Positions 1 to 64,000 of a DNA stretch of 64,000 bases are shown here, piece after piece. Position 1 is the first letter of the stretch. Each line of letters starts with the position of its first letter. The stretch is from an uncultured Kordia sp. (GTDB lineage: Bacteria; Bacteroidota; Bacteroidia; Flavobacteriales; Flavobacteriaceae), in assembly GCF_947489565.1 (NCBI RefSeq), contig NZ_CANLEA010000002.1, positions 248,001-312,000 of the forward strand, given 5' to 3'. The notes below the pieces were generated by a model. The model saw only the letters and a list, made by a program, of their open reading frames with translations, made no database searches and was not told the origin of the DNA. Made by a program: the position numbers and the translations under genes.

Positions 1-898
1 CTAGCTCTTCTTCACTCCAAAGTGCTGGAAAAAAGATTCTTCTTTGATATTTTGGATGCATGTATTTTTGCCAATCACTTCCACCTGTTGCTTCTGCACT
101 TCCTTTTTCAGAATTTATATACTTCGCAGCAGCATGATAATGGTGCATTACCCAACTAATATTTACAGTATGATCATAATGGCGCATTGCATTGATGAGT
201 GAAGTATCATTTTGATATTCTCTAGGCAATTGCTTAAACTTTGTCCACAAATTGATCGTATTGTATTCTTTCATCCATGCAATCAGTTCTTTTTTGTATT
301 TCGCATCAAAGTTGACCATCAATTTACTGCGTTTCCCCGTTTTATGATCGTTTCCTGCAACTTGCCAATACATATTATTATACGCATGCAAATATGGTGT
401 TTCGCGATCAATGGTTGCTCTAAATCTGTAATCAATTAAATTGATCAGTTCTGTTGATGCAATTTCTATTTTTCGGTATTGTGCCGATTGAAAACCACTA
501 GCAGGTGTTAAGGTATCGCGGAATTTCATGTATTGCTCTACTTCCATTCCGTCTCCCATAATTTCAAAAGAATTGGAAAGCAAATCGAAATAACGACTAA
601 TTCGCATTAAATGCATCACAAACTTTTCTGGTAAAATATTTTCTGTGTGTGCTATTTGTTGCATTTCCCACAGAATCATCTTAAATATCAATTCATTTAC
701 TTGATGATATATAAGAAACACCATTTCATCTGGCAATTGTGTGCGTTGTGTTTGTAATCCTAAGAGTGCATCTACTTGAATAAAATCCCAGTATTTCATG
801 GGTTCAGCATGCAATAATCCTGAAAGGTGTATATCAGGGTTTTGTCCCATATCCAAATATTTTTTGTCTATGGCGGCGAGTAATTCTTCTCTGGTCAT
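1..898 (-). CDS. kynA: Tryptophan 2,3-dioxygenase, 3' end cut by window edge
   Basis: Haem enzyme that opens the indole ring of L-tryptophan to N-formylkynurenine, the first step of the kynurenine pathway. Reading the minus strand from the ATG at 896-898 gives 299 codons with no stop before the window edge. The translation carries family landmarks: YWDFIQVDALLGLQ near residue 36, ELIFKMILWEMQQ near residue 71 (substrate pocket), GFQSAQYRKIE, then HHYHAAAKYI with a TGGSDWQKY stretch near the end, which matches the haem-ligand His and Gly-rich C-terminal region. Family members are usually about 300 residues or slightly more, so only a few codons should be missing. It is the last of three minus-strand aromatic catabolism genes. 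The 180-bp gap to hpd holds an inverted repeat. Confidence 0.9.
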   Translation of the reverse strand, partial: MTREELLAAIDKKYLDMGQNPDIHLSGLLHAEPMKYWDFIQVDALLGLQTQRTQLPDEMVFLIYHQVNELIFKMILWEMQQIAHTENILPEKFVMHLMRISRYFDLLSNSFEIMGDGMEVEQYMKFRDTLTPASGFQSAQYRKIEIASTELINLIDYRFRATIDRETPYLHAYNNMYWQVAGNDHKTGKRSKLMVNFDAKYKKELIAWMKEYNTINLWTKFKQLPREYQNDTSLINAMRHYDHTVNISWVMHHYHAAAKYINSEKGSAEATGGSDWQKYMHPKYQRRIFFPALWSEEEL

Positions 899-939
899 GT
901 TGTTGTTTTTTGGAGAGAAAGGTGTCTGTTTTATATTGA

Positions 940-1016
940 ATTGTCATATTGAGCGCAGTCGAAATAGTTTTGAATCAAGAGTTTCTAAGTTCTCGACTGC
1001 GCTCGAATTGACATTG
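940..1016. repeat. Intergenic inverted repeat, GAGCGCAGTCGA family
   Basis: Left arm TTGTCATATTGAGCGCAGTCGA and right arm TCGACTGCGCTCGAATTGACA are near-perfect inverted copies around a loop of about 30 bases. A closely similar element sits at 53003-53080 and a hybrid at 45543-45613. It does not fit a simple terminator because there is no T-run next to the stem. It is probably a small dispersed intergenic element. Confidence 0.8.
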
Positions 1017-1077
1017 TAGTATTATGATTTACAAATGAATCAACCATTTGCAATGATACACATATATACCGTTTTAC

Positions 1078-2241
1078 TTATAAAGTTCCGCGTGCAGCTT
1101 GTTCTCTTTCAATAGCTTCAAAGAGTGCTTTAAAGTTTCCTACACCGAATGATTGTGCGCCTTTACGCTGAATTACTTCAAAGAACATCGTTGGTCTGTC
1201 AACAATGGTTTTCGTAAAGATTTGCAATAGATATCCTTCTTCATCACGGTCAATTAAGATTCCGTGTTTCCTAAGTTCATCTACATCTTCATCAATATCT
1301 CCAACACGTTCTAATAAGTCATCATAATACGTATCTGGAACATATAAGAATTCAACGCCACGTTCACGCATTTGCGAAACCGTTTCAATGATATTATCTG
1401 TTGCAACTGCAATATGTTGTACACCTGGACCATTGTAAAAGTCTAAATATTCTTCAATTTGTGATTTCTTTTTTCCTTCTGCAGGTTCGTTGATTGGAAA
1501 TTTAATTCTACCATTTCCATTACTCATTACTTTACTCATCAACGCGGTGAAATCTGTAGAAATATCATCGTCTGTAAATGAAATAATTTGCGCAAATCCC
1601 ATCACTTTTGCATAGAATTCACACCATTCTTTCATTTCTCCCCAACCTACGTTTCCTACCATGTGATCGATGAATTTTAGACCGACTGGCTCCGGATTGT
1701 AGTGAGATTCCCATTTTGTATATCCTGGCAAAAAGATTCCGTTGTAGTTTTTACGCTCTACAAAGATGTGAACCGTTTCTCCGTACGTATAAATTCCTGA
1801 ACGCACTACATATCCGTTTTCATCTTCTTCCTTCGTAGGCTCCATATATGGTTTTGCGCCTCTTTTTGTAGTTTCTTCAAATGCTTTTGTGGCATCTTCT
1901 ACCCAAAGTGCTACTACTTTTACACCATCGCCATGTAAATCGACATGTTCGTTGATTTCGCCACCTTTTCCTAATGGAGTTGTAAGCACTAAGCGAATTT
2001 TATCTTGTTTTAATACATACGAAACTCTGTCTTTCAATCCTGTTTCCAATCCTGCATAGGCTTCTGATTGAAAACCGAAGGCTGTTTTGTAGAAATGTGC
2101 CGATTGTTTTGCATTTCCAACATACAATTCTACATAGTCAGTTCCTAGTAACGGAAGAAAATCTTCTGCTTCTTCGAATAATTTTTTAAGTCCGTATTCT
2201 GTATTTTGTAAATCTTTTAAGTTTTTTATTTCTGCTGCCAT
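1078..2241 (-). CDS. hpd: 4-hydroxyphenylpyruvate dioxygenase
   Basis: Fe(II) enzyme that converts 4-hydroxyphenylpyruvate to homogentisate in tyrosine and phenylalanine breakdown. The 387-residue protein has two vicinal-oxygen-chelate halves. The C-terminal half carries the metal triad: His in DHMVGN (about residue 193), His in GVQHIAVAT (about 275) and Glu in MFFEVIQRKG (about 354). The C-terminal GNFKALFEAIEREQAARGTL is the helix that closes the active site. Length is typical of the family. It lies 131 bp downstream of hmgA, the next enzyme of the pathway, on the same strand, so co-expression is likely although the gap leaves room for its own promoter. Confidence 0.96.
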   Translation of the reverse strand: MAAEIKNLKDLQNTEYGLKKLFEEAEDFLPLLGTDYVELYVGNAKQSAHFYKTAFGFQSEAYAGLETGLKDRVSYVLKQDKIRLVLTTPLGKGGEINEHVDLHGDGVKVVALWVEDATKAFEETTKRGAKPYMEPTKEEDENGYVVRSGIYTYGETVHIFVERKNYNGIFLPGYTKWESHYNPEPVGLKFIDHMVGNVGWGEMKEWCEFYAKVMGFAQIISFTDDDISTDFTALMSKVMSNGNGRIKFPINEPAEGKKKSQIEEYLDFYNGPGVQHIAVATDNIIETVSQMRERGVEFLYVPDTYYDDLLERVGDIDEDVDELRKHGILIDRDEEGYLLQIFTKTIVDRPTMFFEVIQRKGAQSFGVGNFKALFEAIEREQAARGTL

Positions 2242-2293
2242 CTTTTTAATTTTTTTATGCGTTTTGCGAATTCGTTTTGTGTGTTAATCATTG

Positions 2294-2309
2294 TGTACAT
2301 CATTGTACA
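2294..2309. promoter_or_regulatory. Possible operator upstream of hpd: two TGTACA hexamers
   Basis: Two copies of the self-complementary hexamer TGTACA start at 2294 and 2304, one helical turn apart and about 55 bp upstream of the hpd ATG. Together they make a 16-bp interrupted palindrome. No matching copy was found upstream of hmgA or kynA. Regulator unknown. Confidence 0.3.
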
Positions 2310-2372
2310 TTTACCACATGGCACGAATTTGCGTTGCAATTTTAGTTCTTTGTTGTGTCATCAGTTCTATGC

Positions 2373-3530
2373 CTATTCTAACCAAGATTTAAAATAGTCT
2401 TCGTCTGCAATTTTCATTGCTTCTTCTGTTACTTGCAATGGCTTGAATGTATCTACCATTACAGCGAGTTCTTCGGTTTCTGTTTGACCAATACTGCGTT
2501 CCACTGCGCCAGGATGTGGTCCGTGTGGAATTCCCGCTGGATGCAAGGAAATATGTCCTGCATCAATATCGTTTCGACTCATAAAATCACCATCGACATA
2601 GTATAAAACCTCATCACTGTCAATATTGCTATGATTGTATGGCGCTGGAATACTTTGCGGATGATAATCGTACAATCTTGGCACAAATGAGCAGACTACA
2701 AAAGCGTCCGTTTCAAATGTTTGATGTACTGGTGGCGGTTGATGAACGCGTCCTGTAATTGGTTCAAAGTCATGAATTGAAAAAGCATACGGATAGTTAT
2801 ATCCATCGTAACCAATAACATCAAACGGATGCGTAGCGTAGACCATTTCAAAAATATCACCTTGCTTTTTTACTTTGATGAGAAAGTCTCCTTTTTCATC
2901 ATTCGTTTCCAATTCATACGGTCTTCTGATATCGCGTTCACAAAATGGTGAATGTTCTAAGAGTTGACCAAACCAGTTTCTATAGCGTTTTGGCGTATAT
3001 ATTGGTCGGTATGATTCTACGATGAATAATCGGTTATCGTCTGTATCAAAATCTAGTTTGTAAATCACACCACGCGGCACTAACAAATAATCTCCATATT
3101 TGAAATCAAGATTCCCCAACATCGTGCGGAGTTTTCCAGTTCCTTTATGAATAAAGATAAGTTCGTCTGCGTCTGTGTTTTTATAAAAATAATCGCGTGT
3201 AGATTCTTGCGGAGCAGCCAAAATGATATTGCAATCGCTATTGGTTAAGACTACTTTTCTGCTTTCTAAATAATCTGCTTCTGGCGGCACTTGAAATCCG
3301 CGGAAGCGATACGACTGCATATTATTCGCTTTGGCAACTTTGGGTTTTACACTGTATTGCTTGCGAATTTCTTTGACTTGCGTAGGTCTGTGTTCGTGGT
3401 AACTGTTCGTTGACATTCCATCAAAACCGATGGTTCCAAAAAGTTGTTCGTAATATAAATCGCCGTTTGGCTTTCTAAAAATGGTGTGTCGTTTTGGTGG
3501 AATATTTCCTAATTTATGATAAAAAGGCAT
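2373..3530 (-). CDS. hmgA: Homogentisate 1,2-dioxygenase
   Basis: Cupin-fold Fe(II) enzyme that opens the homogentisate ring to maleylacetoacetate. I place the start at the ATG at 3528-3530 (MPFYHKLGNIPPKRHT), giving 385 residues; an in-frame ATG 26 codons upstream only adds a hydrophobic stretch foreign to the family. Near the C-terminus HPAGIPHGPHPGAVERS carries the His-rich signature, and NHSNIDSDEVLYYVDGDF supplies a conserved Glu. The substrate of this enzyme is the product of hpd, the next gene downstream. Fumarylacetoacetate hydrolase is not visible in this window. Confidence 0.93.
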   Translation of the reverse strand: MPFYHKLGNIPPKRHTIFRKPNGDLYYEQLFGTIGFDGMSTNSYHEHRPTQVKEIRKQYSVKPKVAKANNMQSYRFRGFQVPPEADYLESRKVVLTNSDCNIILAAPQESTRDYFYKNTDADELIFIHKGTGKLRTMLGNLDFKYGDYLLVPRGVIYKLDFDTDDNRLFIVESYRPIYTPKRYRNWFGQLLEHSPFCERDIRRPYELETNDEKGDFLIKVKKQGDIFEMVYATHPFDVIGYDGYNYPYAFSIHDFEPITGRVHQPPPVHQTFETDAFVVCSFVPRLYDYHPQSIPAPYNHSNIDSDEVLYYVDGDFMSRNDIDAGHISLHPAGIPHGPHPGAVERSIGQTETEELAVMVDTFKPLQVTEEAMKIADEDYFKSWLE

Positions 3531-3812
3531 ATTGTTATTTTTTTGTAATCGTAAAAATGATGTGATAAGATATAGAAAAATGTGAAGAGTTAGGCTCACA
3601 TTTAGCAAAAAAACAACGCTGTCTTATTCAGGATTTCGCTTGATAAGATAGTGTAAATGCGCTAGTAAGTCGTTCCAAAAAGGTTTCACTTGTATAAATT
3701 TAGCAGATGATTTTTCTTCATCTGTACACAAATATCGTAATTATTTGGAGATTTTTTATGATAGAAATCATGTTTGGTGCTTTTTCGATGTAAAATCGAG
3801 TACATTTTCACA

Positions 3813-6041
3813 CTAAAACCAAAATCCAATACTAAAAAACAAGGTGTCTTTTTCAATGTCTGGCGACCATGAATATTTGACTTGCAACGGACCAAAAAAG
3901 GTTTCTAATCCATATCCTAAGGAATATCCATTGAAGTCTGGAATGGAAAACCACTCGCCAGTATCAAAGATATTTTCTCCTGCATTGGCATAGTTTGCCG
4001 TGATATTTAAGTGATGTTTTGGCAAAAAGTTAAAATCTAACGTAGCAGTTCCTTTTACAAAACTATCTCCCGCAAAACTTAGAAAGTCGTATCCTAAAAA
4101 AGGAATATAATTGTTGATAAAGTTATTCCCAAAACCACCTAATACAAAATCTAAAGAGGTTGTACCTGGCTCTCCTAGTTTAAAACCACCTTCCGATGAA
4201 ATGTTTAACGACAGATTGCCAAATAATGGTGTTGCGTATCCAATTTTTGCTCTTGCCAATGAAAATGGTTCAAAGTTTTTGTTGTAATCGGTAGAGTAGA
4301 GATACCAGTGAAAGTCTCCAGAGAAGAATACTCCTTTTGAAGGGAAATATTTATTGTCATATGTATCAAGTTTCAAGAACCCGAAAGCACTTCCAAAATC
4401 ACTTCGTTCAAAGATTGTTTCTTCTTCGTTTTCGCCGCTAATTGTTTCAGAATCTATTCGTAAACGTTTGTGTTCTGCTCCAATACCAAATACAAATTCT
4501 TCTCGCATTACGGTTTGAATATATAATTGGTTGGTAAAATCGGAAACTTCTACGTCAATTCTATTTAAATTCGGATTGGTAGTATCATCGGAAATTAAAT
4601 CATAATTAACGCCACGTTCAAAGGTATTGAAACGCGATTTGATCCCAATACTCCAGTAATACCCTTTGTCAATATAATACTCAAAATTGTAGCGAATATT
4701 GTCACCAATAATGAAATCTAGAGAAGCAACATCGTTTTTAAATAGTAGTTTTTTCTTCGTCACATTGATCAAACCTGCTGTTTTGTAGACATCATCATAA
4801 TGTGCTGCCAAACGTAAAAACATCGTGTTTGGCTTTTCTCGCAAGTTGAGAATCATATCATCTTTGCCATCACTACTTTTTACTCTTTTGTATCGAATTC
4901 CTGTAAAGTTTCCGGTGGCAGCCAAATTTCCAATCCCTTCTGTAAATTTTTTGAACGATATTTTTCCAGGTGTTTTAAAACGAAGTTTCCCTCGCACATA
5001 CGAACGTGGAAAGTTTTCAATCCCGCTCCCACGTAAGTGAATATAATTAATATCAATAGAATCTTTTCGTTTTACAGGCAATATGTTGCGCTTTTGTTGC
5101 TGCTGTTCAGCAATCGATTTTAACGCTTTTACTTGCGCTCTTCCTCCAGCCTCTCCTCTTTCTATAAGCTCGCGTCCTTTATCGAAAGCAATCACTGAAA
5201 AACCATCAATATTGGGACGAATGTACACATCCGTCTGCTTGCCTTTCACCTTCATAGCGTTGATGGTACGGAAGTTATTGATTTGCGTTAGAATGCTTGG
5301 CGCTGATTGTAATTTTTTCCTATCTGCCAAACCATCTTGTACATCGACACCAATAATAATGTCTACATTTTTCGCTTTAATTTCGTCAATTGGATAGTTA
5401 TTGGTAACACCGCCATCAATCAATAATTTATCGCCCATTGGAATGGGTTCAAATAAAGAGGGAAACGCGCCACTCGCTGTAATGGCATCTGGTAAATATC
5501 CTGTTTCTAAGATTACTTGTTCGCCTTTTTCAATATCAGAAGCAATACAGAGAAACGGTATTGGTAATTTACTAAAATCATCTATATTTTCTACATGCAA
5601 TAGCAATTCTGCCAGTTTGTTATATACATTTTGTCCTTTGGAAATAGACGATGGAAAACTGACTTTAAAGCTATCAAATGGCAAGGTAATCGCATAACGT
5701 TCGGCATCTTCTTTTTCGTAAAACGTTTTGGCAGAACGCGGCAATTCGTCTTGAATGAGTACGTTTAAATCTGTTTTTTTAAAGATGGAATCAATTTGTT
5801 CTCCTGTATAACCTGAAGAGTAGAGCGAACCAATAATGGCTCCCATGCTCGTTCCGCCCACATAATCGACTCGAATTCCTAGGCTATCAATGATCTTTAA
5901 AGCGCCAATATGTGCCAAACCTTTTGCGCCACCACCACTGAGAACTAAACCGACTTTTAGATCGCGCTTTTCCTGTTTTTCTTGAGCGAAAACCGTAATG
6001 AAACTGAGCATTGCTATGCAGATGAATATCCATCGCTTCAT
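3813..6041 (-). CDS. Patatin-like phospholipase fused to an outer-membrane beta-barrel
   Basis: Predicted secreted or outer-membrane lipid hydrolase. Start chosen at the ATG at 6039-6041 because it opens a signal peptide (MKRWIFICIAMLSFITVFA-Q); a longer frame with 21 extra codons overlaps uvrC. Residues 30-220 are the patatin domain: oxyanion loop GGGAK (36-40), nucleophile Ser65 in GTSMG, catalytic Asp209 in DGGVTNNYP. After about residue 345 a POTRA-like segment leads into a beta-strand-rich C-terminal region of about 330 residues of BamA/Omp85 type, ending in Phe (FFSIGFWF), as expected for barrel assembly. The order patatin-POTRA-barrel is that of type Vd autotransporters such as PlpD. 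Its start lies 10 bp after the uvrC stop, so the two are probably co-transcribed. Confidence 0.9.
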   Translation of the reverse strand: MKRWIFICIAMLSFITVFAQEKQEKRDLKVGLVLSGGGAKGLAHIGALKIIDSLGIRVDYVGGTSMGAIIGSLYSSGYTGEQIDSIFKKTDLNVLIQDELPRSAKTFYEKEDAERYAITLPFDSFKVSFPSSISKGQNVYNKLAELLLHVENIDDFSKLPIPFLCIASDIEKGEQVILETGYLPDAITASGAFPSLFEPIPMGDKLLIDGGVTNNYPIDEIKAKNVDIIIGVDVQDGLADRKKLQSAPSILTQINNFRTINAMKVKGKQTDVYIRPNIDGFSVIAFDKGRELIERGEAGGRAQVKALKSIAEQQQQKRNILPVKRKDSIDINYIHLRGSGIENFPRSYVRGKLRFKTPGKISFKKFTEGIGNLAATGNFTGIRYKRVKSSDGKDDMILNLREKPNTMFLRLAAHYDDVYKTAGLINVTKKKLLFKNDVASLDFIIGDNIRYNFEYYIDKGYYWSIGIKSRFNTFERGVNYDLISDDTTNPNLNRIDVEVSDFTNQLYIQTVMREEFVFGIGAEHKRLRIDSETISGENEEETIFERSDFGSAFGFLKLDTYDNKYFPSKGVFFSGDFHWYLYSTDYNKNFEPFSLARAKIGYATPLFGNLSLNISSEGGFKLGEPGTTSLDFVLGGFGNNFINNYIPFLGYDFLSFAGDSFVKGTATLDFNFLPKHHLNITANYANAGENIFDTGEWFSIPDFNGYSLGYGLETFFGPLQVKYSWSPDIEKDTLFFSIGFWF

Positions 6042-6051
6042 GATTTGGGCA

Positions 6052-7842
6052 TTATTTTTTATGAAAGTTATCGTATATTTTTTTTGCTCTACTGTGACCA
6101 ACAACTGCTGAAATTTCTTCGAGTGATGCTGTTGAGATTCGTTTGACTGATTTGAACTTTTTTAGGAGTTCTACAATCGTTTTTTCGCCAATTCCCGCAA
6201 TGGTTTCCAGCTCTGAATTTAACGCACTATTGCTTCTTTTATTTCGATGGAATGTAATTCCGAATCGGTGCGCCTCATTTCGCAAATGCTGAATAATTTT
6301 GAGCGATTCACTTTTTTTATCTAGATACAACGGAATGGAATCGCCTGGATAGTATATTTCTTCCAAACGTTTTGCAATTCCGATGATGGCAATTTTTCCA
6401 CGTAAATTTAAGACATCTAAACTTTTTAACGCGGAAGAAAGCTGTCCTTTTCCTCCATCAATGACAATTAATTGTGGCAAAGGCTGTTCTTCTTCCACCA
6501 AACGCTTGTAGCGGCGATATACGACTTCTTCCATTGACGCAAAATCGTCCGGACCTACTACGGTTTTTATGTTAAAATGTCGGTATTCTTTTTTGCTCGG
6601 TTTTCCATTTTTAAACACTACACAAGCTGCCACAGGATGTGTTCCTTGAATGTTGGAATTATCAAAACACTCAATATGTCGTGGTTCTTCAGAGAGACGT
6701 AAATCTTTTTTCATTTGCGACATGATACGATTTACATGCTTGTCTGGATCAGTGAGTTTTATTTGCTTGAACCGTTCCATTCTGTGATATTTCGCGTTTC
6801 GCAATGATAAGTCGAGAATGCGCTTTTTGTCTCCAAGTTTTGGAATCGTGATTTTGAATTTTTCGCCCACTTCGACTTCAAAAGGCACATAGAGTTCTTT
6901 GGAATTTGTTTGGAAACGTTGGTGAATTTCTGTGATGGCTAATTCTAACAGTTCTTTGTCTGTTTCTTCTAGTTTTTTCTTGATTTCCATTGTGTGCGAA
7001 CGTACAATGGAACCTAAGGAAAGTTGCAAAAAGTTGATATAGCCAAAGCTTTCATCTGAAATGATAGAAAAGACATCTACATTGTTAATTTTTGGATTGA
7101 CAATGGTAGATTTTGCCTGATAGTTTTCTAAGATTTCTACTTTTTCCTTGACTTTTTGTGCTTCTTCGAATTCCATCGCTTCTGCATGTGCTTTCATTTG
7201 CGCTTTGAATTCCTGCAAGGAATCTTTGAAGTTTCCTTTTAGTATTTTACGAATGGCCATGATTTGCTCATCGTAACTTTGGATTGTTTGATAGCCTTCG
7301 CACGGACCCAAACAGTTACCTAAGTGATATTCGAGACAGACTTTGTATTTGCCTGCGCTTATTTTTTCTTGTGATAAGTCGTAATTACAAGTTCGCAACG
7401 GATAGAGTCCTTTGATAAGATCTAAGAGTGTTCGAACTGTTTTTACACTCGTATATGGACCAAAGTATTCCGAACCATCTTTGATGACTCTACGGGTTTG
7501 AAACACTCTTGGAAAACGTTCATTTTTGATGCAAATCCACGGATACGACTTGTCGTCTTTTAGCAATACATTGTAGCGTGGTTGGTATTTTTTGATCAGA
7601 TTATTTTCCAGTAACAAAGCATCTGTTTCCGTAGCCACAATAATGTGTTTCATGGAAGCAATCTTTTTGACGAGCACGCGTGTTTTACCATATTCATGAT
7701 TTTTGGTAAAATAGGAGGAGACTCGTTTTTTTAGATTCTTTGCTTTTCCTACATACAATAACTTTCCATCTTTATCATAGTATTGATAAACACCAGGATT
7801 GGTTGGTAAGGTTTTGAGTTGTAATTGTAGGGTTTCGGTCAT
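6052..7842 (-). CDS. uvrC: Excinuclease ABC subunit C
   Basis: Nuclease subunit of UvrABC nucleotide excision repair; it makes the 3' and 5' incisions beside a lesion. The 596-residue protein starts with a GIY-YIG domain (PGVYQYYDKDGKLLYVGKAK, about 15-35), then a cysteine cluster near residue 157-180, a UVR helix pair (EAMEFEEAQKVKEK, about 215) for UvrB contact, an RNase H-like endonuclease domain (HIECFDNSNIQGTHPVA, about 380, and VIDGGKGQL), and a C-terminal helix-hairpin-helix (ETIAGIGEKTIVELL). Full length and intact. The patatin-barrel gene follows 10 bp downstream. Confidence 0.97.
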   Translation of the reverse strand: MTETLQLQLKTLPTNPGVYQYYDKDGKLLYVGKAKNLKKRVSSYFTKNHEYGKTRVLVKKIASMKHIIVATETDALLLENNLIKKYQPRYNVLLKDDKSYPWICIKNERFPRVFQTRRVIKDGSEYFGPYTSVKTVRTLLDLIKGLYPLRTCNYDLSQEKISAGKYKVCLEYHLGNCLGPCEGYQTIQSYDEQIMAIRKILKGNFKDSLQEFKAQMKAHAEAMEFEEAQKVKEKVEILENYQAKSTIVNPKINNVDVFSIISDESFGYINFLQLSLGSIVRSHTMEIKKKLEETDKELLELAITEIHQRFQTNSKELYVPFEVEVGEKFKITIPKLGDKKRILDLSLRNAKYHRMERFKQIKLTDPDKHVNRIMSQMKKDLRLSEEPRHIECFDNSNIQGTHPVAACVVFKNGKPSKKEYRHFNIKTVVGPDDFASMEEVVYRRYKRLVEEEQPLPQLIVIDGGKGQLSSALKSLDVLNLRGKIAIIGIAKRLEEIYYPGDSIPLYLDKKSESLKIIQHLRNEAHRFGITFHRNKRSNSALNSELETIAGIGEKTIVELLKKFKSVKRISTASLEEISAVVGHSRAKKIYDNFHKK

Positions 7843-7964
7843 TTTTTGGTCTTGGGTCTTGGGTGTTAGGTTTTAGGTTGGTTTGTCTTTTTGTTGTTTT
7901 TGTTAATTTGTTTTTTGAAAATACTTTTACATTTTGCGGTTTTATATTTTATATTTTCAATTTG

Positions 7965-9293
7965 TTATTTTTTTGAGTTTTCTTTTTTTTCTATGAAATT
8001 TTCTATAAAATTTTTGTGATGGTTTGCTAGATCTTGATTTATACTTTTTGCTTTCTTATCAGATAATAACATTCCATAAGGATAAGTCATTTCTTCTTTA
8101 AATCTATTCTGACTTGTCTCAATTGTAAGTTCATATTCTGATCTTTTAAATTCTATAATAACATGAATATTAAAGTTTACTTCGTAACCTATAATCTTTA
8201 AATATCTGAAATCTAAGTTGATTTTATACTTATGTTTTCCTAATGGATTCAAAAAATCAGAACCTTCACTAATAGACGTTCCGTCTTTATTATAATATTC
8301 TGCAGTATCTTCATAAAATGATTTAAATAGTTTCTCTTGATACTGCTTTAGATTTTCATAAAATGGCAAGAATGAATTAGAAATAATTTTTCTTATTTCT
8401 TCATCAGTTTTAATTATATACTTTCTTTCATTTATTATCTCAAACTTACTTTTAAGCAATGCTACTTCTTTAACTATATCATCCGCTTCCTCAATATTTT
8501 CTCCTTTCGCACCAGCAATCATTAATTCTAAAGAATGCACTAAATTTTGTGCAATGTACTGGATAAAGGCTTCTATATTTCCTGAATCCGCTAAACGTAA
8601 AGCTGCAAAATAGTTTTCCTTGTCTTGTGTTTTGATGATGGTTGGTGGAAAACCATATTTCATCAATACAAAATTCATAATGATTCTAGCAGTTCTTCCA
8701 TTACCATCATCAAACGGGTGAATTCGGATGAATTTATAGTGAAATTCTGCCGCTAGTAATATTGGATTTACGGTTTCTTCTGCAATTTTATCACGATACC
8801 AATTGAGTAAATCAGTCATTTTTGCAGGTGTTTCTTCTGGAGTTGCAAATCGGAAGATTTCTCCTGTAACCGTTTCTACATGATTGGGTGTTTTTTTGTA
8901 TTCACCTACATGCACTTTTTTTTTGGTTGGTTTCCCTTCTGAAGTTTTAGCATCAACTTCGTATGGCTCTTTCAGTAATAATGTGTGAATTTGTCGAATA
9001 AAGTTTTCTGTAAGTGGACGATCGCCCTTAACCATATCCAACACCCAATTGATGGCTTCATTGTGTCCTGTAACCTCAATATGATCTTTAAGTGGTTTTC
9101 CTTGTGCTGTAATATTGAAAAGTAATAACGCTTTTGTTTCTCCGTATGTCAACGTATTACCCTCTAAATGATTTGAATGGTAATTCCAATCCAAGCGAAA
9201 TTTTTGCATAATAATTGCTTCCCTTTCAGCATCGATTGGTCGTAACGAATCTAATTCATTTTTAAGTGCTACCGCTTTTTTTAATTCTTCCAT
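7965..9293 (-). CDS. Fic family protein, probable AMP-transferase with its own inhibitory helix
   Basis: Fic enzymes usually transfer AMP from ATP to Ser, Thr or Tyr of a target protein. The 442-residue protein carries the full catalytic motif HPFDDGNGR at 192-200. An N-terminal motif S40-NHL-E44-G45 fits the (S/T)xxxE(G/N) inhibitory helix, whose Glu blocks the ATP gamma-phosphate; this makes it a class II (N-terminally self-inhibited) Fic. The C-terminal 180 residues are charged and rich in Lys, Glu and Asn; I do not recognise a domain there. Codon use is AT-rich like its surroundings. No antitoxin-like gene is next to it, which fits self-inhibition. The target cannot be told from sequence. 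Confidence 0.88.
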   Translation of the reverse strand: MEELKKAVALKNELDSLRPIDAEREAIIMQKFRLDWNYHSNHLEGNTLTYGETKALLLFNITAQGKPLKDHIEVTGHNEAINWVLDMVKGDRPLTENFIRQIHTLLLKEPYEVDAKTSEGKPTKKKVHVGEYKKTPNHVETVTGEIFRFATPEETPAKMTDLLNWYRDKIAEETVNPILLAAEFHYKFIRIHPFDDGNGRTARIIMNFVLMKYGFPPTIIKTQDKENYFAALRLADSGNIEAFIQYIAQNLVHSLELMIAGAKGENIEEADDIVKEVALLKSKFEIINERKYIIKTDEEIRKIISNSFLPFYENLKQYQEKLFKSFYEDTAEYYNKDGTSISEGSDFLNPLGKHKYKINLDFRYLKIIGYEVNFNIHVIIEFKRSEYELTIETSQNRFKEEMTYPYGMLLSDKKAKSINQDLANHHKNFIENFIEKKENSKK

Positions 9294-9310
9294 ACTACAA
9301 TTCGTGCTAA

Positions 9311-9341
9311 CAAAGTTACTTGCAATTATTCCAAAAACAAA
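9311..9341 (-). promoter_or_regulatory. Promoter of the Fic gene, perfect Bacteroidota consensus
   Basis: On the minus strand TTTG (9341-9338) is followed after exactly 19 bp by TAACTTTG (9318-9311), matching TTTG-N19-TAnnTTTG in every position. The predicted start point lies only about 10 nt from the Fic ATG, so the mRNA would have a very short leader. Confidence 0.7.
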
Positions 9342-9350
9342 GGAATAGTA

Positions 9351-9383
9351 TTGTCACATCTAATTTACAATTTTTTATTTTTG
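9351..9383 (+). promoter_or_regulatory. Promoter of the 5-formyl-THF cyclo-ligase gene
   Basis: TTG at 9351 and TATTTTTG at 9376-9383 (TAnnTTTG) are separated by 22 bp. The -7 box ends 13 bp before the ATG, so the transcript would be nearly leaderless. It lies back to back with the Fic promoter. Confidence 0.5.
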
Positions 9384-9396
9384 CTGTAAACCTTTT

Positions 9397-9963
9397 ATGA
9401 TGTCAAAATCTGTCTTACGGAAGAAATATAAAGCAATGCGAAATGAACTAACAATCCAACAGTTAGATGATTTTAGTATTGCCATTGCTAATAATTTATT
9501 GAAGCTTCCTATTTGGGAAAAGCGCTATTATCATTTGTTTTTGACGATTGCTGAACAGAAAGAGATTGACACCGAGTTTATTTTGAATATTCTCGCGGGA
9601 AAAGACAAAGATATTATTCTTTCTAAAAGTGATTTTGAAGATAGTTCAATGACACATTTTCTGCTTACCGATACTACTAAAATTAGAAAGAACGCATATA
9701 ACATTCCTGAGCCAGTCGATGGAATTGAAGTTCCTTCTACCAAAATTGATGTGGTCTTTGTGCCTTTGTTAGCGTATGATTCAAACGGAAATCGAATTGG
9801 TTACGGAAAAGGGTTTTACGATCGCTTTTTAGCAGAATGTAAAGAAAACGTGATTAAAATTGGACTTTCTTTTTTTCCACCAGAAGAAACTTTACTTACA
9901 GTAGATTCCACAGATATCGGATTGGATTTTTGTGTAACGCCTGAGCAGGTTTTTGAGTTTTAA
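9397..9963 (+). CDS. fau: 5-formyltetrahydrofolate cyclo-ligase
   Basis: Converts 5-formyl-THF to 5,10-methenyl-THF with ATP, recycling a folate by-product into one-carbon metabolism. The 188 residues fit the family. An N-terminal basic helix (KSVLRKKYKAMRN) is followed by the C-terminal phosphate-binding signature NRIGYGKGFYDRFL (about 138-151) and a final GLDFCVTPE. Two ATGs are adjacent (9397 and 9400), and either may be used. Single-gene unit, divergent from the Fic gene and convergent with lspA. Confidence 0.93.
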   Translation: MMSKSVLRKKYKAMRNELTIQQLDDFSIAIANNLLKLPIWEKRYYHLFLTIAEQKEIDTEFILNILAGKDKDIILSKSDFEDSSMTHFLLTDTTKIRKNAYNIPEPVDGIEVPSTKIDVVFVPLLAYDSNGNRIGYGKGFYDRFLAECKENVIKIGLSFFPPEETLLTVDSTDIGLDFCVTPEQVFEF

Positions 9964-9972
9964 TACGTATTA

Positions 9973-10644
9973 TTAGTAAATCCCAGTATATTCTTCTTGT
10001 GCTGTAGCTTTACCGCTTTCGTCATCTGACTTTTCTTCTTCCTTCTTCTTTTTAGGAAATGCTTTTTTGTTAAAGATGATTAATAAGGCAACTCCAATGG
10101 TAATTGCAGAATCGGCAATGTTGAATACTGGCGCAAAGAATCGTAAGCGATCGCCGCCAAGCCAAGGCGTCCATTCTGGCCAGGTTGTATCAATTAACGG
10201 AAAGTGAAGCATATCTACTACATGTCCGTGAAATACAGACGCATAACCGCCAGCTTCTGGTAAAAAGGTTGCTACTTGCCCATCACTTGCACTGAAGATG
10301 ATTCCATAAAAAACAGAATCGATAATATTTCCTAAAGCTCCTGTAAAGATGAGCGAAATGGCGATAATGAGAATGCGAGAACTCTGTTTTTTTACCGCAT
10401 CATACAACCAATATCCGATAGCTGTAATAGCAAATAAACGGAATAAGGTTAGGAATAGTTTTCCGTAACTTCCCGGAATTTCTGCTCCCCAAGCCATTCC
10501 TTTGTTTTCTACAAAAAGAATTTTAAACCAACTAAATACTTCAACTTCTTCTCCTAGGACAAAGTTGGTTTTGATATATATTTTACTGATTTGATCGATT
10601 AATAAGACCAAAACAATGATTCCAATAGCTTTTTTTAATGACAT
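9973..10644 (-). CDS. lspA: Lipoprotein signal peptidase (signal peptidase II)
   Basis: Inner-membrane aspartyl protease that removes signal peptides from diacylated prolipoproteins. The 223-residue protein has four hydrophobic segments; catalytic Asp109 sits in GALGNIIDS and Asp178 in FNIADSAITIG. The loop between the two aspartates, about 115-170, is longer than in proteobacterial LspA and contains HGHVVDMLHFPL. The C-terminus is a Lys/Glu-rich cytoplasmic tail. It lies 51 bp downstream of an uncharacterised secreted-protein gene, in a block that also holds ileS and a DksA-like gene; ileS-lspA linkage is ancient in bacteria. Confidence 0.95.
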   Translation of the reverse strand: MSLKKAIGIIVLVLLIDQISKIYIKTNFVLGEEVEVFSWFKILFVENKGMAWGAEIPGSYGKLFLTLFRLFAITAIGYWLYDAVKKQSSRILIIAISLIFTGALGNIIDSVFYGIIFSASDGQVATFLPEAGGYASVFHGHVVDMLHFPLIDTTWPEWTPWLGGDRLRFFAPVFNIADSAITIGVALLIIFNKKAFPKKKKEEEKSDDESGKATAQEEYTGIY

Positions 10645-10695
10645 GTGTCGTACAATTTTCGTTTGAAAATAATTGCCCGCTAAAATAATAATATT

Positions 10696-11313
10696 TTATC
10701 CGTTATCAGCAGAATATGTAATCTTTCCGTTGTTAGCTTTCAATTCTACTTTTTTCCCTTTTTCATAGAAGGCCTGTTCTCGGTCTGATTTTGTTTCAAA
10801 AGTTGGCAATTTTTGTTTGATGTAATGAATGTTTCCTTTTTTGGTTTGTATGATTGCTTCGGCTTCTAATTCGTCGAGTGTATAGTTACCAGAGATTAAT
10901 AATCCCCAGAATTTTTTATAGCTTCCTTTCACATATACTTGGGTTTCATCGCCTTCTAACTGCACTTTGAGGTGTTTGGGAATGTGTATATTCATGGTAA
11001 TGGAAAATACTTTGTGCGCGCTTAACTTATCGTTTGGCAACTCAAAATCTTCCGCTAATTGACAGGAAAGTTGTAATTCTTTGTTTTTGGTAGCAGTAAT
11101 CACATTGACATCTCGATAATATTCACCTTCCATCTTGGTTTCAATCTTGATAACTTTTGCATTGGTACTGTAGATATTGAGTTGAAATACTTTTGCCGTA
11201 TTGACACGAATTTCTTCTATATCGTGAATTGCAATAGTTTGCTGCGTTATTTTTTGCGCAACACATACCGTTGCGATGTATAAAAAAAAGTATGTGATGT
11301 AGGTAGTTTTAAT
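10696..11313 (-). CDS. Secreted protein of unknown function, probable ATT start
   Basis: Reading from the ATT at 11313-11311 gives 205 residues beginning (M)KTTYITYFFLYIATVCVAQ, a clear signal peptide with cleavage near VCVA-QK. Between that ATT and the first in-frame ATG at 11133 there are 59 sense codons and no ATG, GTG, TTG or CTG; the frame closes upstream with TAA at 11328-11326. Starting at the ATG at 11133 would leave 145 residues with no export signal. The mature part is beta-rich (alternating hydrophobic/charged strands, e.g. IHIPKHLKVQLEGDETQVYV) and recalls DUF4097-like or auto-transporter adhesin-like head domains; I do not assign a function. It begins 24 bp after the ABM gene and is followed by lspA. 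Confidence 0.75.
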   Translation of the reverse strand: MKTTYITYFFLYIATVCVAQKITQQTIAIHDIEEIRVNTAKVFQLNIYSTNAKVIKIETKMEGEYYRDVNVITATKNKELQLSCQLAEDFELPNDKLSAHKVFSITMNIHIPKHLKVQLEGDETQVYVKGSYKKFWGLLISGNYTLDELEAEAIIQTKKGNIHYIKQKLPTFETKSDREQAFYEKGKKVELKANNGKITYSADNG

Positions 11314-11336
11314 GACCGTTTTCTTTTAAAGTATTT

Positions 11337-11639
11337 TTATTCGGCAAACACTTCATAATGTGTTACTTTTTCTTCAAATTCAAGCAAATAGTCTTTATCT
11401 TTTGGGTAATACTTGGCAATTTCATAATCGTCTCCTGCGAAGTTTTTGATGACTTCTATGTTTTCCCAAAAAGTGATTAGGTTGAAATGTGCAACGTCTC
11501 CTTCTATGCGTCTTAGAAAGGTTAGTTTTATAAAGCCTTCTGTTTTTTGATAATCAGGAATTGCCTTCGTTTTCATGAAGTCAGTATATGCTTCATAATC
11601 TGCTGCATTAGTTGTTCCGTGCCAAATTCTCGCGATCAT
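11337..11639 (-). CDS. Antibiotic biosynthesis monooxygenase (ABM) fold protein
   Basis: Small 100-residue ferredoxin-like dimeric alpha/beta-barrel protein. The pattern MIARIWHGTTNAADYEAYTDF, then GFIKLTFLRRIEGDVAHFNLITFWENIE, is typical of ABM/YdhR-type proteins, in which an aromatic-rich pocket binds small substrates. No catalytic assignment is possible: family members include oxygenases, haem-binding proteins and proteins of unknown role. It lies between the terminator that follows the DksA-like gene and the ATT-start gene, so it probably begins its own unit that runs into lspA. Confidence 0.75.
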   Translation of the reverse strand: MIARIWHGTTNAADYEAYTDFMKTKAIPDYQKTEGFIKLTFLRRIEGDVAHFNLITFWENIEVIKNFAGDDYEIAKYYPKDKDYLLEFEEKVTHYEVFAE

Positions 11640-11702
11640 ATTTCAGTTTTTCCTTTATTAATTTCTATAGATTCGAAGACTTATTTCTAAAATTGACTAA
11701 AC

Positions 11703-11730
11703 AAAAAAAGCGCTCTGTGAGCGCTCTTTA
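11703..11730 (-). terminator. Terminator after ileS and the DksA-like gene
   Basis: Minus strand AGCGCTC-ACA-GAGCGCT stem followed by a run of seven T. It begins 16 bp after the stop of the DksA-like gene. Confidence 0.85.
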
Positions 11731-11745
11731 TAAAGTATATAGCTT

Positions 11746-12126
11746 TTATTTTTGCATATTTTTTGCCTCGATGCTTAATGTTGCATGAGGAACAAGCTTT
11801 AAACGTTCTGGATTGATCAATTTTCCAGTTACTCGACAAATTCCGTATGTTTTATTTTCAATACGAATGATTGCATTTTTAAGATCGCGAATAAACTTTT
11901 CTTGACGAATTGCCAATTGCATATTCTTTTCCTTAGACATTGTGGTAGATCCTTCTTCAAAAGCCTTGAATGTTGGCGACGTATCATCTGTACCATTGTT
12001 ATGGTCGTTCATGTACGCGCTTTTTAATAATTCTAAGTCTTTTTGCGACTGTTCTATCTTATCTAGTAAAATCTGCTTGAACTCTGCAAGCTGCTTGTCT
12101 GAGTATCTGATTTTTGTATCTTCCAT
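11746..12126 (-). CDS. TraR/DksA family protein with an incomplete zinc finger
   Basis: 126 residues: an N-terminal coiled-coil (residues 8-40, QLAEFKQILLDKIEQSQKDLE), a middle acidic region, and a C-terminal TraR/DksA-type domain YGICRVTGKLINPERLKLVPHATLSIEAK. Family members act in the RNA polymerase secondary channel, often with ppGpp. The usual CxxC...CxxC zinc site is reduced to one Cys; the second position is Thr and the last pair is absent, although the GKLIxxxRLxxxPxA core is kept. It starts 6 bp after the ileS stop and is surely co-transcribed with it. Role in transcription control is inferred from the fold only. Confidence 0.85.
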   Translation of the reverse strand: MEDTKIRYSDKQLAEFKQILLDKIEQSQKDLELLKSAYMNDHNNGTDDTSPTFKAFEEGSTTMSKEKNMQLAIRQEKFIRDLKNAIIRIENKTYGICRVTGKLINPERLKLVPHATLSIEAKNMQK

Positions 12127-12132
12127 GGTGTA

Positions 12133-15100
12133 CTACATTTTTTTAATAAACAATACGGTATTCACTTCATCGAAAGCAATTTCTGTACCATTTTCTAGTT
12201 GATCTACGAATTCTAATTTGGCTGTCAACGTTTCCGTTGTCAGATAGTCCAAATTGCTATTGATAGCATCGACTAAATGTTCATCTTTTTGTAGTGTTAC
12301 GTGGATTTTATCCGTGACTTCAAACCCAGAATCTTTACGCGCATTTTGAATTCTATTTACAAGTTCTCTTGTAATTCCTTCTTTTCGCAATTCATCAGTT
12401 ATGGTAACATCTAACGCTACGGTAATTCCTCCCGAATTGGCTACTAACCAACCTTCTATATCTTGAGAAGTGATCTCCACTTCTGTAATCTCTAAAATAC
12501 TACTTTTTCCGTTAATTTCTACAGGGATTTTACCTGTTTTTTCAATTTCTGCGATTTCTTCTTGTCCAAACTGCATTATCACTGCCGCAGCCGCCTTCAT
12601 ATCTTTTCCAAATTTTGGTCCTAAGACTTTGAAATTTGGCTTTATTTGCTTGACTAATATTCCTGAAGCATCGTCTAAGAGTTCTACTTCTTTTACGTTT
12701 ACTTCCGACTTGATTAGTTCGGCAACAGCCATAATTTCAGCTTTCGTTTCTGCATCCAATACAGGAATCATAATACGCTGTAACGGTTGGCGCACTTTTA
12801 TCTTCTCTTTAGCTCTTAACGATAATACTAAGGAAGATATTGTTTGCGCATTTTCCATTTTACGTTCTAACGATTTGTCAATGAACGATTCGTCATACGT
12901 TGGAAATTGAGCTAAATGTACACTTTCAAAGTTTTCTTTGCCTGTTGCTTGCGTTAAATCTTTGTAAAGTCTGTCCATATAGAAAGGCGCAATTGGCGCT
13001 CCTAATTTGGCAACAGTTGCCATACACGTGTATAATGTTTGGTATGCTGATATTTTATCGTGTTGATAGTCACCTTTCCAGTATCTTCTTCTACTTAAAC
13101 GCACAAACCAGTTACTTAGATTTTCTTGTACAAATTCTGAAATCGCTCTTGCCGCTCTTGTTGGCTCGTAATCTGCATAGCTTTCATCTACATTTTTGAT
13201 GAGTGTATGTAATTCTGAAAGTATCCAACGATCAATTTCTGGACGTTCTGCTAATGGAATTTCGGCTTCACTATAGGTAAAGTTGTCAATATTCGCATAT
13301 AAACAGAAGAATGAATATGTGTTGTATAACGTTCCAAAGAATTTACGACGTACTTCCGCGATTCCTTCTAGGTCAAATTTTAAGTTGTCCCAAGGATTTG
13401 CATTCGAAATCATGTACCAACGTGTCGCATCTGGTCCGTAAGTGTCTAATGTTGTAAATGGATCTACAGTATTTCCTAAACTTTTAGACATTTTTTGCCC
13501 ATTTTTATCTAATACCAAACCGTTTGATACTACATTTTTATAGGCAACCGAATCAAATACCATGGTTCCTATCGCGTGAAGCGTGTAAAACCAACCACGG
13601 GTTTGATCGACACCTTCTGCAATAAAGTTGGCAGGATAATTTTCGTTGTTGTCTATGAGTTCTTTGTTTTCAAACGGATAGTGCCATTGTGCATACGGCA
13701 TCGAACCTGAGTCAAACCAAACGTCAATTAAATCACTTTCACGCTTCATAGGTTTTCCTGAAGGAGAAACCAACGTAATTTGATCTACAATATGTTTGTG
13801 TAAGTCTACTTTTTCATAGTTTTCTTCAGACATATTTCCAACTTCAAAAGAAGCATATACATCTTTAGTTTCTACACCAGCATCAATTGCTTTTCTAATT
13901 TCCGCTTTGAGCTCTTCCAAAGAACCAATCATTAGTTCTTCTTTTCCATCTTCTGTTCGCCAGATTGGTAACGGGATTCCCCAAAAACGCGATCTGGATA
14001 AGTTCCAATCGTTTGCACCCGCAATCCAATTTCCAAAACGTCCTTCACCTGTTGATTTTGGTTTCCAATTTATGGTTTTATTTAAGCCGTGCATTCTATC
14101 TTTAACATCCGTAATTTTGATAAACCAAGAATCTAATGGATAGTATAAAATTGGTTTGTTTGTACGCCAGCAATGTGGATAACTATGGACATATTTTTCA
14201 ACCTTAAAGGCTTTGTTTTCAGTTTTTAGCTTGATGGCCAATTCAACATCCATTGATTTTTCTGGAGCTTCGCCTTCGGCATAGTATTCATTCTTTACAT
14301 ATTTCCCTCCAAATTCGCCCATTTCTGGTCTAAAACGTCCTTGTAAGTCTACAAGTGGCGCAGGATTCCCTTCTTCATCTAAGACTAATAGTGGTGGAAC
14401 TTCTGGTGTTGCTTCTTTGGCAACCTTTGCATCGTCTGCTCCAAATGTTGGTGCTGTATGTACGATTCCTGTTCCATCTTCTGTAGTCACAAAATCTCCA
14501 GAGATCACTCTAAAGGCATTTTCAGGATTTTGATATGGTAATGCGTACTCTAGCAATTGTTCATACTTGATTCCTACTAAGTCTTTTCCTTTGTGTTCGC
14601 TTGTTATTAAATATGGTATTTTTTTATCTCCTTGTTGGTATGCTGCTAATTCTTCTTGCGTTTCTACTTTGGCAACTTTTTTACCTGAGAATTGTTTTCC
14701 AACTAAATTCTTTGCCAATACGACATTGATGGGTTCAAATGTGTACTGGTTGTATGATTTTACAACTACATAATCGATTTTTGGACCAACCGTTAGTGCT
14801 GTGTTTGAAGGCAACGTCCAAGGTGTTGTCGTCCAAGCCAAGAAATGCAAATCACCATCTATATTTTGTAATGCTTCTGGCAAGGTTTCTTTGATGGTTT
14901 TAAACTGCGCAACTACAGTTGTATCAGTTACATCTTGATATGCTCCAGGCTGGTTTACTTCATGCGAACTTAATCCTGTTCCTGCTTTTGGTGAATATGG
15001 CTGGATCGTATAGCCTTTGTACATCAAATCTTTGTTATAGATTTGCTTTAGCAACCACCAAACGCTTTCCATGTATTTAGGCTTGTAAGTAATGTATGGA

Positions 15101-15543
15101 GTTTCCATATCTACCCAATATCCAGCTTTTCTGGTCATATTGTTCCAGATATCAGTATAACGCATTACGGCTTCTTTACAAGCTTCATTATACTCATCTA
15201 CAGATATTTTTCCACCAATATCTTCTTTGGTAATTCCAAGTTCCTTTTCTACTTTAAGTTCTACTGGAAGTCCGTGTGTATCCCAACCAGCTTTACGCTT
15301 TACTTGGTATCCTTTTTGCGTTTTGTAACGGCAGAAAATATCTTTAATAGCTCTTGCCAATACGTGGTGAATACCTGGTAATCCATTTGCTGAAGGTGGT
15401 CCTTCAAAAAACACAAATGATTCAGCACCTTCACGTGAGGTTATACTTTTTTCAAAGATGTCGTTTTCTTCCCAATAGCTGAGTATTTCTTCAGCAACTA
15501 CGGGTAAGTTTAGTCCTTTGTACTCTGTAAATTTGTTAGCCAT
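12133..15543 (-). CDS. ileS: Isoleucyl-tRNA synthetase, long (IleS2-like) type with GIHH signature
   Basis: Charges tRNA-Ile with isoleucine and edits mischarged valine. At 1136 residues it is much longer than the 930-residue IleS1 form and resembles the eukaryote-like IleS2 form. The first class I signature reads G57-I58-H59-H60 within PPSANGLPGIHHVLARAIKD, i.e. GXHH rather than HXGH. The second signature KMSKS is intact near 684-688. An editing (CP1) domain is visible with the TTPWTLPSNTAL motif (about 240). The C-terminal anticodon-binding part is long and has no obvious zinc-finger Cys set. The start at 15543 gives the normal MANKFTEYKGLNL N-terminus. A DksA-like gene follows 6 bp downstream. 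Confidence 0.96.
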   Translation of the reverse strand: MANKFTEYKGLNLPVVAEEILSYWEENDIFEKSITSREGAESFVFFEGPPSANGLPGIHHVLARAIKDIFCRYKTQKGYQVKRKAGWDTHGLPVELKVEKELGITKEDIGGKISVDEYNEACKEAVMRYTDIWNNMTRKAGYWVDMETPYITYKPKYMESVWWLLKQIYNKDLMYKGYTIQPYSPKAGTGLSSHEVNQPGAYQDVTDTTVVAQFKTIKETLPEALQNIDGDLHFLAWTTTPWTLPSNTALTVGPKIDYVVVKSYNQYTFEPINVVLAKNLVGKQFSGKKVAKVETQEELAAYQQGDKKIPYLITSEHKGKDLVGIKYEQLLEYALPYQNPENAFRVISGDFVTTEDGTGIVHTAPTFGADDAKVAKEATPEVPPLLVLDEEGNPAPLVDLQGRFRPEMGEFGGKYVKNEYYAEGEAPEKSMDVELAIKLKTENKAFKVEKYVHSYPHCWRTNKPILYYPLDSWFIKITDVKDRMHGLNKTINWKPKSTGEGRFGNWIAGANDWNLSRSRFWGIPLPIWRTEDGKEELMIGSLEELKAEIRKAIDAGVETKDVYASFEVGNMSEENYEKVDLHKHIVDQITLVSPSGKPMKRESDLIDVWFDSGSMPYAQWHYPFENKELIDNNENYPANFIAEGVDQTRGWFYTLHAIGTMVFDSVAYKNVVSNGLVLDKNGQKMSKSLGNTVDPFTTLDTYGPDATRWYMISNANPWDNLKFDLEGIAEVRRKFFGTLYNTYSFFCLYANIDNFTYSEAEIPLAERPEIDRWILSELHTLIKNVDESYADYEPTRAARAISEFVQENLSNWFVRLSRRRYWKGDYQHDKISAYQTLYTCMATVAKLGAPIAPFYMDRLYKDLTQATGKENFESVHLAQFPTYDESFIDKSLERKMENAQTISSLVLSLRAKEKIKVRQPLQRIMIPVLDAETKAEIMAVAELIKSEVNVKEVELLDDASGILVKQIKPNFKVLGPKFGKDMKAAAAVIMQFGQEEIAEIEKTGKIPVEINGKSSILEITEVEITSQDIEGWLVANSGGITVALDVTITDELRKEGITRELVNRIQNARKDSGFEVTDKIHVTLQKDEHLVDAINSNLDYLTTETLTAKLEFVDQLENGTEIAFDEVNTVLFIKKM

Positions 15544-15606
15544 TTTTTCTGCTCTGTATTGAATTTGCGAAATTAATGAATTTCATTGAATTGTAATGTG
15601 TTAAAT

Positions 15607-15640
15607 AAAAAAAGACCACTTGGTTTTCAAGTGGTCTTTG
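15607..15640 (-). terminator. Terminator after the 1635-residue secreted protein gene
   Basis: Minus strand AAAGACCACTTG-AAAA-CCAAGTGGTCTTT stem followed by a T-run. It starts 19 bp beyond the stop codon at 15660 and isolates this gene from ileS on the same strand. Confidence 0.9.
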
Positions 15641-15659
15641 TATTGTCGGTTATTCTGTG

Positions 15660-18600
15660 TTATTGGATGACTAGTTTTTTACTAATTTTTCCGGCTTCAG
15701 AATAAATACTTATTACGTATATACCACTTGCTGCATCGTCGATAGGAATTCGAATTGTTTTTTCCTCAATTCCTTCGGTGATGGTAATAATTTTTTGACC
15801 TAGAATACTATGTATGTCTATTTGATCAAGTTCGAAGTTTGTGTTATTGGTAATCACAATTTCTTCTGTTTTTGAATCTGTATACATAATAATACCATTT
15901 TCTAAGATATTGTTATTTATACTCAACACATCTTCTGGTTTGAATACTAATGAGTATTTATCATTTGTTTCTCCAGATGTAACATCTATTTGGAAGTCAC
16001 TTTCTCTTAAGTTGTGTGTGGCTCCTGTGTAGTTGTTTTTGATGTATATACCTATAGTATTACTTATATTTTCAAGTGCATCAATCATAACGGTTCCTCC
16101 ACCTGGAATTTCAGAAGCGAAACCAAGAGCTACTTCTCTATCATCAAAATAATTTTCAACAGTTTGGATTACATATTTTTCACCTTCTAGTGCCCAATAC
16201 ATATCATCTTCTGTAGCTCCAATAGATTCTCCATCATATCCTAAATCGATTCCATCGGTTGCTTTTCTATCGAATGTCAATAATATTTGACGGTGGAATC
16301 CTTCTGTATTTCTATATCCTAAACGGATTTTTTGTCTGTTATCTCTTCTGATATTTGCTGGTGTAGGTTCTGAATCAAATTCTGGATCGCTAGATTCTGC
16401 AGAAGTATTTTCAGTGTTTTCAAACATCCCTGGATCTATTGTTTCGTCTGCGCCATCTCTAACAAAAATAGATAGTACAGAACTTGGATTTTCACGAACT
16501 AAACCTGCCGAGTTTCCACGTTGTGTATTGTTAAATTCTACAGTAGTAGTTACTCCATTACCTGCATTAGAGTCTCCTTGTACAAAGAATCCTTGCCCTA
16601 CTGGAACAAATCGTCTTGGTGTTTTTATACCTGATCCTGTTTGATCTACTGTTGGATGCGATAATGCAGAAACTCCTCCACCTAATGTATACGTAGCGTA
16701 TCCACCTTGATAGTCTAAGAGTGTATGCGTTCCTCCGCCCCAATGTTCCCAGAAAAATAATGTTCCTGTGGTAGCATCGTTTGCAATGTTATCATTGATA
16801 AATTCATTTGCATCTAAGGCTGTTAAATATGGGTTTCCTACTAAATATATATTGGTATCATCTAACGGACCAACAGTAATAACTCCATTGTTTGGTTTTC
16901 CTCTAAAGACATAATTCTGCTCTTCTAATTCATCTAAAGCAGAAACACCTTTCATAGTATATCCTTCTCCTGGAGATATGTTTCCTGTTTGTTGTACAAA
17001 TTGCCAAGCATCATAATCTTCATCAGCTCCGTTTACAAATTTGTAAATCCAACGTGTACTAATTGTAAATGGCGATGTAGCTCCATCAGCATTTGCAGGT
17101 GCTGTCCAAGTAATTGTTCCTGGAGCACTTGGGTTAGTTCCATCTGATAATATACTTGCCAGCGTAAAGTCTTGATTGTTTGCCGTAGTATTTATAGCAC
17201 TTACTGGCGATGACCAATAGTTATATGTATATCTATTTGAGGTTCCTTGTTGATCTCTTTCTACATAACCAGCACTTGAAACAGCTAAATCACTACGTTC
17301 TGTTTGACGGAACTGACTTTCTCCATTAAGATCAATAATTCCATCTAATTCTGTGTACCAAGTATTTATAAGTTCAAAACCTGTTCCGTTCGTTACCGTA
17401 TAAGGAGCAGTATTTGTTACTACTGGATTGGTTCCAGTAAATGTTAATGTAGCTCCAGTATCAACTGTTAATCCTAAAGTAGAATAGTCTGCACTTGCAG
17501 TTACATTATTTCGTATTTGTACAATTGACCAGTTAATACTGTTTGCTGAAGGTGTATCCCATACAGTACCAAACTCCCAAGTAGCATCATCTGTCCAGTT
17601 ACCATCTGCAACACTTATGTATGGCATTGGTGCTGTTTGTGGCGCAATTGTAGACATGTTTTTTATAAACAAGTTACTGCTATTCCCTGTTACATCAAGA
17701 ACACGATTTCCTGTAATGGAAGACATATCATAGTATGCTACTAATGACGACCATGCAACATTAGCTCCAGAGGTAAAGTCTTCTATATCTTTAGGAATTA
17801 CGCTTCCACGGACATTTGATCCGTTTTGCTCAATTTCTTGATGTACCATTTCTCGAAGTTGGTCTTCAGTTAAAGCAACATCAAATACTCTTACTTCATC
17901 GATGAATCCTGTAAAAAAGTTAAGATCATCAAAGGTTCCCATACGCAGCGGATTTGGATTAGATGGCAATGGATCTATTCCTCCACCTCCAATAAGGAAA
18001 CCATTAAGGTAGAAGTTTGCTCTTCCAGATCCTGTATCAGTGACAATTGCAAAATGCACCCAATCCGTAAGTGTTCCTGTTCCTGCTCTTGGTGTTCCAC
18101 CTGTTTGTCCTTCTTGAATGGAAAGTAATCCACCACTTAAGTAAAATCTAAATTGACCTTCAACTCCCAAGATATCTCTATCGGCAGTTGCGAAAGCTTG
18201 ACCGGGATTTCTGATCCATCCCATTACTGTATAATCTGTTAATCCAACAGTCACTGGCGATTTTTCTTCTGCATAATCATCAACTCCATCAAAGAAAAGT
18301 GCACTTGCTCCTGTTACAGTTTGTGGTTCTGCTAGTGTAAAGTATTGTCCATCTTCCAAGTTTATTCCTGTGAATGTCAATACGCCTCCTACATTTGTTC
18401 CTGTAAAGTTTTCGTAAGCAGCAAAACTAGTATCATCTGCAATATATAATTCTAAATCATCCAGATTCGTTAATCCACTGGAACTCATGTCAAATTCAAG
18501 TTCAACGGTTCCAACATCAGTAGCACTTTCATGCGCATGCCATATTTTATTAAGCATTCCTGCTGTACGTTGTGGCAATGTGGTCGTTTGAATAGTTTCT

Positions 18601-20567
18601 CCTAAACCATTATTTCCAACAATTAAGTAGCTTAAGTTTGAAGCAAACGATCCAGATTCTTTTCGCATCGTTAATACATCAGCTGGTGCAATGTTCACAC
18701 TACTTGATTCGGTTTGCTCAAACACGGAATTATCATCTCTTGCAATTCCAAATACATTATATCCAAATCCTGCATTTGCTGAACCGTCCCAAATAACCGT
18801 TCCGTTTGTGTCTATATAATCTTCACTCGTTCCTGCATATCCAAAAGCAGATGACATGTTTGTATTACTGTCCCAATTAGCATCATTGGAACCTAAAGTA
18901 ATTCCATATTTTAAAGCTAAATATGTTTCAACTCTTTGAACTTCTGTAGCTGTTAAAGCTCTGTCATAGACAATTACTTCTGCAATATCTCCATTGTAAA
19001 GATATCCTGAGTCAGTATTGTATCCTGCGTTTCCAAAAGTATCTTCATCTCTTCGTGCTCCAATTAATACATCCACATTATTACTACCATTGTTGACACC
19101 ATTATTTGTAAATGCTGGATCATCGATACCGTTAACATTTGTTGTTAATCGAAGTAAAGGATCAGCGTTTGTAGCAACAACTCCAGTGGTTATCTTAGGC
19201 TCATTTAAGGCATATATGGTACCGAATCTTTCAGAAGTACTAATATTATCAGGTCTTCCTAATGTATAATGCACAACTCTATCCGTTGTTCCTAACCATA
19301 ATTGATAATTACGCATACTGTTAGTTCCTTTAGATATTACCGTTCCTGTACTTGCTCCTCCAGAAACAATTACTGACATTATTGTCATCTCTTCTGTTAG
19401 AGGATCAATATCCAATGCAGTAGGGTTTCCTAAGCTTAAGTATTGAGCTCCCGTAAAACGTAATACTGGATTAAAGTTTAATGCATTTGTTACTAATTGA
19501 GCATCTGTAACACCGCCAGAAGTTCCTGTAAATCCGTTTGGTGATTGATCTGTCCAAGAATCAACATCTGTTCCTGTTAATGAGGTTCCAGCATCAGCTT
19601 TTAACCATAATTGTAAGTTTGTAGATATGTTTCCGGGACTTGGTACAGGCACAATACCTGTTCCTTGAATATTAAAGGAATAAGATTGTTCTGCAATATC
19701 GGGATCGTTATTTGATATTATTATTTCTCCTGAAACAGTGGATGCTACTGTGGGCGCAAATTGCACCGTAAACGTTGTGGTTTCTCCGGGCGATAGCGAA
19801 AGATCCGTGGGCTGTGTTAAGATGGAGAAAGCAGCATCACTTCCTACTCCAAAACTTACTGGACTGGCCGGCAAGGTTAAATCTGTTGTATTCCCCACAT
19901 TTTCTATGGTAAATGTCCGAACGACTGTTCCACTTAGTATGGTTGTAGTTCCAAAGTCTGTATGATCAGCAGTTGATGGTACGTTTACAGAACCGTCTAG
20001 TATTTCTACCGCGTTTCCAGAGACATAAATATCTGGAGGCAGCGAAGAACTTGTTATATTGACAATGTAGTCTTCAACTTCTCCATAATCATATCCAGTA
20101 CCTACCACATCACAGGGATCATTTACAGTGTTATCTCCTTGCATTTGCACACGCATTCGTGTGTTTCCAAGAGTTGCTCCTAACGGAACCGTAAAGTTTC
20201 CAGATACAGGCGTTGTAGTATTCGGTGAATCGTTATACACAAATTCTCCAGAATCAAAGAAATCTCCATCTTGATTGTAGTCAATCCAAACACCGATTCC
20301 TTCGTTGTATGGACCTCCAAATCCTGCTGGCCAAAATTTTGTGATGGTTATTGTGTAGTTTGTACTTATCTCCAAATCTGTTGGAGTTACACCGGTAAAA
20401 TCTGTGTATCCAGTTGCTGGTGTAGCTGGACTGGAATTATCCAAAGTATTTAATTGTACTCTACTTATATATTCGGCGGTTGGATCACCCGCCGCAGAAG
20501 TACAATATTGTGCACTAGCGTAAGTAAAGGAAAGCAATAAAGCTAATAATGAGTAGGTTTTTTTCAT
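15660..20567 (-). CDS. Giant secreted multidomain protein, T9SS cargo
   Basis: 1635 residues. Signal peptide 1-19 (MKKTYSLLALLLSFTYASA-Q). Residues 22-172 form a GEVED domain, with the DYGEVEDY hallmark at about 160. Residues 178-305 are a choice-of-anchor D (Ig-like) domain with DFGTTTILSGTVVRTFTIEN. Residues 315-560 form a concanavalin-like block ending in GDIAEVIVYDRALTATEVQRVE. A second LamG-type domain starts near 760 (ALFFDGVDDY). A beta-rich region follows. The last 80 residues are a type A sorting domain (NNTNFELDQIDIHSILGQK to SGIYVISIYSEAGKISKKLVIQ), so the protein should leave by the type IX system and be cleaved at the surface. Likely adhesin or surface matrix protein; ligand unknown. 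Monocistronic, with its own terminator. Confidence 0.92.
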   Translation of the reverse strand: MKKTYSLLALLLSFTYASAQYCTSAAGDPTAEYISRVQLNTLDNSSPATPATGYTDFTGVTPTDLEISTNYTITITKFWPAGFGGPYNEGIGVWIDYNQDGDFFDSGEFVYNDSPNTTTPVSGNFTVPLGATLGNTRMRVQMQGDNTVNDPCDVVGTGYDYGEVEDYIVNITSSSLPPDIYVSGNAVEILDGSVNVPSTADHTDFGTTTILSGTVVRTFTIENVGNTTDLTLPASPVSFGVGSDAAFSILTQPTDLSLSPGETTTFTVQFAPTVASTVSGEIIISNNDPDIAEQSYSFNIQGTGIVPVPSPGNISTNLQLWLKADAGTSLTGTDVDSWTDQSPNGFTGTSGGVTDAQLVTNALNFNPVLRFTGAQYLSLGNPTALDIDPLTEEMTIMSVIVSGGASTGTVISKGTNSMRNYQLWLGTTDRVVHYTLGRPDNISTSERFGTIYALNEPKITTGVVATNADPLLRLTTNVNGIDDPAFTNNGVNNGSNNVDVLIGARRDEDTFGNAGYNTDSGYLYNGDIAEVIVYDRALTATEVQRVETYLALKYGITLGSNDANWDSNTNMSSAFGYAGTSEDYIDTNGTVIWDGSANAGFGYNVFGIARDDNSVFEQTESSSVNIAPADVLTMRKESGSFASNLSYLIVGNNGLGETIQTTTLPQRTAGMLNKIWHAHESATDVGTVELEFDMSSSGLTNLDDLELYIADDTSFAAYENFTGTNVGGVLTFTGINLEDGQYFTLAEPQTVTGASALFFDGVDDYAEEKSPVTVGLTDYTVMGWIRNPGQAFATADRDILGVEGQFRFYLSGGLLSIQEGQTGGTPRAGTGTLTDWVHFAIVTDTGSGRANFYLNGFLIGGGGIDPLPSNPNPLRMGTFDDLNFFTGFIDEVRVFDVALTEDQLREMVHQEIEQNGSNVRGSVIPKDIEDFTSGANVAWSSLVAYYDMSSITGNRVLDVTGNSSNLFIKNMSTIAPQTAPMPYISVADGNWTDDATWEFGTVWDTPSANSINWSIVQIRNNVTASADYSTLGLTVDTGATLTFTGTNPVVTNTAPYTVTNGTGFELINTWYTELDGIIDLNGESQFRQTERSDLAVSSAGYVERDQQGTSNRYTYNYWSSPVSAINTTANNQDFTLASILSDGTNPSAPGTITWTAPANADGATSPFTISTRWIYKFVNGADEDYDAWQFVQQTGNISPGEGYTMKGVSALDELEEQNYVFRGKPNNGVITVGPLDDTNIYLVGNPYLTALDANEFINDNIANDATTGTLFFWEHWGGGTHTLLDYQGGYATYTLGGGVSALSHPTVDQTGSGIKTPRRFVPVGQGFFVQGDSNAGNGVTTTVEFNNTQRGNSAGLVRENPSSVLSIFVRDGADETIDPGMFENTENTSAESSDPEFDSEPTPANIRRDNRQKIRLGYRNTEGFHRQILLTFDRKATDGIDLGYDGESIGATEDDMYWALEGEKYVIQTVENYFDDREVALGFASEIPGGGTVMIDALENISNTIGIYIKNNYTGATHNLRESDFQIDVTSGETNDKYSLVFKPEDVLSINNNILENGIIMYTDSKTEEIVITNNTNFELDQIDIHSILGQKIITITEGIEEKTIRIPIDDAASGIYVISIYSEAGKISKKLVIQ

Positions 20568-20737
20568 AATCTTAAAGCATTTAAGGCAAGGTAAATTTCT
20601 TCAATTTTAAATTTTTTTATTGTTTCATGGGCATTTAATCCATTAATTTAGATGAAATCTACGAATTTGTCGATATAAAAGTCATAAAATTTCAAAAAGG
20701 GTGATTTTCCGTAATATATTTCTTTCGTATTTTTCGA

Positions 20738-23158
20738 CTAAAAATTATAATTGAAGCCTAAAATCAAGTTTCTTCCAGGAGAAGTGATGCCTGACGAATA
20801 AACTCTGTAACGTTGATCCGTTATATTTTCAAGAGAAGCTGTTAAGTTTATTTTTTCAGTAATTTCAAAGTTAGATTTTGCATTTACAGTGACCCAAGAT
20901 GGTGAATATGGATTTCCGTTTTCGTCTGTTGCATAAAGATATGCTTTGCTTCTTTCTGTCGGTGCTAAATTTTCAAACCGTATGGAACTATTGAAGTTTG
21001 TAGAAAGGTCCAAATTCCATCGATCATTTTTATATATGAAGTGTATGTTTCCAAAAATCGGCGACACATGTCTTAACGGAACTTTTGTTCCATCAGCCTG
21101 CTCTTCTTCTCCGTGAGGAATTGTTAAGTCGGCCGTAATTTTTGTCTTCTTATCAAATTTCGCTGAAAAGCCAAATTCAAAACCATAGGTATATACTTTG
21201 GAAGCATTTTGAATTGCTTGCACATTGCTCAATTCGCCATTGTATATGATTTCTGTTTCGCCATTTAGGTTAAAGTCCTTACGAATGAGCGCATCGTCCA
21301 ATAATGTGTAGAACGTGTTAAAACTTAAGTCAAAACTATTTCCTATTCTTTTTTGAATTCCAAATTCGACACTATACGCATGCTCTGGAGTTAGATTTGG
21401 ATTTGGCACTACAACAGATCCTGGTTCAGAATCAAATACTTTACCAATATCATCAATATTTGGCGCTCTAAACGCAGTACCGAGATTCGCTGTAATTTGC
21501 CAGTTTTTAGGCAACCAACTAAATCCTATGCTTCCCGTGAATGCGCCTGTATTTGTGCTTGCTTCTGTAAATGGAAATGGAAAGAATGTGGTGTCAAAAT
21601 CTGTATCAATTAGAATGTGATTGTATCGCAATCCTGACTGAAGTGTAAATTTAGGATTCGGTTTATACTCTAAGCTCGCATACGCTGCCATGGACTGCCA
21701 TGTAGCGCCATCTGGATAACGAGAAGCGGCATCTGTGATTTGTTCTGTAGTGACATTTCTGTCAAATCCGTCTGAATGTACTTTGTTGTAGACATATTCT
21801 AAACCGTAAAATGTTTTGATTTGTGGGTTGAATCGTTTTTCAAAATCTAAACTAGAAGATATTGCATCTACTTTTTCTTTAGTTACATTGAGAATAACAT
21901 CTTGGAAGTTCCGTTTGTTTCTACTTTCTTCGAATCTTTGGTAAGCGTTGGTAAATTTTACGTTGTCGTAATAGGTATTGTTTCCTTTTTTCTGGATTTG
22001 AAAATTCCCCATAAGCCATCGTTGCGGTCCATAAAACCAATCGCCATATCGCAGTGCTCCGTCTCTGTATTGTATGAGACGATCGTAGCGTGGAAAGTTT
22101 GATGTAGCCGAATAATGCAAGCCTAAATCAAATTCCCAGATATCATCAGATACTAATCTGATACGTTGCGCTAAGTTGATTTGACTGTATCCTGTAAAGC
22201 GTTGATTTATTGGATTTGCATTTGCGACAACAGTATCTTCTCCATTGATATTTGCCACAAACTCTGGACGAAGGTATTCATCTCTACCATTTTTCCCCAT
22301 TCGTAAATCGTCAAAATCACTATAACTTACACTGGTTAGAAATGCCCATTTTCTGAGTCCAACATTAATATCAAAATGACCTGTTTTTTCTGTATTTGCA
22401 GAAGCGTAACGCACGTTTGCATTTCCTGAGACCAGCATTTTTTCATTCCACGAAAGTTTTGGTCTTTTTGTATAAAAATTCATGACACCACCAATGGCAT
22501 CACTTCCATAAATAACTGATCCTGGACCTAATATCACTTCCGTATTGTTTACATTGAAAGGATCTATTGAGATGACATTTTGGACATTTCCGCCACGAAA
22601 TATGGCATTATTCATTCGCACACCATCTACCGAAAGCAGTAATCTATTTGTAGAAAATCCTCTAATCATAGGACTTCCTCCACCTAGTTGACTTTTTTGG
22701 ACAAATACTTTTCCACTTCGTTCTAATAAATCGGCTGCCGTTTGTGGTGATGAGTACAAGATTTGTTTACTATCAATGCTGACTATCTTTTTTGGAACTT
22801 CTTTTTTGTTTTGCTGCCATTTGGAAACTGAAATTACAATTTTAGACAGTTCTGCCGTTCTTTTGACTAGATAGACAATATTTTTGTTTTCGAGAATTTG
22901 TTGTTTTGTGAAAGTTACGGGCAAGTAGGAAATGTGCTGAAACGTAATTTTTTCTTCTTCAGAAAATATAGAAATATCTATGTTACCTCTCGCATTTGTA
23001 ATTCCTCCTTTAGACTGTTCGGCATTATATACATTTACGTTAGAAATGTTTCTATCGTTTACGATATCTTTTACTTGAATTTCTTGACCAAAAAGGACTT
23101 GGGAAAAAATAAAAGAGATTATACCGACAATGCCTTTTATTTTATTTGAATACTTCAT
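20738..23158 (-). CDS. TonB-dependent outer-membrane receptor
   Basis: 806 residues from the ATG at 23156-23158, which opens a signal peptide (MKYSNKIKGIVGIISFIF...FGQ); a longer frame adds 27 codons that overlap recO. The N-terminal 80 residues are a carboxypeptidase-regulatory-like domain typical of Bacteroidota receptors. The plug follows (AADLLERSGKVFVQKSQLGG, then PMIRGFSTNRLLLSVDGVRMN, then GPGSVIYGSDAIGGVMNF), then the 22-strand barrel ending in ILGFNYNF with a terminal Phe. No SusD partner is adjacent. Substrate unknown; the plug layout recalls haem, colicin or vitamin receptors rather than SusC. It overlaps the 3' end of recO by 17 bp, implying co-transcription with porZ and recO. 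Confidence 0.93.
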   Translation of the reverse strand: MKYSNKIKGIVGIISFIFSQVLFGQEIQVKDIVNDRNISNVNVYNAEQSKGGITNARGNIDISIFSEEEKITFQHISYLPVTFTKQQILENKNIVYLVKRTAELSKIVISVSKWQQNKKEVPKKIVSIDSKQILYSSPQTAADLLERSGKVFVQKSQLGGGSPMIRGFSTNRLLLSVDGVRMNNAIFRGGNVQNVISIDPFNVNNTEVILGPGSVIYGSDAIGGVMNFYTKRPKLSWNEKMLVSGNANVRYASANTEKTGHFDINVGLRKWAFLTSVSYSDFDDLRMGKNGRDEYLRPEFVANINGEDTVVANANPINQRFTGYSQINLAQRIRLVSDDIWEFDLGLHYSATSNFPRYDRLIQYRDGALRYGDWFYGPQRWLMGNFQIQKKGNNTYYDNVKFTNAYQRFEESRNKRNFQDVILNVTKEKVDAISSSLDFEKRFNPQIKTFYGLEYVYNKVHSDGFDRNVTTEQITDAASRYPDGATWQSMAAYASLEYKPNPKFTLQSGLRYNHILIDTDFDTTFFPFPFTEASTNTGAFTGSIGFSWLPKNWQITANLGTAFRAPNIDDIGKVFDSEPGSVVVPNPNLTPEHAYSVEFGIQKRIGNSFDLSFNTFYTLLDDALIRKDFNLNGETEIIYNGELSNVQAIQNASKVYTYGFEFGFSAKFDKKTKITADLTIPHGEEEQADGTKVPLRHVSPIFGNIHFIYKNDRWNLDLSTNFNSSIRFENLAPTERSKAYLYATDENGNPYSPSWVTVNAKSNFEITEKINLTASLENITDQRYRVYSSGITSPGRNLILGFNYNF

Positions 23159-23861
23159 GTAACACTTCCATTGATTTTGGTTCCCTAAATCCCTGCAAAT
23201 GTAATTTAAAATATTGAATGAATATTGCAAGAATTTCATTTCTTCTTAACGAAGATAACATTATACTATTTTGCTCATCAAATTTTATGCCTAATAGCTG
23301 TTTAAAATACGTTAAATTTTCACCTGTAACACATTCATTCATGGTACTCTGATCAAAAAATTGACCTTCTTGTAAGTCAAAATACGCCTTATGAATATGC
23401 TTTGTTTCTGGAAAAAACCCAAAATACTTCGTTAAGTGCGTTAAAAACACCAAATGAAAGTTCGCAATTTCATCATTCATATCAAGCCATTGTAGCGCAT
23501 TTTCTATAAATTGAAATAATGCGTCGTTTTTTTCTTCTTCTTGAATGGCATAATTGAGTATTTCCGATAAGAATAATACAATAGAACTTTTGGCAATTTG
23601 TGTATGGATAGACGTGTACGGATATACCGTTTTAACGTCCTTTATATACTCTAAACTCCCTTTGTTTTTGTGATTGGCAACGATTTCTAGCTGCATCAAT
23701 GGTTGAAAGTAAGCAATTTTTAATTTGCCCTTTTTTGATTTTAGAATGCCGCGAAGCAAGTAACTTTTAATGCCATCTGAAGCAGTAAAACACTTTGCTA
23801 TAACACCAGCATCTCCATATTTTATGGTAGAAATTACAATAGCTTTTGTTGTAACTAGCAT
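23142..23861 (-). CDS. recO: DNA repair protein RecO
   Basis: Recombination mediator that, with RecR, loads RecA onto SSB-coated single strands and anneals complementary strands. The 239 residues show the N-terminal OB-fold (MLVTTKAIVISTIKYGDAGVIAKCFTASDGIKSYLLRGI) and a helical C-terminal domain. No CxxC zinc-finger pairs are visible in the C-terminal part, unlike Deinococcus RecO. The start is 2 bp after the porZ stop and the end overlaps the TonB receptor, so the three form one operon. Confidence 0.93.
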   Translation of the reverse strand: MLVTTKAIVISTIKYGDAGVIAKCFTASDGIKSYLLRGILKSKKGKLKIAYFQPLMQLEIVANHKNKGSLEYIKDVKTVYPYTSIHTQIAKSSIVLFLSEILNYAIQEEEKNDALFQFIENALQWLDMNDEIANFHLVFLTHLTKYFGFFPETKHIHKAYFDLQEGQFFDQSTMNECVTGENLTYFKQLLGIKFDEQNSIMLSSLRRNEILAIFIQYFKLHLQGFREPKSMEVLHEVFK

Positions 23862-23863
23862 TG

Positions 23864-26173
23864 TTAACGAACAATCATCACTTTCGTGACTTTGGTTTCA
23901 GTACCATCTGCACTTGCTATTAAAATAAGATATACACCTGAAGCAACCTTGTGTCTTCCGAAAGCAGTTAAATCCCAAAGTAGAGTTCCACCTTCCGAGG
24001 TAGTTTCAAATACTAGATTTCCTTCGATGTCCGTTATTTTTACATTTGCATTATTGGTTAAACCAGAAATTGTCAAATCGCCACTATAGCCTGGTCGTAC
24101 CGGATTTGGATATGCAAATACATTATCTAAGGTTTCTTTTGGAGCAGTTGCAGTTCCTTGAAAAGATAATAATCCTTTTGCCGTAGCAATGTAAACGCGT
24201 CCAGATTCTGAATCAATTTCAATATTGTTTACCGTATTTGTTGGTAATGGCGAATTATCTTTTGTAAAATGCGCTAGCGTTTCTGTAGCATCTGGTGACA
24301 TATAAAATACACCCGAAGCCGACGTTGCAATCCATTTATTGTTAGAACCATCTACTTCAATATCCGTCACCGTTTGTTCAAATAGTAATTCTTTTGGCAC
24401 ACCATCATCATCTACAATAATGATATCGTTTGATTGCGGATCATCATCTTCAAAAATTCCTTCTGCACCAAAGTACACACGAATCCCTTTCACTGTTCCA
24501 ATCCACAAGTTTCCAGATTTATCAATGCGCACAGCTCGCACATCGGTTGTTGGTAAGTTTCCGGATTCTTCTTCACTTATAGCCGTAAATTGAGAACCTT
24601 CACTACGTGTTTCATCAAAAGCCAATACTCCATGTGATTGTGTTGCAATGAATTTTATATTGTTGTCACTGATTTCTACTTTAGAGAGTCCATTTTCACC
24701 AAAAACAGGATCACTAATAGCTTCTGATATTGAATATGAATCCCATTGTCCGCCACTTCGTAAGACTTTGATTCCGTTTTCTATTTTAGAGTTTAATACC
24801 CAAAGATCGCCATTGGCATCAAATCGTGTTTCTCCAATTCGGATGTCAATGTAGGTTGGAATTCCAATATCTAGCGATTCTAAGTCACTATTGGTTGTAT
24901 TTAGAATTTCGACAGGTACATTATCTTCAATTTTTAATATTCCTGAAAAGAAAGAACTTAAAAATACTTCGTTTACGTTGGACGGATTTACCGTAGCATG
25001 CACAATACTTTTTGCATCAAAATCTGGTGAGTATGGAATGTTTACCCACGCCATGTCTTGCAGGTGACTTACACCTCTATCGTCAAGTGGATACGGATCG
25101 TATCCGGCTGTATAATCACCATACACAACCCACAATTCATTCGGAATTGCCGTAATAGAAAATGTATTATTTAATAAAGGACCATCAGGTAATATTGGGT
25201 TTGCCGTCATTGGCATAGGAAACGAAGTTTCTAAAATTCCTTCGGTTTCTGTCCCTAAGTATAGTTTATTGCCTATAAGTAAGGCGGAATTGAATTCAAG
25301 TTCTGGATATTCATCTAAAGACTGCACACCAACTACTTCATTGAGTTCTGTATCGTATACATGTACTTCTTGATCATGCGCTACAATCATATAGTTTTCC
25401 GTGACTTTAAAGTCTTCCGTAAACGTAGCATATTGTGGAATTTGAGATAGAAATGAAAAACCTGTTCCATTAAATCGAAACATTCTTCTAGTTAGAGAAA
25501 GCGCATATAACTCTTCGCCAAACGCGATAACTCCTCGCCAGTTAGATGAATTGACACGTTCCCATTCTTCAAAATCAATTAAATTATCATTGTCCACAAT
25601 GGCTCTAAACATTCCTATTTCTGTAGCTGCATAAATGTATTCTCCAAAAATGGTCGTTTGACGTACTTCGATTTGACTTCCGTTTGGTCCAATAAAATAC
25701 GTATCTCCAAATTCTAAGGCATTGATATCATATAAAGAGATTCCAAAATCGGTAGCAATGTATAGTATGCTGTTATATTCTAATATATGATTGATGTTTT
25801 TTTGATTTGGCGGAATTGTTGGTTTGTCAACAATATCAACCACTTTGTTTATTTCCTCAGTCGTTGGATCAAATACTTCCAAAAGTCCATTGCTGTAACC
25901 AAGCACATATTTATCGCCAGATTGACTGTAATACGCAGTACTTATTTCTTCTCCAGAAAGTCCATTGATAGTAGAATACTTGGAAATTTCATTTGTTTGC
26001 AAGTCATAGGTAAAAAATGAATTATCACAAGCTCCATAAATTTTGTCGGAACTCTGCGATATATCGATCACATTGTTATAGGAATAATGTCCTAACCAGG
26101 AATTGTTTGCAGATTGTCCATGTACCGAAACGTAACTTATTAGAAGTAGCAAATACAAAAAACTTTTCTTCAT
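23864..26173 (-). CDS. porZ: PorZ, type IX secretion beta-propeller component
   Basis: 769 residues from the ATG at 26171-26173, the only start that opens a proper signal peptide (MKKSFLYLLLLISYVSVHGQ). Residues 25 to about 650 form repeated beta-propeller blades of the two-component-regulator type (e.g. GNLWIGTVKGIRVYF, NKWIATSASGVFYM, GRVYIATAKGLLSF), with a hallmark start NSWLGHYSYNNVIDIS. The last 85 residues are a type A C-terminal domain (VFAYPNPVRPGYSGDLTISG to VTKVMIVR). In Porphyromonas, PorZ sits on the surface with the PorU sortase and takes part in attaching anionic LPS to cargo. Linkage to recO supports the call. Other T9SS genes are not in this window. Confidence 0.88.
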   Translation of the reverse strand: MKKSFLYLLLLISYVSVHGQSANNSWLGHYSYNNVIDISQSSDKIYGACDNSFFTYDLQTNEISKYSTINGLSGEEISTAYYSQSGDKYVLGYSNGLLEVFDPTTEEINKVVDIVDKPTIPPNQKNINHILEYNSILYIATDFGISLYDINALEFGDTYFIGPNGSQIEVRQTTIFGEYIYAATEIGMFRAIVDNDNLIDFEEWERVNSSNWRGVIAFGEELYALSLTRRMFRFNGTGFSFLSQIPQYATFTEDFKVTENYMIVAHDQEVHVYDTELNEVVGVQSLDEYPELEFNSALLIGNKLYLGTETEGILETSFPMPMTANPILPDGPLLNNTFSITAIPNELWVVYGDYTAGYDPYPLDDRGVSHLQDMAWVNIPYSPDFDAKSIVHATVNPSNVNEVFLSSFFSGILKIEDNVPVEILNTTNSDLESLDIGIPTYIDIRIGETRFDANGDLWVLNSKIENGIKVLRSGGQWDSYSISEAISDPVFGENGLSKVEISDNNIKFIATQSHGVLAFDETRSEGSQFTAISEEESGNLPTTDVRAVRIDKSGNLWIGTVKGIRVYFGAEGIFEDDDPQSNDIIIVDDDGVPKELLFEQTVTDIEVDGSNNKWIATSASGVFYMSPDATETLAHFTKDNSPLPTNTVNNIEIDSESGRVYIATAKGLLSFQGTATAPKETLDNVFAYPNPVRPGYSGDLTISGLTNNANVKITDIEGNLVFETTSEGGTLLWDLTAFGRHKVASGVYLILIASADGTETKVTKVMIVR

Positions 26174-26280
26174 CTGTCTATTTTTATTTTTTATGCTCTT
26201 TTGATAGAACTTGCGCATTTATCTTTGAATACTTTACCTCAACTAAGGTGTTGGCGGTTTCTTATTTTAAAATAATTCAC

Positions 26281-26288
26281 CAAATATA
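26281..26288 (-). promoter_or_regulatory. Candidate -7 element for porZ-recO-TonB receptor
   Basis: Minus strand TATATTTG matches TAnnTTTG, about 108 bp upstream of the porZ ATG. No TTG was found at the ideal -33 spacing. Confidence 0.35.
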
Positions 26289-26333
26289 TTTAATAATAAC
26301 GTAAATGAATTGGTTATCATATATTATTGTCAT

Positions 26334-26370
26334 AAAAAAAGCTTTCTACCATTATGGCAGAAAGCTTTTT
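26334..26370 (-). terminator. Terminator after gdhA
   Basis: AAAAAGCTTTCT paired with AGAAAGCTTTTT, with an inner CC/GG pair, then T-run on the minus strand. It lies 20 bp past the gdhA stop at 26392 and upstream of the porZ promoter. Confidence 0.88.
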
Positions 26371-26391
26371 GATATAATTTTAGATTTTTAA

Positions 26392-27735
26392 TTACACAAC
26401 TCCTTGTGCAATCATAGCATCGGCTACCTTTACAAAACCAGCAATGTTGGCTCCTTTCACATAATCGATAAATCCGTTTTCATCTTTTCCGTATTCTTCA
26501 CAAGCTTGGTGAATTTCACTCATGATTTGCTTTAATTTAGCATCAACTTCTTCACGTGTCCAGTTGTAACGTAATGAGTTTTGCGTCATTTCTAAACCAG
26601 AAGTTGCCACTCCACCAGCATTTGAAGCTTTTCCTGGAGCAAATAATATCTTGTTGTTTAAGAATACTTCTATAGCTTCTGGAGTAGAAGGCATGTTTGC
26701 TCCTTCACTCACACAAATACAACCATTACTTACTAATGTTTGCGCTTCCTCTCCATCTAATTCGTTTTGAGTTGCACATGGCAATGCTACATCACAGGCA
26801 ACACTCCAAGGTCTTTCTCCTTTGTGGAAAGTTGCTGAAGGATATTTTTCTGCGTATTCGTGAATTCTTCCTCTTTTTACATTTTTAAGCTCCATGATAA
26901 ATGCTAATTTCTCAGCATCAATTCCGTCAGCATCATGAATGTATCCTGAAGAATCAGACATCGTCACTACTTTTCCACCTAATTCTGTTGCTTTTTCAGC
27001 AGCGTATTGCGCTACATTTCCAGAACCAGAGACAGTTACTGTTTTTCCTTCAAAAGATGTTCCTCTTGTTCCTAACATACTTTGTGCAAAGTATACGTTT
27101 CCGTATCCTGTAGCTTCTGGACGAATTAAAGATCCTCCCCAAGTAATTCCTTTACCTGTAAGAACTCCTGTAAATTCGTTTCTTAATTTCTTATACATTC
27201 CAAACATATATCCAATCTCACGACCACCGACACCTATATCTCCGGCAGGAACGTCTGTGTTTGGTCCAATATGTCTGAATAACTCTGACATAAATGCTTG
27301 ACAGAAACGCATAATTTCTAAATCAGATTTTCCTTTTGGATTAAAATCCGATCCACCTTTTCCACCTCCCATAGGAAGTGTTGTTAAGCTATTTTTAAAT
27401 ACTTGCTCAAATGCTAAAAATTTAAGAATACTTAAGTTTACACTTGGGTGAAAACGCAATCCACCTTTATAAGGTCCAATAGCGGAATTCATTTCAATTC
27501 TATATCCGCGATTTACTTGAGTTTCTCCACTATCATCTACCCATTGAACTCTGAACATAATTACACGCTCAGGTTCTACCATTCTCTCAAGAATTTTAGT
27601 TCCTATATACTTTTCCTTACCTTCTATATAAGGGATTACAGCTTCTGCAACTTCCTGAACTGCTTGTAAAAATTCAGATTCATGTCCGTTTGTCTGCTTT
27701 ACCAAGTCTAAAAAGTCTTTTACTTTTGCTTCCAT
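26392..27735 (-). CDS. gdhA: Glutamate dehydrogenase, hexameric NADP type
   Basis: Makes glutamate from 2-oxoglutarate and ammonium with NADPH (reversible). The 447-residue length is that of small hexameric GDHs. The catalytic region is PMGGGKGGSDFNPKGKSD (about 119-136), with the active-site Lys in GGGKGG. The dinucleotide fold GSGNVAQYAAEKATELG begins near 236. KGGLRFHP and the C-terminal NAGGVATSGLEMTQNS are intact. NADP preference is inferred from similarity to the anabolic type. Monocistronic, with a promoter and terminator of its own. Together with gltBD and amtB it gives both ammonium assimilation routes in one window. Confidence 0.96.
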   Translation of the reverse strand: MEAKVKDFLDLVKQTNGHESEFLQAVQEVAEAVIPYIEGKEKYIGTKILERMVEPERVIMFRVQWVDDSGETQVNRGYRIEMNSAIGPYKGGLRFHPSVNLSILKFLAFEQVFKNSLTTLPMGGGKGGSDFNPKGKSDLEIMRFCQAFMSELFRHIGPNTDVPAGDIGVGGREIGYMFGMYKKLRNEFTGVLTGKGITWGGSLIRPEATGYGNVYFAQSMLGTRGTSFEGKTVTVSGSGNVAQYAAEKATELGGKVVTMSDSSGYIHDADGIDAEKLAFIMELKNVKRGRIHEYAEKYPSATFHKGERPWSVACDVALPCATQNELDGEEAQTLVSNGCICVSEGANMPSTPEAIEVFLNNKILFAPGKASNAGGVATSGLEMTQNSLRYNWTREEVDAKLKQIMSEIHQACEEYGKDENGFIDYVKGANIAGFVKVADAMIAQGVV

Positions 27736-27784
27736 AAACGAAGTTTGATTAACAAATTTTTATTAATATCATTATTTGACCCTA

Positions 27785-27792
27785 CAAATATA
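27785..27792 (-). promoter_or_regulatory. Candidate -7 element for gdhA
   Basis: Minus strand TATATTTG (TAnnTTTG), 50 bp upstream of the gdhA ATG. The -33 TTG is not evident; a poly-T/poly-A tract lies there. Confidence 0.45.
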
Positions 27793-27944
27793 CATTTAAT
27801 TAAAAAAAAACACCTTTTTTTTTATAATTTGATAATTTCAACCTTAAATAAAATTCATCTACCATTTATCTATTACACCATGCATCTTATAGATAATAAA
27901 GATTAGATAATACACTTTTTGTTTTTTTGTTTTAAGGGTTTTTA

Positions 27945-27952
27945 TATATTTG
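27945..27952 (+). promoter_or_regulatory. Candidate -7 element for the THC0290_0291 family gene
   Basis: TATATTTG, 33 bp before the ATG at 27986, with TTTG copies 15 and 23 bp upstream in a T-rich tract. Confidence 0.5.
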
Positions 27953-27985
27953 CTGTATAGCCTCATATAAATACTGGTTTATAAC

Positions 27986-28774
27986 ATGTTAAATAGAATC
28001 TGCCCTATCCTCCTACTTTTCATGCTGATGTGTGTCGGTACTACACATGCTCAATTTGGGTTTTCCCATGAAATTGGCTTTATTATTGGACCGAATGCAT
28101 TCCAGTCTGACTATGGAGAGCGTAATGACTTTGAAACCAATATTGGAAATGTTGGCGCCGAGTTCGGTATTGTCCATTATTTAAACTTCTCATATCGTGC
28201 AGAATGTAACTGTTTTACACGCTATACTTATTTTAATGATCACTTTAAAGTAAGAAACGAACTTACATATACCACTGTTAACCTTGAACATTTTGGTCGA
28301 TTTGTGGGAGATGATAAAGTTTCTTTGACTGCCGATCAGCTGCGAGCCATGAATGGAAGTACGCGCGTATTGAACTTAGGAACACAGCTAGAATTTTTCC
28401 CAAGAAGTATTAGAGAATTTGAAAGTGGCGGTTATTTGTTAGCACCGTATGCTGCTTTAGGAGCACAATATCATTATTATACACCAACTGTTGAATCTGA
28501 CTTAGGTCCGTTATCAGCTCCTGGTGTGTTACCTGTAAAATATCAAGATGCCTTCAGAAACGAATCGAGTTCTACTTGGTCTGTGGTTGCAAGTGTTGGA
28601 ACACGTTATAAATTTACAGAAACATCCGATTTATTATTAGATCTACGTTGGAGATATTATTTTTCTAACTGGGTTGACGGATTAAATCCTGATGAGAACT
28701 TATATCCTGAAAACAAAGCGAACGATTGGAGTTTTGTAATTAGCGTAGGATATATTTATTATTTGAACTTTTAA
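27986..28774 (+). CDS. THC0290_0291 family outer-membrane-type protein
   Basis: 262 residues with signal peptide (MLNRICPILLLFMLMCVGTTHAQ). The mature part starts FGFSHEIGFIIGPNAFQSDYGERND and continues with alternating amphipathic strands ending ISVGYIYYLNF with a terminal Phe, which indicates an outer-membrane beta-barrel. I recognise the pattern as the THC0290_0291 family found widely in Flavobacteriaceae, whose function is unknown. Cys residues at ECNC are a pair within a strand-turn. Single-gene unit with its own promoter and a shared terminator; divergent from gdhA. Confidence 0.72.
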   Translation: MLNRICPILLLFMLMCVGTTHAQFGFSHEIGFIIGPNAFQSDYGERNDFETNIGNVGAEFGIVHYLNFSYRAECNCFTRYTYFNDHFKVRNELTYTTVNLEHFGRFVGDDKVSLTADQLRAMNGSTRVLNLGTQLEFFPRSIREFESGGYLLAPYAALGAQYHYYTPTVESDLGPLSAPGVLPVKYQDAFRNESSSTWSVVASVGTRYKFTETSDLLLDLRWRYYFSNWVDGLNPDENLYPENKANDWSFVISVGYIYYLNF

Positions 28775-28791
28775 GAAAGACATTATATATT

Positions 28792-28824
28792 AAAAACGCC
28801 ATTCTGTTGAGAATGGCGTTTTTT
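28792..28824. terminator. Bidirectional terminator between 28774 and 28838
   Basis: AAAAACGCCATTCT-GTTG-AGAATGGCGTTTTT, a 14-bp perfect stem with A/T flanks on both sides, between two convergent genes. Confidence 0.92.
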
Positions 28825-28837
28825 TATGTCCTTATTT

Positions 28838-29980
28838 TTATATTGATAATGCTTGTGCTAAATCTTCAATAAGATCATCAACATCTTCTATTCCTACGCT
28901 TAAGCGGATTAATGCATCGACAACACCTGTTTTTTCTCGTGCTGCTTTTGGAATACTTGCATGTGTCATACTCGCCGGATGTCCAGCCAAGGATTCTACG
29001 CCACCTAAGGATTCTGCTAGTGTAAATACCTTTAGGTTTTCTACAATTTTTATTGCCTGATCGTAATCGTTTCCTTTCGCTACAAATGAAATCATTCCGC
29101 CAAAATCATCCATTTGTTTTTTAGCAATATCATGATTAGGATGGTTTTCAAATCCTGGCCAATATACTTTTTCTACGTTTGGATGCGCTGCTAAATATTC
29201 AGCAATAGCTTTTCCATTTTCGCAATGTCGTTGCATACGCACATGCAAGGTTTTGATGCCGCGTAATGCCAAGAAACTGTCCATAGGTCCGCAAATAGCG
29301 CCACTTGCATTTTGAATAAAATATAGTTTGTCTGCTATTTCCTTGTCTTTTACAATCAAAGCACCCATAACCAAATCACTATGTCCGCCAATATATTTGG
29401 TTGCTGAATGCATGACAATATCAGCGCCAAAATCTAAAGGACATTGTAAGTAAGGTGTTGCAAAAGTATTATCAACAGCCAGCATAATATTGTGCTTTTT
29501 GGCAATTGCTACTGTAGCTTCGATATCAATGATATTCATCATCGGATTCGTTGGAGTTTCTGTCCAAATTAACTTTGTATTTTCATTGATATATGCTTCA
29601 ATATTGGCAGCATTTTCCATTCCAATAAAATGAAATTTGATGCCGTAATTTTCAAAAATCTTCGTGAATAGTCGATAGGTTCCTCCATACAAATCATTCG
29701 TAGAAATTACCTCATCACCTGATTTTAGTAACTTCATCACAGCATCAATAGCTGCCAAACCAGAACCAAAAGCCAATCCGTAATTTCCATTTTCTAAGCT
29801 TGCAAGTGCATTTTCGAGTGCGGTTCGTGTTGGATTATGTGTTCGAGCGTATTCATACCCTTTGTGTCCGCCAGGCGTGCTTTGTGCAAACGTAGATGTT
29901 TGATATATAGGCGGCATTACAGCGCCATAAGCTTTATCTGGCTTTTGCCCGCCGTGTATGGTTTTGGTATTGAATTTCAT
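28838..29980 (-). CDS. metB: Cystathionine gamma-synthase/lyase family PLP enzyme
   Basis: PLP enzyme of Cys/Met metabolism, 380 residues, the normal family length. The PLP-binding Lys is in SATKYIGGHSD (about 194-204). Other landmarks are GYEYARTHNPTRTALENALASLE (about 41), NPMMNIID and ESLGGVESLAGHPASMTH (about 325), the last typical of gamma-synthases and gamma-lyases. Synthase (trans-sulfuration toward methionine) and lyase (toward cysteine) cannot be told apart safely by eye; the metB symbol follows common naming in this family. Single-gene unit, divergent from the M1 peptidase. Confidence 0.85.
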   Translation of the reverse strand: MKFNTKTIHGGQKPDKAYGAVMPPIYQTSTFAQSTPGGHKGYEYARTHNPTRTALENALASLENGNYGLAFGSGLAAIDAVMKLLKSGDEVISTNDLYGGTYRLFTKIFENYGIKFHFIGMENAANIEAYINENTKLIWTETPTNPMMNIIDIEATVAIAKKHNIMLAVDNTFATPYLQCPLDFGADIVMHSATKYIGGHSDLVMGALIVKDKEIADKLYFIQNASGAICGPMDSFLALRGIKTLHVRMQRHCENGKAIAEYLAAHPNVEKVYWPGFENHPNHDIAKKQMDDFGGMISFVAKGNDYDQAIKIVENLKVFTLAESLGGVESLAGHPASMTHASIPKAAREKTGVVDALIRLSVGIEDVDDLIEDLAQALSI

Positions 29981-30046
29981 GAGCGTCTTTTTTAATATGA
30001 ATCGAGATTAAAAAATTATGTCAAAATCACGTTTCTTGAGTTACTA

Positions 30047-30054
30047 CAAATTTA
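30047..30054 (-). promoter_or_regulatory. Candidate -7 element for the cystathionine gamma-synthase gene
   Basis: Minus strand TAAATTTG (TAnnTTTG), 67 bp upstream of the ATG. No recognisable SAM riboswitch core was found in the short leader. Confidence 0.4.
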
Positions 30055-30119
30055 ACTTTTCATTTATTAGTTTTCAGATTATAGCTGTACCTTTATAGAT
30101 ACGTAACTTTTTTATTAAA

Positions 30120-31766
30120 ATGAGGCATAAAAATAACAACTTCTCTGCATATCTTCTTTTAGTATTTGCATTTACTAGCTTGCAAACATTTTCACAGAAT
30201 TTTACAAAACAAGATACTTTACGTGGTTCCATCACTCCAGAACGTGCTTGGTGGGATTTGACATATTATCATTTGGATATTACGGTTGATCTTGCTGAGA
30301 AAACTATCGCAGGAAGCAATATCATTCAATATAAAGTTTTAGAAAAAGGACAACAAACACTTCAGGTAGATTTGCAACCACCATTACAAATGACAAAAGC
30401 AGTTCAAGATGATACCGAATTGGAGATTACACATGATGGAAATGCACATTTTATTCATCTCAAAAAAAGACAAAAGAAAGGAAAAGTATATAGCGTAAAA
30501 GTTTTTTATGAAGGAAAACCAAAAGTTGCCAGACGTCCGCCATGGGATGGAGGAATTACGTGGTCAAAAGACGCTAACGGATTGCCATTTATAGCTTCGT
30601 CGTGTCAAGGATTAGGTGCTAGTATTTGGTGGCCGTGCAAAGATCATATGTATGACGAAGTAGATAGTATGAAGATTAGCGTGAATGTTCCGAAGAATTT
30701 GATGAATGTTTCTAACGGACGCTTAACTAGTGTAGAAGAAAAAGATAATAATACCAAAACTTATCATTGGAACGTAGTGAATCCGATTAATAATTATGGT
30801 GTGAATATTAATATTGGCGATTATGTGCATTTTGGTGAAAAGTATGAAGGCGAAAATGGCGTATTGGATATGGATTATTATGTACTACGCGATAATTTAG
30901 ACAAAGCGAAAGAGCAATTTAAAGATGCCAAACGTACTTTAGAAGCTTTTGAACATTGGTTTGGACCGTATCCGTTTTATGAAGATAGTTATAAGCTTGT
31001 AGAAGCTCCATATTTAGGAATGGAACACCAAAGTTCGGTTACGTATGGAAATGGTTATAAAAACGGTTATAGAGGTTTTGATTTGAGTCGTACTGGTTGG
31101 GGAATGAAGTTTGATTTTATTATTATCCACGAATCTGGACACGAATGGTTTGCCAATAATATTACCAATATTGACATTGCTGATATGTGGATTCATGAGA
31201 GTTTTACAGCCTATTCTGAAAATTTATTTCTCGATTATTTTTATGGAAAGAAAGCTAGTGCTGAATATGTAATTGGGACACGTGGAAGTATTTCAAACGA
31301 TCGTCCAATTATTGGTGTGTATGATGTAAATCATAAAGGTTCGGGCGATATGTATTATAAAGGATCCAATATGTTGCACACGATTCGCCAACTGATTGAT
31401 GATGATGCAAAATGGCGTAGTATTTTACGAGGTTTGAACAAAGATTTCTACCATCAAACCGTAACAACACAACAGATTGAAAATTACATGAGTGAGAAAT
31501 CGGGAATTGACCTTTCTGCTATTTTTGATCAATATTTACGAACAGTAGATATTCCTGTTTTACGCTATAAAAAAGATGGAAAAAAGCTGATGTATCGTTG
31601 GGAAAAGACCGTAGATCATTTTGATATGAACGTTCGTGTTGCTATTGATGATGAAATAATTACACTTTCCCCAACTACAAAATGGCAAACTAAAGAAATG
31701 ACTTCAAACATTGCTGCTATTGCCGTAGATCCTAATTTTTATGTAACAGCTTTGGAAGGAGAATAG
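30120..31766 (+). CDS. Secreted M1 family zinc metallopeptidase
   Basis: 548 residues with signal peptide (about 1-26, ending TFSQ). The zinc site is complete: H337-E338-S-G-H341 then Glu360, i.e. HExxH-x18-E, in HESGHEWFANNITN to WIHESF. The exopeptidase loop reads GMEHQSS in place of the usual GAMEN. The N-terminal domain (about 45-245) is the beta-sandwich of M1 enzymes. The protein ends soon after the thermolysin-like domain and lacks the large helical C-terminal domain of PepN, as in many Bacteroidota M1 proteins. Probably periplasmic aminopeptidase or lyso-lipid-type hydrolase; substrate unknown. Confidence 0.9.
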   Translation: MRHKNNNFSAYLLLVFAFTSLQTFSQNFTKQDTLRGSITPERAWWDLTYYHLDITVDLAEKTIAGSNIIQYKVLEKGQQTLQVDLQPPLQMTKAVQDDTELEITHDGNAHFIHLKKRQKKGKVYSVKVFYEGKPKVARRPPWDGGITWSKDANGLPFIASSCQGLGASIWWPCKDHMYDEVDSMKISVNVPKNLMNVSNGRLTSVEEKDNNTKTYHWNVVNPINNYGVNINIGDYVHFGEKYEGENGVLDMDYYVLRDNLDKAKEQFKDAKRTLEAFEHWFGPYPFYEDSYKLVEAPYLGMEHQSSVTYGNGYKNGYRGFDLSRTGWGMKFDFIIIHESGHEWFANNITNIDIADMWIHESFTAYSENLFLDYFYGKKASAEYVIGTRGSISNDRPIIGVYDVNHKGSGDMYYKGSNMLHTIRQLIDDDAKWRSILRGLNKDFYHQTVTTQQIENYMSEKSGIDLSAIFDQYLRTVDIPVLRYKKDGKKLMYRWEKTVDHFDMNVRVAIDDEIITLSPTTKWQTKEMTSNIAAIAVDPNFYVTALEGE

Positions 31767-31830
31767 CTTTTAGACATGCGTTGCTTTTAGATTGTTAGAT
31801 TTTTAGAAACGATTCATTTCAACTATAATA

Positions 31831-31854
31831 GATTCCTGCCTACGCAGGAATGAC
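31831..31854. repeat. REP-like hairpin, copy 1
   Basis: GATTCCTGCC-TAC-GCAGGAATGAC: 8-bp TTCCTGC/GCAGGAA hairpin. Similar copies are at 41356-41379 (opposite orientation) and 49694-49717. Confidence 0.85.
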
Positions 31855-31936
31855 AATCATTGACACATTATCAAAAAATTGAGCAAAGCGAGCTAAATTA
31901 TCAAATCAACTCATTTTCAAATCAATACATTAAAAA

Positions 31937-33778
31937 TTACATCTCTTCTACAAAATCTGTAAAAATTTCTTCATGTCGTTGTAAATCCATATTTGCAGAT
32001 AATGCTACACGCGCAATATAATCTTTGTCACCTTCTTTGGTAGTTCCTTGTGTAGATGTTGCAGGAATCGTCCAGTAACAACCTTTTAATTGCCCATAAC
32101 TCACACAATATTTGCTTTCCTCAGGAATTTCAGTAATCATCATATGGATCAACTTGAGATTCAAAGCTCTTTTGTACGTTTCTCTTTCTTCATCGGTTTC
32201 TCCTTTTGTCGGAAGATCTAATGAAAATACTGATGGCGTGAATCCTTCTGCTGCTAGTTCCTCTGAAACAAAATTGATTTTTGCCGTTGGCAATGTCGTT
32301 TTGATAAAGTTTACAAATTCGCGTGTGTTTGTATACGCATCTGCAATTCGCTGATTCATAGAAGGCATTTGTTGCGCTAGTATTTCATATTGCAAATCGG
32401 TTGCCTCATTGTCACAAAGAATCAAGTGTTTTTCTATCGTATCTAATACGCTTGCTGCTTTTTCATTTCCAATACAGTATCCGGCCGTACACAATCCGCC
32501 GCTTGGGAATTTTGATCCGCTCGAATACGAAATTGCACGAATTGTAGACAATGTTTTTCCTTCACCTAAAAAGTGCACATTTGGACAAAAAGTCTGATCT
32601 AAAATAAACACAGGTTCAATCGCTGTTTCGTCTGTTGCAGTTATACGTTTTTTGCTTAATGTTTCTTGAAGTTGAATTAAATCGGGAACTTCCACTCTTG
32701 GGTTTGTTGGAATTTCCGCAATGATATATGGAATGGCATCTTCTTGCGCAATTTTCGTCAGAATCATATCGATACTTTTCACCATATCATTATCGCCATC
32801 CACATGCAAATCTACAACCTCAACGTTTTCAATACATGCTGCCACACGTCTTGCTTGGTCGTTGGTTCCTCCATAACAATTGGTTGGTACAATAAATTTG
32901 ATTGCTTTTCCTGGATGATGTTCAAATGCATCATCAATCAATCCCATCATAATGGCATATTGAATAGACAATCCGCTAGAACCGACCAACGCTTTTGTGT
33001 TGACATCCGCAACTTTTCGAATTGTATCTGTTACCAGCTTTTTATCATTTGCTATATCATGTGTCGTTTCTTCAGCAGCATCACCTATCAATTCACGCAA
33101 AGCAACAACGCAATTAGCTGGCGTCATAGCAACCGTTTCTCTTCTTCGAACATGTTGTATTTCTGAAATATAACTTGCGTCTTGCTGATTGTTTGCAATT
33201 AAAACACTTCCTAGTTTCGAATGTATATTCACTACAAAATCAATTGTAGCAGCAAAATTTACTTTGCCAATTTCATCTTGTTGCGAAATCAACACGGTAC
33301 TTCCGTCAAATGCTGAAAGTGCTTCGAGGTTTTCTACTTTTTGCAATTCGAAATTATAACCGTACACACGTTTTAATACGTCAGCATCAAACAAACTTGG
33401 CAATTCATCAGTATATACAATGCGTGTATTTGTATTGGTTAATACATTTTTTCTCAAAATTGCCATCACAGGAATGGTAACCGATTGAAAACTGATCACA
33501 TTTTCAGGTTTTACATCGTTCAACTTTGCAATTCCCCATTCCAATACACAAGATAACGGATGTCCCAAACGAATATAATCGTACGCCGTTGGCAATTCGT
33601 TCAACGCCGTTGCTTTGACATTATTTTCTGCGTATAGATTTTCAAACTGTTCTAAAAATTGAACTTTTGCCAATTTCTCAACGTAAATATCTAATCGATG
33701 CGTAGTTAAGCGCAACCAACTAGCTGGCATGTTTTCTAAGACATTTTTTATATATGTGAGTACTGTATTGCCTTCCAT
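31937..33778 (-). CDS. Large PLP-dependent enzyme of the Cys/Met metabolism superfamily
   Basis: 613 residues, about 200 longer than typical cystathionine gamma-lyases. The central part has fold type I landmarks: VPTNCYGGTNDQARRVAAC, PYIIAEIPTNPRVEVPDL, FILDQTFCPNVHF (binding Asp) and the PLP Lys in SYSSGSKFPSGGLCTAGY (about 433). The N-terminal 200 residues (IYVEKLAKVQFLEQFENLYAEN...) form an extra domain I do not recognise. The C-terminus has the small domain seen in gamma-lyase relatives. Reaction not assigned; a sulfur amino acid lyase or synthase is the best guess. Single-gene unit. Confidence 0.7.
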   Translation of the reverse strand: MEGNTVLTYIKNVLENMPASWLRLTTHRLDIYVEKLAKVQFLEQFENLYAENNVKATALNELPTAYDYIRLGHPLSCVLEWGIAKLNDVKPENVISFQSVTIPVMAILRKNVLTNTNTRIVYTDELPSLFDADVLKRVYGYNFELQKVENLEALSAFDGSTVLISQQDEIGKVNFAATIDFVVNIHSKLGSVLIANNQQDASYISEIQHVRRRETVAMTPANCVVALRELIGDAAEETTHDIANDKKLVTDTIRKVADVNTKALVGSSGLSIQYAIMMGLIDDAFEHHPGKAIKFIVPTNCYGGTNDQARRVAACIENVEVVDLHVDGDNDMVKSIDMILTKIAQEDAIPYIIAEIPTNPRVEVPDLIQLQETLSKKRITATDETAIEPVFILDQTFCPNVHFLGEGKTLSTIRAISYSSGSKFPSGGLCTAGYCIGNEKAASVLDTIEKHLILCDNEATDLQYEILAQQMPSMNQRIADAYTNTREFVNFIKTTLPTAKINFVSEELAAEGFTPSVFSLDLPTKGETDEERETYKRALNLKLIHMMITEIPEESKYCVSYGQLKGCYWTIPATSTQGTTKEGDKDYIARVALSANMDLQRHEEIFTDFVEEM

Positions 33779-33894
33779 TATGTTTACTCGATAATCGAGA
33801 TTTAAATGTTTCGACGCTTGCGCCGATATGTTGTTAATTATTTCTTCTGAATGCTTTGCGGGTTTCTCTAAAGTCGTTGACTCTAAATAGCTCG

Positions 33895-33902
33895 CAAATA
33901 TA
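33895..33902 (-). promoter_or_regulatory. Candidate -7 element for the 613-residue PLP enzyme
   Basis: Minus strand TATATTTG (TAnnTTTG), 117 bp upstream of the ATG, in a 218-bp non-coding stretch. Confidence 0.35.
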
Positions 33903-33996
33903 CGATAATTGTATTTTTTTAAGGTCTTATGAGTCGTATGAAAGTTTGGATACTTTCTAAAAGCTATGTTAAAAAAACAATCCTAATACTATTGTC

Positions 33997-34452
33997 TTAT
34001 AAGGCTTTTTTGAGCGCCAAAATATATCCGTAATGAATTCCTTCATGAATGTTATTAAATTCAATCGCTTCTTCCACATTACGCAGTGTAGTTCCTAAAT
34101 TGAGCGTATATTCAGTATAGTTTTTAAAAATCCCTGCTGCCAAATCTTCTTCAGTTTTCGCCAATAAACTATCCAATAAACCATAAACTTCATCTACTTC
34201 TTCTTGGGTAACATTTCCTTCTGGTTTTGATTTGTTTCGGTATTTAGAGACCATTTCATCAGAAATATACATCGGCAAACCAGATAATTTGTACACCAAC
34301 AATTGTTGAATCACTACAATGTGCGCAATATTCCAAATAATATTGTTTGAAAACCCTTCAGGAATCTTATTTAAAGCCTCTAAACTTGTTTCTTTTAAAA
34401 GTCGTTTGATTACATTTCTATTGTTCTGTGTAACAGTTCTTGTAAAATTCAT
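33997..34452 (-). CDS. DinB-like four-helix-bundle protein
   Basis: 151 residues with the layout of the DinB/YfiT superfamily: His in NIAHIVVIQQ (about residue 47) and two more candidate metal ligands in NNIHEGIHYGYILALKK near the C-terminus. Family members are metal-binding and often thiol-linked; many act as thiol-S-transferases, some are DNA-damage-inducible. No biochemical role can be assigned. Transcribed away from the ArsC-like operon. Confidence 0.7.
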   Translation of the reverse strand: MNFTRTVTQNNRNVIKRLLKETSLEALNKIPEGFSNNIIWNIAHIVVIQQLLVYKLSGLPMYISDEMVSKYRNKSKPEGNVTQEEVDEVYGLLDSLLAKTEEDLAAGIFKNYTEYTLNLGTTLRNVEEAIEFNNIHEGIHYGYILALKKAL

Positions 34453-34557
34453 TTTCTATATTTTGCTATATTTTCATTAAAAGTATTCATTTTTGATGGA
34501 AATGAATTTTCTTTGCAAAAGTTATTATAAATAACCTCTTTTTAAAACCTGAATCCT

Positions 34558-34908
34558 GTGAAAAAAATATATCACTTAAAAACTTGTAATACGTGTCAGC
34601 GAATCATTAAAGAGATTCAACCAACTCCAGATTTTGTATTGCAAGGAATTAAAGAAGAAGCCATTACGGTAAAGCAACTAGAAGAAATGCATGCACTTGC
34701 AGGAAGTTATGAGGCGTTGTTTAGTAAGCGCGCCAAGCTTTACAAAGAAATGGATTTAAAAAATCAAGAATTAGGCGAACTAGATTATAAACAATATATT
34801 TTAGAGCATTATACCTTTTTAAAGCGTCCTGTTATTATTGTAGAGGACCAAATTTTCATTGGAAATTCTGCCAAAACAGTGGCTGCAGCCAAAGAAGCAA
34901 TCTCTTAA
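34558..34908 (+). CDS. ArsC/Spx-like thioredoxin-fold protein
   Basis: 116 residues, start GTG at 34558 (KKIYHLKTCNTCQRIIKE). The N-terminal CNTCQR motif (Cys10, Cys13) followed by a helical insert and the cis-Pro strand KRPVIIVED (about 91) is that of ArsC-type reductases and Spx/MgsR proteins. In true glutaredoxin-dependent arsenate reductases the active site is a single Cys in CxxS; here CxxC makes an intramolecular disulfide possible, so a thiol-redox or Spx-like role is as likely as arsenate reduction. Its stop overlaps the next ATG by one base (TAATG), so it heads a three-gene operon. Confidence 0.72.
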   Translation: MKKIYHLKTCNTCQRIIKEIQPTPDFVLQGIKEEAITVKQLEEMHALAGSYEALFSKRAKLYKEMDLKNQELGELDYKQYILEHYTFLKRPVIIVEDQIFIGNSAKTVAAAKEAIS

Positions 34909-35807
34909 TGATGTCTAAAAAAACCTTTGCCTTTGTTGCTGCCTTTATGGTGCAAGTTTTTTATGGTGTTACGTTTACATTTGCTGCCGATGTGATAAAA
35001 GGCGGCTACATAAAACCATTTGGATTTATATTGTTACGTGTGGCTGGCGCAGGTATTTTATTCTGGATTTTTAGCTTTTTAGGACCAAAAGAAAAGATTG
35101 AACGTAAAGATTTCTTCACCTTCTTTTTAGGAGCTGTGTTTGGAATCGCCATTAATATGCTCTGCTTTTTCAAAGGCTTCGAATACACCACACCAATTCA
35201 CGCTTCCGTGATTATGGTGGTTGTGCCAATTATTGTACTCATATTATCGGCCATCTTTTTAAAAGAAAAAGTAATTTCTACCAAAATCATTGGAATCTTA
35301 TTAGGACTTTCTGGTGCAGTAATACTGAGTATTTACGGAAAACCTACCGCAGGTTCTAGCAATATTCCGCTTGGAAACTTACTTGTATTCATCAATGCTG
35401 TTTCATACAGTATTTATATCATCATTATTAAAAAACTGACCTATAAATACCATCCGCTTACTTTTATTAAATGGTTGTTTTTGTTTGGAACTATTTTAGT
35501 ATTTCCATTCGGTTTCTCACAACTAAGTACGGTAGATTGGTCAATATTTTCACCTTATGTATTTTTTGAGGTTGCGTTTGTAATTGTAGGTGCTACTTTT
35601 GCGACGTATTTATTAAATCCACTGGCATTGCGCGAATTAAAAGCTTCAACAGTCACAACTTTTTTATACCTTCAACCTGTAATTGCAGGAATTTTTGCGG
35701 TACTCGTAGGTAGTGATTCGCTCGATTTGGTTAAAATTGTAGCTGCAATTCTAATTTTTGCTGGAGTATATTTAGTTACCCTAAACAAAGTCAAAAAACG
35801 CGCATGA
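34908..35807 (+). CDS. EamA/DMT family transporter
   Basis: Inner-membrane protein of 299 residues with ten hydrophobic segments arranged as two five-helix EamA repeats (e.g. FAFVAAFMVQVFYGVTFTFA and, in the second half, LLVFINAVSYSIYIIII). The second repeat ends TVTTFLYLQPVIAGIFAVLVGSD, a typical conserved stretch. Proteins of this family export or import metabolites such as amino acids or nucleosides; substrate unknown. Two ATGs are adjacent (34908, 34911). The last four bases (ATGA) overlap the start of the next gene, which marks translational coupling. Confidence 0.88.
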   Translation: MMSKKTFAFVAAFMVQVFYGVTFTFAADVIKGGYIKPFGFILLRVAGAGILFWIFSFLGPKEKIERKDFFTFFLGAVFGIAINMLCFFKGFEYTTPIHASVIMVVVPIIVLILSAIFLKEKVISTKIIGILLGLSGAVILSIYGKPTAGSSNIPLGNLLVFINAVSYSIYIIIIKKLTYKYHPLTFIKWLFLFGTILVFPFGFSQLSTVDWSIFSPYVFFEVAFVIVGATFATYLLNPLALRELKASTVTTFLYLQPVIAGIFAVLVGSDSLDLVKIVAAILIFAGVYLVTLNKVKKRA

Positions 35808-36946
35808 GTTACGCTCCGCCTATTTTTTATAATAGTATCAACGATATTCCTTCGGCATATTGGGAACAATTAGGTTGCGGAAAAAACACGTATTATACGC
35901 CCGAATTTCTACGCGCGTACGAACTTGCTAATGACGATATTGTGTTTCGATATATTGTTATTGTCAACGATCAACAAGAAGCTGTTGGCTTTGCAGCAAC
36001 GCAAGTCGTAACAATTCCTATAGAAACCATAACCCAAAATATTAAGATTGCAGAATGGTTAAAAAAGACCATTAATAGTTTGTTCTGTAACAACTCACCC
36101 AAAATTATGTTTTGCGGAAATATCTTTTTAAGTGGAGAATACGGAACATTTATTAAAGATGGAGAAGATTTAAATGCAGTGTTTCATGAATTGGTAGCAG
36201 CTTTAAAAATTGTCATGAAAGAGACCAAAAAGTTGCACGCCGTTTTTGTAAAAGATTTTAAAGAAACTTCGCTTCCGTTAACCGATCAGTTAAAAGATTA
36301 TCAGTATTCTCCCATGAAAGTGGAGCCGAATATGATTATTATGCTAAAGCCTGAATGGACTTCTTTTGATGATTATAAAGCAGCGCTGAAATCAAAATAC
36401 AGAGTCAAAGCCAATAGAGCCGATAGTAAAAGTGAAAATTTGGTCGCAAAAGAGTTTACGTATCAAGAAATTGAGCAGCATAAAAACGAATTGCAAGCTT
36501 TATATGAAAACACGATTGCCAATGCCAATTTTAATGCGCAAGTGCTCGATTTAGATACGTATATGTTGCTCAAAAAAACCTATGGCGATCAGTTTATTGT
36601 GAAAGGTTATTTTTTAAATGATCAATTGGTTGGATTTTTGTCTGCCATGCGCAATGGACACAATTTAGATGCACATTTTATCGGATTGAATTATGCGCTA
36701 AATAAAGACTATTCTATTTATCCGCGAATTTTAAATGATTATGTGCGTTTGGGAATTTTATTTGGTTCGAAACGTATCAACTTGGGCAGAACGGCTTCCG
36801 AAATTAAAAGTACGTTAGGCGCCAAACCACAGGATTTAACTTGCTATATGCGACACAAAAGACCTTTTATAAACAGTTTGATGAAACCTTTTCTTAAGAA
36901 CATTAAAATTAAGTCTTTTAAAGAACATGCGCCTTTTAAAAAGTAA
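35804..36946 (+). CDS. GNAT/FemAB-like acyltransferase
   Basis: 380 residues, probably a double GNAT fold as in FemAB and related proteins. The C-terminal half shows the acyltransferase-like pattern GYFLNDQLVGFLSAMRNGHNLDAHFIGLN followed by YSIYPRILNDYVRLGILFGSKRINLGRTA, typical of proteins annotated as peptidoglycan-crosslinking or GNAT-like. No signal peptide, so cytoplasmic. Start by ATGA overlap with the transporter. Substrate unknown. The operon order ArsC-like, EamA, GNAT gives no clear shared pathway. Confidence 0.65.
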   Translation: MSYAPPIFYNSINDIPSAYWEQLGCGKNTYYTPEFLRAYELANDDIVFRYIVIVNDQQEAVGFAATQVVTIPIETITQNIKIAEWLKKTINSLFCNNSPKIMFCGNIFLSGEYGTFIKDGEDLNAVFHELVAALKIVMKETKKLHAVFVKDFKETSLPLTDQLKDYQYSPMKVEPNMIIMLKPEWTSFDDYKAALKSKYRVKANRADSKSENLVAKEFTYQEIEQHKNELQALYENTIANANFNAQVLDLDTYMLLKKTYGDQFIVKGYFLNDQLVGFLSAMRNGHNLDAHFIGLNYALNKDYSIYPRILNDYVRLGILFGSKRINLGRTASEIKSTLGAKPQDLTCYMRHKRPFINSLMKPFLKNIKIKSFKEHAPFKK

Positions 36947-37103
36947 TTTAGACTTGTTTTACTCTTAGACTTCTTAGATTATTAGACTCGCTTTGCTTTT
37001 AGAGCACTTCGTTGTTAGACGTAGCTTTGCCTTTTAGTATATTCGTATTGTTTCACTCATGGTATTTCGAATTCAATTTCAAGTTCAGCTTCAATTTCCC
37101 AAA

Positions 37104-37160
37104 CGTCACTTCGAGTGTTTTATTGGAATAAAATGGAGCTAAAATGTATCGAGAACTACT
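37104..37160. repeat. Intergenic element, CGTCACTTCGAGTG...TGTATCGAGAACTACTT, copy C
   Basis: Conserved ends CGTCACTTCGAGTG and TGTATCGAGAACTACTT flank a short variable stem (TTTTAT/ATAAAA). Two more copies with different stems are at 45543-45613 and 47834-47894. Confidence 0.75.
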
Positions 37161-37187
37161 TTAATTTAGACGCGTTTTGATTATTAT

Positions 37188-40100
37188 TTAGTCGTTTTCA
37201 GGTAGTTGTTCTATGATTTCATACGTACTAAAGCTTAAAAAGTTTCCAGGATGCGCAATTATGTTTTGTAAGATAAAAGGAGTATCTGGAATTGGAGCTC
37301 CAGCATACTGTATGTTTCCATCCATATTGATATCATGATTATCATAACCATTTACTATATGTGTAGAGAAGCCTAAGGTGTTTTCAAAATCGTTTAATAC
37401 TACAGAAAGAATATCTGGAACATCTGAATTAACACCTACGTATTGAACTTTAACATCTCCATTTACATTTCCTGCCCACATTCCCAAAACTCCAGCTGGC
37501 ATACCAAATGATGTTTGTGCATTTGTACCATAAGTTGGGACAGTGCCATTTGTGAAATCTATTTGAGTTACTGAAGTTTCGTTTATTGTAATGCTTGCAG
37601 CACTCATAATACCAAGGTGATTACGATGTTTAACAACTATATGATACGGTCCTTTTTTAACTGGAGCTGTCAGTATAGTTAAGTCTGGAGATACAATAAA
37701 ACCATCTCTTTGTACCAAACAAGACTGACTGTGAATAATATTGGTAGTATCAGAGGCATCACGTAATTCAACAAGTACCCAATCAACAATAGCTTCTTCT
37801 TCATCAGAAGAAAACACACTTGGATCACAGGTTGTAATTCCGTCATACGGACTTGTGGTAGGAATTAAATTATTTGCTCTTAAATCATCCCGCATTAAAT
37901 TTAAAGTTCCTCCATCCGCATTTAAAGAAGCTCCTTGTAAGTATACTCTAGGTTGAAATTTTGGACATAATTTTCCACCATCTGTAATATTCCAATCATA
38001 TGTGTCAATTAACTCAAAACGTTGAATATAAGACTCACAATATTGATTACCAAATGCATTTAAGTTAACACCATTAGGTATTTGGTTTTCTCCTGTATCT
38101 AATGTTGCCCAGCCTATTAACGTATTGTCATAATTCTCTATAGATAAGGGAGCATCATTTAACATACTTGCTGCATTTGATAAACTAGAGATATCCCAGT
38201 TTCCTAAATTCTGATTAAAGGTGAGTGCTTCACGAAACATTTCTTTCATACTTGAAACACTAGACACATCCCAATTTCCAATATCTTGATTAAATGCATA
38301 AGCAGCATAAAACATACCTGTCATATCTGTAACACTAGATACATTCCAACTACTAATATTTTGATTAAATACCAGTGCTGCTAAAAACGTTTCATACATA
38401 TTAGTAACGTTAGAAACATCCCAGTCATTAAATTCTGGTGTTCCTTGCAGATTTATACAATAAAGAAACATTGATCTCATATTTGTTACATTAGATAAAT
38501 CTGGTATATCGATTGCTGTAACATCTAAATTTTCACAGCCAAAAAAAGCATTTTCCATACTTGTCCAAGGGTTTGAACCCCATTGTGTGACTTCTTTAAT
38601 TTTAAGGCGATTAGGGTCAAAATTAGTGTCGAATTCTATTCTAGGGAAAGTACCCGAAATCCTAACTTCGTATTCACCTGCTGTTGCATAGGTATGTACA
38701 GCATCTCCTGTAAAACCACTTTCTACGGTACCATCACCCCAATCTACTGCATAATCGTATGTTTCTCCATTGGTAGTTGGAATTGTAATACTCTCATTGT
38801 TTGTGGTTGTTTCCCATTTTGTGATAAAAGGGTTGCATCTATTGTGTGCATCGTCTATATTGATAGTAGCAACACAGCTAGCTACTTCTCCAAAATAACT
38901 AACCGCATATAGTGTTTCTGAAATTGATGAATCAATGGCGCAAGGATCTGAAATATATTTTGAAAGGCTACCATTTATATTGTTATTAATCTGTAATGTA
39001 CCAGAAAAGAAATATCCAGGATCATAGCCTAAAAGCGACATGTAATACACCTGTCCTGCGTTTAATGTGTGAGTGTCAGTTCCGTTTGTTAGAGTACCAT
39101 TTGCTGAGTAAACACCAACACCAACTCTACCGGGTCTTTGCCAGAGCCACCCAGAGTTAGGAGCAATTGGACGATCCCATACTACTAAGTTTGAACCTGA
39201 GTCTCCAGATAAAGTAAATGTATATGATCCTGTGGAAGGTACCATAAATGCAAATTCTTGATAATGCCAAGGAGTATTTGTTATCAATAAATCTGTTGGA
39301 TTATCGGCAGTAATATCTACGATAAATTCGTCACTTTCAATAAGTAATAAATTAGCGGTACTTCCTCCATCTAGTTCACTAGGCGCTATTGTTATTTCTG
39401 AAGGTAAACTTATACCAGGAATTTGTTTTGTAGGATTTTGGCAAACTGCTACTGGAGTTATATTTTCAAATACATTCACAGTAAACGAGCATTCACCTAC
39501 ATTACCACTAGCATCAATAGTTTGAAAGGTATTGGTTGTTACTCCAACTGGAAACGCACTTCCAGAAGGCAATCCTGCAGTTTGCGTTATAAAGTTATGA
39601 GAAAGTTCGATCACAAAACGGCGTGCTCCACCAGTGTTTCTAACATCATTCCATTCTGCATTAGAGTTGATAACCGTGTAATCTTCATTGTTCACATTAT
39701 TGGGTTTGCCAGTAGCCCAATTATTATAGTTAGATGACGCACCACTGTGCCACACAAAGTTTCCTTCCTGACTAATGTCATTATAGCCTATTAGGATTGG
39801 AAATGCATCAGCAGGTACAGCCGATAGAAGAAAATCGTTATGATCTTGATCTAACACAGTTGCCAAATGCCCGCCTAATGCTTCTGCAGTAGCAAACGCT
39901 AATTCTGGTATTTCTTGATAATTAGACAGGAAATAAGTCTTACCGTCCCAAGTTCCTATTAATGAAAATCCTGATGGTATTCCCATGGCACATTCTTCTG
40001 AAGCTACGGGATTGTCGTAATTTATAATAGCAGGAACACCTTCATCTGTATATACTGTAATATCTTCTGGGCAGGTTATTACGGGAGCTACGGTATCTAG

Positions 40101-40931
40101 TATCGTTACAATGGCTTCGCAAGTAGCCGTATTTCCAGCTTCATCTTCAAGAGTTAAAATTACTGTATTTTCTCCTACATTAGAACAATTAAATGTGTTC
40201 TGAGAAATTGTATAATTTGTAATTGTTGAATTAAGATCAAACGAACCATTATCAATGTCATTGGGTTGTATAGTTACTGTATTGTTAGTTCCTAAGTAAC
40301 GGGTTATATTTTGACACATAGCTACTGGAGGATCTTCATCTATATAATTAACGTCAAATTTTATGTCCCTATCGTCAATACTAACGCCTGTCCATTGATC
40401 ACTAGTTAAAAAATGATTGCCATTATTATCGCCCCAAAAGTAGCGTCCATCTGGGTATGGGTTATTCTCATTTAAAGACCATATTAAATTTCTTTGTTCT
40501 GAGAGTGGAATCCCGTCACGAACTTGAACCATACGTACGCCATATTCTACACCAGCTGTTAGTTGTACTTCACCTGGTAAATTGATAGTATGAGAGTAAG
40601 TATTTTGTGTTAAAATTGAAACTTGTTGAGTTGCTGAAGTTAATAATGTTCTACCACCATTGTTATTTAAAGGATCTATATATAATTCTACGGTTAAATA
40701 TGTTTGACCAGGGGAATTACTAACAAGAAAATGACAAGTAACGCTTTCTACTTTAGCTGTACATGTAGGAGTAAACGTATTTCCTAGAGACGGATAAAAA
40801 GGTAATGTAGCATGTCTGTCACCACCAACAGGCTGAGAAAAAGCATCACATTGTTGGGCGGAAAGATTGGTAGTATTAAAAAAAAGCAATATGTATATTA
40901 TACTAATTAAAAATATCGTATTTGTTTTCAT
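37188..40931 (-). CDS. Giant secreted protein with HYR, C-type lectin, PKD and DUF285 repeats
   Basis: 1247 residues; signal peptide 1-25 (ends NLSA-Q). A jelly-roll-like N-terminal domain (28-200) is followed by Ig/HYR-type domains (about 200-315, EDEAGNTATCEAIVTILDT, then PVITCPEDITVYTD). A C-type lectin-like domain covers about 316-443 (WDGKTYFLSN to NNWATGKPNNVNNEDYTVI and WNDVRNTGGARRFVIEL). A PKD-like segment (YAVDWGDGTVESGF) leads into four or five DUF285/BspA-type repeats of about 33 residues (FNQNISSWNVSSVTDMTGMF). The C-terminus has two dockerin-like units (GNVNGDVKVQYVG and HDINMDGNIQYAG). No T9SS sorting domain is visible. Probably a surface adhesin; ligand unknown. Confidence 0.88.
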   Translation of the reverse strand: MKTNTIFLISIIYILLFFNTTNLSAQQCDAFSQPVGGDRHATLPFYPSLGNTFTPTCTAKVESVTCHFLVSNSPGQTYLTVELYIDPLNNNGGRTLLTSATQQVSILTQNTYSHTINLPGEVQLTAGVEYGVRMVQVRDGIPLSEQRNLIWSLNENNPYPDGRYFWGDNNGNHFLTSDQWTGVSIDDRDIKFDVNYIDEDPPVAMCQNITRYLGTNNTVTIQPNDIDNGSFDLNSTITNYTISQNTFNCSNVGENTVILTLEDEAGNTATCEAIVTILDTVAPVITCPEDITVYTDEGVPAIINYDNPVASEECAMGIPSGFSLIGTWDGKTYFLSNYQEIPELAFATAEALGGHLATVLDQDHNDFLLSAVPADAFPILIGYNDISQEGNFVWHSGASSNYNNWATGKPNNVNNEDYTVINSNAEWNDVRNTGGARRFVIELSHNFITQTAGLPSGSAFPVGVTTNTFQTIDASGNVGECSFTVNVFENITPVAVCQNPTKQIPGISLPSEITIAPSELDGGSTANLLLIESDEFIVDITADNPTDLLITNTPWHYQEFAFMVPSTGSYTFTLSGDSGSNLVVWDRPIAPNSGWLWQRPGRVGVGVYSANGTLTNGTDTHTLNAGQVYYMSLLGYDPGYFFSGTLQINNNINGSLSKYISDPCAIDSSISETLYAVSYFGEVASCVATINIDDAHNRCNPFITKWETTTNNESITIPTTNGETYDYAVDWGDGTVESGFTGDAVHTYATAGEYEVRISGTFPRIEFDTNFDPNRLKIKEVTQWGSNPWTSMENAFFGCENLDVTAIDIPDLSNVTNMRSMFLYCINLQGTPEFNDWDVSNVTNMYETFLAALVFNQNISSWNVSSVTDMTGMFYAAYAFNQDIGNWDVSSVSSMKEMFREALTFNQNLGNWDISSLSNAASMLNDAPLSIENYDNTLIGWATLDTGENQIPNGVNLNAFGNQYCESYIQRFELIDTYDWNITDGGKLCPKFQPRVYLQGASLNADGGTLNLMRDDLRANNLIPTTSPYDGITTCDPSVFSSDEEEAIVDWVLVELRDASDTTNIIHSQSCLVQRDGFIVSPDLTILTAPVKKGPYHIVVKHRNHLGIMSAASITINETSVTQIDFTNGTVPTYGTNAQTSFGMPAGVLGMWAGNVNGDVKVQYVGVNSDVPDILSVVLNDFENTLGFSTHIVNGYDNHDINMDGNIQYAGAPIPDTPFILQNIIAHPGNFLSFSTYEIIEQLPEND

Positions 40932-41688
40932 GACTAATTATTATAAAATCATCTGCAAGATAGTTTGTAGGGGAAATTTGTAACATACGAGACGGCACTT
41001 AAATATTAAGTAGTGGTACGTATGTATTTTTATATGTGAATAGAAAAAATACTAGCAGTATTTATATAGCCTAAATGATCTTATTTTATTATGGTTGTAA
41101 TATTAAAGTAGAAGCACATACGTGACAAATAGGCTAAGTAGAAATTATGCTTCATGGTATTAATATTATTTTTAGAGTCTTTCAAAAACTGAAATAGCTA
41201 CAAAATTCGCAACTACGTTTTCAAACCACTTTTTTTAGTTACTCCATTTGATTTTAAGACATCATTAATAAGGCAGAATGTTCTTTTACAAACAAGTTGA
41301 TTTTCTTTAAGTCATCAATCAAAAAGTTTGACTTTGGAAACTTTTCTTTTAGACTGTCGTTCCTGCGAAGGCAGGAATCTATTTCTTTGTAAAAATCCTT
41401 GGCTTTGCCCACTTTTAGTTTAGTTGCTATTTTCAATTATTCTTAGAACTCGATTAATATCTAATACCTGAAATTTCAGATTTTTCGTTATACTCTTAAA
41501 AACCGCTCTCATAACAAAATATACTTGCTTCATGGTATTTTCTCAAAATTGAGTGTATTATTTCATCAATTTTGAATTGAAATCAAAAACAAACAATTCG
41601 ATTTAGTAGCTACCTATTGTTTTTGTGTTTAGGCGAAATCCGAAAAGCCATTATAAAATAGAGTAGGAATCATTTAACAACAAATATC
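40932..41688. other. 757-bp non-coding stretch
   Basis: No convincing gene on either strand. It holds a REP-like hairpin at 41356-41379 and a 14-base direct repeat TGCTTCATGGTATT at 41148 and 41526. The divergent promoters of the two flanking genes must lie here, but no TAnnTTTG box was found at a fitting place. Confidence 0.6.
41356..41379. repeat. REP-like hairpin, copy 2
   Basis: GTCGTTCCTGC-GAAG-GCAGGAATC, the reverse orientation of copies at 31831 and 49694. Its translation (IDSCLRRNDS) creates a spurious 60-codon frame on the minus strand. Confidence 0.85.
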
Positions 41689-42159
41689 ATGGCAAACGCA
41701 ACAGCAACACATAAAAACGGAGTATGTACTATTACATTACCCTCAGAAACATCAAGCGTAATAGTAGTACCTAATACAAGTGGGAAAGCACAATGGGAGA
41801 ATTTTTGTACTTGGACAAATACGACAGATTCTACTAATCCGCAAGCACTCGGCGAATGGTCTGCGCATCAAAAAAATCTAAATATTGTTTCAAATCCCCT
41901 TGAACTAATCAGCGCATCAAGTAAACATGGAACGCTCTCACAATTCTCAAATCCTGCTTCTACTGGAATCACTACAATGACTTTGGCGCTTACGCATAAA
42001 AAAAATCCTACGTCAACATCACCAGCATCTGCAGATCAGTTAAATGTTGTGACAGCAGACGCAACTCCCGATGTAACTGTATTTACAATTAACGCTGAAG
42101 ATGGTGGAGATACTAATTATTTAGATTTCTATTTAACGGTAACTGTCATAGACATCTAA
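41689..42159 (+). CDS. Orphan protein of 156 residues, function unknown
   Basis: I do not recognise this protein. It has no signal peptide (starts MANATATHKNGVCTITL), two Cys (in NGVCTI and ENFCTWT), many Thr, Ser and Asn residues and a beta-strand pattern, ending DTNYLDFYLTVTVIDI. Length and composition recall small cytosolic beta-sandwich proteins or exported proteins that use a non-classical route. The ATG at 41689 follows CAACAAATATC with no Shine-Dalgarno. It stands alone after a 757-bp gap and ends at a strong hairpin, so it is a single-gene unit. Real gene status is supported by the terminator and even codon use. Confidence 0.65.
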   Translation: MANATATHKNGVCTITLPSETSSVIVVPNTSGKAQWENFCTWTNTTDSTNPQALGEWSAHQKNLNIVSNPLELISASSKHGTLSQFSNPASTGITTMTLALTHKKNPTSTSPASADQLNVVTADATPDVTVFTINAEDGGDTNYLDFYLTVTVIDI

Positions 42160-42182
42160 AATTACATACTAATTAATTACTA

Positions 42183-42226
42183 TATAAAGTTTCCTTCATG
42201 CACTAATTCATGAAGGAAACTTTATA
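42183..42226. terminator. Strong bidirectional hairpin between 42159 and 42242
   Basis: A perfect 18-bp stem, TATAAAGTTTCCTTCATG with CATGAAGGAAACTTTATA, around an 8-base loop. It sits between two convergent genes. There is no long T-run, only TTTATAA. Confidence 0.82.
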
Positions 42227-42241
42227 ACATGATAATATCTT

Positions 42242-43819
42242 TTAAAGTATATAATCTGTACTTACAAAGTTAGAAGCTCTGGTTTGCAACAATTCTGTTA
42301 AGATTGCATTGTTATAGTCATTGTCTTTAGAAGCTACAAAAGTTCTGATAGAAAATGATCGCAACGCATCATGTACACTTAAGGTGGCAACGGCAGAATC
42401 TTTTCTTCCCGTAAACGGATACACATCTGGTCCACGTTGACACGAACTGTTTAAGTTTACACGACACACCAAATTCACCAAAGTATCAATTAATGGCGCT
42501 AGGGTTTTGGTATCTTTTCCAAACAGACTTACTTGCTGTCCGTAATTAGATTCCGCCATATCATCCAATGGTTGTTCAATATCTGAGAATGAAATTACAG
42601 GAATTACAGGTCCAAATTGTTCTTCTTCATATACACGCATGTCTTTGGTCACAGGATATAACACTGCTGGAAAAATATAATTATCGGTAGTTTCTCCACC
42701 TTTTGCATTGATAATTTTTGCGCCTTTTGCTTCCGCATCATCAATTAATTCCTGAATGTATGCTGGTTTATCTGGTTCTGGTAATGGTGTCAGTTTTGCA
42801 CCTTCTTCCCAAGGATTTCCAAATTGCAACGCATCTACTTTTTCAGAAAAACGTTTGTTAAATTCGTCCACAATAGCTTCATGAACATATAATACTTTTA
42901 ATGCGGTACAACGTTGTCCATTAAACGAAGTCGTTCCTGCAATACATTCGCTAATCGCTAAATCTAAATCAGCATCTTTCAACACAATTGCCGGGTTTTT
43001 AGCTTCCAAACCTAAAACCATTCGCAAACGGTTACTTTTTGGATGTACACTTTGCAACGCATTGGCAGATTTACTATTTCCAATCAACGCCAATACATCT
43101 ACACGACCATCTTTCATAATAGGCGAAGCTACGGTTCTTCCGCGTCCGTAAATGATATTTACAACACCTTTTGGAAAGCTATTTTGAAAGGCTTCTAATA
43201 AGGGAGACAGCAATAGCACACCAAATTTTGCAGGTTTAAAAATTGTTGTATTTCCCATGATAATAGCAGGAATCAACAAAGCAAATGTTTCGTTGAGCGG
43301 ATAGTTATAAGGCCCAAGACACAATACAACACCTAAAGGTCCACGACGAATATGTGCGTTTACGCCGCCATGCTTTTCAAACTTGGCACTGTCGCGATCC
43401 ATTTGTGTATAATCTTCAATCGTATCGTAAATATACTGAACGGTTCTGTCGAATTCTTTTTCAGAATCCGCTAAGTTTTTGCCAATTTCCCACATTAATA
43501 ATTTGACAACTTCATCACGCTTGGTTTTCATTTGTGTTACAAACTTTTCCATACACGCAATTCGGTCAACCACTTTCATTGTTGGCCATAAACCCTGTCC
43601 TTTGTCGTAGGCAGCAACCGCAGCATCTAAGGCTTCAAGCGCTTCTGTTTCTCCTAAAGTTGGAATGGTTCCGAGTAATGTTTTTTGATAATTTTCTGTG
43701 GAAGAAATGGTCGAATAGACTTCTGAGGTTTGTCCTGTCCATTCTTTTAATTCACCAGCTACTAAATATGTATTTTGAGTTATGGTTTCTTTAATTTGAT
43801 ACTGTTCGGGAATTTTCAT
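42242..43819 (-). CDS. gapN: NADP-dependent non-phosphorylating glyceraldehyde-3-phosphate dehydrogenase
   Basis: Oxidises glyceraldehyde-3-phosphate directly to 3-phosphoglycerate with NADP, giving NADPH and bypassing a substrate-level ATP. The 525-residue aldehyde dehydrogenase has the catalytic Cys in [17 protein letters not shown] (about 306) and the catalytic Glu in [14 protein letters not shown] (about 272); FKPAKFG and PFTGRKDS are GapN-like. The start is 11 bp after the ilvA stop, so the two are co-transcribed. Other ALDH substrates cannot be fully excluded, but the residue pattern fits GapN well. Confidence 0.87.
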
Positions 43820-43830
43820 AAAAGTTTTAT

Positions 43831-45096
43831 TTAAACTAAGAATTGAAATAAATCGGGTTTATCATTTAAGTAGTCGCCGTAAAAGTTTCTTAATTTCATT
43901 TTTGTGATTAATGCGTCTAAATCTTCTGCATTTTTTAGCTGCAATCCTACGACTGCTGCGCCATTTTCACGATTGGTTTTTTTGGTATATTCAAAATGTG
44001 TGATGTCGTCTGTTGGCCCTAAAATTTCGACTACAAATTCGCGCAATGCACCTGCACGCTGTGGAAATTTGATAATGAAGTAATGCTTTAAGTTCGCATA
44101 CAACAATGCACGTTCTTTGATTTCGGCAGTTCGAGTAATATCGTTATTGCTTCCGCTTACAACACAGACTACATTTTTACCTTTAATTTCATTTTGATAT
44201 TGCGATAATGCACTTAAACTTAAAGCTCCTGCTGGCTCAACAACAATTGCTTGACGGTTGTATAAATCTAAAATAGTCTGACATACATTGCCTTCATCAA
44301 CCGTGATCATGTCCTGTAAATTTTCTTTACAGATGGCAAAATTCAAGTCGCCCACACGTTTTACCGCAGCACCATCCACAAAGTTTTCAATGTTTTTTAA
44401 CGTCGTATTTCTTTCTTTTTGAATAGACGTAGACATCGAAGGTGCGCCTTTTGGTTCTACTCCAATAATTTTTGTGTCTGGAGACAACATTTTGAACACC
44501 GAAGATAATCCTGCGGACAATCCGCCGCCGCCAACAGGCACAAATACATAATCGATTGGGTTTTCGAGTTGATTCAAAATTTCCAATCCAATCGTAGCTT
44601 GTCCTTCTATGACTTTTTCATCGTTAAACGGATGAATAAATGTTTTGTTCAAGCGTTCAGATTGCTCCATTGCCGCATGATATGCATCATCAAAGGTATC
44701 GCCAATCAAGACAACCTCAACATATGATTCTCCAAACATTTTGACTTGCTCAATTTTTTGATTTGGTGTTGGTGTCGGCATGAATATCGTTCCTTTTATT
44801 TGTAACAATTTGCACGACAAAGCCACGCCTTGTGCATGATTTCCAGCACTTACACACACAATTTCATTTTCAATTTGTGTCGCAGTTAAGGAAGCTATTT
44901 TATTGTACGCACCACGAATTTTATAGGAACGCACTTGTTGTAAATCTTCTCGTTTTAAGTAGATATTACAATTATATTGTTTTGAGTAGTAATCATTATA
45001 ACTCAAAGGCGTTACCGAAGCAATGCCTTTGAGTGTTGTCGCAGCCGTTTTAATGGCTGCTAACGTTGGAGCGTATGTTGTTGATGTTGTTGACAA
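43831..45096 (-). CDS. ilvA: Threonine dehydratase, biosynthetic
   Basis: PLP enzyme that deaminates threonine to 2-oxobutyrate, the entry to isoleucine. The PLP Lys lies in [10 protein letters not shown] (about 57-66); the phosphate-binding Gly-rich loop is VGGGGLSAG (about 190). After about 330 a single short ACT-like regulatory domain follows ([23 protein letters not shown]), as in the shorter, roughly 420-residue bacterial form, rather than the two-ACT 510-residue E. coli form. Isoleucine feedback is expected but not provable from sequence. It is separated from ilvC by a 537-bp gap. Confidence 0.95.
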
Positions 45097-45633
45097 AATG
45101 TTTTTAATTGTTTATTGGTTCTTTTAGTTTCATTGTTGTACTACTGCTTTTTTTACCTCTAGCTTATTAAATCATGATTTTAGTAACGTTCATTTTTTCT
45201 TGATAAAAAACGAACCAAAAAATCAAGTCTGCGTATAGGAAATTGCTCTGCACCATTCTCTAGCTAAGCTGCATGCTTGAAGCTACGCTTCGCAATTTCG
45301 CTTGCTAGTTCATTATTTCTGAACACAGACGTTTTACATCGAATAAAACTTTTCAAATTATTTAAAATTTACGCTTCATTATTAAGTTTCAAATTGACAT
45401 TTTATGTTTATTATTTTATTTATCTACTTGCCATTTTTGAACAAAGCCGAAATACATTTTTTATCATCTTTGACGTTGTCAACCTGATAAAAACCACTCG
45501 AACTGACGTTTATATTGTCTTAATAATCTTTAAATATCAAAGCGTCACTTCGAGTGAAATTCTTTCACATTGAGCGGAGTCAAAATGAAAGAATTTTGTA
45601 TCGAGAAGTACTTTAATACGATCAATTTGAAAT
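45097..45633. other. 537-bp non-coding stretch between ilvA and ilvC
   Basis: No supported gene; open frames on the plus strand here are short and unlike proteins. It contains the inverted element D at 45543-45613 right behind ilvC and an imperfect palindrome GTTCATTTTTT...AAAAAACGAAC near 45189-45213. I see no leader peptide or terminator-antiterminator pair for ilvA. Confidence 0.55.
45543..45613. repeat. Intergenic element, CGTCACTTCGAGTG...TGTATCGAGAAGTACTT, copy D
   Basis: Conserved ends plus an 11-bp inner stem AAATTCTTTCA/TGAAAGAATTT. The loop contains CATTGAGCGGAGTCAAAATG, which resembles the arm of the repeat at 940-1016. It begins about 20 bp downstream of the ilvC stop. Confidence 0.8.
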
Positions 45634-47136
45634 CTAAGCCGTTACAAAGCTTTCTTTTTTAGCTTCCGTTTTAATAGTTTTCATCGCTGTCATTGCCGCT
45701 CGGAGTCGTTTTCCAACCGCTTCAATTGGATGATTTCTTATGGCGTCATTTACTTTAATTAAATCCAAGTTGTCTACACCATTTGATGCAGAAAATGGTT
45801 TTCCAATCACAGATGTATCCACAGTTTTCATAAAGTCTTTTAACAATGGTTTTGCTGCATGATCAAATAAGTAACAACCATATTCTGCTGTATCAGAAAT
45901 TACGCGATTCATTTCAAAAAGCTTCTTTCTCGCAATTGTGTTGGCGATTAATGGCAATTCATGTAACGATTCGTAATACGCAGAATCTTCTATAATTCCT
46001 GCATTTACCATGGTTTCAAACGCCAATTCCACACCCGATTTTACAAAAGCAACCAACAAGACACCATGATCAAAGTATTCTTGTTCCGAAATATGATCGG
46101 TTGTTAAGGCCGTTTTTTCAAAAGCAGTTTCGCCTGTTGCTGCACGCCATGTTAATAGATTTTTATCGTCATTTGCCCAATCTTCCATCATTGTTTTTGA
46201 GAAATGTCCCGAAATAATATCGTCCATATGTTTCTCAAATAATGGCTTCATGATCGTTTTTAATTCTTCAGAAAGTTCAAAAGCTTTAATTTTTGCTGGA
46301 TTCGATAAACGGTCCATCATATTGGTAATTCCGCCATGTTTCAACGCTTCCGTAATGGTTTCCCAACCTAACTGAATCAATTTTGCAGCATAATCGGCAT
46401 CCACACCATCTGCAACCATTTTATCAAAAGCCAAAATAGATCCTGTTTGTAACACTCCGCACAAAATGGTTTGTTCGCCCATTAAGTCACTTTTTACTTC
46501 TGCAATAAATGACGATGCCAAAACACCTGCTCTGTGTCCACCGGTTGCTACCGCATAGGCTTTTGCTTGATCCCAACCTTTGTTTTCTGGATCGTTTTCT
46601 GGATGCACTGCAATTAAGGTTGGCACACCAAATCCGCGCTTGTATTCTTCACGCACTTCCGTTCCTGGACATTTTGGTGCTACCATAATCACGGTGATAT
46701 CCTTACGAATTTCAGTGCCTTCTTCCACAATATTGAAACCATGCGAATAACTTAAGGTAGCTCCTTTTTTCATTAACGGCATCACCGCTTTTACCACATT
46801 TGTATGCTGTTTGTCTGGTGTAAGGTTTAAGACTAAATCGGCCGTTGGAATTAGCTGTTTGTAAGTTCCAACTTTAAAACCGTGTGAAGTTGCATTTTGG
46901 TATGAGTTGCGCTCTTCATCAATGGCTGCTTGACGCAATGCATATGAAATATCCAATCCTGAATCGCGCATGTTTAATCCTTGATTCAATCCTTGTGCAC
47001 CGCAACCGACAATGACTATTTTTTTATCTTTCAGCACTTTAACTCCGTCTGTAAATTCGGAAGCATCCATGAATCTACATTTTCCTAATTGTGCTAACTG
47101 TTCTCGTAATGATAGTGTATTGAAATAATTTGACAT
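45634..47136 (-). CDS. ilvC: Ketol-acid reductoisomerase, class II (long form)
   Basis: NADPH- and Mg-dependent isomerisation and reduction of acetolactate and acetohydroxybutyrate, the second common step of valine and isoleucine synthesis. The 500-residue length and a duplicated C-terminal knotted domain mark the long plant/E. coli-type class II form. The Rossmann loop is [18 protein letters not shown] (about 39-56); metal-binding acidic residues are in [11 protein letters not shown]. It lies 90 bp downstream of ilvN and ends the main ilv gene run, followed by element D. Confidence 0.96.
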
Positions 47137-47226
47137 GATTTTTTTATTTTGGAGTCAAGAATCTATACTTTCTTGCTCGTGTGTTTTTTATCTTTTTAAT
47201 TGAATTTATCTAGAATCTAATATCTT

Positions 47227-47757
47227 TTAATGATCGATGGTTTTGAGTATGTTTGAAATTTTCATTTCTTCTTTAGAAACTGCAATGCGTCCTGAACGCG
47301 TAAATTGCATGATTCCAAAAACACTAAGTTCTCTATGTAATAATTCGATTTCTTCTTTGCGTCCCGATTTTTCTATGACAAAAAATTGTTTGTTTACCGT
47401 GACAATTCGTGCATTGCTATCTTTGATAATGTTTTGAATTTGACGTTCATCAAACAACAAGTCAGATTTCATTTTAAAAATGCAAGATTCTTGATAGATG
47501 ATTTCTGTTTCTGTGTGATAGTATGCTTTTATGACTTCAACTTGTTTTTCTATTTGACCGATGATTTTTTTCATTCGTTCTTCGGTAAGATTCACCACAA
47601 TAGTCCATTTAGAAACATTTTCAATTTCTGAAACAGACGAGTTAATGCTTTCAATATTGATATGTCTTCGCTGAAAGATTGCTGAAATTCTATTCAACAA
47701 TCCGATGTTATTTTCGGTATATACCGAAACCGTAAATTGTTTGAGTTCCTTTTCCAT
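47227..47757 (-). CDS. ilvN: Acetolactate synthase, small regulatory subunit
   Basis: Regulatory subunit that binds valine and activates the IlvB catalytic subunit. 176 residues, slightly longer than E. coli IlvH. The N-terminal ACT domain is FTVSVYTENNIGLLNRISAIFQRRHINIESINSS (about 8-41), with a conserved valine-binding loop NNIGLLNR. A second ACT-like domain follows from about residue 85. It lies 186 bp downstream of the ilvB stop, across element E. Confidence 0.93.
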   Translation of the reverse strand: MEKELKQFTVSVYTENNIGLLNRISAIFQRRHINIESINSSVSEIENVSKWTIVVNLTEERMKKIIGQIEKQVEVIKAYYHTETEIIYQESCIFKMKSDLLFDERQIQNIIKDSNARIVTVNKQFFVIEKSGRKEEIELLHRELSVFGIMQFTRSGRIAVSKEEMKISNILKTIDH

Positions 47758-47833
47758 ATTTTTAAAGGATTTTAGAGACTAGATTCTAGAACATAGACTT
47801 GTTTTCAGTACCAAGAATCATCGTTTTTTTAAA

Positions 47834-47894
47834 CGTCAATTCGAGTGATTTTTTCATACTTTTTAAAATGAAAAAATTGTATCGAGAACTACTT
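47834..47894. repeat. Intergenic element, CGTCAATTCGAGTG...TGTATCGAGAACTACTT, copy E
   Basis: Conserved ends with a 10-bp inner stem ATTTTTTCAT/ATGAAAAAAT. The stem sequence is different from copies C and D but base pairing is kept. It lies inside the ilv operon between ilvB and ilvN. Confidence 0.78.
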
Positions 47895-47943
47895 GCATAT
47901 TGCTCTTTTTCTATGTTTTCTCCTTTTACATTTTTAATTTATA

Positions 47944-49677
47944 TTAACTCAGTCTTATGTCTGAAACCGATGCTCCTGTTGGAATCATTGGAAATACGTT
48001 ATCTTCTTTTTCTACACAAACTTCTAGGAAGTACGCTTCTTTACTTTGCATCATTTCTGCAACAGCTTCCGCTAATTCCTCACGTTTGGTTACACGTCGT
48101 GCGTTTAAATGATAACCTTTGGCAATGGCTACAAAATCTGGATTTGTCATCTCAGTAGAGGCGTAACGTTTGTCAAAAAATAACTGTTGCCACTGACGTA
48201 CCATTCCTAAAAAGTCATTGTTTAACACCACAATTTTAACTGCCGCTCTTTGCTGAAAGATGGTTCCTAATTCTTGGATTGTCATTTGATAACCACCATC
48301 GCCACAAATACAAACTACTTCGCGTTCTGGTGCTGCCATTTTTGCTCCAATGGCTGCGGGTAATCCAAATCCCATCGTTCCTAATCCACCAGAAGTGATA
48401 TTACTTTTTGTTTGATTGAAATTTGCATAGCGACAGGCAATCATTTGATGCTGTCCAACATCGGAAACAATGGCAGCTTCTCCTTTGCTTTGTATATTGA
48501 TTTCTTTCAATACTTCGCCCATGGTTAGGCCTTCTTTGGTAGGATACAGGTCGTTTTTAATGACTTTTTCATATTCAATAGCATACAAATCATCAAAAGC
48601 GCGTCTCCAAATAGCGTGTTCATTTTTTTTGATTAATGGTAAAATTGCTGCTAAACTCTCTTTGGCATTCCCCAAAACGGCTACATTTGTTTTTACATTT
48701 TTATCAACTTCCGCAGGATCAATCTCGAAGTGAATCACTTTTGCTTGTTTGGCGTATGTGGCTAAATTTCCTGTTACACGATCATCGAAACGCATTCCGA
48801 TAGCAATTAATACATCGCACTCGTTCGTTAAAACATTTGGTGCGTAGTTTCCATGCATTCCCACCATTCCTACATTTAATGGATGTTCTGTTGGAATTGC
48901 AGAAACTCCTAAGATGGTCCATGCAGATGGAATTCCTGCTTTTTCTATAAAGTTTTTAAATTCTTGTTCTGCTTCACCCAAAATCACACCTTGTCCCCAA
49001 ACTACTAATGGTTTTTTAGCTGTATTGATCAATTTTGCAGCAGCTTTTAAAGAGTTTTCATCAGTTTTTGGTACTGCTTTGTAACTTCGAACACCTTTGC
49101 ATTTTTCATATGAAAAATCAAATTCTTCAAACTGTGCGTCTTTTGTAATGTCAATTAATACAGGACCTGGACGACCGCTTCTAGCAATATAAAATGCTTT
49201 TGCCATGACTTCCGGAATTTCAGAAGCTTTGGTAATTTGATGATTCCATTTGGTAACTGGTGTAGAAATTCCAACAATATCAGTTTCTTGGAATGCATCA
49301 CTTCCTAATAAATGTGAAGCCACTTGCCCTGTAATACAAACCATTGGCGTGGAATCGATTTGCGCATCGGCAATTCCTGTAATTAAATTTGTAGCTCCTG
49401 GACCTGATGTTGCAATGGCAACACCAACTTCTCCAGAGATTCGTGCATATCCTTGTGCTGCATGCGTAGCACCTTGTTCATGACGTGTTAATACATGATG
49501 AATTTTATCTTGGTATTTGTATAATTCGTCATATACTGGCATAATTGCTCCGCCAGGATATCCATATAATGTGTTTACACCTTCTGCTAATAAACAACGC
49601 ACAATAGCTTCGCTTCCTGTAAGGCGTTCTGTTTTTTGAAGTGTTTCTTTTGTTTTTTGTATGGTTTTTGTCTCCAT
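47944..49677 (-). CDS. ilvB: Acetolactate synthase, large catalytic subunit
   Basis: TPP- and FAD-dependent enzyme condensing pyruvate with pyruvate or 2-oxobutyrate. I start it at 49675-49677 (METKTIQKTKETL...), giving 577 residues; the longer frame would take its first 17 codons from a REP-like hairpin. GYPGGAIMPVYDEL (about 39) holds the region of the catalytic Glu, which is seen in RHEQGATHAAQGYAR. TPP binding is GDGGYQMTIQELGT (about 452) with NNDFLGMVRQWQ. It follows ilvD with a 53-bp gap containing a hairpin. Confidence 0.95.
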   Translation of the reverse strand: METKTIQKTKETLQKTERLTGSEAIVRCLLAEGVNTLYGYPGGAIMPVYDELYKYQDKIHHVLTRHEQGATHAAQGYARISGEVGVAIATSGPGATNLITGIADAQIDSTPMVCITGQVASHLLGSDAFQETDIVGISTPVTKWNHQITKASEIPEVMAKAFYIARSGRPGPVLIDITKDAQFEEFDFSYEKCKGVRSYKAVPKTDENSLKAAAKLINTAKKPLVVWGQGVILGEAEQEFKNFIEKAGIPSAWTILGVSAIPTEHPLNVGMVGMHGNYAPNVLTNECDVLIAIGMRFDDRVTGNLATYAKQAKVIHFEIDPAEVDKNVKTNVAVLGNAKESLAAILPLIKKNEHAIWRRAFDDLYAIEYEKVIKNDLYPTKEGLTMGEVLKEINIQSKGEAAIVSDVGQHQMIACRYANFNQTKSNITSGGLGTMGFGLPAAIGAKMAAPEREVVCICGDGGYQMTIQELGTIFQQRAAVKIVVLNNDFLGMVRQWQQLFFDKRYASTEMTNPDFVAIAKGYHLNARRVTKREELAEAVAEMMQSKEAYFLEVCVEKEDNVFPMIPTGASVSDIRLS

Positions 49678-49693
49678 CGTTTTATTTTTTTTA

Positions 49694-49717
49694 GATTCCT
49701 GCCTTCGCAGGAATGAC
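49694..49717. repeat. REP-like hairpin, copy 3, between ilvD and ilvB
   Basis: GATTCCTGCC-TTC-GCAGGAATGAC in the 53-bp gap between ilvD and ilvB inside the operon. Translation in one frame gives FLRRQES. Confidence 0.85.
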
Positions 49718-49730
49718 AAAAAAGTCAATT

Positions 49731-51410
49731 TTAGAATTCATCTGTTACGCAACCTTTGGAAGCCGATGAAACTGTTTTTGCATATTTGTATAATACACCG
49801 CGTTCAAATTTGAGTTCGGGTGCTTTCCATTGTTTTCTACGTTCTTGAAGTTCTTCTTCATAGACTTCCAATCGTATCGTGTTCGTTTCTGCATCAATTG
49901 TGATGATATCGCCATCTTTTACTAAAGCTAACGTTCCGCCTTCTTGTGCTTCTGGTGTAATGTGACCGACGACAAAACCATGTGTTCCTCCAGAAAATCG
50001 TCCATCTGTAATTAATGCCACATCTTTTCCTAAACCTGCGCCCATAATTGCGGCTGTTGGTTTAAGCATTTCTGGCATACCAGGTCCGCCTTTTGGTCCT
50101 TCATACCGAATGACGACGACATCTCCTTTTTCTACTTTTCCATCTCGGATTCCGTCATTGGCTTCATATTCTCCTTCGAAAACCTTGGCTTTCCCTGAGA
50201 ATGTTAATCCTTCTTTTCCTGTAATTTTTGCAACACTTCCTTCACTGGCTAGGTTTCCATACAGCATGCGTAAGTGTCCTGATATTTTTATTGGATTTTC
50301 TACTGGTTTGATCACATCTTGACCTTCCGTTAAATCATCTACATCTAATAAGTTTTCAGCAATGGTTTTTCCGGTAACGGTCATGCAATCGCCATGAATC
50401 AATCCTTTTTTGAGTAGATATTTTAGTACTGCTGGAATTCCACCAACCGCATGTACATCTTCCATTAAGTATTTTCCGCTTGGTTTTAAGTCTGCTAAAA
50501 ATGGTGTGGTATCACTTATTTTTTGAAAGTCTGCTAGTGTAAAATCAATTTGAGCTGCTCTAGCAATGGCCAAGAAGTGTAATACTGCATTGGTTGATCC
50601 GCCAAGAATTGTAACCAATCGCACTGCGTTTTCTAGAGATTTGCGTGTGATAATATCTGATGGTTTGATATCTTTTTCCAGTAATACACGCATGGCTTCA
50701 CCTGCGGCAACAGATTCTTGCTTTTTGGCATCACTCAACGCAGGATTTGACGAATTGAATGGCAAGGTCATTCCTAGTGCTTCTATAGCAGAAGCCATGG
50801 TATTTGCTGTATACATTCCGCCACAAGCGCCAGCACCTGGACATGCTTTTTCAACGATATTTTGATATTCTGTTTCGTCCATCGTACCAGCAACTTTGCT
50901 TCCCCAAGCTTCAAAGGCGGATACTACATCGAGTTTTTTTCCATTGTGACAACCTGAATCAATGGTTCCGCCATACACCAAAATACTTGGACGATCTAAG
51001 CGAATCATTGCCATGAGTGCACCTGGCATGTTTTTGTCACAACCAACAACTGTAATTAATCCGTCGTAACTCATCGCTTGCACCACCGTTTCCATAGAAT
51101 CGGCAATGATATCACGTGACGGTAATGAATAGCGCATTCCTGGTGTTCCCATAGAGATTCCATCACTTACACCAATCGTATTGAAAATCAACCCAACAAC
51201 GTCTTCATTTTTGGTTCCTTCTTTTGCCAGTTTCGCCAAATCATTCAAATGCATATTGCACGGATTTCCTTCGTAACCTGTACTTGCAATTCCGATGATG
51301 GGTTTGTAAAAGTCTTCTTTTGTCAATCCGATTGCATGCAACATTGCTTGCGCTGCAGGTTGCGTTGGATCTTGCGTGACTGTTTTACTGTATTTATTCA
51401 GATTGTTCAT
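49731..51410 (-). CDS. ilvD: Dihydroxy-acid dehydratase
   Basis: Iron-sulfur enzyme that dehydrates dihydroxyisovalerate and dihydroxymethylvalerate to the 2-oxo acids. 559 residues, normal for the family. Cluster-binding Cys are found in [11 protein letters not shown] (about 122), [16 protein letters not shown] (about 195) and an upstream NPCNMHL (about 53). The C-terminal signature [20 protein letters not shown] and the Ser in GCVTDEF region complete the picture. The three Cys pattern suggests a [2Fe-2S] enzyme, but cluster type is inferred. One base separates its start from the ilvE stop. Confidence 0.96.
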
Positions 51411-51411
51411 A

Positions 51412-52305
51412 TTATATTGCTTCTGATAATTTTTTTGAGCGTTCGCACAGTACTTCTTGTTTGTATAGCTTCATGAGTTTGTAACCCAAAGACGCTTCCC
51501 ACGAAAGTGGAAATTTATATGCATCTAATGATTCGAGTCCAACTACTTCTGCCGCCGTTCCGGTAAAGAATGCGCTGTCTGCTTGTTTGAGTTCGTCTAG
51601 TGTAAAATGCTTTTCTTCTACTGAAAATCCTTCTTCTTTACAGATTTCGAGAATTGTATCACGTGTAATTCCCGCCATAATGTGTCCACGTTTTGGCGTA
51701 TAGAGTTTGCCATCTTTTTCCATGAATACATTGGCGCCAGAACATTCTGCTACGTTTCCGTTCATGTCTAACAACAGAGCTTCGTCGTAACCTGCATTTT
51801 TTGCTTCATTGGTAGATAAGATGGAGTTTGTATAATGTCCCGTAACTTTTGCTTCTACAAAACATGATTTTGGATTTGGGCGTTGAAAACGAGATGTTTT
51901 TACTTTTAGAAGTTTGTCTCCCATATATTTTCCCCATTCCCAACACTGAATCGTTAAAAACGATTCTTCAGATGTAAGTAAGCTCATGTTCGCTCCCGTT
52001 GTTATAATTGGGCGAATGTACGCGTCTTGTAAGTTGTTTTTTTCTAATAATTTGTATGTGATATCCACTAATTCTTCAATGGAGTGATTGAACGGAATTC
52101 CCATGACCTCAGCGCCATATTGAAGGCGTTTGTAATGTGCTTCTGCTTTGAAGATTTTTGCACCAAATTTTGTTTTGTATGCTCTGATTCCTTCAAAAAC
52201 ACCATTTCCGTAGTGTAATGCTTGACTGTACATGTTTCCTGAAGCTTTTTCTGGATGCATGTATGTACCGTTGTGGTAAATGATACTGTCTTCTTTGTAA
52301 TACAT
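51412..52305 (-). CDS. ilvE: Branched-chain amino acid aminotransferase
   Basis: PLP class IV aminotransferase for the last step of Ile, Val and Leu synthesis with glutamate as donor. The 297-residue protein begins [16 protein letters not shown] and has [19 protein letters not shown] (about 27-45), the PLP-binding Lys in [15 protein letters not shown] (about 153) and [20 protein letters not shown] (about 178). It is the first gene of ilvE-D-B-N-C. Upstream lie two tandem leader-peptide attenuators (52594-52873), and 288 nt separate the second terminator from the start codon. Confidence 0.95.
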
Positions 52306-52593
52306 GTTTATTGTTATTATAATTCGAAATTAATTTTATTGTTCTTTTTTGTGTGTTCGATTTTGGTTATTTCACTAAAACCAATTGTTAATTTTTATAC
52401 TTAAATTACTGTTTATCAATATTTTAACTCTCACCAAATACAACACTCAACGTGTAAATTTTAATTGTATTTAGAAGCCATTTTTTTGATTTTAGCTTTT
52501 AGTTTCTATATAATGAGATCCCGCTCTACAGCGGGATTTGTTCAACTTGCAACTTTGAGTGCGCCTTTTAAGCTTCTCAAAGTTGAGTTTCAC
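52306..52593 (-). other. Leader region between the second attenuator and ilvE
   Basis: 288 nt, no gene. Two more hairpins are visible on the transcript: CAACTTTGAG (52550-52559) pairing with CTCAAAGTTG (52576-52585), just 8 nt after the terminator's T-run, and AATCCCGCT/AGCGGGAT around 52518-52538. The rest is A/T-rich and unstructured. No second promoter box was found. Confidence 0.6.
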
Positions 52594-52630
52594 AAAAAAA
52601 AGCCTGTATCGCAATTGATACAGGCTTTTT
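52594..52630 (-). terminator. Attenuator terminator 2 of the ilv operon
   Basis: Minus strand AAAAAGCCTGTATC pairs with GATACAGGCTTTTT (14 bp) around AATTGC, followed by a run of eight T. Its 5' side GTATCAATT (52621-52613) can instead pair with AGTTGATAC (52657-52649), nine pairs with one G-T, which would prevent termination. Confidence 0.88.
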
Positions 52631-52648
52631 GTTTTTATATAGCAAATC

Positions 52649-52668
52649 GTATCAACTCAGGTGGAGTT
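52649..52668 (-). promoter_or_regulatory. Protector/antiterminator segments 1 and 2 of attenuator module 2
   Basis: Segment 1 AACTC (52668-52664) and GAGTT (52658-52654) can form a small hairpin across the leader stop codon. Segment 2 AGTTGATAC (52657-52649) overlaps GAGTT and pairs with the terminator's 5' arm. The three mutually exclusive pairings follow the classical 1:2, 2:3, 3:4 layout of ribosome-mediated attenuation. Confidence 0.75.
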
Positions 52669-52713
52669 CATAATAATAATGACGATCACGATAATGCTAG
52701 TTATTTGATTCAT
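52657..52713 (-). CDS. ilv leader peptide 2, Ile/Val-rich
   Basis: An 18-codon frame, MNQITSIIVIVIIIMNST, from the ATG at 52711-52713 to TGA at 52659-52657. Eight successive codons (52695-52672) are Ile or Val, seven of the 18 residues being Ile and two Val. Ribosomes would stall here when charged tRNA-Ile or tRNA-Val is short. The stop codon abuts the antiterminator segment. It is too short for ordinary gene finding, but its content, place and the following terminator make a regulatory role very likely. No Leu codons are present. Confidence 0.87.
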   Translation of the reverse strand: MNQITSIIVIVIIIMNST

Positions 52714-52743
52714 TGTTTGTTGTTTGTTGTTTGTTGTTTGTTG
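52713..52743 (-). repeat. 7-bp tandem repeat (CAACAAA)n directly before leader 2
   Basis: Plus strand TTGTTTG repeated 4.4 times without error; the transcript reads CAACAAACAACAAACAA up to the ATG of leader peptide 2. Having no G or U, it cannot fold with itself, leaving the start site open for ribosomes. Confidence 0.9.
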
Positions 52744-52747
52744 AAAT

Positions 52748-52779
52748 AAAAAAAGCTTTCCGTTTATAGGAAAGCTTTT
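52748..52779 (-). terminator. Attenuator terminator 1 of the ilv operon
   Basis: Minus strand AAAAGCTTTCC pairs with GGAAAGCTTTT (11 bp, loop TATAAAC), then seven T. Its 5' arm AGCTTTCCT (52776-52768) can instead pair with AGGAATGCT (52811-52803), eight pairs with one T-T mismatch, just after the stop of leader peptide 1. Confidence 0.82.
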
Positions 52780-52802
52780 AAATTTATAGTGAAATTATAT
52801 AT

Positions 52803-52838
52803 AGCATTCCTTATCGTTGTGAGCGAATCACAATGACA
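52803..52838 (-). promoter_or_regulatory. Hairpin and antiterminator segment of attenuator module 1
   Basis: TTGTGA-TTCGC-TCACAA forms a 6-bp hairpin over the last leader codons, and AGGAATGCT (52811-52803) overlapping the stop codon is complementary to the 5' arm of terminator 1. The TTGTGA hairpin does not include segment 2, so the exact protector pairing in this module is unclear. Confidence 0.6.
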
Positions 52839-52873
52839 TTAATAGCAATGATATTTATAATTTGTTTGTTCAT
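52811..52873 (-). CDS. ilv leader peptide 1, Ile/Val-rich
   Basis: A 20-codon frame, MNKQIINIIAINVIVIRSQR, from the ATG at 52871-52873 to TAA at 52813-52811. Seven residues are Ile and two Val. It shares the start MN(K)Q-I with leader peptide 2 and precedes its own terminator, so the two modules look like diverged copies or parallel inventions. The closest -7-like box is AATCTTTG at 52890-52883, one base off TAnnTTTG, which would give an almost leaderless transcript. Confidence 0.82.
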   Translation of the reverse strand: MNKQIINIIAINVIVIRSQR

Positions 52874-52882
52874 TTGTTATAC

Positions 52883-52890
52883 CAAAGATT
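52883..52890 (-). promoter_or_regulatory. Weak candidate -7 element of the ilv operon
   Basis: Minus strand AATCTTTG differs from TAnnTTTG only in its first base. It lies 10 bp before the ATG of leader peptide 1. No -33 TTG is visible at the usual spacing, so this is uncertain. Confidence 0.3.
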
Positions 52891-53002
52891 GTAAAAGTTT
52901 TTTTAGATTCCTAATTTGATGTTGAAAAAAGTTGTTGTTTTTTTCTGTCTTTGCAGGGGAATGTGATTTTTTTTATAAATGTATTTTCTACAATTTAGCA
53001 TT

Positions 53003-53080
53003 AATGTCACTTCAAGCGCAGTCGAGAAGTTTTAACTGTAAAGATTTTCAAATAAATCTCGACTGCGCTCGATTTGACAA
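53003..53080. repeat. Intergenic inverted repeat, GAGCGCAGTCGA family, second copy
   Basis: AATGTCACTTCAAGCGCAGTCGAGA and TCTCGACTGCGCTCGATTTGACA face each other around a 26-base loop, 45 bp after the gltD stop. It is the same family as 940-1016. Confidence 0.8.
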
Positions 53081-53124
53081 TCGAATTTTACTATATTTTT
53101 AATTACTTCGTTCACATCATTAAT

Positions 53125-54591
53125 TTATACTCGCGGCAAATCACTTTCATCTTTTAACGGAAGATTGGAAGTTCCCATTAAATACGCATCTACATGATGT
53201 GCTGCTTGGCGACCTTCTGAGATTGCCCAAACGATTAAGGATTGCCCTCTGCGCATGTCGCCAGCCGTAAAGATTCCCGATTTGTTGGTTGCATAGTTTT
53301 TAGTTGTCGCTTTGATGTTGCTTCTGAAATCCATTTCCAATCCAAATTCATCTGCCAATGTTTTTTCGGCACCTGTGAAACCTAAAGCCAATAATACCAA
53401 ATCGCATTCCCAGAGTTTTTCTGTGTTTGGAATTTCTTGTAATTGCGGACGTTCGCCTTCTTTGAAAATCCATGCTACTTCCACCGTTTTTAAACCTGTG
53501 AGATTTCCATTGACATCACTGATAAATTTCTTTGTTGCAATGCTAAAGAAACGTTTTACACCTTCTTGATGCGATGAAGTTTCTTTGAGTTTCATAGGCC
53601 AATACGGCCACGGTTGATGCGCAGGACGACCAAGAGTTGGCTTGCTTAATATTTCAAAGTTTGTTACTGATACTGCACCATGACGATTGCTTGTTCCGAT
53701 ACAATCCGAACCTGTATCGCCACCGCCAATGACAATGACTTTTTTACCTTTTGCTGAGATGATATCTTCAAAGTTCAGCAATCCATCCACATATTGATTG
53801 TTTTGCTTTAGAAAATCCATCGCTTGATGCACACCTTTTGCGTCTGCACCATCAATAGGAAGTGTACGTCGAATGGTGGCGCCACCACATAATACTACTG
53901 CATCAAAGTCTTCTTCTAGTTGTTTTGCATTTATATTGACACCAACATGCGCATTTGTTTTAAAAGTAATGCCTTCTTCTTCTAAAATTTCTAAACGTCT
54001 GTCAATGATGTGTTTTTCCATTTTAAAGTCTGGAATTCCATAGCGTAATAAACCGCCAACTTTTCCATCGCGTTCAAAAACAGTTACGTTATGACCTGCG
54101 CGATTGAGTTGTTGTGCTGCTGCTAATCCTGCAGGTCCAGAACCCACAATGGCAACAGATTTCCCAGTTCTTACTTTTGGCGGATTTGCAGTGATCCAGC
54201 CTTCTTTAAAAGCCGTCTCAACAATATTTTTTTCTATGTTTTCTATACTTACAGGATCTTCATTGATTCCCAACACACAGGCTTCTTCACAAGGCGCAGG
54301 ACACAATCGACCTGTAAATTCAGGAAAGTTGTTTGTGGCATGTAAAATTTCTGCTGCTGCTTTCCATTTCCCACGATAGACTTTGTCATTAAAATCAGGA
54401 ATTAGATTCCCAAGTGGACAACCACTATGACAAAAAGGAATTCCACAATCCATACAACGCGCACCTTGATCTTCGAGTTTAGATTTTTGCAGTGCAATTG
54501 TAAATTCTTTATAGTTTTTGATACGTTCTACTGGAGTTTCATACGCTTCATCTTGGCGTTTATGCTCCATAAATCCTGTTATTTTTCCCAT
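53125..54591 (-). CDS. gltD: Glutamate synthase, small (beta) subunit
   Basis: FAD- and NADPH-binding subunit that passes electrons to the large subunit for glutamate synthesis from glutamine and 2-oxoglutarate. 488 residues. N-terminal Fe-S Cys clusters are CMDCGIPFCHSGCPLGN (about 42-58) and LCPAPCEEACVLG (about 96-108). The FAD fold is GSGPAGLAAAQQLNRAGH (about 150) and the NADPH fold is VIGGGDTGSDCIGTS (about 290). Three bases separate its start from the gltB stop: one operon, gltB first. Confidence 0.96.
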   Translation of the reverse strand: MGKITGFMEHKRQDEAYETPVERIKNYKEFTIALQKSKLEDQGARCMDCGIPFCHSGCPLGNLIPDFNDKVYRGKWKAAAEILHATNNFPEFTGRLCPAPCEEACVLGINEDPVSIENIEKNIVETAFKEGWITANPPKVRTGKSVAIVGSGPAGLAAAQQLNRAGHNVTVFERDGKVGGLLRYGIPDFKMEKHIIDRRLEILEEEGITFKTNAHVGVNINAKQLEEDFDAVVLCGGATIRRTLPIDGADAKGVHQAMDFLKQNNQYVDGLLNFEDIISAKGKKVIVIGGGDTGSDCIGTSNRHGAVSVTNFEILSKPTLGRPAHQPWPYWPMKLKETSSHQEGVKRFFSIATKKFISDVNGNLTGLKTVEVAWIFKEGERPQLQEIPNTEKLWECDLVLLALGFTGAEKTLADEFGLEMDFRSNIKATTKNYATNKSGIFTAGDMRRGQSLIVWAISEGRQAAHHVDAYLMGTSNLPLKDESDLPRV

Positions 54592-54594
54592 ATC

Positions 54595-57500
54595 TTACGC
54601 TGTTTGAAGTTGTTCTTGTTCTAATCGTATTAATGCTTTTCTATATTCTTCTGGAAGCACTTTTATAAATTTTGGCAGATAGTTTTCCCAGGCATCCAAA
54701 ATTCGTTTTGCTAATGGACTTGATGTTGCTTCATAATGATTTTGGATAAGTTGCTTGAGTTGTAATTCATCTTCTTTCGACTTAATTGGATCAATGTTTA
54801 AGGTTTCTGAATTACAATTTTGTATGAAAAACGTATTTTCTACATCCAATACATATGCAATTCCACCACTCATTCCAGCACCAAAATTGCGACCTATTTT
54901 CCCAAGAATTACCGCAACGCCGCCCGTCATATATTCGCATCCATGATCGCCAATACCTTCTACAACTGCTTTTGCACCTGAATTACGGACACAAAAACGC
55001 TCTCCTGCTTTTCCATTGATATATACTTCTCCCGAAGTTGCTCCGTACAACGTTACGTTTCCAGTAATAATATTATCTTCTGGAATGATCGTTGAAACTT
55101 TAGGAACTTTTACAATGAGTTTTCCTCCAGACAGTCCTTTTCCTAAATAATCATTCGTATTTCCATGAACTGTCATGCGGATTCCTTTGGTAGCAAATGC
55201 GCCAAAACTCTGCCCTGCCGAACCATTAAAATCTATATTGATAGTATCTTCAGGCAAACCTTCGGCACCATATATTTTTGAGATTTCGTTACTTACAATT
55301 GCGCCCACTGCTCTGTCAATATTCGTAATTTCTAGCTTTAAATCTGTTCGTTGCCTTCTAAATAATGCTTGATGTGCTTGCTTAATGATCTTGAAATCTA
55401 AATGTGTTTCCAGTTGATGATCTTGTGTTTCTGTATTGTAGAGTTTTACTTCTTCTGAAACTTCTACTTTGTGTAGAATTGGCGTTAAATCAATTCCGGA
55501 AGCTTTGTAATGTTCAATGGCTTTGTTTCTGTTGAGTTTTTGTACTTGTCCAACCATTTCGTTCACCGTTTTGAATCCGAGTTTTGCCATGATTTCTCGC
55601 AATTCTTGTGCAACGAAATACATATAATTGACGACATGTTCTGGTTTTCCTTTGAATTTTTTTCGCAATTCAGGATTTTGCGTTGCAATTCCGACTGGAC
55701 AGGTGTTTAAGTGACATACACGCATCATTACACAACCTGAAGCTACTAATGGCGCAGTGGCAAATCCGAATTCTTCTGCTCCTAACAAACAAGCAATGGC
55801 AACATCGCGACCTGTTTTTAATTGTCCGTCACATTCTAAGACAACACGATTACGCAAATCGTTCATTACCAAGGTTTGTTGTGCTTCTGCAATTCCTAAT
55901 TCCCATGGCAAACCTGCATGTTTTAATGAAGTTAATGGAGACGCTCCTGTTCCGCCATCAAAACCAGAGATTAATATGACATCGGCTTTTGCTTTGGCAA
56001 CTCCGGCTGCGACCGTTCCTACACCAATTTCAGAAACTAATTTCACATTGATTCGCGCTTCACGATTGGCAGATTTTACATCATAAATCAATTGCGATAA
56101 ATCTTCTATGGAATAGATATCATGATGCGGCGGCGGCGAAATGAGTCCGACATACGGCGTGGAATTTCGTGTTTTTGCAATTTGCGGATTTACTTTTGGT
56201 CCAGGTAATTGTCCGCCTTCACCGGGTTTTGCTCCTTGTGCAATTTTTATTTGAATTTCATTCGCACTTGTTAAGTAGTTTGATGTTACTCCAAAACGTC
56301 CAGAAGCGACTTGTTTGATCGCGGAATTTTTCCAATCGCCTTGTGAGCTTTTGTAGAAACGTTCTTGATCTTCGCCACCTTCTCCAGAATTCGATTTTCC
56401 ACCAATTCTGTTCATAGCAATCGCCAAATTTTCATGTGCTTCTTTGCTGATAGAACCATACGACATGGCGCCTGTTTTGAAGCGTTTTACAATTTCTGTC
56501 CACGGCTCTACTTCATTTAGTGGAATTGGGTCAAATTGATCAAATTCAAACAGACCTCTAATCGTCATTAAAGTTTTAGCTTGATCGTTTACCAAGTTTG
56601 AATATTCCTTAAAAGTAGACGCTTTATTGGTACGTACCGATTCTTGTAGTTTTGCAACCGTAAGCGGATTAAACATGTGTTTTTCTTGTCCACGTCGCCA
56701 TCTATATTGTCCGCCAACTTCAATAGTTGTATTTACATCATTTGCTTGAAATGCTTTTTTGTGACGTTTTACAATTTCTTGTTCTATTTCTCGCAAACCA
56801 ATTCCTTGGATGCGTGTTGGCGTATTGGGAAAATATTTTTTTACTGTGGTTGAGTTGATTCCGATACATTCAAATAATTGCGATCCGCGATACGAGTTTA
56901 AGGTAGAGATTCCTATTTTATTCATCACTTTTAGAATTCCTTTCCCAACTGCTTTGTTGTAATTTTTGATCGCTGCCAGGTATTCTAAATCGGTAATGTC
57001 TCCACTTAATACTTGCTTTTCTACAATTTCGTTAACGATATACGGATTTACCGCACTGGCTCCAAAACCAAACAGTAAGGCAAAATGATGCACTTCTCTT
57101 GGCTCAGCCGATTCTATAATCAGGCTAACTTTTGAACGTTTTTTGAGTTTGTGTAACGCATGATTTAGATAAGAACATGCTAATAATGCTGGAATTGGCG
57201 CGTGTTTTTCATCCACATATCGATCTGATAGAATGATAATATTTGCACCATTATCTATGGCTTTGGACGCTTTGTGCATTAAGTTTTCTAGTGCAATTTC
57301 CAATTCGTTCAATCCTCGATTTACTTCGTATAACATGGAAATAGATTCTACTTTGAAATTAGGATTGGTATCGTAGTTTCTAATTTTATCTAAATCGTGT
57401 TTTGAGATGACTGGATTTTGGATTTTCAGTTTTTTACAGTGTTCTGGATTGATATCAAAAAGATTCACATCGCTTCCTAACGTCAAACTGATATCGGTAA

Positions 57501-59103
57501 TTAATTCTTCTCGAACACCATCTAAAGGCGGATTCGTCACCTGTGCAAATAGTTGTTTGAAGTAATTATAGATGAGTTGTGGTCTTTCCGAGAGAATTGC
57601 AATAGGTGTATCACTTCCCATAGATCCGATGGGTTCTTTTGCCAATTGTGCCATTGGACGAATGATAGTATCTAAATCTTCTTGTGTATACCCAAAAACC
57701 ACTTCACGTTTTTTGAGTTCAATTTCCTTGTATTTGATCGGTCCTTTTTTAGCTGAAATATCTCGTAAGTGGACTAAATTTTCGTTCAACCATTTTCTGT
57801 AAGGATGTTTGGCTGCGATGGATTCTTTTATTTCTTCATCATTTACAATGCGTCCTTCATTCATATTCACCAAAAACATTTTCCCTGGTTCTAAACGACC
57901 ATGAAATGCTACATTTTCTGGTTTTATATCCACAACGCCTGTTTCGGACGACATGATCACATTTCCATGTTTGGTGACTGTATATCGTGAAGGGCGCAAT
58001 CCGTTTCTATCCAAAACGGCTCCAATATAATTTCCATCGGTAAACGGAATAGATGCGGGTCCGTCCCAAGGTTCCATTAAACAAGAATTGTATTCGTAAA
58101 AAGCTTTCTTAGCATCAGACATGTTTGGATTTTTCTCCCAAGCTTCTGGCACTAACATCATCATTGCTTCTGGCAACGAACGACCTGTCATCAATAGTAA
58201 TTCTACTACCATATCTAAGCTTGCAGAATCTGATTTCCCTTTTAAAATAGTAGGAATTATTTTCTTGATATCATCGCCAAACAATGGACTTTTCATAATT
58301 TCTTCGCGAGAAAACATACGAGACACATTACCACGAAGCGTATTGATTTCCCCATTATGACAGATATATCTAAATGGTTGTGCCAAATCCCATGTTGGAA
58401 ATGTATTGGTTGAAAAACGTTGGTGTACCAAAGCCAAACGCGTATCTAAATCTGAATTAAATAAGTCAAGATAGTATTCATTAATATGTTCTGGTTTTAG
58501 CAACCCTTTAAAAATGATAATCTTCGTAGACAAGCTTGGCAAATAGAAAAACTGCTGTTCAGAGAGTTTCGAATTATAAATGGTATGTTCCGTAATTTTA
58601 CGAGCCGCAAATAACTTTAAATTAAAATCGCGGTCAGATTGTGATGCTGTAGCTTTTCCTATAAAAATTTGTTTTACAAAAGGTTCTGTTTCCTTTGCTA
58701 TTTCTCCTAGTATATCGCTATTTACAGGAACATCTCTCCATCCGATTAATTGTAATCCTTGATTTTCGATTTCCTTTTCAAAAACATCAATACAAAACTC
58801 CCGTTGATTTATTTTTTGAGGAAGAAATACATTACTAACAGCATACTCACCTGTGTTAGGCAATGTAAAATCGCAAAACTTCTCAAAAAACGCATGAGGA
58901 ATATCTATTAAGATACCTGCGCCATCACCTGTAACACCATCTGAACTTACTGCGCCTCGATGTTCTAATTTTACTAAAATTTCAAGTGCTTTATGAATAA
59001 TATCATTGGAACGCTTTCCTGTTAAACTACATATAAATCCTGCACCACAATTATCGTGTTCAAATTCTGGCAAATAGAGTCCTTGTTTCTTTAGCATCAT
59101 CAA
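54595..59103 (-). CDS. gltB: Glutamate synthase, large (alpha) subunit
   Basis: 1502 residues. After a short propeptide the catalytic Cys19 (in HDNCGAGFICSL) should become the N-terminal residue of the class II glutaminase domain. The FMN-binding synthase domain follows from about 800, including SGEGGEDQERF and GAKPGEGGQLPG. The [3Fe-4S] Cys are in CVMMRVCHLNTCPVGIATQ (about 1130). The C-terminal beta-helix with GXXGXXXG repeats (GKGLSGGKLIV, GATSGEVYINGKAGERF) is intact. Three Met in a row (59103, 59100, 59097) leave the exact start open. Its promoter was not found; the divergent 434-bp region is shared with the porin-amtB operon. Confidence 0.96.
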   Translation of the reverse strand: MMMLKKQGLYLPEFEHDNCGAGFICSLTGKRSNDIIHKALEILVKLEHRGAVSSDGVTGDGAGILIDIPHAFFEKFCDFTLPNTGEYAVSNVFLPQKINQREFCIDVFEKEIENQGLQLIGWRDVPVNSDILGEIAKETEPFVKQIFIGKATASQSDRDFNLKLFAARKITEHTIYNSKLSEQQFFYLPSLSTKIIIFKGLLKPEHINEYYLDLFNSDLDTRLALVHQRFSTNTFPTWDLAQPFRYICHNGEINTLRGNVSRMFSREEIMKSPLFGDDIKKIIPTILKGKSDSASLDMVVELLLMTGRSLPEAMMMLVPEAWEKNPNMSDAKKAFYEYNSCLMEPWDGPASIPFTDGNYIGAVLDRNGLRPSRYTVTKHGNVIMSSETGVVDIKPENVAFHGRLEPGKMFLVNMNEGRIVNDEEIKESIAAKHPYRKWLNENLVHLRDISAKKGPIKYKEIELKKREVVFGYTQEDLDTIIRPMAQLAKEPIGSMGSDTPIAILSERPQLIYNYFKQLFAQVTNPPLDGVREELITDISLTLGSDVNLFDINPEHCKKLKIQNPVISKHDLDKIRNYDTNPNFKVESISMLYEVNRGLNELEIALENLMHKASKAIDNGANIIILSDRYVDEKHAPIPALLACSYLNHALHKLKKRSKVSLIIESAEPREVHHFALLFGFGASAVNPYIVNEIVEKQVLSGDITDLEYLAAIKNYNKAVGKGILKVMNKIGISTLNSYRGSQLFECIGINSTTVKKYFPNTPTRIQGIGLREIEQEIVKRHKKAFQANDVNTTIEVGGQYRWRRGQEKHMFNPLTVAKLQESVRTNKASTFKEYSNLVNDQAKTLMTIRGLFEFDQFDPIPLNEVEPWTEIVKRFKTGAMSYGSISKEAHENLAIAMNRIGGKSNSGEGGEDQERFYKSSQGDWKNSAIKQVASGRFGVTSNYLTSANEIQIKIAQGAKPGEGGQLPGPKVNPQIAKTRNSTPYVGLISPPPHHDIYSIEDLSQLIYDVKSANREARINVKLVSEIGVGTVAAGVAKAKADVILISGFDGGTGASPLTSLKHAGLPWELGIAEAQQTLVMNDLRNRVVLECDGQLKTGRDVAIACLLGAEEFGFATAPLVASGCVMMRVCHLNTCPVGIATQNPELRKKFKGKPEHVVNYMYFVAQELREIMAKLGFKTVNEMVGQVQKLNRNKAIEHYKASGIDLTPILHKVEVSEEVKLYNTETQDHQLETHLDFKIIKQAHQALFRRQRTDLKLEITNIDRAVGAIVSNEISKIYGAEGLPEDTINIDFNGSAGQSFGAFATKGIRMTVHGNTNDYLGKGLSGGKLIVKVPKVSTIIPEDNIITGNVTLYGATSGEVYINGKAGERFCVRNSGAKAVVEGIGDHGCEYMTGGVAVILGKIGRNFGAGMSGGIAYVLDVENTFFIQNCNSETLNIDPIKSKEDELQLKQLIQNHYEATSSPLAKRILDAWENYLPKFIKVLPEEYRKALIRLEQEQLQTA

Positions 59104-59410
59104 ATAATTTGGAGGTTTTTCAACCCTGATTCAGTAACGAATATAGAAGCAAGAATTTTATAATAAAAAAAGAGAAATCATTTTTCTCAAATCCGTAATT
59201 AAACGCGTTTTAAATGTCAAAAAGGCAATTTAGAGGGCAAATTTTACGAAAAACACAATTGAAAAAACAGCATTAATAATTATTAAATTTTACGAAAACG
59301 TTTGCGAAAAAGACATTTTATTAGAAATAAATTACAGATTTTATTAAAATTTTGAATATTCCTTAAAATTTGAATTATCAAATCATTAAAAAATCGAATT
59401 AAAAAACAAT

Positions 59411-59436
59411 ACCCCTTAAAAAAATAGGGTTAAAAT
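59411..59436. promoter_or_regulatory. Operator-like site 1 (ACCCCT...TAGGGTTAAAAT)
   Basis: 26 bases, identical to site 2 in 21 positions. Inverted CCCT/AGGG ends enclose an A-run. Centre about 91 bp upstream of the predicted porin transcription start. Confidence 0.6.
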
Positions 59437-59463
59437 TTAAATATCAATAAAAATTTAATTTTG

Positions 59464-59489
59464 ACCCCTAAAATTTTTAGGGTTAAAAT
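59464..59489. promoter_or_regulatory. Operator-like site 2 (ACCCCTAAAATTTTTAGGGTT)
   Basis: Contains the perfect palindrome CCCTAAAA-T-TTTTAGGG. It starts exactly 53 bp, five helical turns, after site 1 and is centred about 38 bp upstream of the predicted transcription start, where a -33 box would be and is missing. Confidence 0.65.
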
Positions 59490-59499
59490 AAAGTTTATA

Positions 59500-59507
59500 T
59501 AGATTTG
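59500..59507 (+). promoter_or_regulatory. -7 element of the porin-amtB operon
   Basis: TAGATTTG (TAnnTTTG), 31 bp before the ATG at 59538. No TTG exists at the -33 place, consistent with an activator-dependent promoter. Confidence 0.55.
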
Positions 59508-59537
59508 GAAGCGTTTAACCAATACCAAATAGACTTT

Positions 59538-60524
59538 ATGAGACATTTTTTTACGCTAATCTTACTTCTAACAACTTTAACTGTAAGTGCACAGGAGAAT
59601 TCTGAAACTCCTAAAAAGAAATTCCTTTTTGAAGGAAGCGTTGATGCTTATCACAGAACAAACTTAACTGCTCCTAATGACACGGACCAAATTGCACCCG
59701 CAACATCTTTTGCCGATACCTCTGGTTTTTCGCTGGGAATGGCAAATCTTATTGCTAGCTACGAAAAAGGCAAAGTCGGTGGAGTTGCTGATTTAGTTTT
59801 TGGCCCTAGAGGTGATGCCGCTAGTGCTACGGTACTAAATCAGTTATTCGCTTATTATAATATTAGCGAAAACACAAAGATCACTATTGGAAAATTCAAC
59901 ACCTTTTTAGGCTACGAAGTTATTTCTCCAACAGGAAATTTTAACTACAGCACCTCGTATTTATTTTCAAACGGACCATTTTCACACACTGGTTTGAAAG
60001 CTGATTTTACGCTTTCTGAAGATTTTAGCTTGATGCTAGGCGTGTTTAATCAAACCGATGTTACCGAGTTTAATCCGGATGGAAGCTATGCCGTTGGCGC
60101 ACAATTAGGCTACAGCAATCAATTCTTAAACCTATTGTATGACAAAGCTGGATTAGGTTTTGAAATCGACTACACAGGAGGATTTGATGCCTCAGAAGAC
60201 TTTTACATCGGAATTAACGCCGCTTATGCCGACAATGAAGGCGAAGGATTTTATGGTGTTGACTTATATCCTCAATATAGCGCTTCCAAATCTTTAACCA
60301 TTGGTGTGCGTGGAGAGTATTTTCAAACACAAAGTGATGCCGTAAGCGACGATCCTAGTGTGGTTGCCGTAACACTTACAGGAAGCTATGTAGTAGATGA
60401 AGATTTAATCATTAAACCTGAATTTCGATTTGACACAGGTTCGGAAGACATCTTTATAGACACTGATTTAATGGCAACTAAAAGCTTAGGCTCATTTGTT
60501 TTGGCCGCTATCTACAAATTTTAA
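59538..60524 (+). CDS. Outer-membrane porin-like beta-barrel protein, amt-linked
   Basis: 328 residues from the ATG at 59538, which opens a signal peptide (MRHFFTLILLLTTLTVSAQ); an upstream in-frame ATG at 59505 would cut into the -7 box. The mature chain consists of amphipathic strands with turns (FLFEGSVDAYHRTNL, GKFNTFLGYEVISPTGNFNYSTSY) and ends in SFVLAAIYKF, a terminal Phe. It resembles OmpL/BBP2-type porins. Only 30 bp separate it from amtB, so it probably lets ammonium or small amines cross the outer membrane. The coupling is inferred from the operon, not from residues. Confidence 0.8.
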   Translation: MRHFFTLILLLTTLTVSAQENSETPKKKFLFEGSVDAYHRTNLTAPNDTDQIAPATSFADTSGFSLGMANLIASYEKGKVGGVADLVFGPRGDAASATVLNQLFAYYNISENTKITIGKFNTFLGYEVISPTGNFNYSTSYLFSNGPFSHTGLKADFTLSEDFSLMLGVFNQTDVTEFNPDGSYAVGAQLGYSNQFLNLLYDKAGLGFEIDYTGGFDASEDFYIGINAAYADNEGEGFYGVDLYPQYSASKSLTIGVRGEYFQTQSDAVSDDPSVVAVTLTGSYVVDEDLIIKPEFRFDTGSEDIFIDTDLMATKSLGSFVLAAIYKF

Positions 60525-60554
60525 TCAAAATAAGTACTAATAATAAATACAATT

Positions 60555-61865
60555 ATGATGGATAATTTTTTAACAATTTTACCAACTATAATTACAGCAC
60601 AAGATGTTGTTCCTGCTACAGCTAAAGATATAGAAGCAGCAGTGAATGCCATTAATACAGATATGGGAATGTTGTGGATGTTAATTTCTGGTATCTTAGT
60701 ATTCTTCATGCAAGCTGGTTTTACACTGGTAGAATCAGGGATGACACGTTCTAAAAACGCGGTAAATATCGCCATGAAAAATATTCTTGACATCTGCGTC
60801 GGTTCTTTAACATACTGGCTTGTAGGATACTCTTTAATGTATGGAGATACGTCTAATGGTTGGTTTTTCTGGAGCGGATTATTCCAAGGAGAAGGTGCCG
60901 ATTTATTTTTTCAAACCATGTTTGCTGCTACTGCCGCAACTATTGTTTCTGGAGCTATTGCTGGTAGAACAAAATATTCTACCTACATCATATTCTCTTT
61001 GGTAATGACAGCCGTTATTTATCCTATTTCTGGAGGATGGCAATGGCAAGGCGAAGGTTGGTTAACTGAACTTGGATTTATTGACTTCGCAGGATCTTCC
61101 ATTGTACACTCTGTTGGTGGCTGGGCTGCTTTGGTAGCTGCAATTTTAGTAGGACCGCGTATTGGAAAATTTGTGGATGGAAAAGTAGTTCCAATTCCTG
61201 GTCACAATCAAATTATGGCAACTTTAGGTGTATTTATCTTATGGCTAGGATGGTTTGGTTTTAATGGAGGATCGCAACTAGCTTGGGGCGGCGCTGATGC
61301 AATTGGTGCTTCCAATGTGGTTTTAATAACCAATTTGGCAGCAGCAGCAGGTGGTTTGGCAGCATTAATTACTACATGGATCTGGTATGGAAAACCGCAT
61401 TTAGCACAGACTTTAAATGGTGCATTGGCTGGATTGGTAAGTATTACAGCAGGTTGTGGCAATATGTCTTGTGGTGGTGCTGTTTTAGCAGGTTTAATCG
61501 GTGGTATTTTAGTTGTGCTTTCTATAGAATTCATTGAAAAGAAGCTTAAAATTGATGATGCTATTGGTGCAGTTTCTGTACATGGTGTTGTGGGTGCTTG
61601 GGGAACCTTAGTGATAGGACTTTGGGGCATTGACGGCGATAAAGCCATTGGACTTTTTAATGGCGGTGGCGCATCTCAGTTAGGCACACAAGCTATTGGA
61701 GTGTTAGCATATGCTGTTTGGGCAATCGCTTTATCTTTTATTGTTTTGTACACACTTAAGAAAACCATTGGCTTACGTGTAAGTGCAGAAGTTGAAGAAA
61801 AAGGACTCGATTTAGCCGAACACGGTACAATTGCATACCCTGGAAAACGAGATAGAGGAGAGTAA
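60555..61865 (+). CDS. amtB: Ammonium transporter
   Basis: Inner-membrane channel for ammonium/ammonia, 436 residues with eleven predicted membrane segments. Conserved landmarks: FTLVESGMTRSKNAVNIAMKN (about 54-75), the first pore His in DFAGSSIVHSVGG (about 184), and the second in GAVSVHGVVGAWGT (about 340). The short N-terminus before the first helix may contain no cleaved signal peptide. No glnK-like PII gene follows; a strong terminator comes 26 bp after the stop. Expression is likely tied to nitrogen supply through the two operators upstream of the porin gene. Confidence 0.96.
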   Translation: MMDNFLTILPTIITAQDVVPATAKDIEAAVNAINTDMGMLWMLISGILVFFMQAGFTLVESGMTRSKNAVNIAMKNILDICVGSLTYWLVGYSLMYGDTSNGWFFWSGLFQGEGADLFFQTMFAATAATIVSGAIAGRTKYSTYIIFSLVMTAVIYPISGGWQWQGEGWLTELGFIDFAGSSIVHSVGGWAALVAAILVGPRIGKFVDGKVVPIPGHNQIMATLGVFILWLGWFGFNGGSQLAWGGADAIGASNVVLITNLAAAAGGLAALITTWIWYGKPHLAQTLNGALAGLVSITAGCGNMSCGGAVLAGLIGGILVVLSIEFIEKKLKIDDAIGAVSVHGVVGAWGTLVIGLWGIDGDKAIGLFNGGGASQLGTQAIGVLAYAVWAIALSFIVLYTLKKTIGLRVSAEVEEKGLDLAEHGTIAYPGKRDRGE

Positions 61866-61890
61866 TACCTCAAAATATATTTTAGCAGAA

Positions 61891-61924
61891 AAGCCTTTGA
61901 AACTATGATTTCAAAGGCTTTTTT
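61891..61924 (+). terminator. Terminator of the porin-amtB operon
   Basis: AAGCCTTTGAAA-CTATGA-TTTCAAAGGCTT, 12-bp perfect stem plus T-run. Confidence 0.92.
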
Positions 61925-61959
61925 ACAATTAGAATGTATCGATTATTTCTGAATGGCAT

Positions 61960-61967
61960 TAAATTTG
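61960..61967 (+). promoter_or_regulatory. Candidate -7 element of the tectonin-like gene
   Basis: TAAATTTG (TAnnTTTG), 33 bp before the ATG at 62000. Confidence 0.45.
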
Positions 61968-61999
61968 TATTTTTAGAAACAACCTTTAATAATTCTATA

Positions 62000-62707
62000 A
62001 TGAAAAAAATTACGTATCTACTCGTTTTATCATTGTTTTGTTTTACTGCTGCAAATGCACAAGTTTGGAAACAATTGCGCGGTGGCGGAAAAGGACAAGC
62101 TATCTGTAATGACAAAGGAACCACTTGGGTCATTGGTATGGGAAACAGTGTTTTTTCCTATAACGGTCGTATGTGGAAAGAATATCCCGGCAACGGAAAA
62201 GCTATTGATATTGCCGTACATAACGGAACACCTTATATTATTGGATTGAATAATGGAATTTGGAAAGGAACTGGGTCAGGTTGGGCTCCAATGCCAGGTA
62301 ATGGACTAGGAAAACGTATTTATAATGACAATGGACAATTATGGATTATTGGCGTCAATAATAATGTGTTTTCGTTTGATGGTCGAAATTGGAATTTATA
62401 TCCTGGCGGCGGAAAGGCTGTTGATATAGCTGCGCATAGAGGCGTTCCCTATATCATTGGAGAAGATGGAAGTATCTGGCAAGGAAATGGTATGGGTTGG
62501 ATAGAGTTACGAGGAAGAGGAATTGGACAAAAAATTGCTTGTGATCAAGACGGAACGATTTGGGTCATAGGTGTTAACAATGGCGTTTTTCGTCATCGAT
62601 ACAATCGTTGGGTAGAATATCGCGGCGGCGGAAAAGCTGTTGATATTGCTGTTTTTAGAGGTATTCCATATATAATTGGACTGCAACATTCTATCTGGAA
62701 AGGATAA
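62000..62707 (+). CDS. Secreted tectonin-like beta-propeller protein
   Basis: 235 residues from the ATG at 62000, which opens the signal peptide MKKITYLLVLSLFCFTAANAQ. The mature part is built from about six repeats of 35 residues, paired into three larger units: W-K-Y-P-G-(N/G)-GKA-(I/V)DIA, then G-PYIIG-(L/E)-(N/D)-G-IW-(K/Q)G. This is the tectonin/TECPR pattern of small beta-propeller lectins. GG(G)GKA-like loops recur. Likely sugar or glycolipid binding at the cell surface or outside; ligand unknown. No T9SS domain. Single-gene unit with promoter and terminator. Confidence 0.82.
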   Translation: MKKITYLLVLSLFCFTAANAQVWKQLRGGGKGQAICNDKGTTWVIGMGNSVFSYNGRMWKEYPGNGKAIDIAVHNGTPYIIGLNNGIWKGTGSGWAPMPGNGLGKRIYNDNGQLWIIGVNNNVFSFDGRNWNLYPGGGKAVDIAAHRGVPYIIGEDGSIWQGNGMGWIELRGRGIGQKIACDQDGTIWVIGVNNGVFRHRYNRWVEYRGGGKAVDIAVFRGIPYIIGLQHSIWKG

Positions 62708-62726
62708 ATATATAGAATTTACGAAA

Positions 62727-62758
62727 TAAAAAAAGAGGTTTTTAAAAACCTCTTTTTT
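62727..62758. terminator. Bidirectional terminator between 62707 and 62778
   Basis: AAAAAGAGGTTTTT facing AAAAACCTCTTTTT; nearly perfect palindrome between convergent genes. Confidence 0.85.
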
Positions 62759-62777
62759 GCGTTTATATGATATTATT

Positions 62778-63224
62778 TTATGTCCAAGCATTGACAATTC
62801 CCCCCATAATGGCAAAGGTTACAATCCAATATCCAACGTTAATCAACATATATTTTAATGATTTTTGTTCAAAAAGCGAATTCGTTACTAATGCTGGCAT
62901 CACAAGAAATAATGCTGCCACTGCACCATGCAAGGCTCCGTGACCAAATGTATGAAACTTAGTCATCTCAATACCGTGCAACTCATCTGGTGGCATTCCT
63001 CCTGATACTACTGAAGTAAGGTAGATAAAAAACACAGCTATAAAAGCCAATACAACACTCAATCCAAAGCGTAATGGCATGCCTTTTTGCGCTTGTTCTT
63101 CTGTAATACCAGTTTCTTTCATCCAAGCTTTTCCAAATAACGGTCCGTACCATAAAAATCCGATGACTAGTGTAGATAGTGCTGCTACTGCAAGCGCAAT
63201 CCAATTTACAGGAATATTTTCCAT
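62778..63224 (-). CDS. DUF1761 membrane protein
   Basis: 148 residues with four hydrophobic segments (VNWIALAVAALSTLVIGFLWY, FGLSVVLAFIAVFFIYL, GALHGAVAALFLVMPAL, MLINVGYWIVTFAIMGGIV). The pattern WYGPLFGKAWMKETG after the first helix and the histidine-containing FHTFGHGALHG is typical of DUF1761, a family of unknown function found in many Bacteroidota. Inner-membrane location. Single-gene unit. Confidence 0.82.
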   Translation of the reverse strand: MENIPVNWIALAVAALSTLVIGFLWYGPLFGKAWMKETGITEEQAQKGMPLRFGLSVVLAFIAVFFIYLTSVVSGGMPPDELHGIEMTKFHTFGHGALHGAVAALFLVMPALVTNSLFEQKSLKYMLINVGYWIVTFAIMGGIVNAWT

Positions 63225-63542
63225 AATTTTTCGATGTTAGTTAATAAAGTTTTTTTAGGTGTACTTAAATGTAACTTTTTTAATTAACATTCAAAAAAAA
63301 TAATTTAAACATCACACTATTAACACATTACACACTCAACATTAACCATCAATAGTCAAACATGTGAATTACTAAAACTTAGGCTATTTTTATCATTATT
63401 TGCATTTTTTCTTGCCATTTTATAAGAAAAATACGCGTTACGCTTATATATTAATCGATTTTTCTCGTATAATTTTTTTTAATATACTCCTCTTTCTTGC
63501 TGCATTTTTTTATATTTGAGTCTCACAGCAAAAATATTTCAA
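63225..63542. other. 318-bp non-coding stretch between DUF1761 and TerD genes
   Basis: A/T-rich, no supported gene or repeat. It contains the divergent promoters; a TAnnTTTG box for the TerD gene is at 63511-63518. Confidence 0.55.
63511..63518 (+). promoter_or_regulatory. Candidate -7 element of the TerD gene
   Basis: TATATTTG (TAnnTTTG), 25 bp before the ATG at 63543. Confidence 0.5.
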
Positions 63543-64000
63543 ATGGCTATAAATTTACAAAAGGGACAAAAAATTGGAATTGGTTTGTCCAAACTGACTA
63601 TAGGTTTAGGATGGGATCCAAATGAAGGAACTGGGCATGACTTTGATCTTGATGCTTCAGCATTTCTTTTAAATAAAGATCGAAGACTCGCAAAAGAGAC
63701 TCATTTTATATTTTATAATAATTTAGAATCGCCTGATGGTTCTGTAACACACACAGGAGATGATCCAGATGGAAACTCTAGTGATGGTGACGATGATGAA
63801 GCAATCATTGTTGACTTAACTTTAATTCCTGATGATATTGAGGAAATTCTTTTTGTAGTAACTATCGAAGACTTCGAAGCAAGAAAACAAAACTTTGGAC
63901 AAGTACGAAATTCATATATCAGAATTGTAGATGATTCTAAAAACGAAGTCGTAGCGAAATACGAATTGGACGAAGATTTCTCTATTGAAACTGCTGTTGA
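63543..64000 (+). CDS. TerD/TerE family protein, 3' end cut by window edge
   Basis: The first 152 codons are visible, starting MAINLQKGQKIGIGL. Landmarks of the TerD fold are GLGWDPNEG followed by DFDLDASAFLLN (calcium-binding aspartates), FYNNLESPDGSVTHTGD with GDDDEAIIVDLTLIP, and FGQVRNSYIRIVD. Family members bind calcium and belong to ter clusters linked to tellurite, phage and stress resistance. Only about 40 residues should be missing. Further ter genes probably follow beyond the window. Confidence 0.93.
   Translation, partial: MAINLQKGQKIGIGLSKLTIGLGWDPNEGTGHDFDLDASAFLLNKDRRLAKETHFIFYNNLESPDGSVTHTGDDPDGNSSDGDDDEAIIVDLTLIPDDIEEILFVVTIEDFEARKQNFGQVRNSYIRIVDDSKNEVVAKYELDEDFSIETAV

Follow-up and report, generated by a model that had tools for sequence, protein, structure and literature searches.

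As judged from its sequence, the ilv operon of an uncultured Kordia sp. is very probably controlled by two ribosome-mediated transcription attenuators, which would lie in series in one leader RNA and depend on one promoter. Single leader-peptide attenuation in flavobacteria has been reported already; the placing in series of attenuators with the same signal appears to be new.

Anatomy of the ilv leader

The locus belongs to contig NZ_CANLEA010000002.1, of which a stretch of 64,000 nt (the window) was analysed. All coordinates are those of the window, and the leader is read on its minus strand. We confirmed that two complete predicted leader-peptide attenuators precede ilvE-D-B-N-C and ilvA in series. 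The operon, likewise on the minus strand, begins with an ilvE-like gene for a class IV aminotransferase (51412-52305; Pfam Aminotran_4). It is followed by ilvD (49731-51410; ILVD_EDD domains), ilvB (47944-49728; TPP_enzyme N, M and C domains, start codon uncertain), ilvN (47227-47757; ALS_ss_C and ACT), ilvC (45634-47136; KARI_N and KARI_C) and, as a putative member, the threonine dehydratase gene ilvA (43831-45096; PALP and Thr_dehydrat_C, start codon uncertain). The gene upstream of the leader (53125-54591, same strand) contains Pfam domains Fer4_20 and Pyr_redox_2, and we take it to be glutamate-synthase-like by name.

The first module (A) starts with ORF1 (52811-52873), which encodes a putative leader peptide of 20 amino acids, MNKQIINIIAINVIVIRSQR, with Ile or Val at 9 of 20 codons. 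The second module (B) starts with ORF2 (52657-52713), encoding 18 amino acids, MNQITSIIVIVIIIMNST, with Ile or Val at 9 of 18 codons. Both ORFs are conserved in relatives. Each is followed by a terminator: T1 (52751-52779) consists of AAAAGCTTTCC/GGAAAGCTTTT forming 11 pairs and a T-run, and T2 (52597-52630) is a strong hairpin, AAAAAGCCTGTATC/GATACAGGCTTTTT, also with a T-run. T2 was listed on the plus strand by the terminator scan, and the same hairpin with T-run is equally present on the minus strand. Within 52300-53300, T1 and T2 are the only terminators found.

In each module, a short antiterminator segment (region 2) can pair with the 5' arm of the terminator. That of module A, GGAATGCTAT (52801-52810), adjoins the stop codon of ORF1, and GGAA.GCT within it can pair with the T1 arm. 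That of module B, GTTGATAC (52649-52656), pairs with GTATCAA of T2 through TTGATAC (52655-52649), one base past the ORF2 stop. Each ORF also encodes its own sequestering segment, able to hold region 2 in a 1:2 pairing. In module A this is the minimum free energy fold of 52801-52854, where ATATCATT (52854-52847) pairs with AATGCTAT and further pairings are GTC/GAT and TTGTGA (52833-52828)/TCACAA (52822-52817). In module B, a hairpin spans the stop codon (52654-52668; AACTC 52668-52664 with GAGTT 52658-52654).

The earlier note had described two tandem modules here, each with an Ile/Val-rich ORF, a terminator and an antiterminator segment. This description stands, with coordinates of ORFs and terminators right to a few bases, both modules being read on the minus strand and shuffled sequences giving none comparable. 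An ATG-initiated ORF of 12-20 codons with at least 9 Ile/Val occurred in 0 of 1000 dinucleotide shuffles of 52590-52880, and a terminator of -12 kcal/mol or lower with T-run in 0 of 200. Folding z-scores are -5.8 for 52745-52873 and -5.3 for 52590-52712.

At gathering score, Rfam 15 gave no match in the leader, neither to T-box nor to any other Rfam leader, and the covariance model of Bacteroid-trp RNA (RF01692) had no match in the window. The sole Rfam match of the window is a DUF805b RNA (RF02914; 41630-41669, plus strand, 40.3 bits).

Between T2 and ilvE, the stretch 52480-52595 holds two stable hairpins, and a part of it has three more partial copies in the genome (78-81% over ~75 nt); it is probably a dispersed repeat. 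An inverted repeat, GAGCGCAGTCGAG/CTCGACTGCGCTT (53070-53014), lies between the upstream gene and the predicted promoter, and a similar word was noticed by eye in the spacer of leader L010.

Two module families in Flavobacteriaceae

IlvE was detected in ten of 11 genomes from the window's genus, and all ten carry both ORFs and both terminators. The conservation that the earlier note had expected from an alignment of relatives is borne out: ORFs, Ile/Val codons, terminators and antiterminators are kept in these ten genomes and also in other genera. The spacer that separates the second ORF from the T1 hairpin, in contrast, varies in length, from 37 to 318 nt in the genus and from 10 to 318 nt among the 24 tandem leaders.

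Distribution in the family was examined in 198 Flavobacteriaceae genomes, about one per genus. IlvE recovered 10 of 199 family genomes at 1e-90, too few for it to be the only anchor. IlvD, used instead, was found in 152 of the 198, and leaders of 113 of these were examined; L057 was left out, as its contig ends after 30 nt. Detected modules fall into two families. Module A has an ORF like MKKQILNIISIIVIVIISQG, a terminator core AAGCCTTCC/GGAAGGCTT and a region 2, GGAATGGTAT, close to the stop codon. Module B has an ORF like MNKTIISIIVIIIMNST or one ending in IVP, a terminator core AAGCCTGTATC/GATACAGGCTT and a region 2, TGATACAG, at or across the stop. An origin of A and B by duplication could not be shown, because cross-matches between them were no better than noise.

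By script, 34 of the 113 leaders have A only, 17 have B only, 16 have A followed by B and 45 have none; one more has three modules on inspection. In this count, L099 was moved by inspection from A+B to B-only, since its module A call lay in presumed coding sequence. The detector also misses some modules: L021 (G100) and L272 each carry a second one that it overlooked. Triple modules were observed before an ilvE-like gene in L019 (last 470 nt of the leader) and in L191 (about 300-720, oriented). In both, the last two modules are almost copies of each other and share a terminator core, so that private pairing codes fail between those two.

Covariance models comprising the 1:2 and 3:4 helices were built from 56 module A rows (R1) and 35 module B rows (R2); rows were confined to modules with ORFs of 12-26 codons ending less than 70 nt before the terminator. 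At a cut-off of E<=1e-5 (E-values are rough), R1 was found in 65, R2 in 38 and both in 20 of the 198 family genomes. In G202 both models match one single module, which leaves 19 tandem genomes, one of them triple (G103). In all 19, R1 lies upstream of R2 before ilv genes, as judged by eye. Genomes with R2 alone number 18, all with R2 before ilvD (by eye). The 39 R2 places are all found in the 350 nt upstream of the ilvD or ilvE match in the same genome (by eye), including 12 places in 11 genomes absent from the R2 building set. R1 is not specific to ilv at this cut-off: by eye, 61 of 76 places precede ilvD or ilvE and 15 lie elsewhere. Seven of these 15 were fetched, and downstream of them are an amidase-like/GatB-like gene pair (5), an aspartokinase-like gene (1) and an ilvA-like gene (1). 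The models cover leaders of a kind for which Rfam 15 reports nothing in the window.

Weaker matches were set aside. R1 also matches window positions 26332-26462 (40.5 bits) with many broken pairs, weak R1 and R2 matches in the window to the opposite strand or the other module were rejected, and order-wide lists at E<=0.01 contain many weak matches.

The existence of single-module leaders might mean that only the ilv-proximal module regulates, module A being a relic or mainly ending transcription from the glutamate-synthase-like gene. The latter is on the same strand as the leader, and T1 and T2 are the only terminators found behind it; 8 of 24 tandem leaders, of which 7 belong to the window's genus, and 6 of 32 A-only leaders have the same gene end upstream. 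Within 900 nt upstream of 16 of the 24 tandem and 26 of the 32 A-only leaders, however, it was not found. Moreover, ORF A, its hairpin, its terminator and its promoter motif recur in the 19 tandem genomes, almost every one from a different genus. Module A can also stand alone: R1 without any R2 match was found in 45 of the 198 genomes, lying before ilvD in 41 and only elsewhere in 4 (by eye). We therefore consider a dispensable module A improbable and regard both modules as regulatory elements of the ilv operon, very probably.

Named organisms were surveyed at the best 80 of at least 539 confirmed IlvE loci. In these 80, the detector found two modules at 51 loci, three at 1, one at 19 and none at 9. 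The three-module locus is L293 of Fluviicola, where one module looks spurious. Among the best 80, two modules are present at 9 of 9 Kordia-labelled loci (one of which, NORP58, stands apart from other Kordia on the IlvE tree), at 8 of 8 Gelidibacter and at 29 of 30 Tenacibaculum loci; the thirtieth, L272, shows both by eye. Kordia algicida OT-1 (L224) is a carrier of the tandem. In the same set, none of 6 Winogradskyella loci has two modules, and all 7 loci labelled as Chitinophagales, Chitinophagaceae, Lacibacter, Pseudobacter or Terrimonas carry a single one. The state "two or more" versus "fewer" modules requires 8 changes on a quick tree of IlvE. In the wider order, at least two modules are present in 13 of 20 stretches, a non-random sample picked for adjacent or strong model matches.

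RNA pairing, predicted switching and initiation

Alignments of the two families support the sequestering and terminator helices. In 56 module A sequences, the T1-type helix is 96.6% paired, the outer 1:2 helix 68.5% and the inner one 83.7%, the last having 8 of 9 pairs changed on both sides. Taken together, 84.1% of 1:2 and 3:4 cells are paired, versus 39-51% in slid controls. In 35 module B sequences, the T2-type helix is 99.7% paired and the hairpin over the stop codon 89.1%, with both-sided changes at 3 of 5 pairs; jointly, 96.4% of cells are paired versus 22-47% in slid controls. Covariation scores, in which the structures are favoured by having been taken from the window's own sequence, exceed those of 500 of 500 shuffles in both modules. 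The same is true in module A for the numbers of paired and of both-sided-changed cells. In 104 of 500 shuffles, at least as many module A pairs have a both-sided change (16 of 26 in the alignment), and module B has no excess of further pair types (443 of 500 shuffles reach its number).

The alternative 2:3 pairing is kept in position with little covariation, because its segments vary too little. In module A, 77.2% of its cells are paired versus 41-66% in slid and 76.8% in shuffled alignments (172 of 500 as high), and slid versions give as many or more both-sided changes. In module B, 93.1% are paired versus 15-45% in slid and 91.4% in shuffled alignments (34 of 500 as high). In tandem leaders, region 2 pairs better with its own terminator arm than with that of the other module; this is true of module A in 23 of 24 (the exception is L020) and of module B in all 24.

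Region 2 was recognisable in 50 of 56 module A rows and 34 of 36 module B rows; its median distance from the last Ile/Val codon is 13 nt in the former and 14 nt in the latter. The proposal that this stall-codon distance is better conserved than the distance from the stop codon failed, as it is not clearly more constrained.

Switching was computed with a model in which the leading edge of the ribosome is assumed to reach 13 nt beyond the start of the A-site codon. A ribosome halted at the last Ile/Val codon raises the computed probability of the 2:3 pairing, taken before the 3' arm of the terminator is made, in 52 of the 56 A modules and in all 35 B modules; with the ribosome so halted, this probability exceeds 0.5 in 46 of 56 and 35 of 35, respectively. 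In the window, it increases from 0.23 to 0.84 in module A and from 0.04 to 0.85 in module B, and a ribosome at the stop codon is computed to cover region 2 in both. By computation, the leader therefore has the features of an attenuator: a 2:3 pairing that is exposed by a stalled ribosome and covered by one at the stop, and a sequestering 1:2 pairing. Without ribosome, the mean probability of the 1:2 pairing is 0.43 in A and 0.57 in B, and 23 of the 56 A and 10 of the 35 B modules already have a 2:3 probability above 0.5, so that default termination is not certain in every relative.

Flavobacterial promoters have a -7 box TAnnTTTG at -12 to -5 (PMC9723704). In the window, a Bacteroidota sigma-A promoter is predicted by motif at 52883-52914 on the minus strand. 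It comprises a -33-like TTAG (52914-52911), a variant of TTG, and a -7 box of the relaxed form, AATCTTTG (52890-52883), and places the RNA start near 52878, ~5 nt before ORF1. Of 55 leaders with ORF A, 31 A-only and 24 tandem, 40 have the relaxed box ([TA]AnnWTTG) ahead of this ORF (21 and 19, respectively), and in 25 of these 40 a TTG or TAG stands 20 nt before the box. The strict box (TAnnWTTG) is present before ORF A in 13 of 55 (8 of 31 A-only, 5 of 24 tandem). The usual gap between box and ATG is 9-10 nt, which again puts the RNA start ~5 nt before ORF A.

An arrangement with two promoters, each module being on its own transcript and the gates parallel rather than serial, would require a second promoter ahead of ORF B. 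The spacer could hold one in 12 of 24 tandems, where it is at least 44 nt long (9 of these are of the window's genus). The relaxed box, however, precedes ORF B in none of the 24 tandems (1 of 25 with L099 left in), versus 10 of 12 B-only leaders; control windows contain it in 3.5-14% of cases. With the window's genus left out, it is found in tandems before ORF A in 9 of 14 and before ORF B in 0 of 14. The strict box precedes ORF B in 8 of 11 B-only and 1 of 25 tandem leaders as counted prior to the move of L099. Fisher values for the contrast (7e-9 and 3e-7) overstate the case, because related rows are not independent. The spacer is also only 10-23 nt in 11 of 24 tandems, too short for a promoter there, and that of the window consists of 37 nt of T-run and CAA/CAAA stretch. 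Parallel transcripts are thus highly improbable. The earlier note had named a transcription start downstream of 52748 as evidence that would speak against tandem attenuation; motif evidence points to none, as no promoter motif was found just before the second ORF in the 24 tandem leaders. Our preferred reading remains that of two gates in series on one transcript.

On this single transcript, ORF1 would begin ~5 nt from the predicted 5' end and ORF2 would be entered internally without a Shine-Dalgarno sequence. Shine-Dalgarno-like tetramers were found before 0 of 55 ORFs of module A, 1 of 24 tandem ORFs B and 0 of 12 B-only ORFs. Among the 10 B-only leaders having a box, 8 show a gap of only 3-5 nt between box and ATG, and these ORFs would be leaderless; TTG or TAG stands 20 nt ahead of the box in 4 of 9 B-only leaders. 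The leaders may therefore offer a system of predicted near-leaderless and internally initiated leader ORFs lacking Shine-Dalgarno sequences. The CAA/CAAA repeat of the window lies at 52743-52714, immediately ahead of ORF2, and similar repeats are seen before ORF B in L008 and L011; possibly, it is an unstructured ribosome entry site.

Proposed serial attenuation by one signal

We propose that in each module a ribosome would read the short ORF rich in Ile and Val codons. With charged tRNA-Ile and tRNA-Val plentiful, it would reach the stop codon and cover region 2, the 3:4 terminator would form and polymerase would stop. A ribosome stalled on an Ile or Val codon would leave region 2 free to pair with the 5' arm of its own terminator, allowing readthrough. 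With no ribosome, region 2 would be held by the RNA of the ORF (1:2) and the terminator would form, which is predicted for the window's modules and not for every relative. Polymerase would have to clear both gates. If they are independent, overall readthrough would be the product Q1 x Q2 and logarithmic sensitivities would add, the overall sensitivity amplification being their sum. Of the two consequences suggested in the earlier note, the steeper response would follow provided that the two readthrough probabilities multiply.

The other, a response with two thresholds, finds no support. The modules could be tuned to different amino acids or degrees of starvation, as they are of two different families with different initiation contexts, ORF A being near the predicted RNA 5' end and ORF B internal. 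Their codons argue against this: over the 24 tandems, ORF A contains on average 6.2 Ile and 2.2 Val and ORF B 6.8 and 1.9, with 0.6 and 0.4 Leu. Since the two ORFs are nearly equal in make-up, nothing points to a distinct threshold for each amino acid, and a two-threshold sensor appears unlikely. A main action in trans of terminated leader RNAs or peptides, with attenuation in cis secondary, is even less credible and extremely improbable. Two short RNAs would indeed arise from the leader, and an attenuator leader peptide with activity in trans has been reported for Sinorhizobium (PMC7298713). Conservation, however, resides in cis elements (start, region 2 and terminator arms), and the peptides differ between genera. 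Two serial gates in cis, both answering to Ile and Val, thus remain the reading that we favour.

Classical leader-peptide (ribosome-mediated) attenuators are those of ilvGMEDA and of the trp and his operons of enterobacteria. The Kordia leader resembles them in its ORFs with regulatory codons, its 1:2, 2:3 and 3:4 alternatives, its intrinsic terminators and the biosynthetic operon downstream. It differs in having two full copies in series with different terminator sequences, and in ORF1, which is predicted to be nearly leaderless and has no visible Shine-Dalgarno sequence.

Textbook attenuation relies on one sensor for each operon. A single attenuator is called normal, and the tandem of Salmonella mgtCBR, with its two signals, singular (PMC3641672). 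Like the Kordia leader, mgtCBR has a leader RNA with a pair of short regulatory ORFs, which answer to ATP and proline (PMC3641672). Both Kordia ORFs, in contrast, are rich in Ile and Val, and a separate terminator follows each. Two different signals, as in mgtCBR, are not apparent from the near-equal Ile/Val make-up of the Kordia ORFs. In the same account, metE, unlike mgtCBR, has two terminator sites (PMC3641672). The tandem riboswitches of Bacillus clausii metE are likewise two serial sensing modules with a terminator each; they differ from the ilv leader in that RNA binds its ligands directly and the two ligands are different (PMC3641672). In the rimP-leader of several Gammaproteobacteria, the first terminator is preceded by a second one in tandem, and a potential antiterminator is present; the genes and the phylum are other ones, and the passage describing them mentions no amino-acid leader peptides (PMC2965389).

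Within Bacteroidota, a study of Flavobacterium psychrophilum reports "strong clues" that leader peptides attenuate its amino-acid operons (PMC9723704). This bacterium is of the same family and, as here, the leader peptide precedes biosynthesis operons; the passages on it name no operon, and "ilv" and "isoleucine" are absent from the main text (PMC9723704). Short ORFs resembling leader peptides are mentioned for Bacteroides (PMC7366714). Bacteroid-trp RNA (RF01692), described as cis-regulatory in Bacteroidota and linked to trp by its name (PMC2864571), is the family that had no match in the window. In the open-access literature that was searched, we found neither tandem leader-peptide attenuators with the same signal nor ilv leaders of Bacteroidota, which does not establish their absence from print.

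On balance, we lean towards the view that serial attenuation by one signal is a stable architecture of branched-chain amino acid operons in Flavobacteriales. Such leaders would have two to three gates behind one promoter and, where gates are two, private pairing codes that keep them from cross-reacting; the first gate would be loaded with ribosomes near the 5' end and the next one internally without Shine-Dalgarno sequence, and gate number would act as a gain setting. Because related genomes have one, two or three ilv gates, a conserved series with the same signal would provide a natural test of regulatory gain. Sensitivity amplification, a logarithmic measure of response, has been analysed for single attenuators (PMC1183508), and it should add across gates if these are independent.

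Tandem structure is not a habit of all attenuators of this genome, since its his leader, MSYTQLHHHHFHTCPQAS, before HisG and its trp leader, MYKNLVNTWWWNLRTSES, before anthranilate synthase component I (the pair L218/L222) are single modules with terminator. At its two ThrA-like loci, the script revealed no clear attenuator.

Several further leaders were noticed in relatives. A single Ile-rich leader (MTNFNNIIIAIISIIAIQQ and alike) occurs in L194, L197, L200 and L310 before a PALP-domain gene (Pfam scan on L194 and L193 only) that is a threonine dehydratase by its start; the first gene of L192 had no Pfam match at 1e-5. Two of the genomes with the Ile-rich leader, G356 and G224, have separate leaders before ilvD as well. 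L308 contains a leader, MKHIITNTTTTTTGTS, with terminator upstream of an aspartokinase-type gene (Pfam). Finally, L304 (310-412), L305, L306, L307 and L309 share a leader ORF with seven successive Asn codons (M, one residue, NNNNNNNFNNP..) and a terminator core CCTTCC/GGAAGG or GGAGGG, located before amidase-like (GatA-like) and GatB-like genes. This arrangement is present in all five fetched matches of 107-111 nt (Pfam on L304 only), and it is a candidate for an attenuator that senses Asn-tRNA and controls tRNA-dependent asparagine synthesis.
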